The notes under the pieces are model-generated. The model was given only the letters and a program-made list of their open reading frames with translations. It did no database searches and was not told where the DNA came from. A DNA stretch of 64,000 nucleotides from NCBI RefSeq assembly GCF_014635285.1, contig NZ_BMCR01000002.1, forward strand, positions 496,001 to 560,000. The letters are read 5' to 3'. Origin of the DNA: Stappia taiwanensis (GTDB taxonomy: Bacteria; Pseudomonadota; Alphaproteobacteria; Rhizobiales; Stappiaceae). This document shows positions 1-64,000 of this stretch, piece after piece; position 1 is the stretch's first letter, and each line of letters begins with the position of its first letter. The position numbers were made by a program, and so were the translations under genes.

Positions 1-40
1 AGCATCGGAAGGAGCGCCGCCGGTGGGCTCGCGCAGGCTC

Positions 41-1129
41 TCAGCGGCGGCGCCTGACCACAAGCAGGGGCGCGGCGCGCACCTGTGCCCACTCTCCCAG
101 CCACAGGCCGCCGCGCCGCACCGCGCGGGCCGCCGGCTTTTCGATTCTCCCGGTGATGATGAGCGCCGCACCGCCCAGCGCCACGGCCAGCGCCATTGCC
201 GTTGCCGCGCCGCCCAGCACCGGCCCAAGCAGGAAAAACGCCGCATAGCCGATGTGCTGATGTAGCAGGTAGAGCGGATAGGTCATCCGCCCGGCCACGC
301 CAGCGGCCGCCGTCACCCCGTCCGGCAAGCGCAGGCGCGACAATCCGGACAACAGCAGCAACGCCCCCAGAACGAGGCCGGCAACCGTCAGCGGATCGAA
401 CGGCTCCCCGCCATAAACGGCAGGCAACCGCGCCGCGAACAGCACACCGCCGGAGATCGCCTGCACCAGCGCGGCGGCCAGCACCACCCGCGCGCCGGGC
501 ACCTGGCGTTCCGCCGCCCGCAACATCATGCCGAACACGAAGAACCCGGCGAAATCGGTCAGGAACAGCTTGCGCAGAAGGCCACTGCCGATCGCGGCCT
601 GGTCGAGCGCGGCAATCACCAGCCAGACGATGGCGATGGCCACCGGCCAGCGCTGCCAGAGACCGAAGGCCATCAGCAGCGCCACCCAGCCGTAGAACAG
701 GATCTCCACCACGATCGACCAATAGGCGCCATCCATGAACGGCTGGCCGAGAAACGGCGCCACCATGGTCAGATTGGCGAGGTACTGCGCGGCCGTGATC
801 GGAAAACCGAGCCCGGGCACCAAGAGCGTCACCAGCGCGGTCAGGCTCATGCAGACGACGAAGCCCGGCCACAACCGCGCGAAGCGAGCGACCGCGAACC
901 CATAGGCGCTACGCCCTTCGGTCGAGATGCTGATCACATAGCCGGAAATGGCAAAGAAGACGGAGACACCGAGATAGCCGTAGCGCGCGAAACCGCCCGG
1001 TTCGCCGAAATCGGCCGGCCCCGCCTCGCCGGTGACCTGCATCCGGAAGGCGAAGTGAAACCAGGCAACCGCCGCGACGGCGGCAACGCGCAGAAGATCG
1101 AGCCCCGGTCGCCGTTCACTCACCGCCAT
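41..1129 (-). CDS. acyltransferase 3 family membrane protein (OafA/YrhL-like)
   Basis: This 362-residue integral membrane protein probably transfers acyl groups to a surface polysaccharide or lipid. The N-terminus carries the family opening RPGLDLLRVAAVAAVAWFH, where the arginine and the WFH histidine match the conserved catalytic region. About ten hydrophobic segments follow, including the LGVSVFFAISGYVI stretch typical of the family. An in-frame extension reaches 1195, but the ATG at 1129 is chosen because GGAGG lies seven bases upstream and the family motif starts within ten residues. The gene sits alone downstream of katA on the same strand, with a terminator between them. The acceptor cannot be told from sequence. 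Confidence 0.85.
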   Translation of the reverse strand: MAVSERRPGLDLLRVAAVAAVAWFHFAFRMQVTGEAGPADFGEPGGFARYGYLGVSVFFAISGYVISISTEGRSAYGFAVARFARLWPGFVVCMSLTALVTLLVPGLGFPITAAQYLANLTMVAPFLGQPFMDGAYWSIVVEILFYGWVALLMAFGLWQRWPVAIAIVWLVIAALDQAAIGSGLLRKLFLTDFAGFFVFGMMLRAAERQVPGARVVLAAALVQAISGGVLFAARLPAVYGGEPFDPLTVAGLVLGALLLLSGLSRLRLPDGVTAAAGVAGRMTYPLYLLHQHIGYAAFFLLGPVLGGAATAMALAVALGGAALIITGRIEKPAARAVRRGGLWLGEWAQVRAAPLLVVRRRR

Positions 1130-1213
1130 GGACACAGCCTCCCGCCTGCCGCGACAAGAACCAATGTCGCGAATGGCGGCCAGTGTCGCGGCCAAAACTT
1201 AAAGGCGCCTCAA

Positions 1214-1245
1214 CCGAAAACCGCGGCAGCTTGCGCCGCCGCGGT
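1214..1245 (-). terminator. intrinsic terminator of katA
   Basis: A perfect 9-bp stem (1218-1226 pairing with 1237-1245, AACCGCGGC/GCCGCGGTT) is followed on the minus strand by TTTTCGG. It lies about 33 bases after the katA stop. Confidence 0.6.
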
Positions 1246-1277
1246 TCGGAAGAAGGAACAGGGTCTTTCGCCCAGGC

Positions 1278-2747
1278 TTATTCGGCCGCGTCGCGTGCGC
1301 CCGCCGCAGCGGCCAAAGCCGCCCGCACCCCGTCTCCATAGGCCTTGTCGACCTTGTCCAGATGCCCAAGCTGGCGATCGATGATCGCTTGCGGCACCCC
1401 TTGCATCGCCGCCGCTGTATTGGAGAACAGGCGGCTTTTCTGGCCCTCGTCGAACAGGTTGAACAGCGCCCGCACCTGGACGTAATCGTCATTGCCGTCC
1501 CGGTGATTGTAGCGCTCCGCGTCGCCGGAGATGGCGAGCGGCGGCTCGGCGTAGGCCGGATCCTCGGCCGCACCGTTCATCGAGTTCGGCTCGTAATAGG
1601 CATCGACATTCCCGGTCTGCTGACCGAAGAAATTCATGCTGCCGTCCTTGTGGTAGTGATGCACCGGGCATTTCGGCCGATTGACCGGCAGCGCCTCATA
1701 GTGGGTGCCGAGCCGATAGCGATGGGCATCCGCATAGGAGAACACCCGCGCCTGCAGCATCTTGTCCGGCGAGAAACCGATCCCCGGCACCTTGTTGGAC
1801 GGGGAAAAGGCCGCCTGCTCGATCTCGGCGAAATAGTTCTCCGGATTGCGGTTCAGCTCCATGATGCCGACCTCGATCAGCGGATAGTCGCCATGCGGCC
1901 AGACCTTGGTGAGATCGAACGGATTGTACGGGGTCTTTTCCGCATCCGCCTCCGGCATCACCTGAATGCACATGCGCCACTTCGGATAGTCGCCCGCCTC
2001 AATGGCGCCGAACAGGTCCTCCTGATAGCTCTCGCGGCTGGAGCCGACCACCTGGGCCGCCTCTTCGTTGGTCAGGAACTTGTGCCCCTGCATGGTCTTG
2101 AAGTGGAACTTCACCCAGAACCGCTCATTGTCCGCGTTGATCATGCTGTAGGTGTGCGACCCGTAGCCGTTCATGAACCGGGGGCTTGGCGGCAACCCGC
2201 GATCGGACATCAGGATCGTCACCTGATGCAGGCTTTCCGGCGACAACGACCAGAAGTCCCACATCGCCGTTGCCGAGCGCAGGTTGGTCTTGGGATGACG
2301 CTTCTGGGTGTGAATGAAGTCGGGGAACTTGTAGCCGTCGCGGATGAAGAACACCGGCGTGTTGTTGCCGACCAGATCCCAGTTGCCTTCCTCGGTGTAG
2401 AATTTCAGCGCAAAGCCGCGCACGTCGCGTTCCGCATCCGCAGCCCCCTGCTCGCCGGCAACCGTGGAGAACCGCGCCAGCATCTCGGTCTTCTTGCCCA
2501 CCTCGGCGAACAGCTTCGCCTTGCTGTAGCGGGTGATGTCATTGGTGATCGTCAAGGTGCCATGAGCACCCCAGCCCTTGGCATGCACCACCCGCTCGGG
2601 AATGCGCTCCCGGTTCTGATGCGCCAACTTTTCAAAGAGCTGATAGTCTTCCATCAGCAGCGGCCCGCGGGGACCGGCGGACAGGGAATTCTGGTTGTCG
2701 GAGATCGGCGCACCGGCCGTCGTCGTCAAAACGGGCTTGTCACTCAT
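1278..2747 (-). CDS. katA: catalase, small-subunit haem type (KatA)
   Basis: This monofunctional haem catalase dismutates hydrogen peroxide to water and oxygen in the cytoplasm. At 489 residues it has the usual length of the small-subunit clade. The distal histidine lies in [11 protein letters not shown] (His55), the distal asparagine in [13 protein letters not shown], and the proximal tyrosine in [14 protein letters not shown]. The gene is divergent from an oxyR homologue, with 134 bases between start codons, the classic arrangement for peroxide induction. A 12-bp inverted repeat in that gap is a candidate shared operator. The ATG at 2747 is followed directly by the conserved N-terminal catalase sequence. 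Confidence 0.97.
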
Positions 2748-2823
2748 GGTCAGTCTCCCTCATGTCGGGCGCTGCCCCCAGTTGGCCGCGTCCCTGATCT
2801 TGCGAGGACAACCATGGCATAGG

Positions 2824-2884
2824 CATGATGATCAGAACCAATCGCATTGAAATCGCCCCTTGATAAGTTTATCTGATCATCATG
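2824..2884. promoter_or_regulatory. katA-oxyR intergenic inverted repeat, candidate OxyR operator
   Basis: CATGATGATCAG at 2824-2835 is repeated as its exact reverse complement at 2873-2884, 37 bases apart. The right arm overlaps the oxyR start codon. Between the arms, GATAAGTTTATC (about 2862-2873) has 5-bp dyad symmetry and resembles the ATAG/CTAT half-sites of OxyR operators. That OxyR binds here is inferred from gene order and symmetry. Confidence 0.5.
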
Positions 2885-3778
2885 ATCACACTCCGCCAAC
2901 TCCGCTATTTCGAGGCACTTGCCCGCCACCGCCATTTCGGCCGCGCGGCGGAAGCCGTCGCCGTGTCCCAGCCGGCCCTGTCCATGCAGATCAAGGAGTT
3001 GGAAACCACCCTCGGCATCGCCCTGGTGGAACGGCGCCCGAATGCGGTGCGGCTCACCGCCGAGGGAGAGGAGATCGCCCGTCGCGCCAGCCGCATCCTG
3101 TCTGAAACCCGCGACCTGATCGACTATGGCCGCCATGCCGGAGAGGTGCTGACCGGAACGCTGCGCCTCGGCATCATCCCCTCCATCGCCCCCTATCTGC
3201 TGCCACGCATTCTGCCTGCCCTGACCCGCACCTACCCGAACGTCGATCTGAGGATCCGCGAAACCCTGACCGAGGCGCTCGTCGCCGAGTTGAAGCAGGG
3301 AGACCTGGACGTAATCCTTGCCGCCCTGCCCGTCGGCGGTCCCGATCTGGAGACGCGGCTTCTGTTTGCCGACCGCTTCCTTCTGGCCGTGCGCGCCACG
3401 CCCGAGCTGGACGAGCGCCAGCGGGTCGACCCGGCCTCCATCGACGGCGGTTCGCTGCTCTTGCTGGAGGAAGGTCATTGCCTGCGCGATCAGGCCCTGA
3501 ACTACTGTGAGGGACTGCGGCCCTCAACCCGCTCCACCTTCGGCGCCACCAGCCTGTCGACCGTCATGCAGATGGTCGCCGCCGGATATGGGGTGACATT
3601 GCTGCCCGAAATCTGCGCCCCGCTTGAAGTCCGCGACGACCGGGTGGCCCTGCTGCGCTTCACCGAACCGCAGCCGCGCCGCTCCGTGGGCCTTGCCTGG
3701 CGCCGCTCCTCGCCCCGCAAGCAGGATTTTCTCGCCCTTGGCGATTGCGTGACGGCCGCGCTCGATCCGGCCAACTAG
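2882..3778 (+). CDS. oxyR: OxyR-type LysR regulator, peroxide sensor
   Basis: This 298-residue LysR-family activator has an N-terminal winged helix-turn-helix (residues 1-60, ITLRQLRYFEALARHRHFGRAA) and a C-terminal sensor domain. The decisive feature is EEGHCLRDQALNYC, with cysteines at 200 and 209, aligning with E. coli OxyR Cys199 and Cys208, which form the regulatory disulfide. It is divergent from katA, the expected target. There is no strong Shine-Dalgarno sequence, and the start lies inside one arm of an inverted repeat, which suggests that protein binding or RNA structure could affect its own expression. Confidence 0.95.
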   Translation: MITLRQLRYFEALARHRHFGRAAEAVAVSQPALSMQIKELETTLGIALVERRPNAVRLTAEGEEIARRASRILSETRDLIDYGRHAGEVLTGTLRLGIIPSIAPYLLPRILPALTRTYPNVDLRIRETLTEALVAELKQGDLDVILAALPVGGPDLETRLLFADRFLLAVRATPELDERQRVDPASIDGGSLLLLEEGHCLRDQALNYCEGLRPSTRSTFGATSLSTVMQMVAAGYGVTLLPEICAPLEVRDDRVALLRFTEPQPRRSVGLAWRRSSPRKQDFLALGDCVTAALDPAN

Positions 3779-3849
3779 AGACATTTCGGAGGAAAACCGC
3801 CTGGCTGTTGCTGGGAACAACGAAGGCCCCATTCCCCCGCGCCAAACGG

Positions 3850-4662
3850 TCAGAACGCTCCCGTCTCTTGCGTCGCGGCAGCGTTGGCACCAGGGTTCAA
3901 GGATCGCACATATCTCTTCGGCGTCACGCCTGCCGCGTGTTTGAAGAAGGAAATAAACGCGCTGTCGCCGGCGAAGCCCAACTCTTGCGAAACACATGAA
4001 ATAGATGTGCCGGCCGATAGAAGTTCATAGGCTTTCAACAGGCGCCACTGCTGCCGCCATTCTTGATAGGACATACCTGTCTCGCGTCGGAATATCCGCC
4101 CGATAGTCTTCTCCCCCGCTCCCACGTCAGACGCCAGTTGCCCAAGCGACGGTGGCAGGCTGGCGGTATCCAGTCGCGCCAACCGGGGATCGGATGGCAA
4201 TGGCAGAAGCGTGGGAACGCGGGGAGCTCTCCGGATCTCATCCATGCACACGGCAAGCAAGTTCCTGGCGGCGCCCATGGTCCAGTCCACATCCAGAGGA
4301 GCCACCGCGATGCGTTCAAGCGTTGCCTGCAGAACATCGGAAACTTCGAAGACTTCGATCTGCGACGGCATATCCTGCGCAAAGGGCGGGCGGAAATAGA
4401 CCGACCGGTAATCAACCGCCGTCCTCATCTGAGCGCGGTGTACCAAACCTGCCGGGATCCAGACTGCACGGGTCGGCGGCAGAAGGCAAAGCTTCGCTTC
4501 AAGGGTGATCGTCATACAGCCCCTGCGGGCAAACAGAAGTTGCGCCACCCGATGCGCATGCAAGCCTGAATCATGATGCGATAGATCTCTGGCGGCAATG
4601 CCAAAGACCGGCTGACAGACGCTGTCAGGGTCGAATTGGGAATCCTGAGCGAGCCACACCAC
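3850..4662 (-). CDS. AraC-family transcriptional regulator
   Basis: This 270-residue regulator has an N-terminal cupin-like part (ARDLSHHDSGLHAHRVAQLLFARRG, about residues 25-50; PTRAVWIPAGLVH, about 63-75) and a C-terminal double helix-turn-helix (SLGQLASDVGAGEKTIGRIFRRE to GVTPKRYVRSL, about 175-255). Cupin-AraC proteins of this kind often control an adjacent efflux pump, and here an MFS gene is divergent with about 100 bases between starts. The start is a GTG with a weak ribosome site and is therefore uncertain. The ligand is unknown. Confidence 0.88.
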   Translation of the reverse strand: MVWLAQDSQFDPDSVCQPVFGIAARDLSHHDSGLHAHRVAQLLFARRGCMTITLEAKLCLLPPTRAVWIPAGLVHRAQMRTAVDYRSVYFRPPFAQDMPSQIEVFEVSDVLQATLERIAVAPLDVDWTMGAARNLLAVCMDEIRRAPRVPTLLPLPSDPRLARLDTASLPPSLGQLASDVGAGEKTIGRIFRRETGMSYQEWRQQWRLLKAYELLSAGTSISCVSQELGFAGDSAFISFFKHAAGVTPKRYVRSLNPGANAAATQETGAF

Positions 4663-4734
4663 GATTTGTCCGATTTGAGAAATTTTTTGTCTGAATGTTT
4701 ATAACCAACCAGCATCGTTAAAGCTATGGGGAGA

Positions 4735-4756
4735 CCTCCTGCAAGCCTCCAGGAGG
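4735..4756 (+). promoter_or_regulatory. hairpin sequestering the Shine-Dalgarno of the MFS gene
   Basis: CCTCCTG at 4735-4741 is the exact reverse complement of CAGGAGG at 4750-4756, with an 8-base loop. The second arm is the Shine-Dalgarno sequence of the gene starting at 4761, so the folded mRNA would hide it. Whether it acts in vivo is inference. Confidence 0.4.
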
Positions 4757-4760
4757 GATT

Positions 4761-5909
4761 ATGCCCGGAAGACCGAACATGTTCCTTGCGGTCGCACTCC
4801 TCATGTTTCCGCAAGTGGTTGAAACCATCTACAGCCCTGCGCTGCCAAGCATCGCAAAGGCATATGGCGTTTCCACATCGACCGCCACGCTGACGCTTTC
4901 GTTGTATTTCCTGGGATTTGCGTCAGGCGTCGTTTTTTGGGGACGCATGTGCGACCTGGCGGGACGCCGACCCTCGATGCTTCTGGGGCTGGCCGTCTAC
5001 GGCCTGGGCACGCTGGTTGCGCTCCTGAGTTCCAGCTTTACGGCCTTGCTCACGGCCCGGATCGTGTCGGCATTTGGTGCGGCAGTTGGCTCTATCGGAA
5101 CCCAGACCATTTTGCGCGATCGCTTCGAGGGAGCAGAACTGACGCGCGTTTTCTCCCTTGCTGGTATCGCAATCGCTATCAGCCCAGCGCTGGGAATGGC
5201 AGCAGGCGCGGTGATGACCGGACTGGCATCTCACAAAGGTGTCTTCATCGGCCTTGCTGCGTTGGCTCTCTGTCTTTTTATCTGGACAGCGGTGAATTTG
5301 CCCGAGACCCGCCGCCGCGAGCATGTTCCCGCCTCTCTACGGGCGACGATAGCGGACATGATCCGCGACGGGCACATCTGGCGGTCCGCAAGTCTGATCG
5401 CTCTCCTCAACCTGTGCCTGTTCAGCTATTATCAGCTTGCCCCCTTCCACTTTGAAGAACTTAGACATGCCACCATCACCATCGGATACAGTGGTGTGGT
5501 CTTGACCGCCGGAACGCTGGCCGGTGCCATGTCGAACCGGGCATTGTTGCAGTATGGTTGGCGGCCAGAGCGCCTGGTCCTGGCGTCTTGCCTGTTGATC
5601 GTGATCGGCGGGTTGCTGGTAACCGGGCTCAAGGACAGCATTCTGTTCGTCGCACCAGTCGCAATCGTCTCCTTTGCCTTCGCCGTTGCCGTTCCCAATG
5701 TTCTTGCACCGGCACTGCAGGCCTATTCGACCTGTCTTGGAACTGCAGGGGCGGTTTTCGGACTGATCTACTATCTGCTCATCGGCGGAGGGCTGTTGGT
5801 GTCAGGTGCCGTGCAAGACCTCGGGGCGGTATTCACGGTCTCGGGTATCTGCGCATTTGCCCTGGCTGCAGGTGACTGGCAAAAGGCTGCTGTACGCACG
5901 GTGACATGA
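4761..5909 (+). CDS. MFS drug-efflux transporter, Bcr/CflA type
   Basis: This 382-residue protein of the major facilitator superfamily has about twelve hydrophobic segments. It opens with EAM-free but typical Bcr/CflA sequence (PQVVETIYSPALPSIAKAYGVS) and has the loop 2-3 motif FWGRMCDLAGRRPSMLLG, the MFS motif A signature. Proteins of this subgroup export drugs or small metabolites in exchange for protons across the inner membrane. The ATG at 4761 follows AGGAGG at a short distance. It is divergent from the AraC regulator, the likely controller. Its GC content is slightly lower than that of its neighbours. The substrate cannot be predicted. Confidence 0.88.
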   Translation: MPGRPNMFLAVALLMFPQVVETIYSPALPSIAKAYGVSTSTATLTLSLYFLGFASGVVFWGRMCDLAGRRPSMLLGLAVYGLGTLVALLSSSFTALLTARIVSAFGAAVGSIGTQTILRDRFEGAELTRVFSLAGIAIAISPALGMAAGAVMTGLASHKGVFIGLAALALCLFIWTAVNLPETRRREHVPASLRATIADMIRDGHIWRSASLIALLNLCLFSYYQLAPFHFEELRHATITIGYSGVVLTAGTLAGAMSNRALLQYGWRPERLVLASCLLIVIGGLLVTGLKDSILFVAPVAIVSFAFAVAVPNVLAPALQAYSTCLGTAGAVFGLIYYLLIGGGLLVSGAVQDLGAVFTVSGICAFALAAGDWQKAAVRTVT

Positions 5910-6582
5910 AAAATGCTCCTGCATCCCGTGCGCTTCGAAATCGGATTGGTCCGCCAAAGCGGCACTGTTCATTTACCGCCCAGGTCATCTGGAAAGGTTC
6001 CTTGGCAAAGTCCCAAACGGGCTCCGGGCGAACCTGGAGTTTTTCGTGAAGCAGGGCATTTGCGCGACAGGTACAACCAGGCTGCGCGCTCTCAAGCGGC
6101 AGACAAACCGCGCCAGGGAACCTCGCTCCCCTCGCGGTGAGGTGCCAGCCAAAGAGGCCAGAGCCCTGGCCTCGCTACCCGCCCCCTGTCGCCCTTCCGG
6201 CCTTTCGCTTCAGGCTGAGACCTCACCACTGTCGCCTTACCACCCGGCTGACAAGGCCCGGCACTTCGCCCCTTGCGCGCGTGCATAAACGGTTGCGCAA
6301 TGGCCTCATCACCCTCAGTATAAACGACAATATTCATTGGTTCCCATCGGGCAAGCCTTTGCCAGCCCCCGGCCTCCAGCCGGCCCCCACGGGGATCCTC
6401 ACTGGCGCTTTCGCGCCATACGGACGGATATCTTTCATGCCTGGTGATCAGCGGCCTCAGCGCCTGCAATCAGCTTCGGACTGCCGGCGAAATAGGCTCG
6501 CCGCCGTCCTTGCCCCTGTCTCCCCGCTTGCCCGACACCTGCCGACACCCCCACTGTGCTCGCCGAGGGAGGCGCGCGACCG
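5910..6582. other. long intergenic region without a supported gene
   Basis: This 670-base stretch lies between the MFS gene and the LuxR-type regulator. Open frames on both strands are short, overlap each other, and show no family motif or convincing ribosome site. The stretch near 6310-6340 is AT-rich (AGTATAAACGACAATATTCATT) and could hold a promoter. A small hairpin, TGGCGC/GCGCCA with a TTTC loop, lies near 6403-6418. Confidence 0.5.
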
Positions 6583-7194
6583 ATGACCGGGATAGCCTCC
6601 GCTGCCCACCAGAGATACGCCGTTCTTTTCAAGGTCCTGGACCGCCAGGCACGCGCCGCCATTCTTCTGGATGCGGAAGCGACCGTGCGTGCCGTCAACG
6701 ACACCGCCCGGGACGTCCTGCGTCAGGCGACCAATCTGTTCGCCGAGTGCGAACGGCTCGAATTCGCCCATCCCCTCACCCAGCGCACATTCCTTGACGC
6801 CCTGGAAAAGGCCCTCCGGCCAGAGCCCCCTGCTTCCATCGCCCCGTGCGAATTCCATGTGCCGCGGAGCCTCAACAGCAACCGGCCAATGTTCGGCGAA
6901 CTTCTGAACTGCCACCCGCCGGCCGCTCCGGGAGGAGCCGACGTGCTGTTGATCCTGACGCGTCTCGACGGCCCCTTGCCCAATCTGGAGCGGCGCCTGC
7001 ATTCCGCCTTCAACCTGACCCGGCGCGAGAGCACGGTAGCGGCCCTGTTGACCCAGCCGTTGAGGGAAGCCGAGTTGGCCGCAACCCTGGGGATCAGCGT
7101 CAACACCTTGCGCACACATCGCAAGAACATCTACGCCAAGCTCGAAGTCGCGAGCCGCAATGAACTTTCCCTGCTCCTGGCCCGCCTCGCCTGA
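6583..7194 (+). CDS. LuxR-type helix-turn-helix regulator
   Basis: This 203-residue protein ends in a LuxR/GerE DNA-binding domain (NLTRRESTVAALLTQPLREAELAATLGISVNTLRTHRKNIYAKLEVASRNELSLL, about residues 143-200). The first 130 residues resemble a divergent PAS-like sensor (RQARAAILLDAEATVRAVNDTARDVL). The ATG at 6583 is preferred over an in-frame start 27 bases upstream because GGGAGG ends ten bases before it. It is followed after 100 bases by a GGDEF-EAL gene on the same strand, so the two may be linked in signalling, but this is only contextual. The signal and targets are unknown. Confidence 0.8.
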   Translation: MTGIASAAHQRYAVLFKVLDRQARAAILLDAEATVRAVNDTARDVLRQATNLFAECERLEFAHPLTQRTFLDALEKALRPEPPASIAPCEFHVPRSLNSNRPMFGELLNCHPPAAPGGADVLLILTRLDGPLPNLERRLHSAFNLTRRESTVAALLTQPLREAELAATLGISVNTLRTHRKNIYAKLEVASRNELSLLLARLA

Positions 7195-7294
7195 CCGCAA
7201 ACCGAACCGATGGCCCCTCCGCCAATCGCTCAAGACATTCTTAAGAGCAACCCAGGATAGTGCCAACTGACTGTTTTGAGGAAGGCTGCCACCG

Positions 7295-9943
7295 ATGAGA
7301 CGAACGGCACATCCCGCTGCCGCGAACCGACAAGAAGCGGAGACCTCCTCCCGGCATCAGGCGTATCTTTCCGGTGGCGACCGGCTCCGCGACAGCCTGC
7401 AGGATATCCTCGCCCTCGCCCTGACCCTGTTTGACGCACCGGTCGGCCTCATCGCCATGGCCGAGGCAAGCTCCTACCGCGTCTTGGCGGGCTCGGGGAC
7501 CGACCTTACCACGTTTCCAAGGGCTGGCAGCCGCTGCGACGCGGCCATCGCCGGCGGCCGGGCGCTCATTCTTGCCGACGCCAGCACGGACCCGCGTTTT
7601 TCCGCAAACGCCTGCCTGACCCTTCATCCGGAGCTCAAGTTCTTCGCCGGCACTCCGCTGATCGCGCCGGATGGCTATGTCATCGGCGTGCTTTGCGTCA
7701 ATGACCGGTCGACCCGGCCGGAGGTCCCGGCGCGCACCCTCGAAGCCTTCGAAGCCCTTGGCCGGCTGGCCACCGACCGGCTGGAGCTGACCCGCAAGGA
7801 ACACATCCTGCGGCAGGCCGAAGTCAAGGCCCGCTGGGCGGAACGACAGGCGCAGCAGGCACGGCGGCGGCTTCAGGATGCGCTCGACATCATGCCCGGC
7901 GCGGTCCTGTTCTGCGATCCCGATGACAAGGTCGTGCTGTGGAACCGGGTTTTCGAGGAGCTTTATCCCGAAAGCGAAGGTCTGCTGACCCCGGGCACCT
8001 CCTTCGAGGAGGCCACCCGCCGCTGCGTGGAAAGCGGCCTGCATCAGGAGGAGATCGACGACCCCGAGGAATGGCTGCGCCGCCGGCTCGCCCATCACCG
8101 GGCTCCGCATACGCATTTCGAGCAGCGGCTGAAGGACGGCCGCTGGATGCGCTACGACGAGAACCGGATTTCCGACGGCAGCACGGTCAGCGTGCGCATC
8201 GACATCACCGACCTGAAGCAGCGCCAGGAGACCTTTCGCGCCCTCTATGACAGCAATCCCGTTCCGATGGTCGTGGTCGATGCGCAAACCCTGCAGCTTC
8301 TCTCCGCCAATGACGCGGCGCGTTCGCACTACGGGCTCGACCAGCAGAACGTGCCGAAGATGCGCCTGCCCGACCTTCATGTCGCCGACGAGGCGCTCGC
8401 CATCGAACGCGCCTTCCTGCTCCAGCCCTCCATTGCCTCCGCAAGTGCCCCGCCGAACCCGTATGACGGCGACACCCTGTGGCGACACAAATGCGCGGAC
8501 GGGGCGGAGATCGAGGTGATGCCGGTCTGCCAGTGCATTTCCTATGAGGGCGTCGACGCCCGTCTCGTCACGGTGATCGACGTGACCGAGCAGAAACGCA
8601 ACGAAGCCCGCATCCTGCACATGGCCCATCACGACGACCTGACGGGCCTGCCCAATCGGGGACAGTTCGAGACCCGCCTGAAACAGGCGTTCGAACACGC
8701 CCGAAGCAATGCCGGTTGCGTCGGCCTGTTCATGATCGACGTCGATCACTTCAAGGAGATCAACGACACGCTCGGCCATGCCGCCGGGGATGCGGTCTTG
8801 CGGGAAACCGCCGACCGGTTGCGGCAGGCGGTGGGCGGAAGCGCCTGCGTCGCCCGGCTTGGCGGCGATGAGTTCGCCATTGTCGTCAATACCGAAAGCG
8901 CGGAGGCCGCCACCGCGCTTGGCAAACGCATTGCCCGGATCGATGCGCAACCGGTGACGACAGAGGATTGCAGCATCAACCTGCGCATCAGCGTCGGCAT
9001 TGCCGTCTCGCCGAAGCATGGCATCACCCCCGAGGAGCTGGCGCAGAACGCGGATATCGCCCTTTACCAGTCGAAGAACAACGGCCGCCGACGCACCACC
9101 GTCTTCAACCAGTCGATGCGCGAGGTCATGCAGCGGCGGATCGATCTGTGTTCCGTGCTCGGCGGCGCGCTGGAGCGCGACGAGATCGTGCCCCACTACC
9201 AGCCGATCATTTCGCTGGCGACCGGCCGCATCTGCAGCTTCGAGGCCCTGGCCCGATGGGCGCACCCGGAGCTCGGGCTGGTGTCCGCGGGCCATTTCGC
9301 GGAAGCCTTCAGCAATCTTGAGCTGGTGTCCCACCTCGGCGAACGCATGATCGACGCGGTGACCAGCGATATCCGGCGCCTGCGTGACGAGGCCGGCCTT
9401 CGCTTGCCGGTTGCGGTCAATATTTCGGCGGCCGAACTGGGCCGTGACGGCTTCGCCGAGGACTTGCTGGAGATCCTTCTGTCGAAGGGCCTCTCGCCCC
9501 GCGATCTGACCCTTGAGGCCACCGAGACCATTGCCATCGACCATGGCAACGGCACCGTCTCCCGGACCCTTGATGCGCTGGCACAGCTTGGCTTCCGGAT
9601 CGCGCTCGATGATTTCGGCACCGGCCATGCCTCGCTGATCCATCTGCGCAAGCTGAAGGCCGCGGGCCTGAAGATCGACATGTCCTTCGTCCGCACCATG
9701 CTGGATGTGCCGGAGGATGCGGAAATCGTCCGCTCAATGGTCGCCCTGGGGCGCAACCTCAACCTGAGCGTCGTCGCCGAAGGGGTTGAAACCGAGGCTC
9801 AGGCCAATGCCTTGCGCGCCTGCGGCTGCACCCAGGCGCAAGGGTTCCTGTTCGGCAAGGCCATTCCGGCATCGCGCATCCCCTATGCGGTGCGCCAAAG
9901 CCACGCGACATCCGGACAGGCGCCCCAAAAAGCGCTCGGCTGA
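7295..9943 (+). CDS. GAF-PAS-PAS-GGDEF-EAL cyclic-di-GMP signalling protein
   Basis: This 882-residue soluble protein combines a GAF domain (about residues 25-170), a short coiled linker (about 170-195), two PAS domains (about 195-310 and 315-430), a GGDEF diguanylate cyclase domain (about 440-610, with HDDLTGLPNRGQF and intact GGDEF) and an EAL phosphodiesterase domain (about 620-870). The EAL domain keeps FEALARW, NISAAEL, LEATET, LDDFGTGHASL and VAEGVET. The RxxD product-inhibition site normally found just before GGDEF is replaced by GGSA, so any cyclase activity should lack that feedback. No membrane segment is seen. Which activity dominates cannot be read from the sequence. Confidence 0.93.
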   Translation: MRRTAHPAAANRQEAETSSRHQAYLSGGDRLRDSLQDILALALTLFDAPVGLIAMAEASSYRVLAGSGTDLTTFPRAGSRCDAAIAGGRALILADASTDPRFSANACLTLHPELKFFAGTPLIAPDGYVIGVLCVNDRSTRPEVPARTLEAFEALGRLATDRLELTRKEHILRQAEVKARWAERQAQQARRRLQDALDIMPGAVLFCDPDDKVVLWNRVFEELYPESEGLLTPGTSFEEATRRCVESGLHQEEIDDPEEWLRRRLAHHRAPHTHFEQRLKDGRWMRYDENRISDGSTVSVRIDITDLKQRQETFRALYDSNPVPMVVVDAQTLQLLSANDAARSHYGLDQQNVPKMRLPDLHVADEALAIERAFLLQPSIASASAPPNPYDGDTLWRHKCADGAEIEVMPVCQCISYEGVDARLVTVIDVTEQKRNEARILHMAHHDDLTGLPNRGQFETRLKQAFEHARSNAGCVGLFMIDVDHFKEINDTLGHAAGDAVLRETADRLRQAVGGSACVARLGGDEFAIVVNTESAEAATALGKRIARIDAQPVTTEDCSINLRISVGIAVSPKHGITPEELAQNADIALYQSKNNGRRRTTVFNQSMREVMQRRIDLCSVLGGALERDEIVPHYQPIISLATGRICSFEALARWAHPELGLVSAGHFAEAFSNLELVSHLGERMIDAVTSDIRRLRDEAGLRLPVAVNISAAELGRDGFAEDLLEILLSKGLSPRDLTLEATETIAIDHGNGTVSRTLDALAQLGFRIALDDFGTGHASLIHLRKLKAAGLKIDMSFVRTMLDVPEDAEIVRSMVALGRNLNLSVVAEGVETEAQANALRACGCTQAQGFLFGKAIPASRIPYAVRQSHATSGQAPQKALG

Positions 9944-9993
9944 GACCGGTTACAAGCGGGCCGCATCGGCAAACACATAAGAGGACAGCCGTC

Positions 9994-10344
9994 ATGCAGC
10001 GACAGACCGGCGGCACGAAGCGCCAGAAGGAGCTCCGCAAGATCCTGCGGCAGATGCTGCCGCGCGTCCCCCTCAGCGATGCGGAGCCGATCCTTGCCGC
10101 CGCCAACGCCCGGCATCTGCGTCACCTGCCGCCCTCCATCGCCCTCTGGCAGGCAGCCACCAGCCATGCCCGGCATGGGCACACCGACTATGACACCCTG
10201 CTCGCCGAAGGCTATGACCAGGATGCCGCCCGCTTCTTCGTCATCGAGGCGATGAATGCCGTCCTGCAAGGCTGGGGATGTGCCCGCCGGGTCGAGCCGG
10301 ACGACGAGGCGGACACCCCCACTGGCGATCAGTCCGAACGATAG
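9994..10344 (+). CDS. DUF2293 family protein
   Basis: This 116-residue conserved alphaproteobacterial protein of unknown function begins with a basic stretch (TKRQKELRKILRQMLPRVP) and contains the block LPPSIALWQAATSHARHGHTDYD followed by EGYDQDAARFFVIEAMN, which I recognise as DUF2293. GAGGA eight bases before the ATG supports the start. Its 3' end overlaps the convergent MOSC gene by 16 bases, so the two transcripts share complementary tails. Confidence 0.75.
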   Translation: MQRQTGGTKRQKELRKILRQMLPRVPLSDAEPILAAANARHLRHLPPSIALWQAATSHARHGHTDYDTLLAEGYDQDAARFFVIEAMNAVLQGWGCARRVEPDDEADTPTGDQSER

Positions 10345-10952
10345 AGCCAGTGCTCGGGGATATGGGCGGTCACCTCCTCGCCCGGCCGGATCACCCCCGG
10401 CCGCTCCACGTAGCCGACCAGCCCGCGCTTGCCCCGCGCCGCCAGGGCAAACTGCAAGTCGAGACCATCTCTTTCTGGAAACTGCTCGGCAATCGCCCGA
10501 CCGGCGATGCGGCAGGGCGCATTGTCGCCATCCACCCGCAGCACCGCTCCCCCGGCAAACACCAGCCGGGTGCGCGGCGGGATCCGCGTCAGCCGCGCAA
10601 TCCCCTCCATGAGCAGGTTGGCGCCGATCCAGCCAGCCTCGATCTCCGGCAGATCCATTTCCGCCGCAACCTCTGCCAGCTCCTCGCAGGACAGGATTGA
10701 GATCTGCCGTTCGTTGCACATTTCCGTGCCGCGCGGATACCAGGGCTCGCGCCCGCTGGACCGGCGGGTGAACCCGCCATGGCGATCGCCGGCAATACCC
10801 TCGAACCCCAGTTTCAGCGCGGGCACGCGGCTGGTGCGAAAATCCTCTGGAGCGGATGTGGCATAGACCCGCACCACGGCCCCGGTCACCCTTTGCGCGG
10901 CGACCCTGTCTCCCCTGTCCAGCACCCTGTTTCCGGTCATATCCGCAGCCAT
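10329..10952 (-). CDS. MOSC domain protein
   Basis: This 207-residue protein carries a MOSC (molybdenum cofactor sulfurase C-terminal) domain, a fold that handles sulfur or molybdenum cofactor intermediates. Recognisable parts are LGFEGIAGDRHGG, the central EIEAGWIGANLLMEGI, and RVDGDNAPCRIAGRAI, where the conserved cysteine lies. The upstream in-frame extension to 10994 lacks a good ribosome site, whereas AGGGGGA precedes the ATG at 10952. The substrate is unknown. Its end overlaps the convergent DUF2293 gene by 16 bases. Confidence 0.85.
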   Translation of the reverse strand: MAADMTGNRVLDRGDRVAAQRVTGAVVRVYATSAPEDFRTSRVPALKLGFEGIAGDRHGGFTRRSSGREPWYPRGTEMCNERQISILSCEELAEVAAEMDLPEIEAGWIGANLLMEGIARLTRIPPRTRLVFAGGAVLRVDGDNAPCRIAGRAIAEQFPERDGLDLQFALAARGKRGLVGYVERPGVIRPGEEVTAHIPEHWLYRSD

Positions 10953-11030
10953 GCCGTCCCCCTTTTGTCTCGTTCGGGCCAACGGCCCACCCACCCCTTA
11001 GGTTGAGACCCAACACCCATGCACGCAAAC

Positions 11031-11062
11031 AAAAAAGGCGGCGAACCCACCGGTTCGCCGCC
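11031..11062 (-). terminator. intrinsic terminator of ettA
   Basis: An 11-bp perfect stem (11037-11047 with 11052-11062, GGCGGCGAACC and complement) is followed on the minus strand by six T residues. It lies about 26 bases after the ettA stop. Confidence 0.9.
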
Positions 11063-11087
11063 CTCCTGACAGTTCTGCCAATCGTAC

Positions 11088-12737
<1,650 letters not shown>

Positions 12738-12899
12738 AGGTGCCTGTCGCTCCGCTGGTAACAATGAGGGGGAACTGGCCGTTGTCTTAGTCGATGGCCG
12801 CTGCCGGGGCAAGTGCGCGATTGCCCGATGTGTTTACCGTCGATTCATCATGGCGCGGCAAGCTGCCCGCGGGCTGGATGTTGTAAAAGGATGTATCAC

Positions 12900-13157
12900 A
12901 TGCGTATCGCGCGATCCGTCGGACTTGTCGGCGTTCTCGCACTCACCCTGGCCCTTGGTGCCTGCGGCTCCAACCGGTTTGAACGCGGTGTCACGGGCGG
13001 GGCCATCGGCACCGCTGCGGGTGCCGGCGTTCTGGCCATTGCCGGTGGTCCCGTGCTTGTCGGCGCGGCGGCGGGTGCGGTTGGCGGTGCGGCCATCGGC
13101 GCCCTGACCAACGAATGCCAGATCGACCTCGGCCCGCAGCGCCCGAACAACTGCTGA
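12900..13157 (+). CDS. small glycine-zipper lipoprotein
   Basis: This 85-residue protein has a lipoprotein signal peptide ending in the lipobox LALGAC, so it should be lipidated at Cys18 and sit in the envelope. The mature part is rich in Gly and Ala with GxxxG spacing (GGAIGTAAGAGVLAIAGGP), typical of glycine-zipper proteins. The ATG at 12900 is chosen over 12891 because AAAAGG would touch the earlier codon. It is divergent from ettA. The function is unknown; relatives are often stress-related outer membrane proteins. Confidence 0.75.
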   Translation: MRIARSVGLVGVLALTLALGACGSNRFERGVTGGAIGTAAGAGVLAIAGGPVLVGAAAGAVGGAAIGALTNECQIDLGPQRPNNC

Positions 13158-13392
13158 CGCGCGCCGCCTGCGGCGCCTTCTGGCTTTTTCGCCTTTCCCT
13201 ATTTTTACCAGACGCCATCCCTGCGCGCGTCAGCGCGCTGGTATGGCCGAAAGCATGATTGCAACCCAAGAGTTCACTCCACTAGGATATCCTCCCAGAT
13301 TGCACGTCACGTGGATTTCACGCTGACCCGCTAGGCAAAAGAGTGTGGCGGCCGGGCGTTCCCGGGCCTGCCGCTTTCTGAGGGAGACGGAG

Positions 13393-13605
13393 ATGTCCTG
13401 GTCGTTGTTGTGGGTGGATCACTGGTCGGGCTGCAAGGAAACCCTGTCCGCGCAACCGGTTGTGCGTCAAGCCGCGCCGTCCGGCACGGCGGAGCGGACC
13501 CGGGAGAGCGAAGCCCTGTCCCAGGCCAGTCTGCTGGCGGCCCATGCGGCGCTGGAGCGCCTTGCCGAAGGACAGTCCCAAGCAGCAACGGCGGACCGGA
13601 GCTGA
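13393..13605 (+). CDS. possible small protein, 70 residues
   Basis: An ATG at 13393 is preceded by a strong purine tract (GAGGGAGACGGAG) and opens a 70-codon frame beginning MSWSLLWVDHWSGCKE and ending in an Ala/Gln/Ser-rich helix. No family is recognised. Open frames on the opposite strand cover the same DNA, so coding status is uncertain. The region before it (13158-13392) holds nothing else that I can support. Confidence 0.35.
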   Translation: MSWSLLWVDHWSGCKETLSAQPVVRQAAPSGTAERTRESEALSQASLLAAHAALERLAEGQSQAATADRS

Positions 13606-13771
13606 CCGGTCCGGTCGCTGTGAGCCGCATGCGGCGAATGGGCGAACCGGCTGCGAACCCTTGATGCATTTCACGCGCACCGTGCCGCTTGCGCGGCATA
13701 AATCAGGTGGTGTAGGAAGAACCCGCTTCCGGATCCGGGGTGCCAAGGCCCCCAGCGACATCCGGCAGCCG

Positions 13772-13848
13772 GGGCCTGTAGCTCAATTGGTTAGAGCCGT
13801 CCGCTCATAACGGATTGGTTGGGGGTTCGAGTCCCTCCGGGCCCACCA
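13772..13848 (+). tRNA. tRNA with CAT anticodon, probably tRNA-Ile2
   Basis: A complete 77-nt cloverleaf with encoded CCA is present. The acceptor stem is GGGCCTG/CGGGCCC, the D-stem GCTC/GAGC, the anticodon stem GTCCG/CGGAT with loop CTCATAA, and the T-stem GGGGG/CCCTC with one mismatch-tolerant pair. The CAT anticodon can be elongator Met or Ile2 (read as AUA after lysidine modification by TilS). C4-G69 and C5-G68, described as TilS determinants in E. coli, are both present, so Ile2 is favoured. It is not initiator tRNA because the first base pair is G-C. Confidence 0.93.
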
Positions 13849-14262
13849 TTTCCCCTTAAAATCAACCATCTGGTGCGACGATCACGCAAGTGGTCCACGC
13901 AAGGAAGCCACAGACGATCTCAATCAGTCCTATCCGCAACGGTCCGGACATGGCGCCTGTTGTCGCTTGCGGGCCCATTCCCCGAGCCTTGCATCCCGAA
14001 AAGCATTGCACCTGTCTCGTGCAATCAGCAAGATGAAACGAGATATCCAAGAAGTCCCAACAGCATCACTGGTAGCGTATTGAGATTCCCCCAAAAAAAG
14101 AAAACAAGTGCGTAACTTTGTTGTGCATCGGTTGCGGGCTTTATCCTTATGCCAGAATCGGATGATCAATACCTGTAATTAGGCTCAGGAGAGTATCATT
14201 TTCCCGCCTCGAACCGCCGACCAGAACGCGCCGCGACCTGACAACAAAAAAGAAATAGAAAA
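13849..14262. other. spacer between the tRNA and the low-GC gene
   Basis: No convincing gene is seen in these 414 bases. Base composition changes from GC-rich near the tRNA to AT-rich from about 14090 onward. No copy of the tRNA 3' end was found downstream of the following gene, so a simple integrase attachment pair is not supported. Confidence 0.4.
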
Positions 14263-15243
14263 ATGAATAAAACATTAAAAAATCTTATAAATGAAGATGA
14301 AATCCGCAACTTCGAAATTTTTCATCCTTATGCATTTGAGAAAACTATAAATGCAATTGAAAGACCCCATCCGTTCGTCCACTATTGCACCAGCGCCGCT
14401 GCCGCATCCATGTTCGACACCGAAAATGTATGGATGCGAAATGCGACTTGGATGAACGATACCTCGGAAATAAGATACGGAATAAAATGCCTAGACAGCG
14501 CACTGTCTAGCGAAGCAGCAAAAGAATTAAATAATATACTTGAAATTAATTTCCCAGGAATCGTCAATGACATTAATGAATTAACAAGTGCATGGACCCC
14601 GCATTTCGCGCAAGAAACATACATAACCTGCTTGACTGAACAGTTACCAAATGAAGAGCTGATGGGAAGGCTTTCCATGTGGAGAGCCTATGGCGGGGAC
14701 GCTAATCCTGTAGCGATTTCTGTAAGTAACGGCCCATTTCTTCGCCCTTCCAGTGCACTCAACGCCTACACCAGCCCAGTCGCCTACCTTTCAAAGAAGG
14801 AATTCTGCGAGGAATATGAAAGGGTCGCACGAAATATAATAAATAATATAGATTACCTGAAAGAAAGAGGACGGAATCATGTCCTCTCATATCTTTTCTC
14901 CGCATACCGTTATGCAATTATTTGCACAAAACACCCCAGCTTCTACGAAGAACGAGAATGGAGAATTATTTATCAACCCACATTCGAACTGTCCCGACGC
15001 TTGATAGAGGACCAGGTTGTCATCTCTCATGCCCCTCAACGTATTTTCAAAATCCCGCTAAAAGATGTACCTGAGGAGGGTTTCTATGGAGCTACGCTAC
15101 CTGACCTCTTTCGCAAGCTCTTGATCGGACCAAGCAAGTCTTCCGATCATCTAAAAAGAGAGTTCATCAGAACCCTCGAGAAAAAGGGGGTAAAGAACGC
15201 CAGCGCCAAAGTCGAGATATCAGATGTCCCACTCAGAGTCTGA
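14263..15243 (+). CDS. DUF2971 domain protein, probably acquired
   Basis: This 326-residue protein shows the DUF2971 landmarks in order: VHYCTSAAAASMF, a WMRNATWMNDTSEIRYG block (family pattern NDxxE), YITCLTEQ followed by LSMWRAYGGDANPVAISV, and SFYEEREWRI near the C-terminus. The biochemical role of the family is not established. The gene is conspicuously AT-rich (lysine AAA, asparagine AAT and ATA codons throughout), unlike every neighbour, and lies just downstream of a tRNA gene. Both features point to horizontal transfer. The ribosome site is weak (AAGAAATAG). It stands alone, with no integrase or partner gene. Confidence 0.82.
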   Translation: MNKTLKNLINEDEIRNFEIFHPYAFEKTINAIERPHPFVHYCTSAAAASMFDTENVWMRNATWMNDTSEIRYGIKCLDSALSSEAAKELNNILEINFPGIVNDINELTSAWTPHFAQETYITCLTEQLPNEELMGRLSMWRAYGGDANPVAISVSNGPFLRPSSALNAYTSPVAYLSKKEFCEEYERVARNIINNIDYLKERGRNHVLSYLFSAYRYAIICTKHPSFYEEREWRIIYQPTFELSRRLIEDQVVISHAPQRIFKIPLKDVPEEGFYGATLPDLFRKLLIGPSKSSDHLKREFIRTLEKKGVKNASAKVEISDVPLRV

Positions 15244-15313
15244 GGGGATGAAATAGATTTATCGTGCATGGGACGCACCGAACTCATCTTCTGCCCAAGA
15301 GAACCTCACCCCC

Positions 15314-16270
15314 TCACGCCGCATTGAACAGATAGCGGAAGAAGCGGCGGTCGGGCACCAGCGCCAGGCATTTGGCGATCACCGCAACCGCAAGGATGGA
15401 GAACACCACCCGGCCGACGAGCACGCTGGTCAGATCCGCGCCCAGCGCCACGACGATCAGCGTGTCTTCGATCACGCTGTGGCAAAGCCCCATGAACATG
15501 GCGGCGAGGAACACATCCCGCGCGCCGAGGTGACCTTTTCTCGCCTCGCGAATGATCAGCCCGCCGCCATAGGACAGGCCAAGCAGCAGGCCGACCATGG
15601 TCAGCGGCGCGGCATCCGGACCGATGCCCGTCAGCCGCAGGACCGGCGACAACGCCTTGGTAAGCCAGCGCATCACGCCGATTTTCTCCATAAGGCGCAT
15701 CAGGATAACGAGGGCGAGCAGGATCACGAACATCCAGCCGAGCGCTTCCGCGGTTTCCAGCGCGAAGGCGCCCCATCCGGTCTCCGAGCCCGCCGGCACC
15801 CAATGGGGCACCACCGGGTCCTGCAGCCAGCCGGTCGCCTGGAAAATCAGGTGCAGGATCAACCCGCACAGGAACCCGCCAAGCAGCCGCGACAGGCTGG
15901 TGACGACAAGGCCCGGCCCGGCTTTCTGGACAATGCGCTGTTCGATCGGCAGGGCATGGGCGAAGAGAATCAGCGTCGAGAACACGGTCACCTGCGCGGT
16001 GGTCAGCTGGTCCGCCGGCACCAGGGCGAACAGCGCGACCGCCCCGCCCCAGACCCCGGTCAAAACCCCGGTGGCCCAGGCGATTCCAAGCTCCGGCGGC
16101 AGACCGAGAAGCGCCATCAGCGGGGAAAACAGCGGCGCCAGCAGCTCCACCACGCCGAGTTCGATCGCCACCCGCGTCAGCACCATGACCGGCAGCACGA
16201 TCCTGACGAGCACCCAATAAAGCGAGAGAGCATCGCGCAACAGCGCCAGGGCAGGAGGAAGAAACCGCAT
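15314..16270 (-). CDS. nucleoside-recognition (Gate) domain membrane protein
   Basis: This 318-residue membrane protein has eight to ten hydrophobic segments and two internally related halves, as in the SpoIIM/nucleoside-recognition (Gate) family. Characteristic parts are VLTGVWGGAVALFALVP and LTMVGLLLGLSYGGGLIIREA, plus GLCHSVIEDTLIVVALGAD near the C-terminus. It probably transports or gates a small solute, but the substrate is unknown. The ATG at 16270 is preferred over the extended frame to 16381, which runs into the regulatory region. It is divergent from an Lrp-type regulator, which may control it. Confidence 0.78.
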   Translation of the reverse strand: MRFLPPALALLRDALSLYWVLVRIVLPVMVLTRVAIELGVVELLAPLFSPLMALLGLPPELGIAWATGVLTGVWGGAVALFALVPADQLTTAQVTVFSTLILFAHALPIEQRIVQKAGPGLVVTSLSRLLGGFLCGLILHLIFQATGWLQDPVVPHWVPAGSETGWGAFALETAEALGWMFVILLALVILMRLMEKIGVMRWLTKALSPVLRLTGIGPDAAPLTMVGLLLGLSYGGGLIIREARKGHLGARDVFLAAMFMGLCHSVIEDTLIVVALGADLTSVLVGRVVFSILAVAVIAKCLALVPDRRFFRYLFNAA

Positions 16271-16349
16271 GTCGATGGTCCCGAATGGCTGGAAAACGTC
16301 CTCAGGTCTTAAAACCAACTCGGCGAAATTTGCGGTCAAATTTTGCGTC

Positions 16350-16372
16350 TTTGTGCAATAAAATTGCAAAAA
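16350..16372. promoter_or_regulatory. candidate Lrp-type operator
   Basis: An AT-rich dyad GCAAT-AAA-ATTGC (16355-16367), extended by TTTGT on one side and AAAAA on the other, lies in the 147-base gap between the divergent membrane-protein and Lrp-family genes. Lrp/AsnC proteins bind such AT-rich palindromes and often regulate their divergent neighbour. Confidence 0.45.
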
Positions 16373-16417
16373 CAAGCTCAAGCCATACTGACCGCACGAT
16401 CCTCAGCGAGCCTCTCC

Positions 16418-16891
16418 ATGACCCAGCGCACCGGCCTTGACCGCCTCGACCGGAAACTTCTCGCCGCCGTGCAAAAGGACGCCGCGCGCACCAACGCCGC
16501 CCTTGCCGAGGAAATCGGCTTGTCCCCATCAAGCTGCCTGCGCCGCCTCCAGCGCCTGAAGGCCGAGGGGGTTCTCCTGAAGACCGTCACGCTGGTCGCC
16601 CCGGCTGCGCTCGGACGGACGCTCTCGGCGATCGTCGAGGTGGAACTCGACCGGCATGGCGAACAGCATCTGCGCCGCTTCCTGGAGCGAGCGCGGGGCG
16701 AGACGGCGGTCACCCACGCCTATGCGGTGACCGGGGAAATCGACGTGATCCTGATGCTGCGGCTGGTGGACATGGCCGAGTTTCACCAAATCTGCGAACG
16801 GCTGTTCCGCGATGCCACCAATGTCGCCCGCTTCAAGACCATGTTCGTGACCCAGACCGGCAAGGAGGAGACAGCGCTGCCGGTGCCCTGA
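16418..16891 (+). CDS. Lrp/AsnC family regulator
   Basis: This 157-residue regulator has an N-terminal winged helix (LDRLDRKLLAAVQKDAARTNAALAEEIGLSPSSCLRRLQRL, about residues 6-47) and a C-terminal RAM ligand-binding domain (about 70-145, with THAYAVTGEIDVILMLRL). It probably senses an amino acid or related metabolite and acts as an oligomer. It starts at the ATG at 16418, giving normal family length, and is divergent from the nucleoside-recognition membrane protein, a plausible target. The effector is unknown. Confidence 0.9.
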   Translation: MTQRTGLDRLDRKLLAAVQKDAARTNAALAEEIGLSPSSCLRRLQRLKAEGVLLKTVTLVAPAALGRTLSAIVEVELDRHGEQHLRRFLERARGETAVTHAYAVTGEIDVILMLRLVDMAEFHQICERLFRDATNVARFKTMFVTQTGKEETALPVP

Positions 16892-16908
16892 GCGAAGCTC
16901 CGGACCTT

Positions 16909-16954
16909 ATGCGCCACCGCCAGGCTCCCGCATGCGCCACCGCCAGGCTCCCGC
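16909..16954. repeat. exact 23-bp tandem duplication
   Basis: The 23-base unit beginning ATGCGCCACCGCC occurs twice head to tail (16909-16931 and 16932-16954) with no mismatch, just after the Lrp-family gene. It looks like a recent slippage or duplication event. Confidence 0.85.
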
Positions 16955-17087
16955 ACCAATTTCCCGGAGCAACCCTCCGGGAGCCGGTTTCCCAAGGCCG
17001 GTCAATCATCTAGAGTTGCGGCCAACGACTGGCCGGCCACCCGCGCGGCTGGCCACGCCCCATTTCCATTCCGACGGACCGACCCTG

Positions 17088-18155
17088 ATGCCCCGTACCC
17101 CGACGCTGATCACGATGGTGCTTCTTTCCGTCTCGCTGACCGGCTGGCTGCTGGTGGTCGGGCGGGCGCTCCTGCTGCCCTTCATCATCGCCCTTCTGGT
17201 CTGGTACCTGATCAACGCACTCGCCGCCGGCGTCAACGGCATCCCGCTGATCGGCCGACACCTGCCCCGCGCCATCACCCTGCCGGCGGCGCTGGCGCTG
17301 ATCTTCGGCGCCTCGGTGGTGGTGGTCGACGTGGTGACCGCCAATCTCACCGATCTTGCCCGCGACGCGCCGGTGTATCAGGCGCGGCTGGAACGGCTGT
17401 TCGACAGTTATTCCACCCGCTTCGGTCTGAAGGACCCGATCGAGCTCTCCGATCTGATGCCCGCCGGCGGCCTCAACCGGCTGATCGCCGCCGGCGCCAA
17501 CGCCATCACCACCATCGCAGGCTCCGCCTCGCTGGTGTTCATCTACGTGCTGTTCCTCTTGCTGGAACAGTCGACCTTCGACCGCAAGCTGGCGCGAGCC
17601 TTCACCTCGCCGGGCCGGGCGGATTTCGCCTTCAAGGTGCGCGGCCGCATCACTGACGCGCTGCGCCACTACCTCGGCATCAAGACCGGCGTCAGCGTCC
17701 TGACCGGAATGCTGACCAGCGCGCTTTTGACCGTGCTCGGCCTGCCCTATGCGGCGCTGTTCGGCTTCATCGCCTTCCTGCTCAACTACATCCCGACCAT
17801 CGGCTCGCTCACCGCCGTGATTTTCCCCAGCCTGCTCGCGCTGGTCTATTTCGACACGCTCACCCCGTTCCTGATCATCAGTCTCGGCCTTGGCACCATC
17901 CAGTTCCTGATCGGCAACCTTCTGGAGCCGCGCCTGATGGGCAACAGCCTCAACCTGTCCGGCCTTGTGATCATGCTGTCGCTGTCCTTCTGGGGCGCGA
18001 TCTGGGGGGTGACCGGCATGGTGCTGTGCGTGCCGCTCACCGTGATGGTGCTGATCATCTGCGCCCAGTTCGAAGCCTCCCGGCCGTTTGCCGTTCTGCT
18101 GTCCGCCGACGGCGAGGTGGGCGCGCCGATCACCGTTGCCGACGACACGGAGTGA
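17088..18155 (+). CDS. AI-2E family (PerM-like) membrane protein
   Basis: This 355-residue protein belongs to the AI-2E/PerM permease family. Several hydrophobic helices flank a central soluble part (about residues 95-160), and the C-terminal half carries LLNYIPTIGSLTAVIFPSLLAL, PRLMGNSLNLSGLVIMLSLSFWGAIWGVTGMVLCVPLT, the family hallmark. Members have been linked to autoinducer export or sodium/proton exchange, so the substrate should not be assumed. The ATG at 17088 is preferred to the frame beginning at 16932, which runs through a tandem repeat and lacks membrane character. Confidence 0.88.
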   Translation: MPRTPTLITMVLLSVSLTGWLLVVGRALLLPFIIALLVWYLINALAAGVNGIPLIGRHLPRAITLPAALALIFGASVVVVDVVTANLTDLARDAPVYQARLERLFDSYSTRFGLKDPIELSDLMPAGGLNRLIAAGANAITTIAGSASLVFIYVLFLLLEQSTFDRKLARAFTSPGRADFAFKVRGRITDALRHYLGIKTGVSVLTGMLTSALLTVLGLPYAALFGFIAFLLNYIPTIGSLTAVIFPSLLALVYFDTLTPFLIISLGLGTIQFLIGNLLEPRLMGNSLNLSGLVIMLSLSFWGAIWGVTGMVLCVPLTVMVLIICAQFEASRPFAVLLSADGEVGAPITVADDTE

Positions 18156-18238
18156 GACGACAACCCCAGCGCCATTTCCGCGCCGCAATTGCCACCAAAG
18201 GTCGCGCCATCCAATTGGAGCGTTCAGGAGATTCGCGT

Positions 18239-18979
18239 ATGCGCCTTTCGCACAGCAACCGTTTTCACACCGCTGCCCTTGCCCTTGCCCTGTCGGCAAT
18301 GCTGGCCGTCCCGGCCGCCCGGGCTGAGGAACCGCGCATCGCCACCATCGACATGACCGGGCGTGGCACGGTCACCGCCGCCCCGGATCTTGCCTGGGTC
18401 AGCAGCGGTGTGGTCAGCGACGCCAAGACCGCCGCCGAAGCCTTGACCGCCAACAACGCGGCGATGACGGCGGTGATCGAGCGGATCAAATCCGCCGGCA
18501 TCGAAGGCCGCGACATCCAGACCAGCGGCTTTTCCGTGATGCCGCGCTACAAGCGGGTCGATCCCAAGTCGAACCAGCAGGACTACAACACGGTCATCGG
18601 CTACCGGGTCAGCAATGGTGTGCGGGTGCGGGTGCGCGAACTCGACGGCCTCGGCAAGCTGCTCGACGCGATGGTCCGTGACGGCGCCAACCGCATCGAC
18701 GGCATCGCCTTTGAGGTCAGCAACGCCGAAGAGCTGAAAGACGAGGCCCGCAAGGCGGCCATGGCCGATGCCATGCGCAAGGCCAAGCTCTATGCCGAAG
18801 CCGCCGGCGTCTCGCTCGGCCGGGTGCTGTCGATCAACGAACAGGACTTCGGCCCGCGTCCGAAGATGATGATGGCCCGCGCCGAAATGGCGATGGCCGA
18901 TTCCGGGGCCGCGCCGATCGAAGCCGGCGAGGAAACCCTCGAAGTGCGCATCAACGTCACCTGGCAGCTCAGCCAGTAA
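18239..18979 (+). CDS. periplasmic SIMPL (DUF541) domain protein
   Basis: This 246-residue exported protein has a cleavable signal peptide (FHTAALALALSAMLAVPAARA, cut near residue 29) and a SIMPL/DUF541 domain covering nearly all the rest (TGRGTVTAAPDLAWVSSGV, IQTSGFSVMPRYKR, YRVSNGVRVRVRELDGLGKLLDAMV, DEARKAAMADAMRKAKLYAEAAGV). Relatives form oligomeric periplasmic or outer-membrane-associated assemblies, some linked to oxidative stress. AGGAG upstream supports the ATG at 18239. It follows the AI-2E gene on the same strand after 83 bases. Confidence 0.88.
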   Translation: MRLSHSNRFHTAALALALSAMLAVPAARAEEPRIATIDMTGRGTVTAAPDLAWVSSGVVSDAKTAAEALTANNAAMTAVIERIKSAGIEGRDIQTSGFSVMPRYKRVDPKSNQQDYNTVIGYRVSNGVRVRVRELDGLGKLLDAMVRDGANRIDGIAFEVSNAEELKDEARKAAMADAMRKAKLYAEAAGVSLGRVLSINEQDFGPRPKMMMARAEMAMADSGAAPIEAGEETLEVRINVTWQLSQ

Positions 18980-19021
18980 GGGCGCCAACGCTTTCCGACA
19001 GCACGCCGGGACCGGTGCGTT

Positions 19022-19666
19022 TCAGCACAACAGGCCCCGGCGCAGCCAGACCTGAAGCGCCTTGCGGCTGCTGCCCGTCTCGCCCACATCCGGCCAGTCG
19101 AAACCGACCGTCAATCCGTCCACCGGCGCGAACCCGCGTTTTCGCCAGAACGGGTCGAGCGAGCGGTGGCCGTCCGGGCGGCGCGGGTGATTCTCCGGCC
19201 GGATGACGGCGCAAAAGGTGGCCGCGTCGAAGCCGAGCGCCCGGGCGCGTGCCTCCCGCCCTTCGAAGAAGGCATGGCCGATGCCCCGCCCGCGATAGGC
19301 ACGGGTGAGCACCGATTCCGCGAAATAGTAGATCTCGGCCGGATCGAGCCCCGCCGCCTCGTAAGGTGTGCGAATATCGTCGACCTCATCCCGCAGCGGC
19401 TGCCCGGTGGCGGCGCCGATCAACTTCCCTCCGTCAAACGCGCCGACCACCACAGCACCTGGTGACTGAAGGTAACGGGAGAGGTATTCCGCCTCATAGG
19501 CCGCCGATCCATCGTACAAATAGGGCCACTCTCTGAATACCTCCACGCGCAGGCGCGCCAGGGGCTCCAGAACCGCCTCTATTTCATTACCCGTCAAAGT
19601 ATTGATCGTGACCGCCACGTCATCCGCCTCATTTGATCTTTTTTTCTTTTTTATCCGTTCGCGCAT
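19022..19666 (-). CDS. GNAT family N-acetyltransferase
   Basis: This 214-residue predicted acetyltransferase contains the acetyl-CoA binding motif in YYFAESVLTRAYRGRGIGHAFFEGREARARALG (motif A, R/QxxGxG/A) and the trailing FWRKRGF. The substrate is unknown. The ATG at 19666 opens with a very basic MRERIKKKKR segment; an in-frame extension to 19747 would overlap the speD promoter and is less likely, and a later GTG is possible. It is divergent from the speD-speE operon, but a polyamine substrate is only a guess from position. Confidence 0.78.
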   Translation of the reverse strand: MRERIKKKKRSNEADDVAVTINTLTGNEIEAVLEPLARLRVEVFREWPYLYDGSAAYEAEYLSRYLQSPGAVVVGAFDGGKLIGAATGQPLRDEVDDIRTPYEAAGLDPAEIYYFAESVLTRAYRGRGIGHAFFEGREARARALGFDAATFCAVIRPENHPRRPDGHRSLDPFWRKRGFAPVDGLTVGFDWPDVGETGSSRKALQVWLRRGLLC

Positions 19667-19687
19667 GGCCGAGATGCGAAAAATGCA

Positions 19688-19716
19688 TTGTACCGGCGCG
19701 TCGGGCAGCTTATAGG
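19688..19716 (+). promoter_or_regulatory. candidate sigma-70 promoter of speD-speE
   Basis: TTGTAC at 19688-19693 and TATAGG at 19711-19716 are separated by exactly 17 bases. The predicted transcript would start near 19723 and leave a leader of about 46 bases before the speD ATG. Confidence 0.55.
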
Positions 19717-19768
19717 GTGCCTGTTCGGGATTGAACCCGGGTTTCATCTACTGGTTGGGGAGACCGCC

Positions 19769-20293
19769 ATGTCTGACGACGGCCTCTTCCAATTGGGGAT
19801 GGACTTGGAGGCTCGTGATTATGAAGGCTTGCGCATGCCCGCCTTTGACGAGCCAAGAAGCACCACCCATACGGAAGACAACATCACTGTAGCGCCCGCC
19901 TCCAACGGGCAAGACGAACGTTTGGACCACTTCATCGAGAAGGAAGGGGTTCGATACGCCGGCTCGCATCTGATCATCGATCTGTATGATGCCGAGCGTC
20001 TCGACGACCTGCCCTATATCGAGGAAACGCTGAAGACCTGTATCGAGGAAGCGGGCGCAACGCTGTTGCACATTCACCTGCATCCGTTCGAGCCGACGGG
20101 CGTCAGCGGTGTGGCGGTGCTGGCGGAGAGTCATATTTCTGTCCACACATGGCCGGAGGCCGGCTATGCGGCTTTCGACGTCTTCATGTGCGGCGATGCG
20201 GAACCGGAAAAGTGCGTTGCCGTTCTGGAACGCGCCTTCACGCCCGGACGGTCGCAGGTGAGCGAACTGCTGCGCGGCAAGGAGGTCGCATGA
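19769..20293 (+). CDS. speD: S-adenosylmethionine decarboxylase proenzyme
   Basis: This pyruvoyl enzyme makes decarboxylated S-adenosylmethionine, the aminopropyl donor for spermidine. The proenzyme has 174 residues and should self-cleave before Ser121 in LAESHISVHTWPE. Ser121, His126 and Cys141 have the same spacing as the catalytic Ser63, His68 and Cys83 of the Thermotoga enzyme. About 58 extra polar residues precede the core, an unusual N-terminal extension. GGGGAGA supports the ATG at 19769. It overlaps speE by four bases (ATGA), so translation is coupled. Confidence 0.95.
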   Translation: MSDDGLFQLGMDLEARDYEGLRMPAFDEPRSTTHTEDNITVAPASNGQDERLDHFIEKEGVRYAGSHLIIDLYDAERLDDLPYIEETLKTCIEEAGATLLHIHLHPFEPTGVSGVAVLAESHISVHTWPEAGYAAFDVFMCGDAEPEKCVAVLERAFTPGRSQVSELLRGKEVA

Positions 20294-21165
20294 ACGGTGG
20301 GCTGGTCTTCAACGAGACGCTCTATCCGGGCGTCGAGGTGAAATACACCTGCGACACGGTGATCTTCCAGGATCGCTCCGAGCATCAGGATCTCGTCCTG
20401 TTCGAGAACCCGGTGTTCGGCAAGGTGCTGATGCTCGATGGCGTGACCCAGGTCACCAGCGCCGACGAGTTCATCTATCACGAGATGATGGCGCATGTGC
20501 CGATCCTGGCCCATGGCGCGGCGCGCAAGGTGCTGATCATCGGCGGCGGCGACTGCGGCATGGCCGAGGAAGTGCTGAAGCACAAGGGCGTGGAGAAGCT
20601 CACCCAGGTGGAAATCGACCGCTCCGTGGTCGATTTCTCCAAGGAGAACTTCGCCGACTTCAACGCCCCGGTGTTCGATGACCCGCGGTTCGACCTGGTG
20701 ATTGCCGATGGGGCGCGTTTCGTCGCGGAGACGGACGAACGGTTCGATATCGTGCTGGTGGATTCCACCGATCCGCACGGTCCCGGCGCGGTGCTCTTCA
20801 CCGAAGAGTTCTATCGCGGCGTTCATCGTTGCCTGACCCCCGGCGGCATTCTCGTCACGCAGAACGGCGTTCCGTTCCTGCAGCGCGAGGAACTGGTCAT
20901 CTCGGTCCGCCATTTCTCGGGCATCTACAAGGATGCCGCAGCCTATATCGCCGCGATCCCGACCTATTTCGGCGGGCACATGGCGTTTGGTTGGGCCACC
21001 GACAACGTCGAAGCGCGCAAGACACCGCTGGATGTGCTGCAGCAGCGTTTCGCCGAGGCGGATTTCGACACCCGCTATTATACGCCAGACGTGCATCAGG
21101 CCGCCTTCGCCCTGCCGCGCTTCATCGGCGATGCGGTGGCCGAAGGACGCGGCGACAAGGGCTGA
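20290..21165 (+). CDS. speE: spermidine synthase (polyamine aminopropyltransferase)
   Basis: This cytosolic enzyme transfers the aminopropyl group from decarboxylated S-adenosylmethionine to putrescine. The 291-residue protein shows the N-terminal beta-strand domain (VFQNETL-like start, SEHQDLVLFENPVFGKVLMLDGVTQVT), the nucleotide-binding loop LIIGGGDCGMAEEVLKH, and the catalytic aspartate region VLVDSTDPHGPG. The ATG at 20290 overlaps the speD stop in ATGA, confirming an operon in which the preceding gene supplies the co-substrate. A terminator follows within 60 bases. Confidence 0.96.
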   Translation: MNGGLVFNETLYPGVEVKYTCDTVIFQDRSEHQDLVLFENPVFGKVLMLDGVTQVTSADEFIYHEMMAHVPILAHGAARKVLIIGGGDCGMAEEVLKHKGVEKLTQVEIDRSVVDFSKENFADFNAPVFDDPRFDLVIADGARFVAETDERFDIVLVDSTDPHGPGAVLFTEEFYRGVHRCLTPGGILVTQNGVPFLQREELVISVRHFSGIYKDAAAYIAAIPTYFGGHMAFGWATDNVEARKTPLDVLQQRFAEADFDTRYYTPDVHQAAFALPRFIGDAVAEGRGDKG

Positions 21166-21206
21166 TCCCCATCGGGCCACGCGCCGAAACGTGACGATCT
21201 GACAAG

Positions 21207-21231
21207 GGGCGGCCAGTGAGCCGCCCTTTTT
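21207..21231 (+). terminator. intrinsic terminator of speD-speE
   Basis: A 7-bp stem GGGCGGC/GCCGCCC (21207-21213 and 21220-21226) with a 6-base loop is followed by five T residues. Confidence 0.85.
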
Positions 21232-21406
21232 CATGGGCCGAGCGGAGTATGGGGCGATGTCCGGAGGAGAACCGCCGGTTACATTTTGCGACAGGCCCGA
21301 CATAGCTCAGGGATAGTCACAAGCTAGGCTCCAAAGCCTAACCCCATGCTGCTGGCACGATCATCGGCACCAGCACATCCGACAAGACACCGAACGAAGG
21401 TGACCC

Positions 21407-21913
21407 ATGGCACGTCCCTCCTCCCCCACGGCCTACAGCCGCACCCAGATCCTGCTTCACTGGACCATCGCCGCGCTGGTGATCTACCAGCTCGTGTTCG
21501 GCCATGACATCAAGGACCTCGGCCGCGCCCTGCGCGATGGCCAGACCCCGGATTTCTTCCAGGCCCTGCCGGGCAATCTGCACATCTGGTTCGGTTTCGC
21601 GATTCTTGGCCTGACCCTCTGGCGTCTGGCGCTGCGGATGACCCGCGGCGCGCCGCCCGCACCTGAGGGAACCCGCGCGAGCCTGTTCGTGATGAAGGCG
21701 GTCTATCTGCTGTTCTACGGCCTGCTGATCGCCGCGCCGGTCAGCGGCGCCATCGCCTGGTACCTCGGCATCCATGACATCGGCGAGATCCACGAAAAGG
21801 TAAAGCCGGTCTTCATCGTGCTGATCGGCCTGCATGTGGCGGCCACCGTCTGGCACAGCCTGATACGCAAGGACGACACGCTGCGCCGGATGCTTTCCGC
21901 CCGGCCGTCATAA
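21407..21913 (+). CDS. cytochrome b561
   Basis: This 168-residue inner membrane di-haem b-type cytochrome has four hydrophobic helices. Candidate haem-ligand histidines are His18 (ILLHW), His59 (NLHIW), His129 and His143 (GLHVAATVWH). Members move electrons from the quinone pool; the partner is unknown, although some act in superoxide oxidation. It stands alone with a short leader. No periplasmic YceI protein is adjacent. Confidence 0.88.
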   Translation: MARPSSPTAYSRTQILLHWTIAALVIYQLVFGHDIKDLGRALRDGQTPDFFQALPGNLHIWFGFAILGLTLWRLALRMTRGAPPAPEGTRASLFVMKAVYLLFYGLLIAAPVSGAIAWYLGIHDIGEIHEKVKPVFIVLIGLHVAATVWHSLIRKDDTLRRMLSARPS

Positions 21914-21972
21914 AAAAGGAATCGGCGCGGGGTGTCTCGCAAGCCACCCCGCGCCGCTTCAAAGCTCCAAAG

Positions 21973-22383
21973 TCAGGCACCGACCTGGGCGATCCAGTCC
22001 TGCAGATTGTAATAGGTGGTGATCCGCGCGATCCGGCCATCGCGAATATCGAAGAAGGTGCCCGCCGGCAGGCGGTAGGTCTGGCCCGCCGCCTCCGGCA
22101 GCCCTTCATCGCTCACCAGATAGGTGCCCGAGACAATGAACTCGGCCGCCGCCCGGCTGCCGTCTTCGGAGACGAACACCTCAATGTCCGACAGGGTCTC
22201 CTTGTAGCAGCGGGTCATATGCGCGTTGAATTCGGCGAACTTCTCCTTGCCGACGCGCCGTGCGCCCTGATTGACATCATGAGCGATGTCATCGTTGACC
22301 AGCGCCAGCATGGCATCGGTGTCACCGGCATTGAAGGCGGCGTAATAGGCGTCGATCAACGCCCGGGTCGTGTCATGCGACAT
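21973..22383 (-). CDS. SnoaL/NTF2-like protein
   Basis: This 136-residue protein has the cone-shaped NTF2 fold of SnoaL-like and ketosteroid-isomerase-like proteins: TRALIDAYYAAFNAGDTDAMLALVNDDIAHDVNQG at the N-terminus and FFDIRDGRIARITTYYNLQDWIAQVG at the C-terminus. Family members may be isomerases, hydrolases or non-catalytic binding proteins, so no reaction is assigned. The ATG at 22383 gives the usual length. A 36-bp palindromic repeat lies just upstream. Confidence 0.82.
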   Translation of the reverse strand: MSHDTTRALIDAYYAAFNAGDTDAMLALVNDDIAHDVNQGARRVGKEKFAEFNAHMTRCYKETLSDIEVFVSEDGSRAAAEFIVSGTYLVSDEGLPEAAGQTYRLPAGTFFDIRDGRIARITTYYNLQDWIAQVGA

Positions 22384-22408
22384 GGTGTGAAATCCATTCT
22401 GAGAGGGT

Positions 22409-22444
22409 CTAGGGTCCGGCCTCATTCATGAGTCCAGACCCTAG
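22409..22444. repeat. palindromic repeat element, full-length copy
   Basis: This 36-base imperfect palindrome begins CTAGGGTCCGG and ends CCAGACCCTAG, with a CTCATTCATGAG core. Read on the minus strand it begins CTAGGGTCTGGACTCAT and is nearly identical to the element at 53206-53231; shorter copies occur at 27332-27349 and 63270-63280. Confidence 0.7.
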
Positions 22445-22498
22445 CGGGACAAAGCCGCACACGGGCAGCTTCCGGACGGCAGACAGTGACCGCTGCTC

Positions 22499-22888
22499 TC
22501 AGCCGGCGCCGCGCATGCGATCGATGCTGAGCGGGCCGGGGCCTGCGGCTGCCAGATAGAGGAAGGAGAAGCAGTAAAGCACCGCCAATTCGCCGCCGTT
22601 CAGCAGCGGATAGGTCCCCTGCGGCGCATGCACCATGAAATAGGCGACCGCCATGGTGCCCGAGGCGAGAAACGCCGCCAGCCGGGTGAACAGACCGATG
22701 ACGATCAGCGCGCCGCACACCAGCTCGATCAGCCCCGCCGCGCCGCCCATGGTCATCGGCGAGACGCCGGACATCTGGCTGGCCGGAACGCTGAGATACT
22801 TGGTGGTGCCATGCTGCAGGAACAACAATCCCGCCATGATGCGGAAGACACTGAGAAACAGGGCCGAATAAGGCTTCAGAAAGGTCAC
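22499..22888 (-). CDS. DoxX family membrane protein
   Basis: This 129-residue protein has four hydrophobic segments and the DoxX pattern (FRIMAGLLFLQHGTTKYL near the N-terminus, GGAAGLIELVCGALIVIGLFTRLAAFLASGTMAVAYFM in the middle). DoxX proteins are small inner membrane proteins, some linked to redox or sulfur stress; the exact role here is unknown. It lies upstream of the SnoaL-like gene on the same strand, about 115 bases away, with the palindromic repeat between them. Confidence 0.88.
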   Translation of the reverse strand: MTFLKPYSALFLSVFRIMAGLLFLQHGTTKYLSVPASQMSGVSPMTMGGAAGLIELVCGALIVIGLFTRLAAFLASGTMAVAYFMVHAPQGTYPLLNGGELAVLYCFSFLYLAAAGPGPLSIDRMRGAG

Positions 22889-23051
22889 GTCGATCTCCTT
22901 GGGCCGCCCGTCGCGGCGACCGTCTTGCCCGGGTGCGCCGCCCGGATGCCGGACGGCGCGCGACCAAGCTCTACCCTACGCACGCGCGCCCCGGAACCGC
23001 AATCCGGCGCGCACCCACATCAACCGTCCCCGATCACCGGGGGACGACCGC

Positions 23052-24455
23052 TCAATTGCGCGGAAAGCCGCGCGCCGCCCATTGGCTGCGCGGGACCGGG
23101 GCACCGACCCGAAAGCTGAAGCGCTCCACCCGGGTCACGGCCGGATCGGTCTCGCAGCGGAAATCGAGGTCATACCACATCCCCCGCGAGCGATAGGCCG
23201 CCCGCACCGGCGCCAGCACCGTACCGGCCTGCGGGCGGAAGGAGGGCAGGATTTCCGGCGGCCGGTCGGGATAAAGGTCGCGGATCTGCGCGCGCAGCTC
23301 CGTCACGCACAGAAGATTGAGCCGCTGCGGCCCGGAGAGGCCCGCCATCGCCGTGCGGGCCCGCGAATCCCCCAGAATGCGGCTTGAGAAAAGCTCCCGC
23401 GCGCGGGCAAGCCGCGGCGCGCCTGGACGGCGCGCCGGTTCGTTCGCCCCACCGGGCAGCCGCACGCCCGGCGGAAGGCCATCCTGCTCGGCGGCCCGCA
23501 CGGCTGCCGGCGGCGGGGTCGGCTTGGCGCGGGGCAAGGCGGTCGCGATTGCCCCAGAAAGGCCCTCCGCCTCGGGCGCGCTTGCCGAAGCCTCGTCCAC
23601 AGCCGTCTCGCCGACCGGCGCCGTCTCGCCCTCTGCCTCCGGCCCGGCGACGATATCGGTGTCCGGCGAAGCCTCCTCGGGCGCCGGCTCCGTAACCGGC
23701 GCATCCTCGACGGTTTCGTCGTCGACCGCCTGTTCCTCGGTCGGGGCTTCCTCAGAGGTCGCGTCTTCCGACGCCGGCCTGTCGGTTGCGGCGGTATCGC
23801 TTTCCGCCTCAGGGGGCATGTCCGTCGCCGCATCGTCGGTTTCTTCCGCCTGCGGCAGCTCGGCGCGTTCGGCCTCGCCGTTCTCGCCGGCGGGCTCTTC
23901 GGCGGACGGTTCGTCCTCGGCCGGCATGGACGTGCCGTCAAGCGGCTCGCCGTCTTCCCCGCTCGCAGCCTCCGTTGTCTCTTCCGCGAATTCCTCCACC
24001 GGCTGCAGCACCGGCAGGCTGCCTGCGTCCGGTGCCGACGGCGGCGTGACGTCCGGTTCCGGTTCGGGCTGTGGCGTTTCCTCAACCTCCTCCGGTTCGG
24101 GTTCGGGCTCGGGGGCGCGCTCTTCCTGTTCCTGTTCCGGCTCCTGTTCCTCTTCAGGTTCCGGTTCGGGCTCAGGTTCCGGCGCTGGTTCTTCGGGGGC
24201 CGGCTCTTCCTCCGGCCCCTCCTCGGGCGCGGGCGCCTGGGGCGGCGGCACCAGCACCACCTCGACCGGTTCCGCCGCTTCCGGCGCCGCCATCTTCCGA
24301 GCCGCTGTATCGAGGAACATCAGACCGATCAGCCCGTGCAATAGAAGCGATACGGCCACGCCCACCCAGAACAGCTGACCGCCGGCCCGGCCTGCATCGC
24401 GCGCGGGCGCCGACGTGGGCACGATCTGGGGCAAGTCGGAGGGCGTGAAATCCAC
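23052..24455 (-). CDS. DUF930 protein with TonB-like N-terminus
   Basis: This 467-residue protein has a short cytoplasmic start, one membrane helix (FWVGVAVSLLLHGLIGLMFL, about residues 28-47), a long Pro/Glu-rich stretch (about 60-330, many PEPEPEPE-type repeats) and a C-terminal DUF930 domain (LSGPQRLNLLCVTELRAQIRDLYPDRPPEI to WYDLDFRCETDP). The topology resembles TonB: anchored inside, with an extended spacer across the periplasm. Its function is unknown and no ExbB/ExbD is nearby. The GTG at 24455 is chosen because AGAAGG precedes it by ten bases; a TTG at 24476 is the alternative. Confidence 0.78.
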   Translation of the reverse strand: MDFTPSDLPQIVPTSAPARDAGRAGGQLFWVGVAVSLLLHGLIGLMFLDTAARKMAAPEAAEPVEVVLVPPPQAPAPEEGPEEEPAPEEPAPEPEPEPEPEEEQEPEQEQEERAPEPEPEPEEVEETPQPEPEPDVTPPSAPDAGSLPVLQPVEEFAEETTEAASGEDGEPLDGTSMPAEDEPSAEEPAGENGEAERAELPQAEETDDAATDMPPEAESDTAATDRPASEDATSEEAPTEEQAVDDETVEDAPVTEPAPEEASPDTDIVAGPEAEGETAPVGETAVDEASASAPEAEGLSGAIATALPRAKPTPPPAAVRAAEQDGLPPGVRLPGGANEPARRPGAPRLARARELFSSRILGDSRARTAMAGLSGPQRLNLLCVTELRAQIRDLYPDRPPEILPSFRPQAGTVLAPVRAAYRSRGMWYDLDFRCETDPAVTRVERFSFRVGAPVPRSQWAARGFPRN

Positions 24456-24560
24456 GGAGACGGCACCTTCTGGCAAAAAGCCGGGTCAGGGAAATGCGAG
24501 GCCGCAAGGCTCATGGAGCGGCCCGGCGAAGTCAATAAGACAGCCGACGGGGACGGCAAA

Positions 24561-24590
24561 ATAAAAAAGCCCGGCGATGATCGCCGGGCT
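24561..24590 (-). terminator. orphan minus-strand intrinsic terminator
   Basis: A 10-bp perfect stem AGCCCGGCGA/TCGCCGGGCT (24568-24577 and 24581-24590) with a 3-base loop is followed on the minus strand by T residues (TTTTTTATTTT). No gene ends just before it: rpoD ends 240 bases earlier and has its own terminator. Confidence 0.85.
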
Positions 24591-24782
24591 TTGTGCCTGA
24601 TGACAAACGCCCCTAAGGGCGTCCTCCCGGACGGAGCGCCAAGCGGAGATCCGGGACCGGCGAGCCACGGCCTGTCGGGTCTAGTCGACTGAAAACGCGC
24701 GTCTTTCGACTCCCCGATCCCGGGTCGCGCTGACGCTTGCCCGGGATGATGCCACGAGAGGCCTTGCGGTTTGTCGACAGCG

Positions 24783-24806
24783 AAAACCCGGCGTCTCCGC
24801 CGGGTT
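24783..24806 (-). terminator. intrinsic terminator of rpoD
   Basis: A perfect 10-bp stem AAACCCGGCG/CGCCGGGTTT with a 4-base loop lies 28 bases beyond the rpoD stop and continues into TTTTCGC on the minus strand. Confidence 0.75.
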
Positions 24807-24833
24807 TCCACTTTATCTGTCCTTGCAAGGCGC

Positions 24834-26843
<2,010 letters not shown>

Positions 26844-27345
26844 ACTTTTCTCCGCCCCGCCGTCGTCGCAATCCGGCGTCGCCGCGTTTCATTTCAGTCG
26901 CTGTCGAACCGTTGCGTCCCGGCCGTCAAAGAAAACGACAGCAATAAGCCCATGCGCCGTCCGTCATGAACAGGTCGGGCGCGATCTCGTCATCACTCTT
27001 AGTCGGTGTCCGTTAAGTGCCACTTAACCCTGACTTGCCGCTGGCGACACGAAAGACCGGCGCGCCACTCCTGCCAAAGTCACCCGCGCACACGATCTCA
27101 GGCTGCCCGGTCCGGCAAACCCTTAGAGGATATGGGACAGCATCACCTGATTTCATACCGCGCGTGTGGCTCATCCATGGTCGTGATGGCCCTGATGCGG
27201 TGCCCCGGTGCTGTCGAATGTTGTTATTTAGCGCAAGCCGAGAGATTCGCAAGAGTGATTCGAAGCCGTCAATCGAATCAAATGGCCGTTCCCCGTCTTT
27301 TCGCCCGCCCCGTGAAAAGCCCGGGCCTCGCCCAGGGTCCAGACC
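26844..27345. other. rpoD upstream region
   Basis: These 502 bases between dnaG and rpoD contain no supported gene. On the minus strand a candidate promoter reads TTGCGA then TAAATA with a 16-base spacer (27225-27252), which would give a leader of about 370 bases. A palindrome GTTAAGTGCCACTTAAC lies at 27012-27028, and a short repeat copy abuts the dnaG stop. Promoter use is inferred from sequence only. Confidence 0.4.
27012..27028. promoter_or_regulatory. perfect palindrome upstream of rpoD
   Basis: GTTAAGTG and CACTTAAC form 8-bp arms around a single central C, about 170 bases upstream of the rpoD start. It could be a protein-binding operator; no binding protein is identified. Confidence 0.4.
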
Positions 27346-27349
27346 CTAG
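27332..27349 (-). repeat. short copy of the CTAGGGTC repeat at the dnaG stop
   Basis: On the minus strand the sequence CTAGGGTCTGGACCCTGG supplies the TAG stop codon of dnaG (27346-27348). Its first 13 bases match the elements at 22409-22444 (minus strand) and 53206-53231. Confidence 0.6.
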
Positions 27350-29346
27350 TGTCCCTGCCCGCTCTGCGCGGTCATCGCCGCGACCGCCGTCGCCGGCCGC
27401 GCGTTGCGCAAGACCCGGCCACGGTCGGCCAGGTCCTGTTCGTCCCGCGCGCATTCCTCGCGGCGGCGGGCCAGATCCTGCGACTGTGCCCGGAATCGCT
27501 GCCAGGCCTCCTCGTCCACCGCCTCCCCCAGGGCATCCAGTTCCGCCTCAAGCTCCTGTTCCAGGCCTCGAATTTCCAGCGTGTCAAGGTAGTGGCAGAA
27601 CAGATCCTCGATGAAATCGGCGGGCGGATCGTGCCGCAGGATCGGCAGGCGCTGCATCAGGTCCTGGAACCGGGGCTGCAGCCGTCCGCCGCGCGCGCCG
27701 CGCTCTTCCCCCTCAAGCACCTCGGAGAGGATCTGATAGAAGCGCTCGTCCAGCGTCTCGAAGAAGCTGCTGACCGGAACATCCTGCAATTCCGTAGCGA
27801 TCCGGCACAATTCATCGCGAAACCGGGCGTGCAGCGCATCGCTGATCCCGGCAAGGCTGATGCGCTCCACGTAGCGTTCCAGCAATTCGGGATATTTTAG
27901 GCACAGACCGCACAAGGTCCGCTCACTGCCGAACAGTGGGCCGGCCGGCGCTTCGGCGCGGCTGAGCGAGGGCGGAGCATCGGGCGCGCCGCCAGCCCGG
28001 CCCGCGCGCTTGCCACCGCTCGCACCGCCCGGCCCGGCTTGATCGCGCATGGCCCGCGCCTGGCGGTAGAACAGGTTGGACAGCCGCAGCCGAATATCGA
28101 GCTGATAGCCCCGCTTCACCCGCTCATCGGCAATCGAGCGCACAAGATCGTCGAGGCTTTTCTCCAGCGCCGCCTTCCGCTCCGGCGTGTCGATCCGCGC
28201 GCTCTCCACCTCGCGCGACCACAACACGTCGATCAGCGGCATCGCCCGGTCGAGCTGGGCGGACACCGCCGCCGCACCGCCCTCGGCGACCAGATCGTCC
28301 GGATCCTTGCCATCGGGCAGAAAGACGAACCCGAAGGAATGGCCGCTGCGCAGCACCGGCAGGATGCGGTCGACCGCCCGATGGGCCGCCGCCACACCCG
28401 CGGCATCGCCGTCGAAGCAGATCACCGGTTCAGGCGCCAGCCGCCACAGCCGACCCACCTGCTCCTCGGTGAAGGCGGTGCCAAGGGAGGCGACCACATG
28501 GGTAAACCCGGCCTGCCACAGCGCAATGGCATCCATGTAGCCTTCCACCACCAGCGCCTGGCCGAGCCGATAGGCCGGCTCCCGCGCCCGGTGGAAGTTG
28601 AACACCATCGTGCCTTTGTGAAACAGCGGCGTTTCCGGCGAATTGAGGTACTTCGGCTGGCCATCGGGATCGAGCGTCCGCCCGCCAAAGGCGACCACCC
28701 GCCCCCGGTCATCCTGGATCGGGATGATCAGCCGGTTGCGGAACCGGTCATAGGAGGCCCGGCCATCGTCGGGGCGGATCAGAAGCCCCGCCTCGACCAT
28801 CGCCGCCTCGTCCACCCCCTTGCCAAGCAGATGGCGCTTCAGCCCGTCACGCCCGTTCGGCGCAAAGCCGATGCGGAACTCGCGCACGGTTTCCGGCTTC
28901 AGCCGGCGCCGGGTCACATAGGCGCGGGCCGCCTCGCCGCCGGAGGTCGTCAGCTCTGCCTGAAAATACCGGGCGGCCATCTCGCAGACATCGGCAAGAC
29001 TGGCGCGCATCTCCGCCCGCTCCGCCGCGCGCGGGTCGGGCGCAGGCAACGGCACACCGGACTGTTCCGCCAGCCGCTCCACCGCTTCGGGAAAGGACAG
29101 CCCCTCGGTCTCGGTCAGAAACCGGAAATGATCGCCGGAGGCGCCGCAGCCAAAGCACTTGTAGCGCCCGCGCCGGTCGTCAACATGAAAGCTCGGGGTC
29201 TTTTCCTGGTGAAACGGGCAGCAGGCCCAGAAGTCGCCACGGGCGACCTGGGTCTTGCGCCGGTCCCAGCTGACCCGCCGGGCAACCACCTCCGACAGGG
29301 GCAGCCTTGCACGAATTTCGTCGAGCAATCCGGGTGAAAAACGCAT
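27346..29346 (-). CDS. dnaG: DNA primase
   Basis: This 666-residue primase makes the RNA primers for chromosome replication. The N-terminal zinc finger is CCPFHQEKTPSFHVDD followed by KCFGCG (about residues 41-70). The Toprim core has VVEGYMDAIALWQ and the acidic CFDGDAAG motif, and a C-terminal DnaB-interaction region follows a low-complexity linker near residue 440. It is preceded by yqeY after 42 bases and followed by rpoD. The stop codon is part of a short repeat. Confidence 0.97.
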   Translation of the reverse strand: MRFSPGLLDEIRARLPLSEVVARRVSWDRRKTQVARGDFWACCPFHQEKTPSFHVDDRRGRYKCFGCGASGDHFRFLTETEGLSFPEAVERLAEQSGVPLPAPDPRAAERAEMRASLADVCEMAARYFQAELTTSGGEAARAYVTRRRLKPETVREFRIGFAPNGRDGLKRHLLGKGVDEAAMVEAGLLIRPDDGRASYDRFRNRLIIPIQDDRGRVVAFGGRTLDPDGQPKYLNSPETPLFHKGTMVFNFHRAREPAYRLGQALVVEGYMDAIALWQAGFTHVVASLGTAFTEEQVGRLWRLAPEPVICFDGDAAGVAAAHRAVDRILPVLRSGHSFGFVFLPDGKDPDDLVAEGGAAAVSAQLDRAMPLIDVLWSREVESARIDTPERKAALEKSLDDLVRSIADERVKRGYQLDIRLRLSNLFYRQARAMRDQAGPGGASGGKRAGRAGGAPDAPPSLSRAEAPAGPLFGSERTLCGLCLKYPELLERYVERISLAGISDALHARFRDELCRIATELQDVPVSSFFETLDERFYQILSEVLEGEERGARGGRLQPRFQDLMQRLPILRHDPPADFIEDLFCHYLDTLEIRGLEQELEAELDALGEAVDEEAWQRFRAQSQDLARRREECARDEQDLADRGRVLRNARPATAVAAMTAQSGQGH

Positions 29347-29388
29347 GATATCCTGTATCCGATCTTCCGGAACGGCGGGCGAGACCCG

Positions 29389-29844
29389 TCAGTCGGCCCG
29401 CAGAAGATCCTTCACGACGCAGCTGGCGCGCACGAAATCCATCTGCCCCGGGTACCGTTCCTTCAGCGCCGACATGCACCGCCCCATGTCACGCAGTCCC
29501 TTGGCCTTGATATCGCGGACCACGTCCTCGCAGGCGGTTTTCATCGCCGCCTCGTCGAATTGCTTGGGGAGAAACTCCCGGATGATGGCAGCCTCCTCGC
29601 GCTCCTGCTCGGCGAGATCGAGCTGGCCGGCTTCCTCATAGTCGCGGATCGACCGATCGCGCTGGCCCACCATCTTGTTGAGGATATCCAGCACCTCGTC
29701 TTCCGGCACGCCGTCCTGTCCAAGCTCACGCGCCCGCGCGTCCCGATCCTTGATCGCCGCTTGCACGAGCCGCAGGGTCGCCGCCCGTCGCTTGTCGTCA
29801 CGATCGACCGCTTCGCGCAGTGCCGTGTTGATCCTGTCACGCAT
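29389..29844 (-). CDS. YqeY/GatB-like protein
   Basis: This 151-residue YqeY-family protein is entirely helical by composition (MRDRINTALREAVDRDDKRRAATLRLVQAAIKDRDARARE at the N-terminus, EREEAAIIREFLPKQFDEAAM in the middle). It resembles the tail domain of GatB, the amidotransferase subunit that corrects Glu-tRNA(Gln), but lacks the catalytic part; its own role is unproven. The ATG at 29844 fits orthologues better than the extended frame. It takes the first place in a yqeY-dnaG-rpoD order, where enterobacteria have rpsU. Confidence 0.9.
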   Translation of the reverse strand: MRDRINTALREAVDRDDKRRAATLRLVQAAIKDRDARARELGQDGVPEDEVLDILNKMVGQRDRSIRDYEEAGQLDLAEQEREEAAIIREFLPKQFDEAAMKTACEDVVRDIKAKGLRDMGRCMSALKERYPGQMDFVRASCVVKDLLRAD

Positions 29845-29963
29845 GACCTGCCCCGTTGTCTGCACCGCCACGGCGCCGGATGGCCTCCGCAGCGGCGGCC
29901 TATCCGTCAGCCCTATCAATTATACGATTGATTTTTATCGCTATTTTCTTGTCCAGCCGAGAG

Positions 29964-29992
29964 TTGACCCTTTCGCTGGCTTCCCCTACATT
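29964..29992 (+). promoter_or_regulatory. candidate sigma-70 promoter of carA
   Basis: TTGACC at 29964-29969 and TACATT at 29987-29992 are separated by exactly 17 bases, leaving a leader of about 90 bases. Within it TTGAC (30011-30015) and GTCAA (30032-30036) form an inverted pair that might be an operator. Confidence 0.5.
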
Positions 29993-30086
29993 GCCGCGCT
30001 GGACGCACCGTTGACATCTTCCCCATTGATCGTCAAGGCGCGCGACCCAAACATGATGTCACCGAGTAGAACGAGAAAGCAAGCAC

Positions 30087-31304
30087 ATGACGACCGCAGA
30101 CGCATGGTCCGCGACGCCGGTAACGGCCGTCCTCGTTTTGGCCGATGGAACCGTGATCGAGGGCCAGGGCTTCGGCGCAACCGGCCAAGCCTGCGCCGAA
30201 GTGTGCTTCAACACCGCGATCACCGGCTACGAGGAAATCCTCACGGACCCGTCCTACGCCGGGCAGATCGTGACCTTCACCTTCCCGCATATCGGCAATG
30301 TCGGCACCAATGACGAGGATGTCGAGACCGTCAACATGGCCTCCGCATCGGGCGTGCGCGGCGCGATCCTGCGCGCGGACGTCACCGACCCGTCGAACTA
30401 TCGCTCAAGCCGGCATCTGGATGCCTGGCTGAAGGCGCGTGACATCATCGGCCTGTCGGGCATCGACACCCGCGCGCTGACCGCGCTGATCCGCGAACGC
30501 GGTGCGCAGAACGCGATCATCGCCCACTCCCCCGAAGGGATCTTCGACCTGGACGCGCTGAAGGCGGCGGCGGCGAACTGGCCCGGCCTCGTCGGCATGG
30601 ACCTGGCCAAGGACGTCACCGCGGGCCAGAGCTTCACCTGGGACGAGACCTCCTGGGTCTGGAACGACGGCTACGGTCAGCGCCAGGACGACAGCTTCCA
30701 CGTGGTCGCCATCGACTACGGCATCAAGCGCAACATCCTGCGGCTGCTCGCTGATGCCGGCTGCAAGGTGACCGTCCTGCCGGCCAGCGCCAGCGCCGAG
30801 GATGTGCTGTCGCGCGAACCGGATGGCATTTTCCTGTCGAACGGCCCGGGCGACCCGGCGGCGACCGGCGAATACGCGGTTCCGGTGATTCGCGAGCTGG
30901 TGGCCAGCGGCCTGCCGCTGTTCGGCATCTGCCTCGGCCACCAGATGCTGGCCCTCGCCCTCGGCGGCGAGACCGTGAAGATGCATCAAGGGCACCACGG
31001 CGCCAATCATCCGGTCTACGACCGCACCACCGGCAAGGTGGAGATCACCTCGATGAACCATGGCTTCGCGGTCGATGCCGCCAGCCTGCCGGAGACGGTC
31101 GAGGAGACCCATGTCTCCCTGTTCGACGGCTCCAACTGCGGCCTCAGGATCTCCGGCCAGCCGGTGTTCTCGGTGCAATATCACCCGGAAGCCTCACCCG
31201 GCCCGCGCGACAGCCACTATCTGTTCCGGCGCTTCACCAACCTGATGCGCGCCCGGCGCGGCGATACGGAGCTGCCGGAGAAGGCAGCGCCCGCCGCCGC
31301 CTGA
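30087..31304 (+). CDS. carA: carbamoyl-phosphate synthase small subunit
   Basis: This glutamine amidotransferase subunit releases ammonia from glutamine for carbamoyl phosphate, the precursor of arginine and pyrimidines. The 405-residue protein has an N-terminal CPSase domain (LVLADGTVIEGQGFGATG) and a C-terminal class I amidotransferase with the nucleophilic cysteine in LFGICLGHQ and His-Glu in QYHPEASPGP. Its partner carB lies 2.9 kb downstream with three regulatory genes between. A strong terminator ends the transcript, so carA and carB are not cotranscribed from here. Confidence 0.97.
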   Translation: MTTADAWSATPVTAVLVLADGTVIEGQGFGATGQACAEVCFNTAITGYEEILTDPSYAGQIVTFTFPHIGNVGTNDEDVETVNMASASGVRGAILRADVTDPSNYRSSRHLDAWLKARDIIGLSGIDTRALTALIRERGAQNAIIAHSPEGIFDLDALKAAAANWPGLVGMDLAKDVTAGQSFTWDETSWVWNDGYGQRQDDSFHVVAIDYGIKRNILRLLADAGCKVTVLPASASAEDVLSREPDGIFLSNGPGDPAATGEYAVPVIRELVASGLPLFGICLGHQMLALALGGETVKMHQGHHGANHPVYDRTTGKVEITSMNHGFAVDAASLPETVEETHVSLFDGSNCGLRISGQPVFSVQYHPEASPGPRDSHYLFRRFTNLMRARRGDTELPEKAAPAAA

Positions 31305-31340
31305 CCCGGAGGCGGCCCTCAGGCACGGCCCGACCCATCC

Positions 31341-31384
31341 AACGCAAAACGCCCACGTCCTTCCGGACGTGGGCGTTTTGCGTT
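31341..31384. terminator. bidirectional terminator between carA and merR-type gene
   Basis: A perfect 20-bp stem (31341-31360 with 31365-31384) and a 4-base TTCC loop lie between two convergent genes. The arm contains AAAACGCCCACGTCC, giving runs of T after the GC-rich core on both strands. Confidence 0.92.
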
Positions 31385-31413
31385 GACTTCGTATTTGCCG
31401 GTCTGGCTTGGCC

Positions 31414-31878
31414 TCAGGCATTCGCCCGCGTTTGCAGCAGGCCGTCGAGTGCGGCGAGCACACCGCTCATTTCCTGCACCTGGTCGCTCAACTGCGCCTG
31501 CTGCTCCTTCAGGATTTCCTCCTGACGGGCACAGATCTCGCGCAGGGCCTGCAATTGCGCCGCGCGCCCCATCTTGCCCTCCACGAGCGAGATGACCTCG
31601 CGGATCTCGATCAGCGTCAGCCCGATGCGCTTGGCCTGCAGGATCACCCGCATCCGGCCGATATCGCGAGCGCCATAGAACCGACGCGCGCCCCGACGCT
31701 CAGGCCGCAGCAGGCCCTTTTCCTCATAGAAGCGCAAGGCCCGCAAGGTTACGCCGAAGGTTTCCGACATCTCGGCGATCGACAGCTTGGTCGTGTCATT
31801 GGCATCCACCTGAATAGGCCCGGCCAAATCCGGCACAGAGATCGCTTCCATCGTCACTTCCACCATAGTCCCGTTCAT
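31414..31878 (-). CDS. MerR family regulator
   Basis: This 154-residue regulator has the MerR winged helix (LSIAEMSETFGVTLRALRFYEEKGLLRPERRGARRFYGARDIGRMRVILQAKRIGLTLIEI, about residues 28-95) and a C-terminal dimerising coiled coil (ALREICARQEEILKEQQAQLSDQVQEM). No cysteine cluster for metal binding is present in the effector part. Start codons at 31878, 31866 and 31851 are all possible; the first is given. It is convergent with carA. The effector and targets are unknown. Confidence 0.88.
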   Translation of the reverse strand: MNGTMVEVTMEAISVPDLAGPIQVDANDTTKLSIAEMSETFGVTLRALRFYEEKGLLRPERRGARRFYGARDIGRMRVILQAKRIGLTLIEIREVISLVEGKMGRAAQLQALREICARQEEILKEQQAQLSDQVQEMSGVLAALDGLLQTRANA

Positions 31879-32361
31879 TATTCCCAACCCCGCGCACCAT
31901 CTTCTAGAGCAAGATGTCAGCCCGCACGCTCCCCGTGCACCAAGGAGCCAGACGGCGGCATCGTTCGAGAGAGTGGTTGCCGGCCACAGCCCCACCGCTT
32001 GCGGCCACCGGGAATTATGCCACCACCGGCGTCCGACAACCTTCTCTCAACGCGCCATTTTTTTATCTTCCCAAACGTTGGCACGTAGGCATACGGAGCC
32101 ATTATTAGATATTTTTGAAATATCTCAACCACAAAAGATGAAAATTACAATTACTTAAGAAAGAAGGTGATCCAAGTGAAACAAAATTCCGAATACATCA
32201 TAAAAAATACATAATACATGAATTTTAATGTAAATTATATTTCTATAATACAAAGATTTCGGATTTCTGAATACAAAACACAACACCGCCTCGATTACTT
32301 CAAGTGCAAATACCCTAGGGACATGCATCCACCCGAGCCGGCCCCTCGGACCGCTTCCGCG
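31879..32361. other. AT-rich intergenic region between two regulators
   Basis: No gene is supported here, apart from a 12-codon frame near 32176 (GTG after AGAAGG) that is too short to judge. From about 32080 to 32310 the DNA is strikingly AT-rich for this genome. It holds a dyad CATCTT/AAGATG (31898-31903 and 31911-31916) upstream of the MerR-type gene, and AGATATTT/AAATATCT (32107-32114 and 32118-32125). Confidence 0.45.
32107..32125. repeat. AT-rich inverted repeat
   Basis: AGATATTT and its exact complement AAATATCT are separated by three bases (TTG). It could be an operator or a weak terminator of the AraC-type gene upstream on the minus strand. Confidence 0.45.
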
Positions 32362-33411
32362 CTAGCGGCCGTCGCGGCTATCCGCGCGGCGCCATTCGCT
32401 GGGCGGACAGCCGAACCAGCGCCGGGCCGCGCGGGTGAAATTGCCCACCGCCGAGAAGCCAAGCCGGAAGGCAATTTCCGAGACGGGAAAATCCGTGTGC
32501 GCCAACAGGTCCTCGGCCATGCGCCGGCGCACACTGTCATGCAACTGATTGAAGGTGAGCCCCCGTCCCGCCAGCCGGCGCTGCAGAACCCGGACACTGG
32601 TCGCCACCGCATTGGCCACATCGCCGATGGTCAACCCGGGCTCCTGAATGCGCGCGGCGATCGCATCGCTCACCACGGCAATGAAATCGTCGGCGCGGCG
32701 CCGGTCGGCCAGCCGGCGCTGGTTGAGCTCGCACAGCGCAGCGAACAGATCCGCATCGTAGAACGGGTTGGACACATCGGCATCGCCCGTATGAATGGTG
32801 ATCCGGCACGCCCGCGTCCCATACCGGACCGGAACCCCGAAAAACGCCTCATGCTCAGCCGTGTTCGCCGGAGCATCACGAGACAGCTCCACCTCCACCA
32901 GCCGGGCATCGGGCCCCGCCGAACGCATCAGGAGCGAAAGCGTCTTGCTGACGGTCCTGTCCACCAATTGGTTGCGACAAACCAGTTCCGGCGAAAAGGC
33001 AAAATGCAGCGACGCCGTGCGTCCCTCCACCTCGGCTCCCGCCGCGTCCAGATCGACGGCGATCCGCAGGAAGCGGGCGGCCACATCGAACCCGCTGCGC
33101 AGGTCCGGGGCATGACGCACGGCAAGCGACACCGTGTTTTCCGCCCCCGCCCCAAGCATCCGTGTCCAGCGCAGCGCGAACAGCTCATCGTCGCAATGAC
33201 GGGCGCAAGCCTCCAGCATCCGCGCATGCGCCCTGAGGCTGATATAGCCGGAAAAGGACATCTCCCGGCGCGCCCGGTCGAGACCGCACTCACGCATCAC
33301 CGCTTCGAACGGCACTTTGCGGACACGGCAGTATTCTTCAAGCCCGCATTGGGCCCTTGCGTGTATCAGCAGTGTTTCGGTCGAAGCAGGACCGTCGGGA
33401 CAGACGAACAT
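32362..33411 (-). CDS. AraC-family regulator with arabinose-binding-type domain
   Basis: This 349-residue regulator combines an N-terminal ligand domain of the AraC/OruR type (about residues 15-210, with FSGYISLRAHARMLEACARHCDDELFALRW) and a C-terminal helix-turn-helix domain (about 240-340, GLTIGDVANAVATSVRVLQRRLAGRGLTFNQL and VSEIAFRLGFSAVGNFTRAARRWFGCPPSEWR). The ATG at 33411 is chosen; the frame can extend to 33471. No metabolic gene is adjacent, so its regulon cannot be guessed. Confidence 0.87.
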   Translation of the reverse strand: MFVCPDGPASTETLLIHARAQCGLEEYCRVRKVPFEAVMRECGLDRARREMSFSGYISLRAHARMLEACARHCDDELFALRWTRMLGAGAENTVSLAVRHAPDLRSGFDVAARFLRIAVDLDAAGAEVEGRTASLHFAFSPELVCRNQLVDRTVSKTLSLLMRSAGPDARLVEVELSRDAPANTAEHEAFFGVPVRYGTRACRITIHTGDADVSNPFYDADLFAALCELNQRRLADRRRADDFIAVVSDAIAARIQEPGLTIGDVANAVATSVRVLQRRLAGRGLTFNQLHDSVRRRMAEDLLAHTDFPVSEIAFRLGFSAVGNFTRAARRWFGCPPSEWRRADSRDGR

Positions 33412-33699
33412 TAAGACGAAACCTGCGAGGGGGAGGATCCGACCGGCAAGGCGCCGCTCGCTTCGTTGCATGAGCCATCAAGGAGATAAACAACAGTATC
33501 AACAACTTCTGCGGAGGTCCACCAATCCCCACCACTCGGCACGCACAAAGTAAACGAAGCGCTCGCCGGCACGCGGGTTTGACTTTTCCGGCAAGAAGCC
33601 GGATTCATGAAATCCCGCCGGGTCGACGGGAACCGATTGAACACATGACGAAAAGCCGCCCTGGTGGCACGAACGCATCCGCCGAAATCGGGACGGACC

Positions 33700-34026
33700 A
33701 TGAAACGGAACGTGAAAGAACCAGACCAACCTCGGACCCGCCACCGGACCATGACATCCGACCAGTTCCGCCATTGGCGCAAATCCCTCGGCCTCAAGCA
33801 GAAGGATGCCGCCGACCGGCTCGGGTTGAAGAAACGGATGATCCAGTACTATGAAAAGGGCGACCGTGACGGACGACCGGTGGAAATCCCGAAGTCGGTT
33901 CGCCTGGCCTGCTTCGCCATCTCCAGCGGCATCGGCGACTTCGATGGATCCGGCGTTTTCCCGGTGACCGAGCTGGAGACAACCGCCCCTCAGACCGACA
34001 CCCTCCCTTGTGAACAGGAGCTCTGA
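33700..34026 (+). CDS. XRE-type helix-turn-helix protein
   Basis: This 108-residue protein consists of a short basic N-terminus, an XRE/Cro-type helix-turn-helix (FRHWRKSLGLKQKDAADRLGLKKRMIQYYEKG, about residues 22-53) and an acidic tail. It resembles small regulators found in Rhizobiales chromosomes rather than phage repressors. The ATG at 33700 has GGACGG upstream; a second ATG at 33751 would give a shorter protein that still holds the whole domain. It lies on the carB strand, 153 bases upstream. Confidence 0.75.
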   Translation: MKRNVKEPDQPRTRHRTMTSDQFRHWRKSLGLKQKDAADRLGLKKRMIQYYEKGDRDGRPVEIPKSVRLACFAISSGIGDFDGSGVFPVTELETTAPQTDTLPCEQEL

Positions 34027-34060
34027 AGCGGCCACATAGAGCCGATACCACAAGACGGGG

Positions 34061-34089
34061 TTCCCCGACGCGCGCTTTTTCCCTATAAG
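34061..34089 (+). promoter_or_regulatory. candidate promoter of carB
   Basis: TATAAG at 34084-34089 is preceded 17 bases upstream by the weak -35 hexamer TTCCCC. It lies about 90 bases before the carB start, which would give carB its own promoter. Confidence 0.35.
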
Positions 34090-34179
34090 CCGCGTTCAGC
34101 CGACATACACAATGACAGACCGTGGCCTCACCGCCTCCGTTTCCTCACGGCGGAAGCGCCGTATTCTTGCGAGCCCGAT

Positions 34180-37494
<3,315 letters not shown>

Positions 37495-37598
37495 TGTGAG
37501 ATCGGCCCGTTCGGGGTGAACCCGGCCGGGCCATAAAACTGTTGTCCGCGCGCTCCTTGAAAGAGCAGGGACGCGTGTAGGGAAAGGGTCCAGGACCT

Positions 37599-38072
37599 AT
37601 GGAAAAAGTTCCTATGACATCCGCCGGCCATGCGATGCTGGAACGGGAACTCAAACAGCGGACGTCGGAAGAACGGCCGCGGATCATCCAGGCGATCGCC
37701 GAAGCGCGCGCCCATGGCGATCTGTCGGAGAATGCGGAGTATCATGCTGCCAAGGAGCAGCAGAGCCACAATGAAGGCCGCATCAACGAGCTGGAAGACA
37801 AGCTCGGCCGGGCCGAGGTGATCGACGTCACCAAGCTGTCCGGCGACACGGTCAAGTTCGGTGCGACGGTCACGCTGGTGGACGAGGACACCGAGGAAGA
37901 AAAGACCTACACGATCGTTGGCGATGTGGAAGCCGACGTGAAGGCAGGCCGTATTTCGATTTCCTCGCCGATCGCCCGCGCGCTGATCGGCAAGTCGACG
38001 GGCGACAGCGTCGAGGTCGCGGCGCCCGGAGGTGCCCACGCCTACGAGATCATCAAGATCACCTTCGGATAA
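37599..38072 (+). CDS. greA: transcription elongation factor GreA
   Basis: GreA rescues backtracked RNA polymerase by stimulating cleavage of the transcript end. The 157-residue protein has the N-terminal coiled coil with the tip acidic motif [16 protein letters not shown] (the essential Asp and Glu) and a C-terminal FKBP-like domain ([31 protein letters not shown]). It follows carB by 104 bases on the same strand, a common Rhizobiales order, and is convergent with an Lrp-type gene. Confidence 0.97.
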
Positions 38073-38230
38073 GCACCGGCCGGCTTCAGCCAGCCCGGAT
38101 TGCGCACGCGACCGATCGCCGCACGGCCCTCTATACCGCTGAGCGGCGCGGTCCCTCTCCAGGAAAAACCTTCCGCGAATACGTCCCAGCGCGACGGACC
38201 CTTGCGCGATGGATCGAAGGGCCGCCGTTG

Positions 38231-38707
38231 TCAGTCGATATGCTCGACCGGCACGGCGGCCTCGTTCTTGGTCTGGCGGATGGTCAGCGCCGTGCGCACA
38301 TTGTCCACGTTCGGCGCGGCCGTCAGATCGCGGATGATGAAGTTCTGGAAGCTTTGCAGATCCGGAACCACGCATTTCAACAGGAAATCCACCTCACCGG
38401 ACAGCATGTAGCTCTCGCGCACCTCCGGCCAGGCTTCAACCTGCGTCTCGAAGGCAAGCAGATCCGCTTCCGTCTGGCTGTGCAATCCGACCATGGCGAA
38501 GGCCGTGACGTCGAAGCCGAGCTGCTTTTCATCCAGCAAGGTGCGATAGCCGCGAATGAGGCCGGCTTCCTCAAGGGCGCGCACCCGTCTGAGGCAGGGG
38601 GGCGCGGAAATGCCGACCCGGCGCGCCAGCTCGACGTTGGTGATGCGGCCATCGGCCTGCAATTCCTTAAGGATATGCCAATCAATCGCATCGAGGCGGA
38701 TTTTCAC
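38231..38707 (-). CDS. Lrp/AsnC family regulator
   Basis: This 158-residue Lrp-family regulator has an N-terminal winged helix (LDAIDWHILKELQADGRITNVELARRVGISAPPCLRRVRAL, about residues 5-45) and a RAM domain (about 65-150, with ESYMLSGEVDFLLKCVVPDL). It lies upstream, on the opposite strand, of the block with trxB and an LsrB-like gene; in Sinorhizobium an lrp gene is also a neighbour of trxB and lsrB, so orthology is likely but not proven. It starts at the ATG at 38707. Confidence 0.9.
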   Translation of the reverse strand: MKIRLDAIDWHILKELQADGRITNVELARRVGISAPPCLRRVRALEEAGLIRGYRTLLDEKQLGFDVTAFAMVGLHSQTEADLLAFETQVEAWPEVRESYMLSGEVDFLLKCVVPDLQSFQNFIIRDLTAAPNVDNVRTALTIRQTKNEAAVPVEHID

Positions 38708-38879
38708 TCTGGTCTCCTTCGCAGATCAATGGCACAGCCATCCTTGCGAGTCTCTCGCTGGGGCGCGGCGGGGCTGTCCTGGCGCGCGCCCCCCGCGAAT
38801 CCCGGTTCGGATCGGGCGCTCATGTCTTAGCGCCTTAGTGTTTTTTGCGTAAGTCTGCAATACTGTGACAACGGACGGC

Positions 38880-40888
<2,009 letters not shown>

Positions 40889-40938
40889 CCTGCCGTTCGC
40901 GCCCCGTATCACCAAACAAGAAACTGGCGGATATCACT

Positions 40939-41835
40939 GTGCCGTTGGACTGGGACAAACTTCGCATTTTCCACGCAGCGGCACAGGCCGGGAGCTTCAC
41001 CCACGCCGGTGAAGCCCTCAACATGAGCCAATCCGCTGTCAGCCGACAGGTCAGCGCCCTGGAGCATGACCTGAAGGTGCCCCTGTTTCACCGCCACGCC
41101 CGCGGCTTGCTGCTGACGGAACAGGGCGAAGTGCTCTACCGCACCGCGCGGGAAGTGCTGATGAAGCTGGAGGCGGCCCAGACCCGCCTCACCGACAGCC
41201 GCGAGAAACCGAGCGGCGTGCTGCGGATCACCACCACGGTCGGCCTCGGCTCGACCTGGCTGGCCCAGCGCCTGCATGAGTTCATCGACCTCTACCCGGA
41301 CATGGAACTCAGGCTGATCTTCGACGACGAAGAGCTCGATCTTGGCATGCGCGAGGCCGATGCGGCGATCCGTCTGCGCCAACCGACCCAGCCCGACCTG
41401 ATCCAGCGCAAGCTGTTCACGGTCCATTTCCATCTCTACGCCGCCCCGTCCTATCTCAAGCGCTTTGGCGCACCGAAAAGCGTGGCGGATCTCGATTCGC
41501 ACCGGATCATCACCTTCGGCGAGCAGGCCCCGCCCTATTTGCGCGACATGAACTGGCTGGAGACCGCCGGGCTTCCCGCCGGGCAGCGCCGGCGCAGCGT
41601 CCTGCGCATAAACAATGTGGTGGCGATCAAGCGCGCCGTGCAGCAGGGAACCGGCATCGCCATCCTGCCCGACTACATCAACGAGGAAGGCTCCGGCCTC
41701 GTCCAGTTGATCCCCGAAGCCGAAGTGCCGAGCTTCGACACCTTCTTCGTCTATCCGTCCGAGTTGAAGAACACCGCCCGCATCACCGCCTTCCGCGACT
41801 TCCTGCTGGCGAACGCCGAACGCTGGACCTTCTGA
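40939..41835 (+). CDS. lsrB: LysR-family regulator, LsrB/VtlR type
   Basis: This 298-residue LysR protein has an N-terminal helix-turn-helix (LDWDKLRIFHAAAQAGSFTHAGEALNMSQSAVSRQVSALE) and a LysR substrate domain. Its place after trxB and before tandem AbcR-type sRNAs matches LsrB of Sinorhizobium and VtlR of Brucella, which control AbcR sRNAs and stress or virulence functions. The start is GTG. The protein contains no cysteine at all, whereas redox-active cysteines have been reported for S. meliloti LsrB. The symbol rests on synteny and overall similarity. Confidence 0.82.
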   Translation: MPLDWDKLRIFHAAAQAGSFTHAGEALNMSQSAVSRQVSALEHDLKVPLFHRHARGLLLTEQGEVLYRTAREVLMKLEAAQTRLTDSREKPSGVLRITTTVGLGSTWLAQRLHEFIDLYPDMELRLIFDDEELDLGMREADAAIRLRQPTQPDLIQRKLFTVHFHLYAAPSYLKRFGAPKSVADLDSHRIITFGEQAPPYLRDMNWLETAGLPAGQRRRSVLRINNVVAIKRAVQQGTGIAILPDYINEEGSGLVQLIPEAEVPSFDTFFVYPSELKNTARITAFRDFLLANAERWTF

Positions 41836-41841
41836 GCCATT

Positions 41842-41875
41842 CCGGCGCCCTCTCCTGGCAAGGGAGGGGCGCCGG
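41842..41875 (+). other. GC-rich hairpin after the LsrB-type gene
   Basis: CCGGCGCCC (41842-41850) pairs with GGGCGCCGG (41867-41875) just after the stop codon. There is no T-run, so it may stabilise the mRNA end or act in Rho-dependent termination. Confidence 0.35.
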
Positions 41876-41948
41876 GCCGCCCGACTGGGCACGAATTGGC
41901 CTCATAGGGTCGCCGTTGCCCATTTCAATGGCAACGCCCCACCAATTC

Positions 41949-42006
41949 TGCATAGCTGCAATGCAAAGGCGCTTCTTGCATAGGCACGTTGTGCAGTGCA
42001 TATAAG
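41949..42006 (+). promoter_or_regulatory. promoter region of the first AbcR-type sRNA
   Basis: Two TGCA dyads precede the gene: TGCA-N9-TGCA at 41949-41965 and TGCA-N11-TGCA at 41977-41995. They are followed by TATAAG at 42001-42006 (or CATATA two bases earlier, 17 bases after TTGCAT). Both dyads are conserved at the same spacing before the second copy, so they are candidate LsrB-type binding sites. Confidence 0.6.
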
Positions 42007-42011
42007 CAACA

Positions 42012-42145
42012 GGCTGTTGGTTTGCTTCGTCGCTATCTCCTCCCAGCGACGTCTGATGCGACCAGCTGTTCCCTCTGGAAGGTGATTGCGCCACTTAGGT
42101 GGCAAAATCGAATAACTGCCGGGCCCTGTGCCCGGCATTTTTTTT
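42012..42145 (+). ncRNA. abcR1: AbcR-type sRNA, first copy (alpha-r15 family)
   Basis: This predicted trans-acting small RNA of about 130 nt has a 5' hairpin CGTCGC/GCGACG (42028-42033 and 42046-42051) exposing the loop TATCTCCTCCCA, an anti-Shine-Dalgarno sequence like that used by AbcR to block ABC transporter mRNAs. A second hairpin around GCCAC/GTGGC and a terminator stem GCCGGGC/GCCCGGC with eight T residues follow. A second copy lies 278 bases downstream. Tandem arrangement beside an lsrB-like gene is the known AbcR1/AbcR2 layout. Ends are estimated from the -10 box and terminator, and the numbering of the copies is arbitrary. Confidence 0.82.
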
Positions 42146-42226
42146 GCCCTCATGAGCTTGCAGGCAATCACTTTTCTGACCGTGCCACCGAAACAGGCAG
42201 CGCCAAACGCCCCCCCCCTCTCATTT

Positions 42227-42284
42227 TGCATGGCTGGAATGCAGCGCTGCCTCTTGCATAGCCACGTTGTGCACTGCATATAAG
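42227..42284 (+). promoter_or_regulatory. promoter region of the second AbcR-type sRNA
   Basis: The same two dyads recur: TGCA-N9-TGCA at 42227-42243 and TGCA-N11-TGCA at 42255-42273, then TATAAG at 42279-42284. The spacing from box to box equals that of the first copy, while the spacer bases differ at several positions. Confidence 0.6.
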
Positions 42285-42289
42285 CAACA

Positions 42290-42423
42290 GGCTTCTGGTT
42301 TGCTTCGTCGCTATCTCCTCCCAGCGACGTCTGATGCGACCAGTTGTTCCCTCTGGAAGGTGATTGCGCCACCTAGGTGGCAAAATCGAATAACTGCCGG
42401 GCCCTGTGCCCGGCATTTTTTTT
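42290..42423 (+). ncRNA. abcR2: AbcR-type sRNA, second copy (alpha-r15 family)
   Basis: This copy is almost identical to the first across the transcribed region: the CGTCGC hairpin with the TATCTCCTCCCA loop (42306-42329), the central GCCACCTAGGTGGC palindrome (perfect here, one base different in the first copy) and the GCCGGGC/GCCCGGC terminator with eight T residues ending at 42423. The 5' part before the first hairpin differs slightly, so the two RNAs could have partly different targets. Ends are estimated. Confidence 0.82.
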
Positions 42424-42446
42424 GCCCCTTCGCGGACGGGCGCCCC

Positions 42447-43445
42447 TCACATATAGAGCGCCTCGCCCTCCAGCCCCGTGTAGAGCCCGGCCACCTGTTC
42501 GCCATAACCGTTGAAGAGCCGGGTCGGTATCCGCTCGCCGGTGGCGAGCAGCCGCTCGCTCGCCTGGCTCCAGCGCGGATGCGGCACCTCAGGGTTCACA
42601 TTCGCCCAGAAGCCATATTCGGACGCGGCGATCTGTTCCCAGAAACTGACCGGCCGCGTGTCGGTGAAGCTGATCCGCACGATCGACTTGATCGACTTGA
42701 AGCCGTATTTCCACGGCACCGCCAGCCGCAGCGGCGCGCCGAACTGCTTCGCCAGCGGCTTGCCGTAGACCCCGGTGGCGATGAACGCCAGCTCGTTGGT
42801 CGCCTCGGCCAGGGTCAACCCCTCCACATAGGGCCAGGGATACCAGGACGCCCGCTGCCCGGTGGCCACATCCGGATCGAGAAAGGTCTCCATGCGCAGG
42901 TATTTCGCATCCGAACTCGGCGCGGCCAGCCGCACCAGCTCGGCCAGCGCGAAGCCGGACCAGGGCACCGTCATCGACCAGGCCTCGACACAGCGATGCC
43001 GGTAAAGCCGCTCCTCAAGCGGCATTTTCTTCAGGAGATCGTCAATGGCAATGGTCTGGGGATTGTCGCACAGCCCGTCGATCCGCAGCTCCCAGGGGCG
43101 GATCTTCAGCGCCTGGGCGGCGCTGGCGATCTGCTTGTGCGAGCCAAATTCATAGAAGTTGTTGTAGGTGGAGGTGATCGCCTCCGGCGTCAGCGGCCGG
43201 CCCGCCGTGTACGCCTCGTTGCGCGGCACGGGATAGAGCCCGGCGCTCGGGTCACCCTCCGCCGCCAGCGCCCCGCCCGGCAAGAGGGCGCTGCCCGCAA
43301 TTCCTCCGGCGGCAATCGCTCCAGCAGCCACCCCTCCGGCTGTAAGGCCGAACCCGGCAAGCAGCTGGCGCCGATTGAGAAATACCGCCTCTGGCGTTGC
43401 AGTCGCTTCCGGCAGTTCCCACCCGCGTTTGCGCAGGATGTGCAT
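42447..43445 (-). CDS. msrP: methionine sulfoxide reductase catalytic subunit MsrP
   Basis: This periplasmic molybdoenzyme repairs oxidised methionines in envelope proteins. The 332-residue precursor has a twin-arginine signal (NRRQLLAGFGLTAGG, about residues 24-38) and a sulfite-oxidase-type fold with the molybdenum-ligand cysteine in RHRCVEAWSMTVPW. The ATG at 43445 is chosen; the frame extends far upstream without coding character. The membrane haem partner MsrQ, usually the next gene, is not found here. Its end faces the terminator of the second sRNA. Confidence 0.93.
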   Translation of the reverse strand: MHILRKRGWELPEATATPEAVFLNRRQLLAGFGLTAGGVAAGAIAAGGIAGSALLPGGALAAEGDPSAGLYPVPRNEAYTAGRPLTPEAITSTYNNFYEFGSHKQIASAAQALKIRPWELRIDGLCDNPQTIAIDDLLKKMPLEERLYRHRCVEAWSMTVPWSGFALAELVRLAAPSSDAKYLRMETFLDPDVATGQRASWYPWPYVEGLTLAEATNELAFIATGVYGKPLAKQFGAPLRLAVPWKYGFKSIKSIVRISFTDTRPVSFWEQIAASEYGFWANVNPEVPHPRWSQASERLLATGERIPTRLFNGYGEQVAGLYTGLEGEALYM

Positions 43446-43581
43446 CGGCAGTCCCTTTCCAGTCAGATCACATGTCTCCTTCTGGCTAGCGCTCCGCGAC
43501 CTCGCGTGCAAATCAAGCCCGGTTGATCGGGCGGGCAGGACGGAGCCCTTCCGCCCCGTCCCGCCGTGCCCCATCGCCCCT

Positions 43582-45657
43582 TCAGGCGGCCTTGCGGCCA
43601 TGGCGCGCCAACACCTGATCGGCCGCCTTGCCGCCGAGCTCCGCCAGGTGATCGAACCGCTTGCTGTAGCTCGCCACGCCAGCGGTCGCCGAACGCAGCT
43701 CAATGATCAGCCCGCCGATCTCCGCTTCCGGCATCATCGCCCGCACCTCATCCCAGCCGGGCCAGCCGGCGCGTGCATCGAACCCGAGCAACTGCCCGCG
43801 CCGCGCCGAAACGATGCCGTTGATCCGCGCCGTCGCATCGCTTGGACAATAGACCGTCACCTCATGCACCGGCTCCAGCAGCACCGGCTTGCACATGGGA
43901 AGCCCCTCGCGCATGGCCTGGATCGCCGCCATGCGGAACGCCTGATCGGAGGAATCGACGCTGTGGTAGGAGCCATCGGTCAGCGTCACCGCCAGATCGA
44001 CCGTGGGAAAGCCGAGGGTTCCCCTCTGCAAGGCCTCCTCCACCCCGGCCCGCACCGCCGAGATATACTGTTTCGGCACCACCCCGCCGGTGATGGTGTC
44101 CGTGAAGACGAACCCATCGCCGCGCCCGAGCGGGCGGATCTCCAGCGCCACATCGCCGAACTGCCCGTGGCCGCCCGACTGTTTCTTGTAGCGCGAGCGG
44201 ACCGCCGCCGTGGCACGGATGGTCTCCCGATAAGGCACCGCCGGATCGCCGGTTTCCACCGACAGGCCGTATTTGCCCGTGAGCCGCTCCAGGGCAACGC
44301 GCAGATGCATTTCGCCCTGCCCTTCGACCAGGGTTTCCGTCGCGTCCTGCAACTGGGTGACCACCAGCGACGGATCCTCCTCCACCAGCTTGGCCAGTGC
44401 GCTGGTCAGCTTGACCTCGTCCCGGCGCTCCTTCGGCCGCACCGCAAGCGCCAGCACCGGCTGCGCCGGCGCCAGGGGCGCCAGTTGCGGCGCCGGGTGT
44501 AGCAGCCCGAGCGTCTCGCCGGTCAGCACCCCTTCCAGCTTGCCAAGCGCCACCGTATCGCCGACCTCCGCCCGATCGCACTTGAGCGCCTGCTGCCCCA
44601 TCACCGTGTAGAGACCAGACACCCGCGCCGGGCTGCCATCGGCGCGCTGCAAGGTATCCGCATCGCCAACCGACCCGGCCAGCACCCGCGCCACCGACAG
44701 CTTGCCCGCATGCAGCGTGTGCACGGTCTTGAGAATCTGAAGCACCGTGTCGCCGCGCTCCTCCAGCCCGAGGCGGGCGGCGGTGGCGCCAATCCCCGGC
44801 GCCTCGTGGCGGATCGCCTTCAGCAAGCGGCCGATGCCATGGCCATGCTCGGCCGATCCGAACAGGACCGGCAGGATCATGCCCTCGCGCATTTCCCCGG
44901 ACAGATCCGCGAACACCCGCTCCCGCTCCGGCGCGGTATCCTCCAGAAGCGCCTCCATCAGCACATCGTCATGATCGGCCAGCGTTTCCAGCATGGAGAA
45001 CCGCGCCTCGATCTCGCGCGCCACCTCCTCGCCGGGGATCTCGATCACCTCGCTTTCGGCCTGCTCGCGGTAGACATGCGCCCGCTCCAGCGCCAGGTCG
45101 ATGTAGCCGGTGGCAACCCCCTCCGACCAGATCGGGATCTGGCGCAGAACCAAGGGCACGCTGGAGGCCGGCTGCAGCATCTGCAGCACCTCACGCATGC
45201 GCAAGGAGGCCTTGTCGATCTTGTTGAGGAACAGAACATGCGGAATGCCGTGGTCCTCAAGCTGCTTCAGGATCACCTGCAGCGCCGCGACCTTCTTTTC
45301 ATCCGCTTCGACGACGACCACGGCCAGATCGATCCCCGGCAGAACGCCGGCGCTCTCGCCGAGAAAATCGACGGCACCGGGGCAATCGAGAAAGGTGATG
45401 CGCTCACCGAGATACGCTGCCTCGGCGATGTTCACCTCAACGCTCATGGAATGGGCGCGCGCCTCCGGCGCCCCGTCGCCGACGGTGTTTCCCGCCGCGA
45501 TCGTTCCCTGCCGCTGAATGGCCCCCGTGCGCGCCAGAAGCGCTTCGAGCAAGGTCGTCTTGCCGCTGCCGAACGGCCCGACGATGCCGATGCACCGGGG
45601 CCCCGTTTCCCTGCCGCCGTTGAAACCACCGCCTCCGGATCCGCTGTCCGCGCCCAT
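43582..45657 (-). CDS. elongation factor G-like GTPase
   Basis: This 691-residue EF-G paralogue has a GTPase domain with GPFGSGKT (G1), DCPGAVDF (G3) and NKID (G4), followed by EF-G domains II to V (QSGGHGQFGDVALEIRPL, ARINGIVSARRGQLLGFDAR). The region where EF-G has its switch I RGITI sequence reads SMSVEVNI, so this is the EF-G-like subgroup, not the housekeeping fusA. Its cellular role is unknown; ribosome recycling has been suggested for other EF-G2 proteins. The ATG at 45657 has GGGAG upstream; an ATG at 45681 is the alternative. Confidence 0.88.
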   Translation of the reverse strand: MGADSGSGGGGFNGGRETGPRCIGIVGPFGSGKTTLLEALLARTGAIQRQGTIAAGNTVGDGAPEARAHSMSVEVNIAEAAYLGERITFLDCPGAVDFLGESAGVLPGIDLAVVVVEADEKKVAALQVILKQLEDHGIPHVLFLNKIDKASLRMREVLQMLQPASSVPLVLRQIPIWSEGVATGYIDLALERAHVYREQAESEVIEIPGEEVAREIEARFSMLETLADHDDVLMEALLEDTAPERERVFADLSGEMREGMILPVLFGSAEHGHGIGRLLKAIRHEAPGIGATAARLGLEERGDTVLQILKTVHTLHAGKLSVARVLAGSVGDADTLQRADGSPARVSGLYTVMGQQALKCDRAEVGDTVALGKLEGVLTGETLGLLHPAPQLAPLAPAQPVLALAVRPKERRDEVKLTSALAKLVEEDPSLVVTQLQDATETLVEGQGEMHLRVALERLTGKYGLSVETGDPAVPYRETIRATAAVRSRYKKQSGGHGQFGDVALEIRPLGRGDGFVFTDTITGGVVPKQYISAVRAGVEEALQRGTLGFPTVDLAVTLTDGSYHSVDSSDQAFRMAAIQAMREGLPMCKPVLLEPVHEVTVYCPSDATARINGIVSARRGQLLGFDARAGWPGWDEVRAMMPEAEIGGLIIELRSATAGVASYSKRFDHLAELGGKAADQVLARHGRKAA

Positions 45658-45852
45658 GACCGCAACTCCCTTGCCTTGCATCAACAGGAGGGACCGGGCA
45701 CGGCGGAACCAGACCGGCGCCGCGCACGGCACCCCCGCCCGCCGACGGCGAGCGGATGATCATGGTCGCGCCACTGGATCAAGGAACGCAAGGGAAACCG
45801 TTCCCGCAGCGCAGCACGAGGACTGCGGTCAAGCGGCGCAGCCAAACGAAAA

Positions 45853-45874
45853 CGGGGCGGCCAAGGCCGCCCCG
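45853..45874 (-). terminator. intrinsic terminator of the aminotransferase gene
   Basis: A perfect 10-bp stem CGGGGCGGCC/GGCCGCCCCG with a 2-base gap lies 34 bases past the stop and continues as TTTTCGTTTG on the minus strand. Confidence 0.8.
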
Positions 45875-45907
45875 AATTCTGGCAATTTGTCGGAAAACCC
45901 GTGCGGA

Positions 45908-47149
<1,242 letters not shown>

Positions 47150-47262
47150 CTACTTCCGGCCCAGTATCCATGCAAGGCCATCGCGCCCGCCCAAGGGGAA
47201 TTCCTCCACCTTTGGCCCCCCAGGCCGGGCCGGACATCTTCCGCCCCCCCGTCTTCAGACGG

Positions 47263-47691
47263 TTAGACGTCGAGCCGCAGCTGCGGCAGCCCGTCCGAGG
47301 TCCGCTCGCGCGAATGCCCGTCCGGCCCGACGACACCCCGGATTCGCGTTCGGAAATTCGAAAAGCTGTCGAAGGTGACCACATCGACCGCCTCATCCAG
47401 ATCGAGCACCAGGCGGAACCAGCCAGGGCGCACCATCTCCACCGCGACGATGGTCGCCGAGAAGGCTTGCGACAGATAGCTGCCCTCGACCCGGCCGCCG
47501 GGCGACCAGCTCTCCGGCGGCCGGTTGCCCATCGCCGCGTGGAAGGCGTTCCAATCGCGAAAGCCATGTTGATGGGCCACCAGCTCAAGGGCATTGCCAT
47601 GGCTGACCGGCGTGCCTTGCGCGTCAAGCTGCGCGCGCAGCCGTTTGGCCAGCCGCTTCGCCTCGGCGACGGTGGGAAGCTGTCCGCTCAT
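47263..47691 (-). CDS. small glyoxalase-superfamily-like protein
   Basis: This 142-residue protein begins with a helical segment TVAEAKRLAKRLRAQLDAQGTPVSHGNALELVAHQHGFRDWNAFHAAM, typical of proteins annotated as glyoxalase-superfamily in Rhizobiales, and ends in a beta-rich half. No metal-binding glyoxalase motif is evident, so catalytic activity should not be assumed. It overlaps the upstream MATE gene by four bases (ATGA), pointing to a two-gene operon. Confidence 0.65.
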   Translation of the reverse strand: MSGQLPTVAEAKRLAKRLRAQLDAQGTPVSHGNALELVAHQHGFRDWNAFHAAMGNRPPESWSPGGRVEGSYLSQAFSATIVAVEMVRPGWFRLVLDLDEAVDVVTFDSFSNFRTRIRGVVGPDGHSRERTSDGLPQLRLDV

Positions 47692-49094
47692 GCCGCGTCC
47701 TCCGCCGTTGCCCGAAACAGCCCCAGGCGGAGCGCGTGGCGCCGTGCGTTGCGTGTCAGCACCAGCAAGGTAAGCGCCAGCAGCAGAGCCTCGGCGACCG
47801 GCCCGGCGCTCCAGATGCCGATTTCCCCGAACTGCGCCGACAGGATGAACGTTAGCGGGATCGCGAAGAGATACGGCTTGGCCAGACCGAGAAGGGCAGC
47901 GCGGGCGGCCTCGCCAATCGCCTGGAAATAGGTGGCGATCATCATCAGCGGGCCGGCGAGAACAAACAGGGTCACGACGACGGGCAGGATGCGGGCAACC
48001 TCGGCGACAACGGCGGGATCATCGACAAAGGCGCCGCCGATGCCTTGCGCGAACAGCGTCATGATGACTTGCAGCGCCGCGCAATAGGCAAAGGCGATGC
48101 TCACCGCGAGCTTCAGGCTGTTGTCCGAGCGTCGCCATTGCCGCGCACCGAAATTGTTGCCGGTGATCGTCTGCATCGCATGGGACAGGCCAAGCAGCGG
48201 CAGGAAGGCAAAGGTCATGACCCGCGTGATGATGCCATAGGCCGAGACCGTCTCCGCATAGCCGGGACTGGTAAGGATCTGCAGCGCCATCATGATGGCC
48301 GCGGAGCCCAGCGCCAGGCCGATGAAGTTCAGGCTCTGCGGCGCTCCGAGCGCCAGAATGCGCCCCCAGCCGTGAAACACGCCATGCTGAAGGAGCGCGC
48401 TCGGGCGAAGGGCCGTTCTCCCGCGAAACCGGAAGGCCAGAATGATGGCGAAGGCCAGCGCCTGCGCCATGGCCGTGCCATAGGCCGATCCGGCGACGCC
48501 CAACTCAAGCAGCGCGATCAGCACATAGTTGAAGCCGATGTTCGCCAGCGAAACCAGAAGGCTCATCGCCGCCATGAAACCGACCCGCCCCTCATTGCGC
48601 AACGTGTCGGAATTGACGGAGAGGACGAAGAGCAGCGGCGAAAACAGCACCGTGATCCGCAGATAGATCAGCCCCATCCGCGCCAGCTCCGGCGACCCGC
48701 CGGCGGCCAGCTCGGTGAGCTGACGGCCGAAGCCGGCAAACAGCAGAATCAGCACCGCCGCGATCACCAGCGCCAGACCATGGGCGCCGGCGAAGACCAT
48801 GCGCGCTTCGGTCAGACGCCGGCCGCCGAGGTGCCGGGCCAGCAGGCTGGACATGCCGCTCGACACCAGGGTCGAGAGCGCCACGATCAGCATGTAGATC
48901 GGAAACATCAAGGTGACCGCCGCCAGCGCCTGCGGGCCGACATAGTGCCCGAGGAACAGGGCATCGGCGACGGCAAGCAACCCGTTCATCCCCATCACGA
49001 AGATGATCGGCAGCGCGGTCCTGGCGTAGATGGAGCCGAGCGGCCCATCGAGAAACATGTTGGTGGGAGGCCCGGACGCGACGGCGTCGGACAT
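47688..49094 (-). CDS. MATE family efflux transporter
   Basis: This 468-residue membrane protein has twelve hydrophobic segments and the MATE duplication: ALPIIFVMGMNGLLAVADALFLGHYVGPQALAAVTLMFPIYM in the first half and PLLGLSHAMQTITGNNFGARQWRRS in the second. MATE proteins export drugs and metabolites using sodium or proton gradients. The ATG at 49094 is preferred, since upstream in-frame sequence to 49223 lacks a plausible leader. It is translationally coupled to the next gene. The substrate is unknown. Confidence 0.9.
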   Translation of the reverse strand: MSDAVASGPPTNMFLDGPLGSIYARTALPIIFVMGMNGLLAVADALFLGHYVGPQALAAVTLMFPIYMLIVALSTLVSSGMSSLLARHLGGRRLTEARMVFAGAHGLALVIAAVLILLFAGFGRQLTELAAGGSPELARMGLIYLRITVLFSPLLFVLSVNSDTLRNEGRVGFMAAMSLLVSLANIGFNYVLIALLELGVAGSAYGTAMAQALAFAIILAFRFRGRTALRPSALLQHGVFHGWGRILALGAPQSLNFIGLALGSAAIMMALQILTSPGYAETVSAYGIITRVMTFAFLPLLGLSHAMQTITGNNFGARQWRRSDNSLKLAVSIAFAYCAALQVIMTLFAQGIGGAFVDDPAVVAEVARILPVVVTLFVLAGPLMMIATYFQAIGEAARAALLGLAKPYLFAIPLTFILSAQFGEIGIWSAGPVAEALLLALTLLVLTRNARRHALRLGLFRATAEDAA

Positions 49095-49319
49095 TGAACC
49101 ATCTGGCGCGGGCGCGCCGGAGGTGGGGGCATCAGGCAAGGTCCCGTACTCCTCGTGCAAAAATCGCGCAAGACAAGGACGGGAACCCGCATTGCCATCC
49201 GCGCGACATGCGTGGAGGATCACATGGACACTCTGATACGGAACTTCACCGGGACAACATGTCAGCGGGTGGCGGGCGTCCGCAGCCTCAACCGCAGATA
49301 ACGCGAAGCGGCGTTCCCG

Positions 49320-50453
49320 TCAATGCTTGCTCTCGATCATCAGATGCCGCCCGTTGCCCGAATCGATCAGCGTGGCGCGCAGGCGCTTGCTGCGCGACAC
49401 CCCATCGAAACCGCTGACGGTCGCCTGAAAGGGCGTCGCCCCCTCCTTGCGCGCATGGTCGATCAGCGACATGAAGGTCCGGGGATGCAGCATGGTCTCG
49501 GTGATCGGTGCCGATTCCATCAGCTGCTCGGTGATGGCGAAGGTCTTGCGGGCCGCCGCATTGGCCGAGACCAGCATTCGGGTCTTGAGATCGACGACCA
49601 GCAGCGGCGCGTGCACCGCGTTGAACAATTGCTGGTAATCGACCGAACAGTCGTTGACCTTCTCCGCCGTGAACACCACGCCGCCCAGCCCGGCGGAGAC
49701 CTTGAACGGCATCATCTCGTAGGTCAGCGTCATGGAATCGCCGCTGGCGAGGAAGAAGCGCTTCTTGGCCTCCATGGGTGCGCGCCGGGCAAGCGTCGTC
49801 AGCAGCACCGACGTCAGCGTCTTGCCGACACGGTTTGGAATATGCGCCACGTTGCGGCCGATGCACAGGGTGGGATCGGCAATGTGAAACAGATCGAACA
49901 GCGCCTCGTTGGCGTAGCGCAGGTAGCCGAAGCTGTCGACCACCAGAACCGCCTTCTCGGAGCCTTCCACCAGATGGCGGATCAGCGGCGCGACGCCGCG
50001 CACGGCGGTGCCGCCCGCGTCCTCCTCGCCATCGGGACAGGCAACCACGGTGACGAAGGTGCGCCCCCCTTCCGCCTGATAGCGCGAGGCAAGCAGCGAC
50101 AGGCCATTGCCGGGCTCCCCGCCGCCCAGTTCCGCCGGCCCCGCCTTGCCGCTCCTGACGGCCTGCTGCACCAGCGACAGGATCTGCCGCTGATCGTTCT
50201 GCGCCAGATGGCGCAAGGCGTTGGACAAAGGCGCCTCGTTCAGCCCCGCCGTTTCGGCAAAATCCAGCACCGGAGACTCAAGCCAGACAATGCGCTTTGC
50301 CTGGATATCGACCATGAAGAACGACAGGCCGGCCAGCGACAGGGCAGGCTCGCCGCCCACGGCAGTCGGGACCAGGGCGGTGCCGCCCTCCTGCATCAAA
50401 TCCTGCCGTGCGGGAAGCTGATCATCCCGGTCCGCTGCGCCCATGCCAAACAT
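49320..50453 (-). CDS. PAS domain protein without visible output domain
   Basis: This 377-residue soluble protein contains two or three PAS-like segments (GLSFFMVDIQAKRIVWLESPVLDF near residue 55; KAVLVVDSFGYLRYANEALFDLFHIADPTLCIGRNV near 165-200; APLLVVDLKTRMLVSANAAARKTFAITEQLM near 280-310). No kinase, GGDEF, EAL or DNA-binding domain is seen, so it must act through a partner or as a sensor only. Starts at 50453 or 50444 are possible. No signalling partner is adjacent, and the ligand is unknown. Confidence 0.72.
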   Translation of the reverse strand: MFGMGAADRDDQLPARQDLMQEGGTALVPTAVGGEPALSLAGLSFFMVDIQAKRIVWLESPVLDFAETAGLNEAPLSNALRHLAQNDQRQILSLVQQAVRSGKAGPAELGGGEPGNGLSLLASRYQAEGGRTFVTVVACPDGEEDAGGTAVRGVAPLIRHLVEGSEKAVLVVDSFGYLRYANEALFDLFHIADPTLCIGRNVAHIPNRVGKTLTSVLLTTLARRAPMEAKKRFFLASGDSMTLTYEMMPFKVSAGLGGVVFTAEKVNDCSVDYQQLFNAVHAPLLVVDLKTRMLVSANAAARKTFAITEQLMESAPITETMLHPRTFMSLIDHARKEGATPFQATVSGFDGVSRSKRLRATLIDSGNGRHLMIESKH

Positions 50454-50489
50454 CCATATTGCGGCGACGGCACGCCAGTGCCCCGCCAT

Positions 50490-50844
50490 GTCTCAAGCCA
50501 TCCGCCCCGATCAAGGTCCTGGACCGATCGGCATCCCTGGATGGAACACTGTCACTTTCACCGGCGCTTCCCGAGCGTGAAGACGTGACCCTCGTCCTGT
50601 CTGTCGCGCCTTGCCCTGAAGGCACAATCCGGCACAGGACCTTACGTTTAATATGCCAAAGCGCTCCTGAAAACTCGGTAAATGCGCACGCCGCAATTCA
50701 CGCGGCAAAAGGGAGCGCACTCTCCCCGCTCGCCTTGAAAGTGCCGCGAAATGACACCGGAAGCGCCCGAAAGCCGGCCCGCACCGGCCCCTTTCCCCCG
50801 TCAGTCTGATCTCATCGCAACGAACTGAAACCGGGAAGATTGCC
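50490..50844. other. intergenic region without supported gene
   Basis: These 355 bases separate two divergent transcription units. I see no gene with coding character and no strong hairpin; promoters for both sides are probably here, but no clear hexamers were found. Confidence 0.4.
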
Positions 50845-51129
50845 ATGCGTATCCGGACTTCATCGAAGCAGACACCCCGCCGGCAGATCGTCCGCGCGAT
50901 CGGCCTGGCCCTGATCGGCGCGGTGCCGCCGGCGCTGTTCGCCTCCAGCGCCCGAGCCGCCGGAACCAGCGTCGCCGACGACTGGACCATCGGTCTCCTG
51001 AGCCTCACCTTCGGCGCCATGCTGGTCGTCCTGACGATTCTGGCCGGACAGATGTCGCGCAACTTCCAGGCCGGGATGCGCGCCCGCATCGAGGCGGCAC
51101 GCCGACTGAACGGAGATGCCCCGCAATGA
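50845..51129 (+). CDS. small membrane protein, 94 residues
   Basis: This protein opens with a basic segment and a hydrophobic stretch that could be a signal peptide (AIGLALIGAVPPALFASSARA), followed by one clear membrane helix (WTIGLLSLTFGAMLVVLTILAG) and a basic C-terminal helix. It overlaps the following small gene by four bases (ATGA), so both are made together. No family is recognised. An ATG with GGGAAGA upstream supports the start. Confidence 0.7.
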   Translation: MRIRTSSKQTPRRQIVRAIGLALIGAVPPALFASSARAAGTSVADDWTIGLLSLTFGAMLVVLTILAGQMSRNFQAGMRARIEAARRLNGDAPQ

Positions 51130-51338
51130 AACTGATCCAGCAACTGGCCGGCGTCGCCGGCCGTGAGATGCCCAGCGACCGCGACGCGGCCGCCCTGCTC
51201 GGCCTCGCCGTGGCCATTGGCCTCCTGTTCGCCGGCGCACTGACCCTGTTTGGCGGCCCCCTGGCCGCATCGCTGAAGAGCATCGAGACGGACGCGCCCA
51301 GCCAACAGATCGTCCATACCCCTTCGCCTGAGAAGTAA
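51126..51338 (+). CDS. small membrane protein, 70 residues
   Basis: This 70-residue protein has one hydrophobic helix (AALLGLAVAIGLLFAGALTLFGGPLAA, about residues 22-48) with a polar tail. It is translationally coupled to the preceding 94-residue membrane protein, and the pair looks like a small two-component membrane unit. I do not recognise a family. The function is unknown. Confidence 0.65.
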   Translation: MKLIQQLAGVAGREMPSDRDAAALLGLAVAIGLLFAGALTLFGGPLAASLKSIETDAPSQQIVHTPSPEK

Positions 51339-51561
51339 GCCTATCGGCCACGATCTCCACTCATGCCACCCTGTGCCCGGCCCGGCGTCGCCGCCGCCGC
51401 CGGGCAGGCCGGTCTTGCAGTTCCTCGAAAAAGCCGCGATAAGCAGGCGGACGGATGGACAAATTCCTCTCGTCCCGCGCGCCAGCGGTTTCCTGTGCCG
51501 CGCGGTCCAGATCAACGCGCAACGATGGATTGCCGCGCCATTCGAGGTGGAGAGCCAGACC

Positions 51562-51972
51562 ATGCCGGTCGATTTATCCCTGTCCCCAGACACGATGCGC
51601 ATGTTCGTGCAAAAAGCCCGCGCGGCTGCGTCCAGCGACAATGACGGGTTTGAGGATGGACGGGACCACGAGGTCGAGTTCGACGTCGACACGCTTGAGG
51701 ACAGTCATGCCCATGACGGCCTTGCGGAAGAGGAAAGCGAAGATCTCTCCGGCGAGGAACTGCGTGAGCTGATCGAGGACCTCAACGTCGATGAGGCCGC
51801 CGAGCTTGTCGCCATCGTCTGGATCGGGCGCGGCGACTACGATCAATCCGACTTCGAGCAGGCCGTCGAGCAGGCGCGCGAGCGGGCCGTCGGCTCCACC
51901 GCGACCTATCTGATCGGCATGCCGCTCTTCGCCGACCATCTGGAAGCCGGGCTCGACGCACTCGACGTCTGA
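51562..51972 (+). CDS. DUF3775 domain protein
   Basis: This acidic 136-residue protein contains the DUF3775 pattern: LSLSPDTMRMFVQKARA at the N-terminus, a very acidic middle (DVDTLEDSHAHDGLAEEESED) and LREL IEDLNVDEAAELVAIVWIGRGDYD followed by TYLIGMPLFADHLEAGLDAL. The family is widespread in alphaproteobacteria and has no known function. The ATG at 51562 is chosen because the domain starts there; upstream in-frame sequence is not conserved in style. Confidence 0.8.
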   Translation: MPVDLSLSPDTMRMFVQKARAAASSDNDGFEDGRDHEVEFDVDTLEDSHAHDGLAEEESEDLSGEELRELIEDLNVDEAAELVAIVWIGRGDYDQSDFEQAVEQARERAVGSTATYLIGMPLFADHLEAGLDALDV

Positions 51973-52056
51973 GGGCAAAAACGCCAGCATTCCGCCCATT
52001 CGCGGCGAAACCTTTGGATAACCGGCGACGCCCAGGGCGCGCCGGTTTACTTTTTG

Positions 52057-52064
52057 TTAACCAT
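52057..52064 (+). promoter_or_regulatory. TTAACCAT half-site, possible CtrA box
   Basis: TTAACCAT in an AT-rich context lies 46 bases before the 44-codon gene at 52110. CtrA boxes in alphaproteobacteria are TTAA-N7-TTAA or the half-site TTAACCAT. No second TTAA at the right spacing is present. Confidence 0.3.
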
Positions 52065-52109
52065 AAAGCCTAAATTTCAGGGTTCGATTGTCGCGACGGA
52101 GACGAGCGC

Positions 52110-52244
52110 ATGAGCATGACGAACCGAACCGAGTCAGACGGGTTTTCAATCGAGCGCATCTCCCCCTGGCCCTTCGCCTTTCGGGTCACTCTGACCGCCT
52201 CCGCCCTGCTGCTGGCGCTCTGCTTTGCGTTTCCCAACGGCTGA
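52110..52244 (+). CDS. small single-pass membrane protein, 44 residues
   Basis: An ATG at 52110 with GGAGA upstream opens 44 codons (MSMTNRTESDGFSIERISPW, then the hydrophobic FRVTLTASALLLALCFAF, ending FPNG). The polar start, aromatic patch and single helix look like a genuine micro-protein anchored in the inner membrane. No family is recognised, and conservation must decide. Confidence 0.5.
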   Translation: MSMTNRTESDGFSIERISPWPFAFRVTLTASALLLALCFAFPNG

Positions 52245-52306
52245 TCCTTCGCCCTGACCGGCTTTTCCCGCTTGCTGCGACGAAAAACTTCCGATAGCGG
52301 GACAGA

Positions 52307-53209
52307 ATGAGCCGACTTCTCGCCAATACCCTTCTGCTGCTGGCCGCCCTGATCTGGGGATCCGCCTTCGTCGCCCAATCGACGGCGATGCAGGACCTCG
52401 GTCCCCTCACCTTCACCGGCCTGCGCTTTCTCATCGCCGCCGCCGTCGTCCTGCCCTTTGCCTATCGCGAGGGACGGCAACCAACGGCCCGACCACTGGC
52501 GCGCGGCCACATGCTGCAGTTCACCCTGATCGGTGTGGTGTTCTTTTTCGCCATCAGCCTGCAGCAGGCCGGCCTCGTCGTCACCACCGTCACCAATGCC
52601 GGCTTCCTGACCGGCGTCTATGTGGTGCTGACGCCGATCCTCGGTCTGCTCGTCTTTCGCGAACACCCACACCCGGTGGTCTGGCCGGCCTCGCCGGTCA
52701 CCCTTGGCGGCATTTGGCTGCTGGGCGGCGGCTCGCTCTCGGCGCTGAACTACGGCGACGGGCTGATGATTGTCTGCGCCGTGTTCTGGGCCATCCACGT
52801 CGGCCTGCTGGGCCGTGTCGCGTCCACCTCCGGCCGCCCGCTGGCGCTGTCGGTCTGGCAATTTTCGGTCGTCGCGGTCCTGGCGCTGGTCGCCGGCTTC
52901 GCGATCGAAGAGGTGAGTTGGCAGGGCATTCAGGCGGCCGGCCTTGAGCTCTTCTACACCAGTGTGATTTCCGGCGGCCTCGCCTTCACCCTGCAGGCCA
53001 TCGGCCAGCGCTGGACCCGTGCCGGCGACGCGGCCATCCTGCTGTCCTCCGAGGCCTTGTTCGCCGCCCTGTTCGGTGCCATCGTCCTGGGCGAGCGCCT
53101 GTCGCCACTTGGGTTGGTCGGCTGCGCCCTGATTTTCCTCGCCATTCTGGCGGTGCAACTCGTGCCGCTGCTCGGCTGGCGCCGCCTGCGCCTGCGGTTC
53201 GGCAGCTAG
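52307..53209 (+). CDS. EamA/DMT family transporter
   Basis: This 300-residue membrane protein has ten hydrophobic helices and two EamA repeats (LLLAALIWGSAFVAQSTAM with FTGLRFLIAAAVV in the first half; GDAAILLSSEALFAALFGAIVLGERLSPLGLVGCALIFLAIL in the second). The family exports amino acids and metabolites; the substrate here is unknown. Its TAG stop belongs to a short repeat element (CTAGGGTCTGGACTC) that reaches the start of the next gene. Confidence 0.92.
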   Translation: MSRLLANTLLLLAALIWGSAFVAQSTAMQDLGPLTFTGLRFLIAAAVVLPFAYREGRQPTARPLARGHMLQFTLIGVVFFFAISLQQAGLVVTTVTNAGFLTGVYVVLTPILGLLVFREHPHPVVWPASPVTLGGIWLLGGGSLSALNYGDGLMIVCAVFWAIHVGLLGRVASTSGRPLALSVWQFSVVAVLALVAGFAIEEVSWQGIQAAGLELFYTSVISGGLAFTLQAIGQRWTRAGDAAILLSSEALFAALFGAIVLGERLSPLGLVGCALIFLAILAVQLVPLLGWRRLRLRFGS

Positions 53210-53231
53210 GGTCTGGACTCATAAATGAGGC
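53206..53231 (+). repeat. CTAGGGTC repeat joining two genes
   Basis: The sequence CTAGGGTCTGGACTCAT, then AAATGAGGC, supplies the TAG stop of the EamA gene (53207-53209) and the ATG start of the DUF1624 gene (53225). It is almost identical to the minus strand of the 36-bp palindrome at 22409-22444. Confidence 0.7.
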
Positions 53232-54229
53232 TGACACTCCATTCCGCCGACCAGTCGGTCCCCGAGAGCAAGTCAGCCGCGACGCCCCGGCTGGACCTTC
53301 TCGATGTCGCGCGCGGGCTCGCCCTGCTGACGATGGCGGTCTATCACCTGTCCTGGGATCTATCCTGGTTCCGGCTGGTCGACTGGCCGGTTTCCTCCGG
53401 CACCGGCTGGCGCCTGTTCGCAGCGCTGATCGCCGGCAGCTTCCTGTTTCTGGTCGGCGTCGGGTTGGTGCTCGCGCATCGGCGCAAGATCCAGTGGCGC
53501 AAGGCCATGATCCGCCTGGCCCGCATCGCCCTCGCGGCGGCAGCGATCTCCCTTGCAACCCATCTGGCCCTTGGCGATCAATATGTCCGCTTCGGCATTC
53601 TGCACGCCATCGCCGCCAGCTCGCTGATCGCGCTGCCCTTCGTCCGCCTGCCCGTGCCGGTCACCCTAGGCGCTGCCGCATTCGCCGCCGCCCTCCCCCG
53701 ACTGCTGCCGGGCGTTTTGGGCGACAGCCCCTGGCTGCTGTGGACCGGCCTGACCCGCTCGCCGCCCGCCGCCGTCGATTACGTACCGCTGCTGCCCTGG
53801 CTTGCGCCGGTGCTTCTCGGGATCGTCGCCGCGCGCCTTGCGCTTGCCCGCCCGACCCTGATCGACAATCTGGGCCGCTGGCAGACACACGCCCGCTGGT
53901 CCCGGCTGGCGGCCTTCGCCGGGCGGCATTCGCTCATCGTTTATCTCGTGCATCAGCCGGTGCTCTACGCCTCGGTCTGGCTGGTCGTCGCAACCGGCCT
54001 GACGCCGGACCGCACCGCCCGGGACTTCGTCGAAGAATGCGAGCTCTCCTGCACCTTCACTCTGGAGGAAGCCGCCTGCCAGCGTATCTGCGCCTGTACC
54101 CTGGAAGCGCTGCGCAGCGACGGCACCTGGACCGCACTGCTGCAATCGCCCACCGACCCGGCCCTGACCCGTGAGATGCAGGCCCGTTTCGGCATTTGCC
54201 ACCGGGATGAACTGGCCCGCACGCCGTGA
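53225..54229 (+). CDS. DUF1624 (heparan-alpha-glucosaminide acetyltransferase-like) membrane protein
   Basis: This 334-residue membrane protein starts with RLDLLDVARGLALLTMAVYHLSWDL, the DUF1624 opening, and has seven to eight helices. The family is distantly related to the human lysosomal acetyltransferase; bacterial substrates are unknown. The C-terminal 60 residues are a soluble extension with five cysteines (EECELSCTFTLEEAACQRICACTLEAL). The ATG lies inside a repeat element and has only a weak ribosome site. Confidence 0.82.
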   Translation: MRLTLHSADQSVPESKSAATPRLDLLDVARGLALLTMAVYHLSWDLSWFRLVDWPVSSGTGWRLFAALIAGSFLFLVGVGLVLAHRRKIQWRKAMIRLARIALAAAAISLATHLALGDQYVRFGILHAIAASSLIALPFVRLPVPVTLGAAAFAAALPRLLPGVLGDSPWLLWTGLTRSPPAAVDYVPLLPWLAPVLLGIVAARLALARPTLIDNLGRWQTHARWSRLAAFAGRHSLIVYLVHQPVLYASVWLVVATGLTPDRTARDFVEECELSCTFTLEEAACQRICACTLEALRSDGTWTALLQSPTDPALTREMQARFGICHRDELARTP

Positions 54230-54606
54230 AACGCCCTTTCATGGCAGGACGTGACATCGCGTGACCGGCATCACAGTCCTGCGACGGCAAGTTGCGCTAT
54301 CGTGCAGCCAGATCGAGACCGGCAGGGGGCTGACCATGACCACATCCAACAAGCGGCAACGGCTGATGGCCGACCGGCAAGCGCACCACGGACACGCTGG
54401 TCTTCACCTATAGCCACGACTGCTGAAATGCGCACTGCCATGCGCCCATCGGCATCGACACGCCCGGCAGGAAACCGCTAGACTGGGGCAGGTTCTGCCG
54501 ACCTTGAATTCTTGTCCGGCACCTTCCCCGCTCGCGGATACCCGTCACACCGACAAACGCCCTGACCAACGCCGTGCGCGTGGGCCGGCCAGGAGAGAGA
54601 CCGATC
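54230..54606. other. intergenic region with a possible gene remnant
   Basis: These 377 bases hold no intact gene. Around 54370-54425 one frame reads PTGKRTTDTLVFTYSHDC then stops, looking like the end of a broken gene, but the preceding sequence does not extend it. The rest shows no coding character. Confidence 0.3.
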
Positions 54607-55116
54607 GTGACCATTGCCCTGTCCCTGACCACCCTGCCCGTGTTCACCCGCCATGTCACCGGGATGGGCCAGTGCCTGAGGAAGGCCGAGGCCCATGCCG
54701 CCCACGCCGGGTTCGATCCAGCGCTGTTTCTGCCCATGCGTCTGGCACCGGACATGTATGACTATGCCCGCCAGGTGGAGGTGGCCTGCGACTATGCGGT
54801 GCGCGGCATCGCCCGGCTGCAGGACAGCGCGTTGCCCGCCTGGGGCTTCGGCGCGGCCAGCGTCGCCGATCTGCATGCGCGCATCGAGCGCACGCTTGCC
54901 TATCTCGCCGCCGCCGACACGGCGGCGATCGACGCGGCCGCAGACCGGCCGGTCACCCTTGGCGCCAACAACGAAACCCGCCGGTTTTCCAGCGGCGCCA
55001 CCCTGATTGCCAAGTTCACCATGCCGAATTTCCTGTTTCACGCCACCGCCGCCTATTCGATCCTGCGCCTGCACGGCGTCGATGTCGGCAAGCTCGATTT
55101 CTTCGCGCGGAACTGA
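54607..55116 (+). CDS. DUF1993 family protein
   Basis: This 169-residue conserved protein has the DUF1993 pattern: [50 protein letters not shown], and the C-terminal [26 protein letters not shown]. Structure predictions for the family suggest a four-helix DinB-like bundle; the function is unknown. It starts at GTG 54607 after GGAGAGAG, and anmK follows after 34 bases. Confidence 0.82.
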
Positions 55117-55150
55117 GCGCGAACCCCATCGCTTCTTGAGGAGACCTGAC

Positions 55151-56281
55151 ATGCAGCCTGGTTGGGCGATCGGATTGATGACCGGAACGGTCCTCGACGG
55201 TCAGATCGATATCGCCATGATCCGCACCGACGGCGAGACCATCGCCGAGTTCGGCCCCTGGACCCTTGCCCCCTACCCTGCGGAGCTGCGCGCCCTCTTG
55301 ATCGAGACCCTGCGCGAGGCCGGAAAATGGGCCTTCGATGGTCCCGATCCGGCGATCTTCGCCGAGGCGGAACAGGCCCTGACCCTGGCGCAATCGGAAG
55401 CGGTCGCCGCCTTCTTTGAGCGGGAGGGCATCCGCCCCGCCGATATCGCCGCCATCGGGTTCCACGGACAGACGGTGCTGCACCGCGCGCCCGCTCCCGG
55501 GTGCCCCGGCCAGACCCGGCAACTGGGCGACGGCGCCGCCATGGCACGCCATCTGGGCATTCCGGTGGTCAACCGCTTCCGCGACGACGACATGGCCGCG
55601 GGCGGACAGGGCGCGCCGCTGTCGGCGGTCTATCACGCCGCCCTGCTGCGCCGGAGCGAGGCCGATGGCGACACCGCCGTGCTCAATCTCGGCGGCGTGG
55701 CCAACATCACCTGGTGCGACGGCAATGGCACCCTGGTCGCCTTCGACACCGGACCGGCGAATGCCCCGATCAACGACTGGGTGGTGCGCCACGGGCTCGG
55801 CGACATGGACCGGGACGGGCTGATTGCCGCCTCCGGCACCGTCGACGAGGCGCGGCTCGCCGAGCTGCTGACCCATCCCTATCTCAGCGCCCCCTATCCC
55901 AAGTCGCTCGACCGGAACGACTTCCGCCACGCCATGGCCGACGGGCTGGGCGCCGCCGACGGCGCCGCCACCCTGACCGCCTTTTCCGCCGCCGCCGTCG
56001 GACGGGCGCTCGATCTTCTGCCCCGGCGCCCGAACCGGCTGATCGTCTGCGGCGGCGGGCGCCGCAATCCGGAGCTGATGCGCGCCATCGGCAAGCGCGC
56101 CGGGGTGCGCGCGATCCCGGCCGAGGAGGTCGGCTGGCGCGGCGACGCCATCGAGGCGGAGTGCTTCGCCTTTCTGGCGATGCGCAGCCTGCGCGAATTA
56201 CCGATCAGCTTTCCGCTGACCACTGGCGTTGCCCGGCCCTTGCCCGGAGGCCGGCTGCACCCGACCCGCTCCGCCGCCTGA
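55151..56281 (+). CDS. anmK: anhydro-N-acetylmuramic acid kinase
   Basis: This 376-residue ASKHA-fold kinase converts anhydro-MurNAc, released during peptidoglycan recycling, into MurNAc-6-phosphate. Motifs are [18 protein letters not shown] at the N-terminus, [34 protein letters not shown] and [19 protein letters not shown] upstream supports the ATG at 55151. It follows the DUF1993 gene, with which it may form an operon. Confidence 0.94.
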
Positions 56282-56456
56282 CCGGCGCAATGTCTTCAAC
56301 GTCCCGTGCGTTTTCTTTGGCCGGCAAATCAACGCCACGAATTTCGCCGCGAAGCATGGGCGTCAAACCTTCCAAAGCGGCCAAGTCCCCCTCGCGGGAC
56401 TTGCCCCGCCACGGAAAGAATGTGTATCTGCTTTAGAAAATTGGCAGGAGCCTTGG

Positions 56457-57473
56457 ATGGCCTTCTTCGTTTCCCTTGTTTCACGTTGGCGCGCGGCACC
56501 CCGGACCGCCCTGACCTGTCTGGCGATTTCCACCGCCTGTGCCTTGCCGGCCGGCACCCTGCCGCTCGTGGGCGTGGAAGCGGCCCAGGCGGCCACCGCC
56601 GTTCCGGCGGGAAACCGAAACAAGAAACAACCGAAGATCCCCTATGCCTCGGCCCGCCGCACGGCGGCCGGCAAATCCAGCTATGACGCCAAGTTCGATC
56701 GCGTCGTCGCGGTGCTGCGTCGGGACACCAGCCTGATCCGCAACATCAAGAAGGTGTCCAAGCGCTACAAGATCGACCCGGTTCACATGCTCGGGGCCAT
56801 CGTCGGCGAGCACACCTACAATTACGACAGCCTCGACAGCGCCCAGTCCTATTACATGAAGGCACTGGCCTATACCGGCGTGCGGATCGAATTTTCGCTG
56901 GGCGGCGAGCATGTGCTCGATTTCGTCAAGCGTCCGCAGTTCGACCGCTGCAACAAGGGCAAGAAGGACAGCAACACCCTGTGGAGCTGCTACCAGCGCT
57001 ACTGGCAGTCACGCTTTCGCGGCAAGACCGTCGACGGCACGCGCTTTCCCAACAAGAATTTCAACGAGGCATTCTTCCAGCCGCTGTTTGCCGGCCAGAG
57101 CTTTGGTCTCGGTCAGCTCTCGCCCCTCACCGTGCTGAAGATGAGCGATGCGGTCGCCAGCACCAGCGGCTTCAGCAAGCTGACGGCCCGCGATGCCCAG
57201 GCGATCTACCGCGCGGCGATGGACCCGAACAAATCGCTGCACTACATGGCTGCCGTGCTGCGCGACTCAATCGACGCCTACCGTTCCGTGGGCGGCGTCG
57301 ACATCTCCGGCAATCCGGGATTGACCGCGACGCTCTACAATCTCGGCAACCCCTGGGCGCGCGCCAGCCAGTACCGCCGCCGCAAGGCCGCCGGCAAGGC
57401 CCGCTGGCCCTCGGAAAACTACTACGGCTGGCTGGTCAATTCCCGCCTCGATGTGCTCAGGAGCCTGCTCTGA
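56457..57473 (+). CDS. DUF1402 family exported protein
   Basis: This 338-residue protein has a signal peptide (TALTCLAISTACALPAGTLPLVG) and a DUF1402 domain with VSKRYKIDPVHMLGAIVGEHTYN, SFGLGQLSPLTVLKMSD and TATLYNLGNPWARASQYRRRK. The pattern of a conserved Glu followed by GQLSPLTVLK resembles lysozyme-like transglycosylases, so a cell wall role is a reasonable inference. CAGGAG upstream supports the ATG at 56457. Confidence 0.8.
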   Translation: MAFFVSLVSRWRAAPRTALTCLAISTACALPAGTLPLVGVEAAQAATAVPAGNRNKKQPKIPYASARRTAAGKSSYDAKFDRVVAVLRRDTSLIRNIKKVSKRYKIDPVHMLGAIVGEHTYNYDSLDSAQSYYMKALAYTGVRIEFSLGGEHVLDFVKRPQFDRCNKGKKDSNTLWSCYQRYWQSRFRGKTVDGTRFPNKNFNEAFFQPLFAGQSFGLGQLSPLTVLKMSDAVASTSGFSKLTARDAQAIYRAAMDPNKSLHYMAAVLRDSIDAYRSVGGVDISGNPGLTATLYNLGNPWARASQYRRRKAAGKARWPSENYYGWLVNSRLDVLRSLL

Positions 57474-57536
57474 GGAACGCCGCGCCGGCGGCCGGCGGGG
57501 CATACCGCAGGCCGCCGACAGAGTGCGTTCGGCAGG

Positions 57537-58196
57537 TTACCGCAGGAACGGGTTGGTCTTGCGCTCGTGACCGAGGCTGGAGGCCGGACCATGGCCCGGC
57601 AGGAAGGTGACATCGTCGCCGAGCGGCAAGAGCTTTTCACGGATCGAGCGGATCAAGGTGTCATGATCCCCACCCGGCAGGTCGGTCCGTCCCACCGATC
57701 CGGCAAACAGCACATCGCCGGACAGGGCAAACTTCAGCTCCGGATCGAAATAGACGAGATGCCCCGGCGCATGTCCCGGGCAATGCAGCACCTGAAACGC
57801 ACGCCCGGCAATCGACAGATCGTCCCCTTCGTCGAGCCACTGATCCGGCGTCACCGCACGTACCCCCTCCACGCCGAACTGGCGCGCCTGCGCCTCGACT
57901 TGATCGATCAGCATCTGGTCCGCCCGATGCGGCCCGACAACCGGAACGCCGAGCCGCTCGGCCAGATCCGCGGCGCCGCCGATGTGATCGATATGCCCGT
58001 GGGTCAGGACGATCTTCTCGACCGCCACCCCGTGCTCCGCAATCGCCTGAAGGATCCGCTCCACGTCGCCGCCCGGATCGATCACCGCGCCCGCCTTGCT
58101 GTCCCGGTCGAACACCAGCGAGCAGTTCTGCTGGAACGCGGTGACGGGAATCACGACCACCTGGATCGGCGGCTCGGTTGCGGCTGTGTCGGACAT
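57537..58196 (-). CDS. metallo-beta-lactamase fold hydrolase, GloB2/YcbL-like
   Basis: This 219-residue metallohydrolase has the di-metal motif LTHGHIDHIGGAADLA (HxHxDH), further ligands in LHCPGHAPGHLVYF and LSGDVLFAGSVGRTDL, and the last histidine in FLPGHGPASS. The length and layout match type II glyoxalase-like proteins that hydrolyse S-lactoylglutathione or other thioesters. The ATG at 58196 has GGGGAGA upstream; the frame runs far into the opposite-strand cold-shock gene, which is not coding on this strand. Confidence 0.88.
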   Translation of the reverse strand: MSDTAATEPPIQVVVIPVTAFQQNCSLVFDRDSKAGAVIDPGGDVERILQAIAEHGVAVEKIVLTHGHIDHIGGAADLAERLGVPVVGPHRADQMLIDQVEAQARQFGVEGVRAVTPDQWLDEGDDLSIAGRAFQVLHCPGHAPGHLVYFDPELKFALSGDVLFAGSVGRTDLPGGDHDTLIRSIREKLLPLGDDVTFLPGHGPASSLGHERKTNPFLR

Positions 58197-58676
58197 GTGA
58201 ATCTCCCCTTGGCTGGTGCGGGCGCGCAAACGCCGCCCGTCGATTGCAACCGTGTCGGCACGACCGCAAAAGCGTCTTACCCAGTCCGCCACAAGGTGAC
58301 AACCGCCAGCGCGCAACGCCTCGTTTGCTCCTCCGCAAATTGGCGGATACTCAGCGGACCCGCCGGGCATCCCGTAGCGGAGCCGACAATCGGCACATGG
58401 TTTCTCTCGGTTTTTCTTGCCCGGAAGCCGGTTCCGACCATATGATACGCGCGCGGTTGGCGGCTCCGGAACGATTTCCTGTGTACCGGACGAAATGGGG
58501 TTGTACGTCTCGGCGAATAGTATGGTCAGTGGCAGAAACTCCGGTCGCGAACAGTGGGCGTCGACCGCAAACAAAACCAGGCGTTGCAATGTTCGTGGTG
58601 GTGGAACCTTGCAGCAGGCCATGAGATTGAACAGCGAGCCTACCGGACCAGCAGGCTCAAACAAGGTGATTTTGAT
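58197..58676. other. long leader region upstream of the cold-shock gene
   Basis: No gene is supported in these 480 bases between divergent genes. Long structured leaders are common before cold-shock genes, so part of this may be transcribed. No specific thermosensor structure can be shown by eye. Confidence 0.35.
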
Positions 58677-59372
58677 ATGAATGACTGGCGTTCGGACAAT
58701 CGTCGGCAGGGCAAACGGCGCGGCGGTTCGAAGGACTTTGGTGACGATTACGACGACTTTGGCGGCGGCTCCAATCACGGCAAGCGCAACAAGCCGGAGC
58801 GTGGCGGACGCCGGGATGCGTTCAGTGATGCAGGCTGGGCCGAGCAGCCGCCGATTCCGGACGGCGCCTTCCCCACGGAGGGACGCCCGGCAACGGGTGG
58901 TCGCGGCCCTCGTCCCTTTGGTGGCGGTGATCGCGGCGGCGAAGGCCGGCGTGGCCCGGGCGGTGGCGGTTATGGCGGCCAGCGCGGCGGCTATGGCGGC
59001 CAGCGCGATGGCGGCGACGGCGGCCCACGCGGTGGCGGCTATGGCGGCCCACGCGGCGGTGGCGACGGCGGTCCACGCGGTGGCGGTGGCGGCTTTGCCG
59101 ATCGCGGCCCCCGGCGCGGTCCCCCGCCTGCGGTCGAACGTGGCCCGCGCCAGGGAGGTACGGTCAAGTTCTTCAAGGCGGACAAGGGTTTCGGCTTCAT
59201 CATGCCCGACAGCGGCGAGCCGGATGTGTTCGTGCACATCTCGGCGGTCGAGCGGTCCGGGCTGACCACGCTGGAAAGCGACCAGCGGGTGACCTTCGAG
59301 ACCGAGCCAGACCGGCACGGCAAGGGACCGAAGGCCGTCGAGCTGAAGATCGAGGACGGCGGCGAGCGCTGA
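58677..59372 (+). CDS. cold-shock domain protein with Gly/Arg-rich N-terminal half
   Basis: This 231-residue protein joins a low-complexity N-terminal half (about residues 1-155, with tandem GGYGGQRGG, GGGYGGPRGG and GGDGGPRGG units) to a C-terminal cold-shock domain (about 158-228, GGTVKFFKADKGFGFIMPDSGEPDVFVHISAV). The RNA-binding motifs KGFGFI and VFVHIS are intact. Typical bacterial CspA proteins are about 70 residues, so the RGG-like extension is unusual and could promote RNA binding or condensation. AAGGTGA upstream supports the ATG. Confidence 0.88.
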   Translation: MNDWRSDNRRQGKRRGGSKDFGDDYDDFGGGSNHGKRNKPERGGRRDAFSDAGWAEQPPIPDGAFPTEGRPATGGRGPRPFGGGDRGGEGRRGPGGGGYGGQRGGYGGQRDGGDGGPRGGGYGGPRGGGDGGPRGGGGGFADRGPRRGPPPAVERGPRQGGTVKFFKADKGFGFIMPDSGEPDVFVHISAVERSGLTTLESDQRVTFETEPDRHGKGPKAVELKIEDGGER

Positions 59373-59390
59373 CCTGAGGTCCGAAAATAC

Positions 59391-59447
59391 CAGGCCCCCG
59401 CGCACCTGTCGCAGCAGCGGCAAGGCACCGTGGGGGCCTGACCGTTT
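59391..59447 (+). terminator. terminator of the cold-shock gene
   Basis: A 9-bp stem CAGGCCCCC/GGGGGCCTG (59391-59399 and 59432-59440) with a 32-base loop is followed by ACCGTTTTT, 18 bases after the stop. Confidence 0.55.
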
Positions 59448-59604
59448 TTACGAACCCGGCAACGACAAATCCGGCAATGACACAAGAGGCCTTGCGGACG
59501 TGCCCACGCCGCCGCAGGGCCTGTTGGTGCGGGCAAGCGCCTGCCGGAAGATGCCCTTTCCCACACACGCGCCCTTGTCGCCCGACCCTCAGGCCAGACC
59601 GCCC

Positions 59605-60141
59605 ATGACCACCGCAGCGCCCGTCATCCGCCCGTTCGAACCGACGGATCTCGACGCCCTTCACCGGATCAACCAGGCCAGCGTTCCGAATGTCGGCAGC
59701 GTGACCCTCGACCGGCTACGCGCCCTTGTCGCCACCAGCCTGACCACCCTGGTGGCACTCGGACCGGAGGGGCCGGCCGGGCTGCTGGTCTGCCTCGACG
59801 AGACCGCCGATTATGACAGCCCCAACTTCCTGTGGCTGAAGCAGCGCTATCCCCGCTTCTTCTATGTCGACCGCATCGCCCTTGACCCGAATGCGCGCGG
59901 ACGCGCCCTTGGCCAGGCGCTCTATGAAACCCTGATCGGCCGCCTTGCCGACACCCCGTCGCAGCGTGACCTGCCCCTTGCCTGCGAGGTCAACACCGAG
60001 CCGGCCAACCCCGGTTCCTTACGCTTTCACGCAAGGCTGGGCTTTCGCGAGATCGGCACCCAGACCTTCGGCGACGGCAAGGCGGTGGTCTACCTGGCAC
60101 GCCCCGTCGGCGCGGACAGCACGGAAGGAACCGCGCCGTGA
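59605..60141 (+). CDS. GNAT family N-acetyltransferase
   Basis: This 178-residue predicted acetyltransferase contains motif A in YVDRIALDPNARGRALGQALYETLIGRLAD (GRALG loop for acetyl-CoA) and the later FHARLGFREIGTQTF. The substrate is unknown. Its stop overlaps the GTG start of rlmJ by four bases (GTGA), so the two genes are coupled, but a functional link to ribosome methylation is unproven. Confidence 0.85.
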   Translation: MTTAAPVIRPFEPTDLDALHRINQASVPNVGSVTLDRLRALVATSLTTLVALGPEGPAGLLVCLDETADYDSPNFLWLKQRYPRFFYVDRIALDPNARGRALGQALYETLIGRLADTPSQRDLPLACEVNTEPANPGSLRFHARLGFREIGTQTFGDGKAVVYLARPVGADSTEGTAP

Positions 60142-60992
60142 ACTATCGCCACGCCTTTCATGCGGGCAACATCGGCGATGTGTTGAAGCACATGGTGCTG
60201 GCCCTCGTCATCGAGTACCTGAAAAAGAAGCCCGGCGCGTTCCGCGTCATCGACACCCATGCCGGCATCGGCCGCTATGACCTGTCCGGCGACGAAGCCC
60301 AGCGCACCGGCGAATGGCGCGACGGCATCGGCCGGGTGCTGGCGGCGGACATTCCGGAGGCTGTGGCCACCGAACTCGCCCCCTGGCTGGAGACGGTGCT
60401 GGCGGTCAATGCCGGCGCAGGCGACGAACTGCGGACCTACCCCGGCTCGCCCCTGCTCGCCCGCATGATGCTGCGCGCGCAGGACCGGTTGACGGCGACC
60501 GAACTGCACCCTGAGGACCACGCCACCCTTGCCGCGCTTTTCGCCGGGGACCGGCAGGTGAAGGTGATCGAACTCGACGGCTGGCTTGCCCTGCGCGGCT
60601 TTCTGCCGCCGAAGGAGCGGCGCGGCCTCGTGCTGATCGACCCGCCATTCGAGGCGACCGACGAATTCGACACGCTCGCCGATGGGCTGATCCGCGGCTG
60701 GAAGCGCTGGCCGACCGGCGTCTATCTGGTGTGGTTTCCGATCAAGGACCGCAAGACCGTCAACCGGTTCTACACCCGCCTGCGCGAGGCCGGCATCGGC
60801 CGCATGCTGTCTGCGGAGCTGTTCGCCGGCTCGCCGGAGCCGAACGGACCGATGCGCGGCAGCGGACTGCTGGCCATCAATCCGCCCTGGACCCTGGCGA
60901 ACTCGCTGGAATGCGCCCTGCCCTGGCTGACCCAGACGCTGGCACGCGGACCGGATGCAAACTGGCGGTTGATCCCGCTTGCCGACGAATAG
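60138..60992 (+). CDS. rlmJ: 23S rRNA (adenine-N6) methyltransferase RlmJ
   Basis: RlmJ methylates A2030 of 23S rRNA in E. coli. The 284-residue protein begins with NYRHAFHAGNIGDVLKHMVL, the family signature, has the SAM-binding IDTHAGIGRYDLSGDEAQ, and the catalytic LVLIDPPFEATDEF (DPPF motif). Length is normal. It starts with GTG at 60138 inside the GNAT stop. An 8-bp hairpin follows the stop. Confidence 0.95.
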   Translation: MNYRHAFHAGNIGDVLKHMVLALVIEYLKKKPGAFRVIDTHAGIGRYDLSGDEAQRTGEWRDGIGRVLAADIPEAVATELAPWLETVLAVNAGAGDELRTYPGSPLLARMMLRAQDRLTATELHPEDHATLAALFAGDRQVKVIELDGWLALRGFLPPKERRGLVLIDPPFEATDEFDTLADGLIRGWKRWPTGVYLVWFPIKDRKTVNRFYTRLREAGIGRMLSAELFAGSPEPNGPMRGSGLLAINPPWTLANSLECALPWLTQTLARGPDANWRLIPLADE

Positions 60993-61004
60993 TTCGGCAA
61001 AGAC

Positions 61005-61030
61005 GGCGCCGGCAACCTTGACCCGGCGCC
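61005..61030 (+). other. hairpin after rlmJ
   Basis: GGCGCCGG (61005-61012) and CCGGCGCC (61023-61030) form a perfect 8-bp stem with a 10-base loop. There is no T-run, so it is not a clear intrinsic terminator. Confidence 0.35.
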
Positions 61031-61079
61031 CGCAGTGCCGCATCGTCCGCCTGTCCCACCCCGTGCAGGAGAAACGCGA

Positions 61080-61526
61080 ATGCGCGCAACCGCCCATCAT
61101 GCCCTTGGCGCTCTCTTGACCGCCTTTTGTGCCATCATGCTGCTCGCAGCGCCCGCCTCCGCGCAGGAGCGCCCCTATTTTTCCTGGAACGGCGAGCCGC
61201 GCATTCCCATGTGCGAAGACGCCTCGGTGCAAGGGGCGGTCGCCGCGAAGATCGCTCGCGCGGATGTCGACTACTACGGCGGCTTGCGGATCACCGACCT
61301 GCACCGGATCGTGGAGACCGGCTACCGGGTCGATCGGCCGAGCCCCTATGCCCGTCGCTATTGCGAAGCCCGCGCCACCTTGAACGATGGGTCGCAGCGG
61401 CGGATCTACTACGCCATCATGGAGCACAGCGGCTTCGTTGGCGTGAGTTGGAACCTGCGCGCCTGTCTCGCCGGCCTCGACCCCTGGCATGTCTATGATG
61501 CCAACTGCCGGACGGTGCGCCCCTAG
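61080..61526 (+). CDS. small exported protein of unknown function
   Basis: This 148-residue protein has a signal peptide (HALGALLTAFCAIMLLAAPASA, cut near residue 28) and a mature part of about 120 residues with four cysteines (MCEDASV, RRYCEARA, RACLAGL, NCRTV), likely forming two disulfides in the periplasm. I do not recognise a family. It precedes the RNase T2 gene by 24 bases and may be cotranscribed with it. The stop is CCCTAGGGT. Confidence 0.7.
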   Translation: MRATAHHALGALLTAFCAIMLLAAPASAQERPYFSWNGEPRIPMCEDASVQGAVAAKIARADVDYYGGLRITDLHRIVETGYRVDRPSPYARRYCEARATLNDGSQRRIYYAIMEHSGFVGVSWNLRACLAGLDPWHVYDANCRTVRP

Positions 61527-61550
61527 GGTGCACCGCTGAAGGCTCGCCCC

Positions 61551-62216
61551 ATGGCTTTCCCGCGCCGCCTGTGTGCCGCCCTTACCGCCGGGCTCCTGGC
61601 GCTCGCGCCCTGGTCGGCGCTCTCGGCCCGGACCGAGCGCCCTGGCGCCTTCGACTATTATGTCCTGGCGCTGTCCTGGTCGCCCTCCTATTGCCAGCGC
61701 GCCGGACGCAAGGCCGACCCGCTGCAGTGTCGGGCGACCAAGCCGTTCCGCTTCATCGTCCACGGCCTCTGGCCGCAATACGATCGTGGCTACCCCGATT
61801 TCTGCGACGGGGCCGGCCCGCGCCAACCCGCCCGCGACACCGTCAACTCCATGCTCGACATCATGCCGAGCCGTGGCCTGATCCGCCACCAGTGGCGCAA
61901 GCATGGCACATGCTCCGGCCTGAGCCCGCGCGCCTATTTCGACCTGACCCGCGCCGCCTTCGACAAGCTGCGCATCCCGGCGGCCTTCCGCACCACCGAG
62001 CAGGGCGGCCGTGTCGCCCCCGACGCGGTAGAGACCGCCTTCCGGCTCGCCAATCCGGGCCTGCGCGACACCGCCATGGCGGTGACCTGTGAAAACGGCC
62101 GGCTGAGCGAAGTGCGGATCTGCTTCACCAAAGACCTCCAGTTCCGCTCCTGCCGGTCGGTCGACCGGCGCGGATGCCGGCAAAGGCAGATCCATGTTCC
62201 CGCCCCCACGCAATAG
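61551..62216 (+). CDS. ribonuclease T2, exported
   Basis: This 221-residue RNase T2-family endoribonuclease has a signal peptide (LTAGLLALAPWSALSA) and both catalytic segments: CAS I FIVHGLWPQ and CAS II HQWRKHGTCSG, with the two histidines and glutamine/lysine of the active site. Six cysteines probably form disulfides in the periplasm, where it would degrade RNA for nutrients. Its end overlaps the DUF1176 gene by 23 bases. Confidence 0.93.
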   Translation: MAFPRRLCAALTAGLLALAPWSALSARTERPGAFDYYVLALSWSPSYCQRAGRKADPLQCRATKPFRFIVHGLWPQYDRGYPDFCDGAGPRQPARDTVNSMLDIMPSRGLIRHQWRKHGTCSGLSPRAYFDLTRAAFDKLRIPAAFRTTEQGGRVAPDAVETAFRLANPGLRDTAMAVTCENGRLSEVRICFTKDLQFRSCRSVDRRGCRQRQIHVPAPTQ

Positions 62217-63273
62217 CCACCGCCCCGGTCCCACCGCACGCCTTGCCCTGCCGGCGCGGCTCGCCGCACTGTGGCTGCTGGCCATCGTGACGATGCCGCC
62301 TGCACAGGCACAGCAAACGGGCGACTGGACGCTGGCCTGTGCCGAAGCGCACTGCCGGCTGGAAACGCCCGGACACAGCGAACAGACCGAGGCGCCCGCC
62401 TACCGGTTGTTCCTGCTGGCGAAGAAAGGCGATGCCGCCCTGTCGCTGGGCCTCGGCAGCGACGGACCGCAGCCCGACGCGAACCGCGCCATGCAATGGG
62501 AAGTGGATGGCCAGCTAATCCATGTCCTGCGGCCGGAAGCCTTCGCTGGCTTTGGCAGCGGCAACGATCTCTTCGTCACCGATCCGGCCGCCGGACGGGC
62601 GCTGATGCCGGCCCTACTGCGCGGGCAGCGGCTGCGCATCTCCTATCTCGACGCCCTGGCCGAACCTCATGATGCGGTGTTTTCTCTGAACGGCCTGACC
62701 GCCGGGCTGGCCACTCTCGCCGAGAAACAAGGGCGCCCGGCGACCACGACGCCGTCACTTGCCGCCCCCTCCGGCCTTGAGCGCCGGCCGCCGCCCTCCC
62801 GCGCGGCGGCTGTCCGCGGCCTCGGCACCCCGCCGGCGGTGCTTTATCGTCATGCGACGACCGGCGATTGTGAAAGCTTGGAAAGCGAAAACATGGCCAG
62901 CCGCGAGTTGGTGGTCGGTGTCCTCTCCCCCACCTCCACGGTCTACGCGATCCCCTGCACGGCAGGCGCGACCGGCGTTACCTACCGGCTTTACTTGCGC
63001 GATTCCGGTGAGATCGGTGGGGTGGAAACGCTCTATTTCGCCTTGCACGATCCCCGCTTCGGCTGGATCGGCAGCGATCTCTTGTCCGGCGTCTCCTTCG
63101 ATGCGCAGAAGGGCACGTTGAGCGCCGCCTTCACCGGTCGCTCCGACCGGCATTGCGGCTATCGGGCGACCTGGCGCTGGACCGAGTATGCCTTTCGGCT
63201 GCAGAGCTTTCGCGGCCCGTCCGATTGCGCGCAAAGCGGCTCGCCCGAACGATGGACGACGTTTTATCCCTAG
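62194..63273 (+). CDS. DUF1176 exported protein
   Basis: This 359-residue exported protein has a signal peptide (LAALWLLAIVTMPPAQA, cut near residue 39). The C-terminal half carries the DUF1176-like pattern (TTGDCESLESENMASRELVVGVLSP, VYAIPCTAGATGVTYRLYL, RWTEYAFRLQSFRGPSDCAQSGSPERW), while the first half (GDWTLACAEAHCRLE) resembles invasion-associated-locus B-like domains. The function is unknown. The gene overlaps RNase T2 by 23 bases, and its TAG stop starts a CTAGGGTC repeat. Confidence 0.75.
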   Translation: MFPPPRNSHRPGPTARLALPARLAALWLLAIVTMPPAQAQQTGDWTLACAEAHCRLETPGHSEQTEAPAYRLFLLAKKGDAALSLGLGSDGPQPDANRAMQWEVDGQLIHVLRPEAFAGFGSGNDLFVTDPAAGRALMPALLRGQRLRISYLDALAEPHDAVFSLNGLTAGLATLAEKQGRPATTTPSLAAPSGLERRPPPSRAAAVRGLGTPPAVLYRHATTGDCESLESENMASRELVVGVLSPTSTVYAIPCTAGATGVTYRLYLRDSGEIGGVETLYFALHDPRFGWIGSDLLSGVSFDAQKGTLSAAFTGRSDRHCGYRATWRWTEYAFRLQSFRGPSDCAQSGSPERWTTFYP

Positions 63274-63280
63274 GGTCCAG
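63270..63280 (+). repeat. CTAGGGTC repeat remnant at the DUF1176 stop
   Basis: CTAGGGTCCAG begins one base before the TAG stop (63271-63273) of the DUF1176 gene, sharing the first eight bases with the longer copies elsewhere in the window. Confidence 0.4.
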
Positions 63281-63286
63281 AGCCGA

Positions 63287-63541
63287 CTATCCGCCACCCA
63301 GGAGATCGAGCTGCCGCTGGAGATAAGAACGGCCGTCCAGCAGCGCCCGCTTGATCGTGTCCAGCCCCCAGCCGGGGTCGAGAACGGCATCGTTGACCGC
63401 CTGGTGAAATGCGCTCAAGGGCCGGTCGATGACCTCCGGCCGCAGCGGCGCCAGGACGGGCGCCCCCAGCGCATAGACCACCGCCAGCAGGAACAGGGTC
63501 TTGCCGGCGGCCTTGAGCGGAGAATGCAAACCGAAAGCCAT
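63287..63541 (-). CDS. small single-pass membrane protein, 84 residues
   Basis: This 84-residue frame has one hydrophobic segment near its start (KTLFLLAVVYALGAPVLAPL, about residues 14-33), followed by an amphipathic half (VIDRPLSAFHQAVNDAVLDPGWGLDTIKRALLDG). The ribosome site is weak (GGACG). No family is recognised. It lies between convergent and divergent neighbours on its own. Confidence 0.55.
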   Translation of the reverse strand: MAFGLHSPLKAAGKTLFLLAVVYALGAPVLAPLRPEVIDRPLSAFHQAVNDAVLDPGWGLDTIKRALLDGRSYLQRQLDLLGGG

Positions 63542-63750
63542 CTTGCGTCCGTGCCGTGATCGTCAGCGTTCAGAAGTAGCGGCCACCAGAGTAGAAGGCG
63601 CCGCTTAACGTGGCCTTGCCATGGACGCCGCAACGCGCACCGACGTCAACGCCCCTCCCAAAACGGGTGGAACATGCCATCGCGGACTTGCGCCAGCGGC
63701 CCGAACCCGCAAACTGGCCGAACCATTTCGCATTCGGGAGTTCATCCGCC

Positions 63751-64000
63751 GTGCTTGTTGTTCGTTCCTCTCCGCCTTCCCCCTACGGCCGCAAGGTCAA
63801 GATCGCCGCCAGCGTCACCGGCCTGATCGACCGGATCACCATCGTCAACGCCGATACCACCGATCCCGCCGACAGCCTGCGCCAGCAAAACCCGCTGGGG
63901 AAGATTCCCGCTCTGGTGCTGGAAGACGGCAGCGTGCTTTACGACAGCCGGGTGATCGCCGAGTACCTCGACCACCTTGATGGCGGCGGGCGGCTGATCC
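63751..64000 (+). CDS. glutathione S-transferase, N-terminal part
   Basis: This gene runs off the right edge, so only 83 residues are seen. The thioredoxin-like N-terminal GST domain is clear: VVRSSPPSPYGRKVKIAASVTGL with the catalytic-site serine region SPYGRKV, then NPLGKIPALVLEDGSVLYDSRVIAEYLD (cis-proline and the glutathione gamma-glutamyl site DSRVI). It starts at GTG 63751 with GGGAG ten bases upstream. The C-terminal helical domain should follow outside the window. Confidence 0.88.
   Translation, partial: MLVVRSSPPSPYGRKVKIAASVTGLIDRITIVNADTTDPADSLRQQNPLGKIPALVLEDGSVLYDSRVIAEYLDHLDGGGRLI

Follow-up and report, generated by a model that had tools for sequence, protein, structure and literature searches.

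The window examined here, a 64-kb stretch of the Stappia taiwanensis genome, raises the question of what is encoded twice over between a LysR-type regulator gene and its neighbor msrP: the AbcR1/AbcR2 pair of regulatory RNAs, a more distant relative of it, or a single functional RNA with a decaying duplicate. The genes run in the order trxB, LysR, sRNA copy 1, sRNA copy 2 and a convergent msrP (Table 1); within the fetched LysR loci, a trxB match occurs somewhere in 80 of 80 and an msrP match in 57 of 80. An elongation factor G-like gene (43582-45732; NF009379, 975 bits) lies beside msrP. The repeat is direct, with units of 224 nt each at 41926-42149 and 42204-42427 that are 90% identical and start 278 nt apart, and each unit carries the CGTCGC-TATCTCCTCCCA-GCGACG hairpin as well as the TGCCGGGCCCTGTGCCCGGCA terminator with eight T behind it. 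This bears out what a sequence-only reading of the region had described as two copies 278 bases apart with a common hairpin and eight-T terminator; the length of 130 nt that it gave to the RNA gene yields to predicted transcripts of about 134-135 nt, with putative starts at 42011 and 42289 placed from the geometry of the upstream box. The two copies fold better than their dinucleotide shuffles (z of -3.07 and -3.42, with 0 and 1 of 200 shuffles folding equally well). Moreover, in an alignment of 62 distinct homologues, which was fitted to the structure and has related rows, 98.0% of the cells pair and 13 of the 24 pairs have changed on both sides; neither value was reached by any of 500 shuffles.

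Table 1. Features of the trxB-msrP locus in window coordinates. R1 is a covariance model described in the text; both window copies belong to its training set, so that their R1 scores are not independent.
Feature	Coordinates	Strand	Evidence
trxB, thioredoxin reductase	39845..40888	+	TIGR01292, 410.5 bits, over cut-off
VtlR/LsrB-type LysR regulator, without cysteine	40939..41835	+	PDB 9hh1 match, E 1.9e-128, 298 aa
Copy 1 VtlR box GCAT-N3-TG-N3-T	41950..41962	+	Exact match; position conserved; 87 nt 5' of aSD1
Copy 1 putative core promoter TTGCAT-N17-CATATA	41976..42004	+	Sequence and conservation
Copy 1 AbcR-like sRNA (predicted)	42011..42145	+	R1 133.4 bits (42014-42144); fold; 5' end placed from box geometry
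Copy 1 hairpin, aSD1 loop TATCTCCTCCCA	42028..42051	+	Sequence, fold, covariation
Copy 1 aSD2 UUCCCUC	42069..42075	+	One C shorter than in 81/86 rows
Copy 1 second stem-loop (palindrome)	42083..42110	+	Fold
Copy 1 terminator and 8 T	42117..42145	+	
Copy 2 VtlR box	42228..42240	+	Exact match; 87 nt 5' of aSD1
Copy 2 putative core promoter TTGCAT-N17-CATATA	42254..42282	+	Sequence and conservation
Copy 2 AbcR-like sRNA (predicted)	42289..42423	+	R1 128.2 bits (42292-42422); fold; 5' end placed from box geometry
Copy 2 hairpin, aSD1 loop TATCTCCTCCCA	42306..42329	+	Sequence, fold
Copy 2 aSD2 UUCCCUC	42347..42353	+	One-C deletion as in copy 1
Copy 2 terminator and 8 T	42395..42423	+	
msrP, convergent neighbor	42447..43703	-	NF003767, 416.3 bits, over cut-off, residues 89-415; frame start uncertain

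A search of the whole window at Rfam gathering scores returned tRNA as the only match, and the search with the ar15 model (RF02345; gathering 40 bits), set beforehand as the refuting test of the AbcR assignment, went against it, with no match on either copy even at E<=10; hence, ar15 in its modelled form does not include the window RNAs. Among 20 short homologous stretches, 15 have an ar15 entry, at 15.6-31.6 bits (cut-off 40), and the window copies are absent from those 15. Further candidates, namely anti-hemB (28.4 bits), JA04 (21.8), SorX (20.6) and Hrs12 (20.1), were rejected: all score under their cut-offs and align short hairpins plus the terminator.

Evidence of a different kind comes from following the locus across genomes in both directions. 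The same locus scores as Rfam ar15, at 46.3-52.7 bits, in 6 of 16 records tested: all six of an Aquamicrobium/Nitratireductor/Mesorhizobium-like (ar15-type) group and none of the ten others. For the reverse direction, the covariance model R1 was made from 24 sequences, comprising the two window copies, one copy from the same-genus genome G076 and 21 named loci (one of them, L035, from Chthonobacter; L029 and L036 bear broader names), with the ar15-type group left out of training. R1 matches 17 of 17 ar15-type loci (L066, L068-L070, L072-L084) at 42.9-52.8 bits, and its coordinates equal those of Rfam ar15 in all six such loci tested; no strong R1 match was found at the locus in 8 of 46 sources (L037, L045, L049, L051, L057, L061, L063 and L064). 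The Stappia-family and ar15-type RNAs also have in common the UUCCCCUCUGGA core, and the core TTCCCCTCTGGA is present in both groups. On the strength of the ar15 score at the same locus, the recovery by R1, the spacing of the VtlR box, the CUCCUCCC loop and the UUCCCCUCUGGA core, we consider it very probable that the window RNAs are AbcR orthologues, corresponding in origin to AbcR1 of rhizobia and brucellae, that have diverged too far for the Rfam ar15 model; this is the best explanation of the locus as a whole. The Stappia RNAs are distant, unannotated relatives of the rhizobial AbcR RNAs, and no title on AbcR in Stappiaceae stood among the literature matches listed. The earlier call of tandem AbcR-type RNAs with duplicated promoters is supported by the position after trxB-VtlR/LsrB, the constant distance of the box, the two aSD elements and the models applied both ways.

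The box deserves closer scrutiny. Its published form is GCAT-N3-TG-N3-T, in the available part of PMC7486931, and in S. meliloti it occupies -61 to -49 of PabcR1, according to the accessible text of PMC8844928. Exact boxes start at 41950 (copy 1) and 42228 (copy 2), in both cases 87 nt 5' of aSD1, and both copies agree with the AbcR1-type position, a geometry from which the starts themselves were derived. Among 67 distinct upstream regions (86 rows minus duplicates; the regions are related), a box within one mismatch lies 84-92 nt 5' of aSD1 in all 67 and is exact in 27, set against shuffle expectations of 2.1 and 0.19, respectively. As the two strands of the window hold seven further exact matches, and 32 of 40 one-mismatch regions have an equally good match elsewhere upstream, the box counts by its position and not alone. 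The exact box lies 77-79 nt 5' of aSD1 in 16 of the 17 ar15-type loci, L083 being without one, and at 86-90 nt in the Stappia-family and a few other loci that have it. A generic sigma-70 scan detected no promoter at the copies. At window position 41996, between the -35 and -10 elements, copy 1 reads GTGCAG in both the window species and its sister species (G076), and copy 2 reads GTGCAC, as do most of the 67 listed regions.

Both seed elements can be traced through the 86 rows, which include some genomes under two ids. aSD1, CUCCUCCC, occupies the 5' hairpin loop in 73 of them, the window copies included, and the remaining 13 have UUCCUCCC. TTCCCCTCTGGA is found in 81 of the 86; L055 differs, and the four rows that lack one C are precisely both copies of the window species and both of the sister species. 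One collection of rows drew on 85 sources, of which 84 matched (L037 did not), and left out L016 and the other-family loci except L035. The aSD2 of both window copies is UUCCCUC, as against the UUCCCCUC that AbcR has between its first and second stems and that in S. meliloti acts independently of aSD1 (PMC8844928, in the part available). Set beside AbcR1 (alpha-r15, RF02345; S. meliloti, A. tumefaciens, Brucella), the window RNAs have the same place downstream of trxB-vtlR/lsrB (an arrangement described in the accessible portion of PMC7486931), a VtlR box upstream of the core promoter, a CUCCUCCC hairpin loop, an intrinsic terminator and a second element that is one base shorter. They differ from AbcR1 in falling under the Rfam threshold, in a box-aSD1 distance of 87 rather than 77-79 nt, and in that the adjacent VtlR is devoid of the LsrB cysteines.

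Is the tandem, then, the AbcR1/AbcR2 pair itself, as had been proposed from its place after an LsrB/VtlR-like gene? Like AbcR2 of S. meliloti, window copy 2 is a second tandem copy with the same seeds; yet, PabcR2 has an RpoH1 promoter instead of the LsrB box and AbcR2 is described as not LsrB-controlled (PMC8844928, in the text at hand), whereas copy 2 has a VtlR box of its own. In addition, 84 of 87 family genomes give a BLASTN match to at least part of the RNA and 86 of 87 an R1 match under strict filters, with a strong tandem in two only, the window genome and the same-genus G076. By the box on both copies and this narrow distribution, the tandem is not the AbcR1/AbcR2 pair. The sole family genome without an R1 match, G042, may represent a real loss or an assembly gap; G014 and G063 have extra R1 matches elsewhere, scoring 30-36 bits; and the next R1 match in the window genome (21.7 bits) overlaps an ar14 gene.

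Across the repeated block, the orthologous copies of the two species differ at 5 and 6 sites and the paralogous ones at 15-19; from this, the duplication appears to be older than the divergence of the window species from its sister. The variable sites comprise 12 that are copy-specific, none that is species-specific, one swapped and nine single. Gene conversion between the copies was rejected, as at no site are they grouped by species, and so was the palindrome base as a mark of the copies, as it is swapped between them in the sister species. Thus, the differences at the 5' ends and in one palindrome base seen previously are real, while the latter base does not stably label a copy. Of the 12 copy-specific sites, nine precede the putative RNA start, three lie in the outer stem of the 5' hairpin domain, and none falls in the aSD1 loop, aSD2 or the terminator, the two seeds being identical between copies. 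By this distribution, the copies would have diverged mainly upstream of the RNA, with expression rather than targets as the likely difference; the suggestion that they are diverging in target range accordingly lacks support. PMC8844928 (available part) likewise attributes the specificity of AbcR1 and AbcR2 largely to differential expression. Counting the other way is the proposal, in the accessible part of PMC3712013, that in other pairs it is the 5' hairpin that discriminates; the three copy-specific sites noted above belong to the outer stem of this hairpin domain.

The most serious rival to two working genes is that copy 2 has no function of its own and is a duplicate that is neutral or in decay. 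The confinement of the strong tandem to 2 of 87 genomes and a broken outer-stem pair in copy 2 are what such a duplicate could look like, but both copies retain the box, the aSD1 loop, the same shortened aSD2 and the terminator in two species, with orthologues closer to each other (5 and 6 block sites) than paralogues (15-19); on balance, we regard this reading as unlikely. Far less probable is that an AbcR-like form beside vtlR was reached by convergence, from an unrelated sRNA with an aSD loop: C/U-rich aSD loops do recur in unrelated sRNAs (PMC3927594, in the part available) and Rfam ar15 fails on the window copies, but convergence would have to yield the same locus, the box at a matching distance, two elements in the same order and a core of 12 nt, and R1 recovers 17 of 17 ar15-type loci. 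The RNAs of the ar14 family (RF02344; NfeR1-type) likewise expose CUCCUCCC-type loops. That the window RNAs belong to it is scarcely credible: ar14 does align full length on both copies and equals or exceeds ar15 on some relatives (33.4 against 31.6 bits on L175; 26.5 against 16.6 on L169), but its 16.6 bits in the window fall short of the gathering score of 58.8, the genome has its own ar14 pair over the cut-off on another contig (82.7 and 65.2 bits), and the place after a VtlR-type gene, the box and the UUCCCCUCUGGA core would all go unexplained. That ar14 pair (G000:C1:292302-292428 and 293751-293876; L289 and L290) is spaced about 1.4 kb apart.

Of 80 named loci, the best five, all from Stappia, encode LysR proteins 88-90% identical to that of the window. 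The window protein can be aligned with PDB 9hh1 along its whole length; no NCBIfam match over its cut-off was found among the 25 of 56 listed. We take 9hh1 to be the LsrB of A. tumefaciens because its cysteines fit the C144, C236, C244 and C273 given in the accessible part of PMC11975290. According to the same text, all four undergo reversible modification, the conserved ones are C144 and C273, and replacement of C273, but not of C144, raised peroxide sensitivity. The window LysR has zero cysteines, as do 43 of 81 homologues; cysteines in both the C144 and C273 columns occur in 17 of the 81, which are the ar15-type loci, and in none of the Stappia family. Being without any cysteine, the VtlR-type protein of the window is itself incapable of thiol sensing. 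The LsrB cysteines may have been acquired later, within the rhizobial lineage.

As for targets, the aSD1 target pattern GGGAGGAG-N3-10-ATG gave 34 sites, and the reversed-pattern control 10. Thirty of the 34 were fetched, 23 had an ORF of >=80 aa, and 20 of these 23 were scanned with Pfam (L187, L189 and L199 were not), giving five solute-binding genes and one permease gene among the 23 candidates. The control Shine-Dalgarno pattern AAGGAGGA (22 sites and 14 distinct ORFs, of which 10 were scanned) likewise finds three transport genes, one each for an ABC solute-binding protein, an ABC ATPase and a TRAP binding protein, and is not clearly different from the aSD1 set. For aSD2, the full complement GAGGGGAA gave 11 sites and five ORFs, all scanned, three of them ABC-type; AGAGGGAA gave 10 sites and eight ORFs, five scanned, with one SBP_bac_8 and one TRAP-type. 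By coordinates, GGGAGGAG stands before the ATG of 3 of 15 Peripla_BP_6 (LivK-type) genes and of 0 of 16 SBP_bac_5 genes; in S. meliloti, livK belongs to the targets of AbcR1 (PMC3712013, in the available part). When the 23 starts are ranked by aSD1 duplex, the top three and one of two tied in fourth place are ABC solute-binding genes, and the six ABC genes differ from the rest in duplex energy (Mann-Whitney p 0.004; Fisher p 0.008-0.06, depending on the threshold), in a comparison that is small and post hoc. The signal is weak; it is suggestive in that it fits AbcR function, and falls short of proof; probably, the sRNA turns down nutrient-uptake genes.

Briefly, we advance the following plausible mechanism. 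The two RNAs would be separately transcribed, trans-acting sRNAs, each activated by the adjacent VtlR/LsrB-type regulator through binding of the box about 60 nt upstream of its start. Each would expose the CUCCUCCC loop and the shortened UUCCCUC, both of which might pair, probably with the participation of Hfq, with ribosome-binding sites of uptake-protein mRNAs and so block their translation. The one-base shortening of aSD2, common to all four copies, may have occurred before or with the duplication, and the tandem may have arisen in the ancestor of the window species and its one sister species. More tentatively, and as a possibility that we rate as less likely than not, the circuit of this lineage could have been rewired through the loss of one base from the second seed and a duplication that took in both the gene and its VtlR box, so that a double dose of AbcR came under a cysteine-free VtlR; the sRNA output would then be ancient, and the thiol input seen in LsrB of rhizobia a later addition. 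These findings matter in three respects: (i) they extend the known range of the VtlR-AbcR circuit to include the Stappia family, in which all stretches tested stay below the Rfam cut-off; (ii) they provide a separate, lineage-specific tandem for comparison with AbcR1/AbcR2; (iii) through the distribution of C144 and C273, they make testable the order in which sRNA control and redox sensing evolved. Finally, in another family of the order, two genomes (G231 and G298; loci L158-L161) each have two separate R1 matches, one strong and one weaker, which suggests a dispersed AbcR pair.
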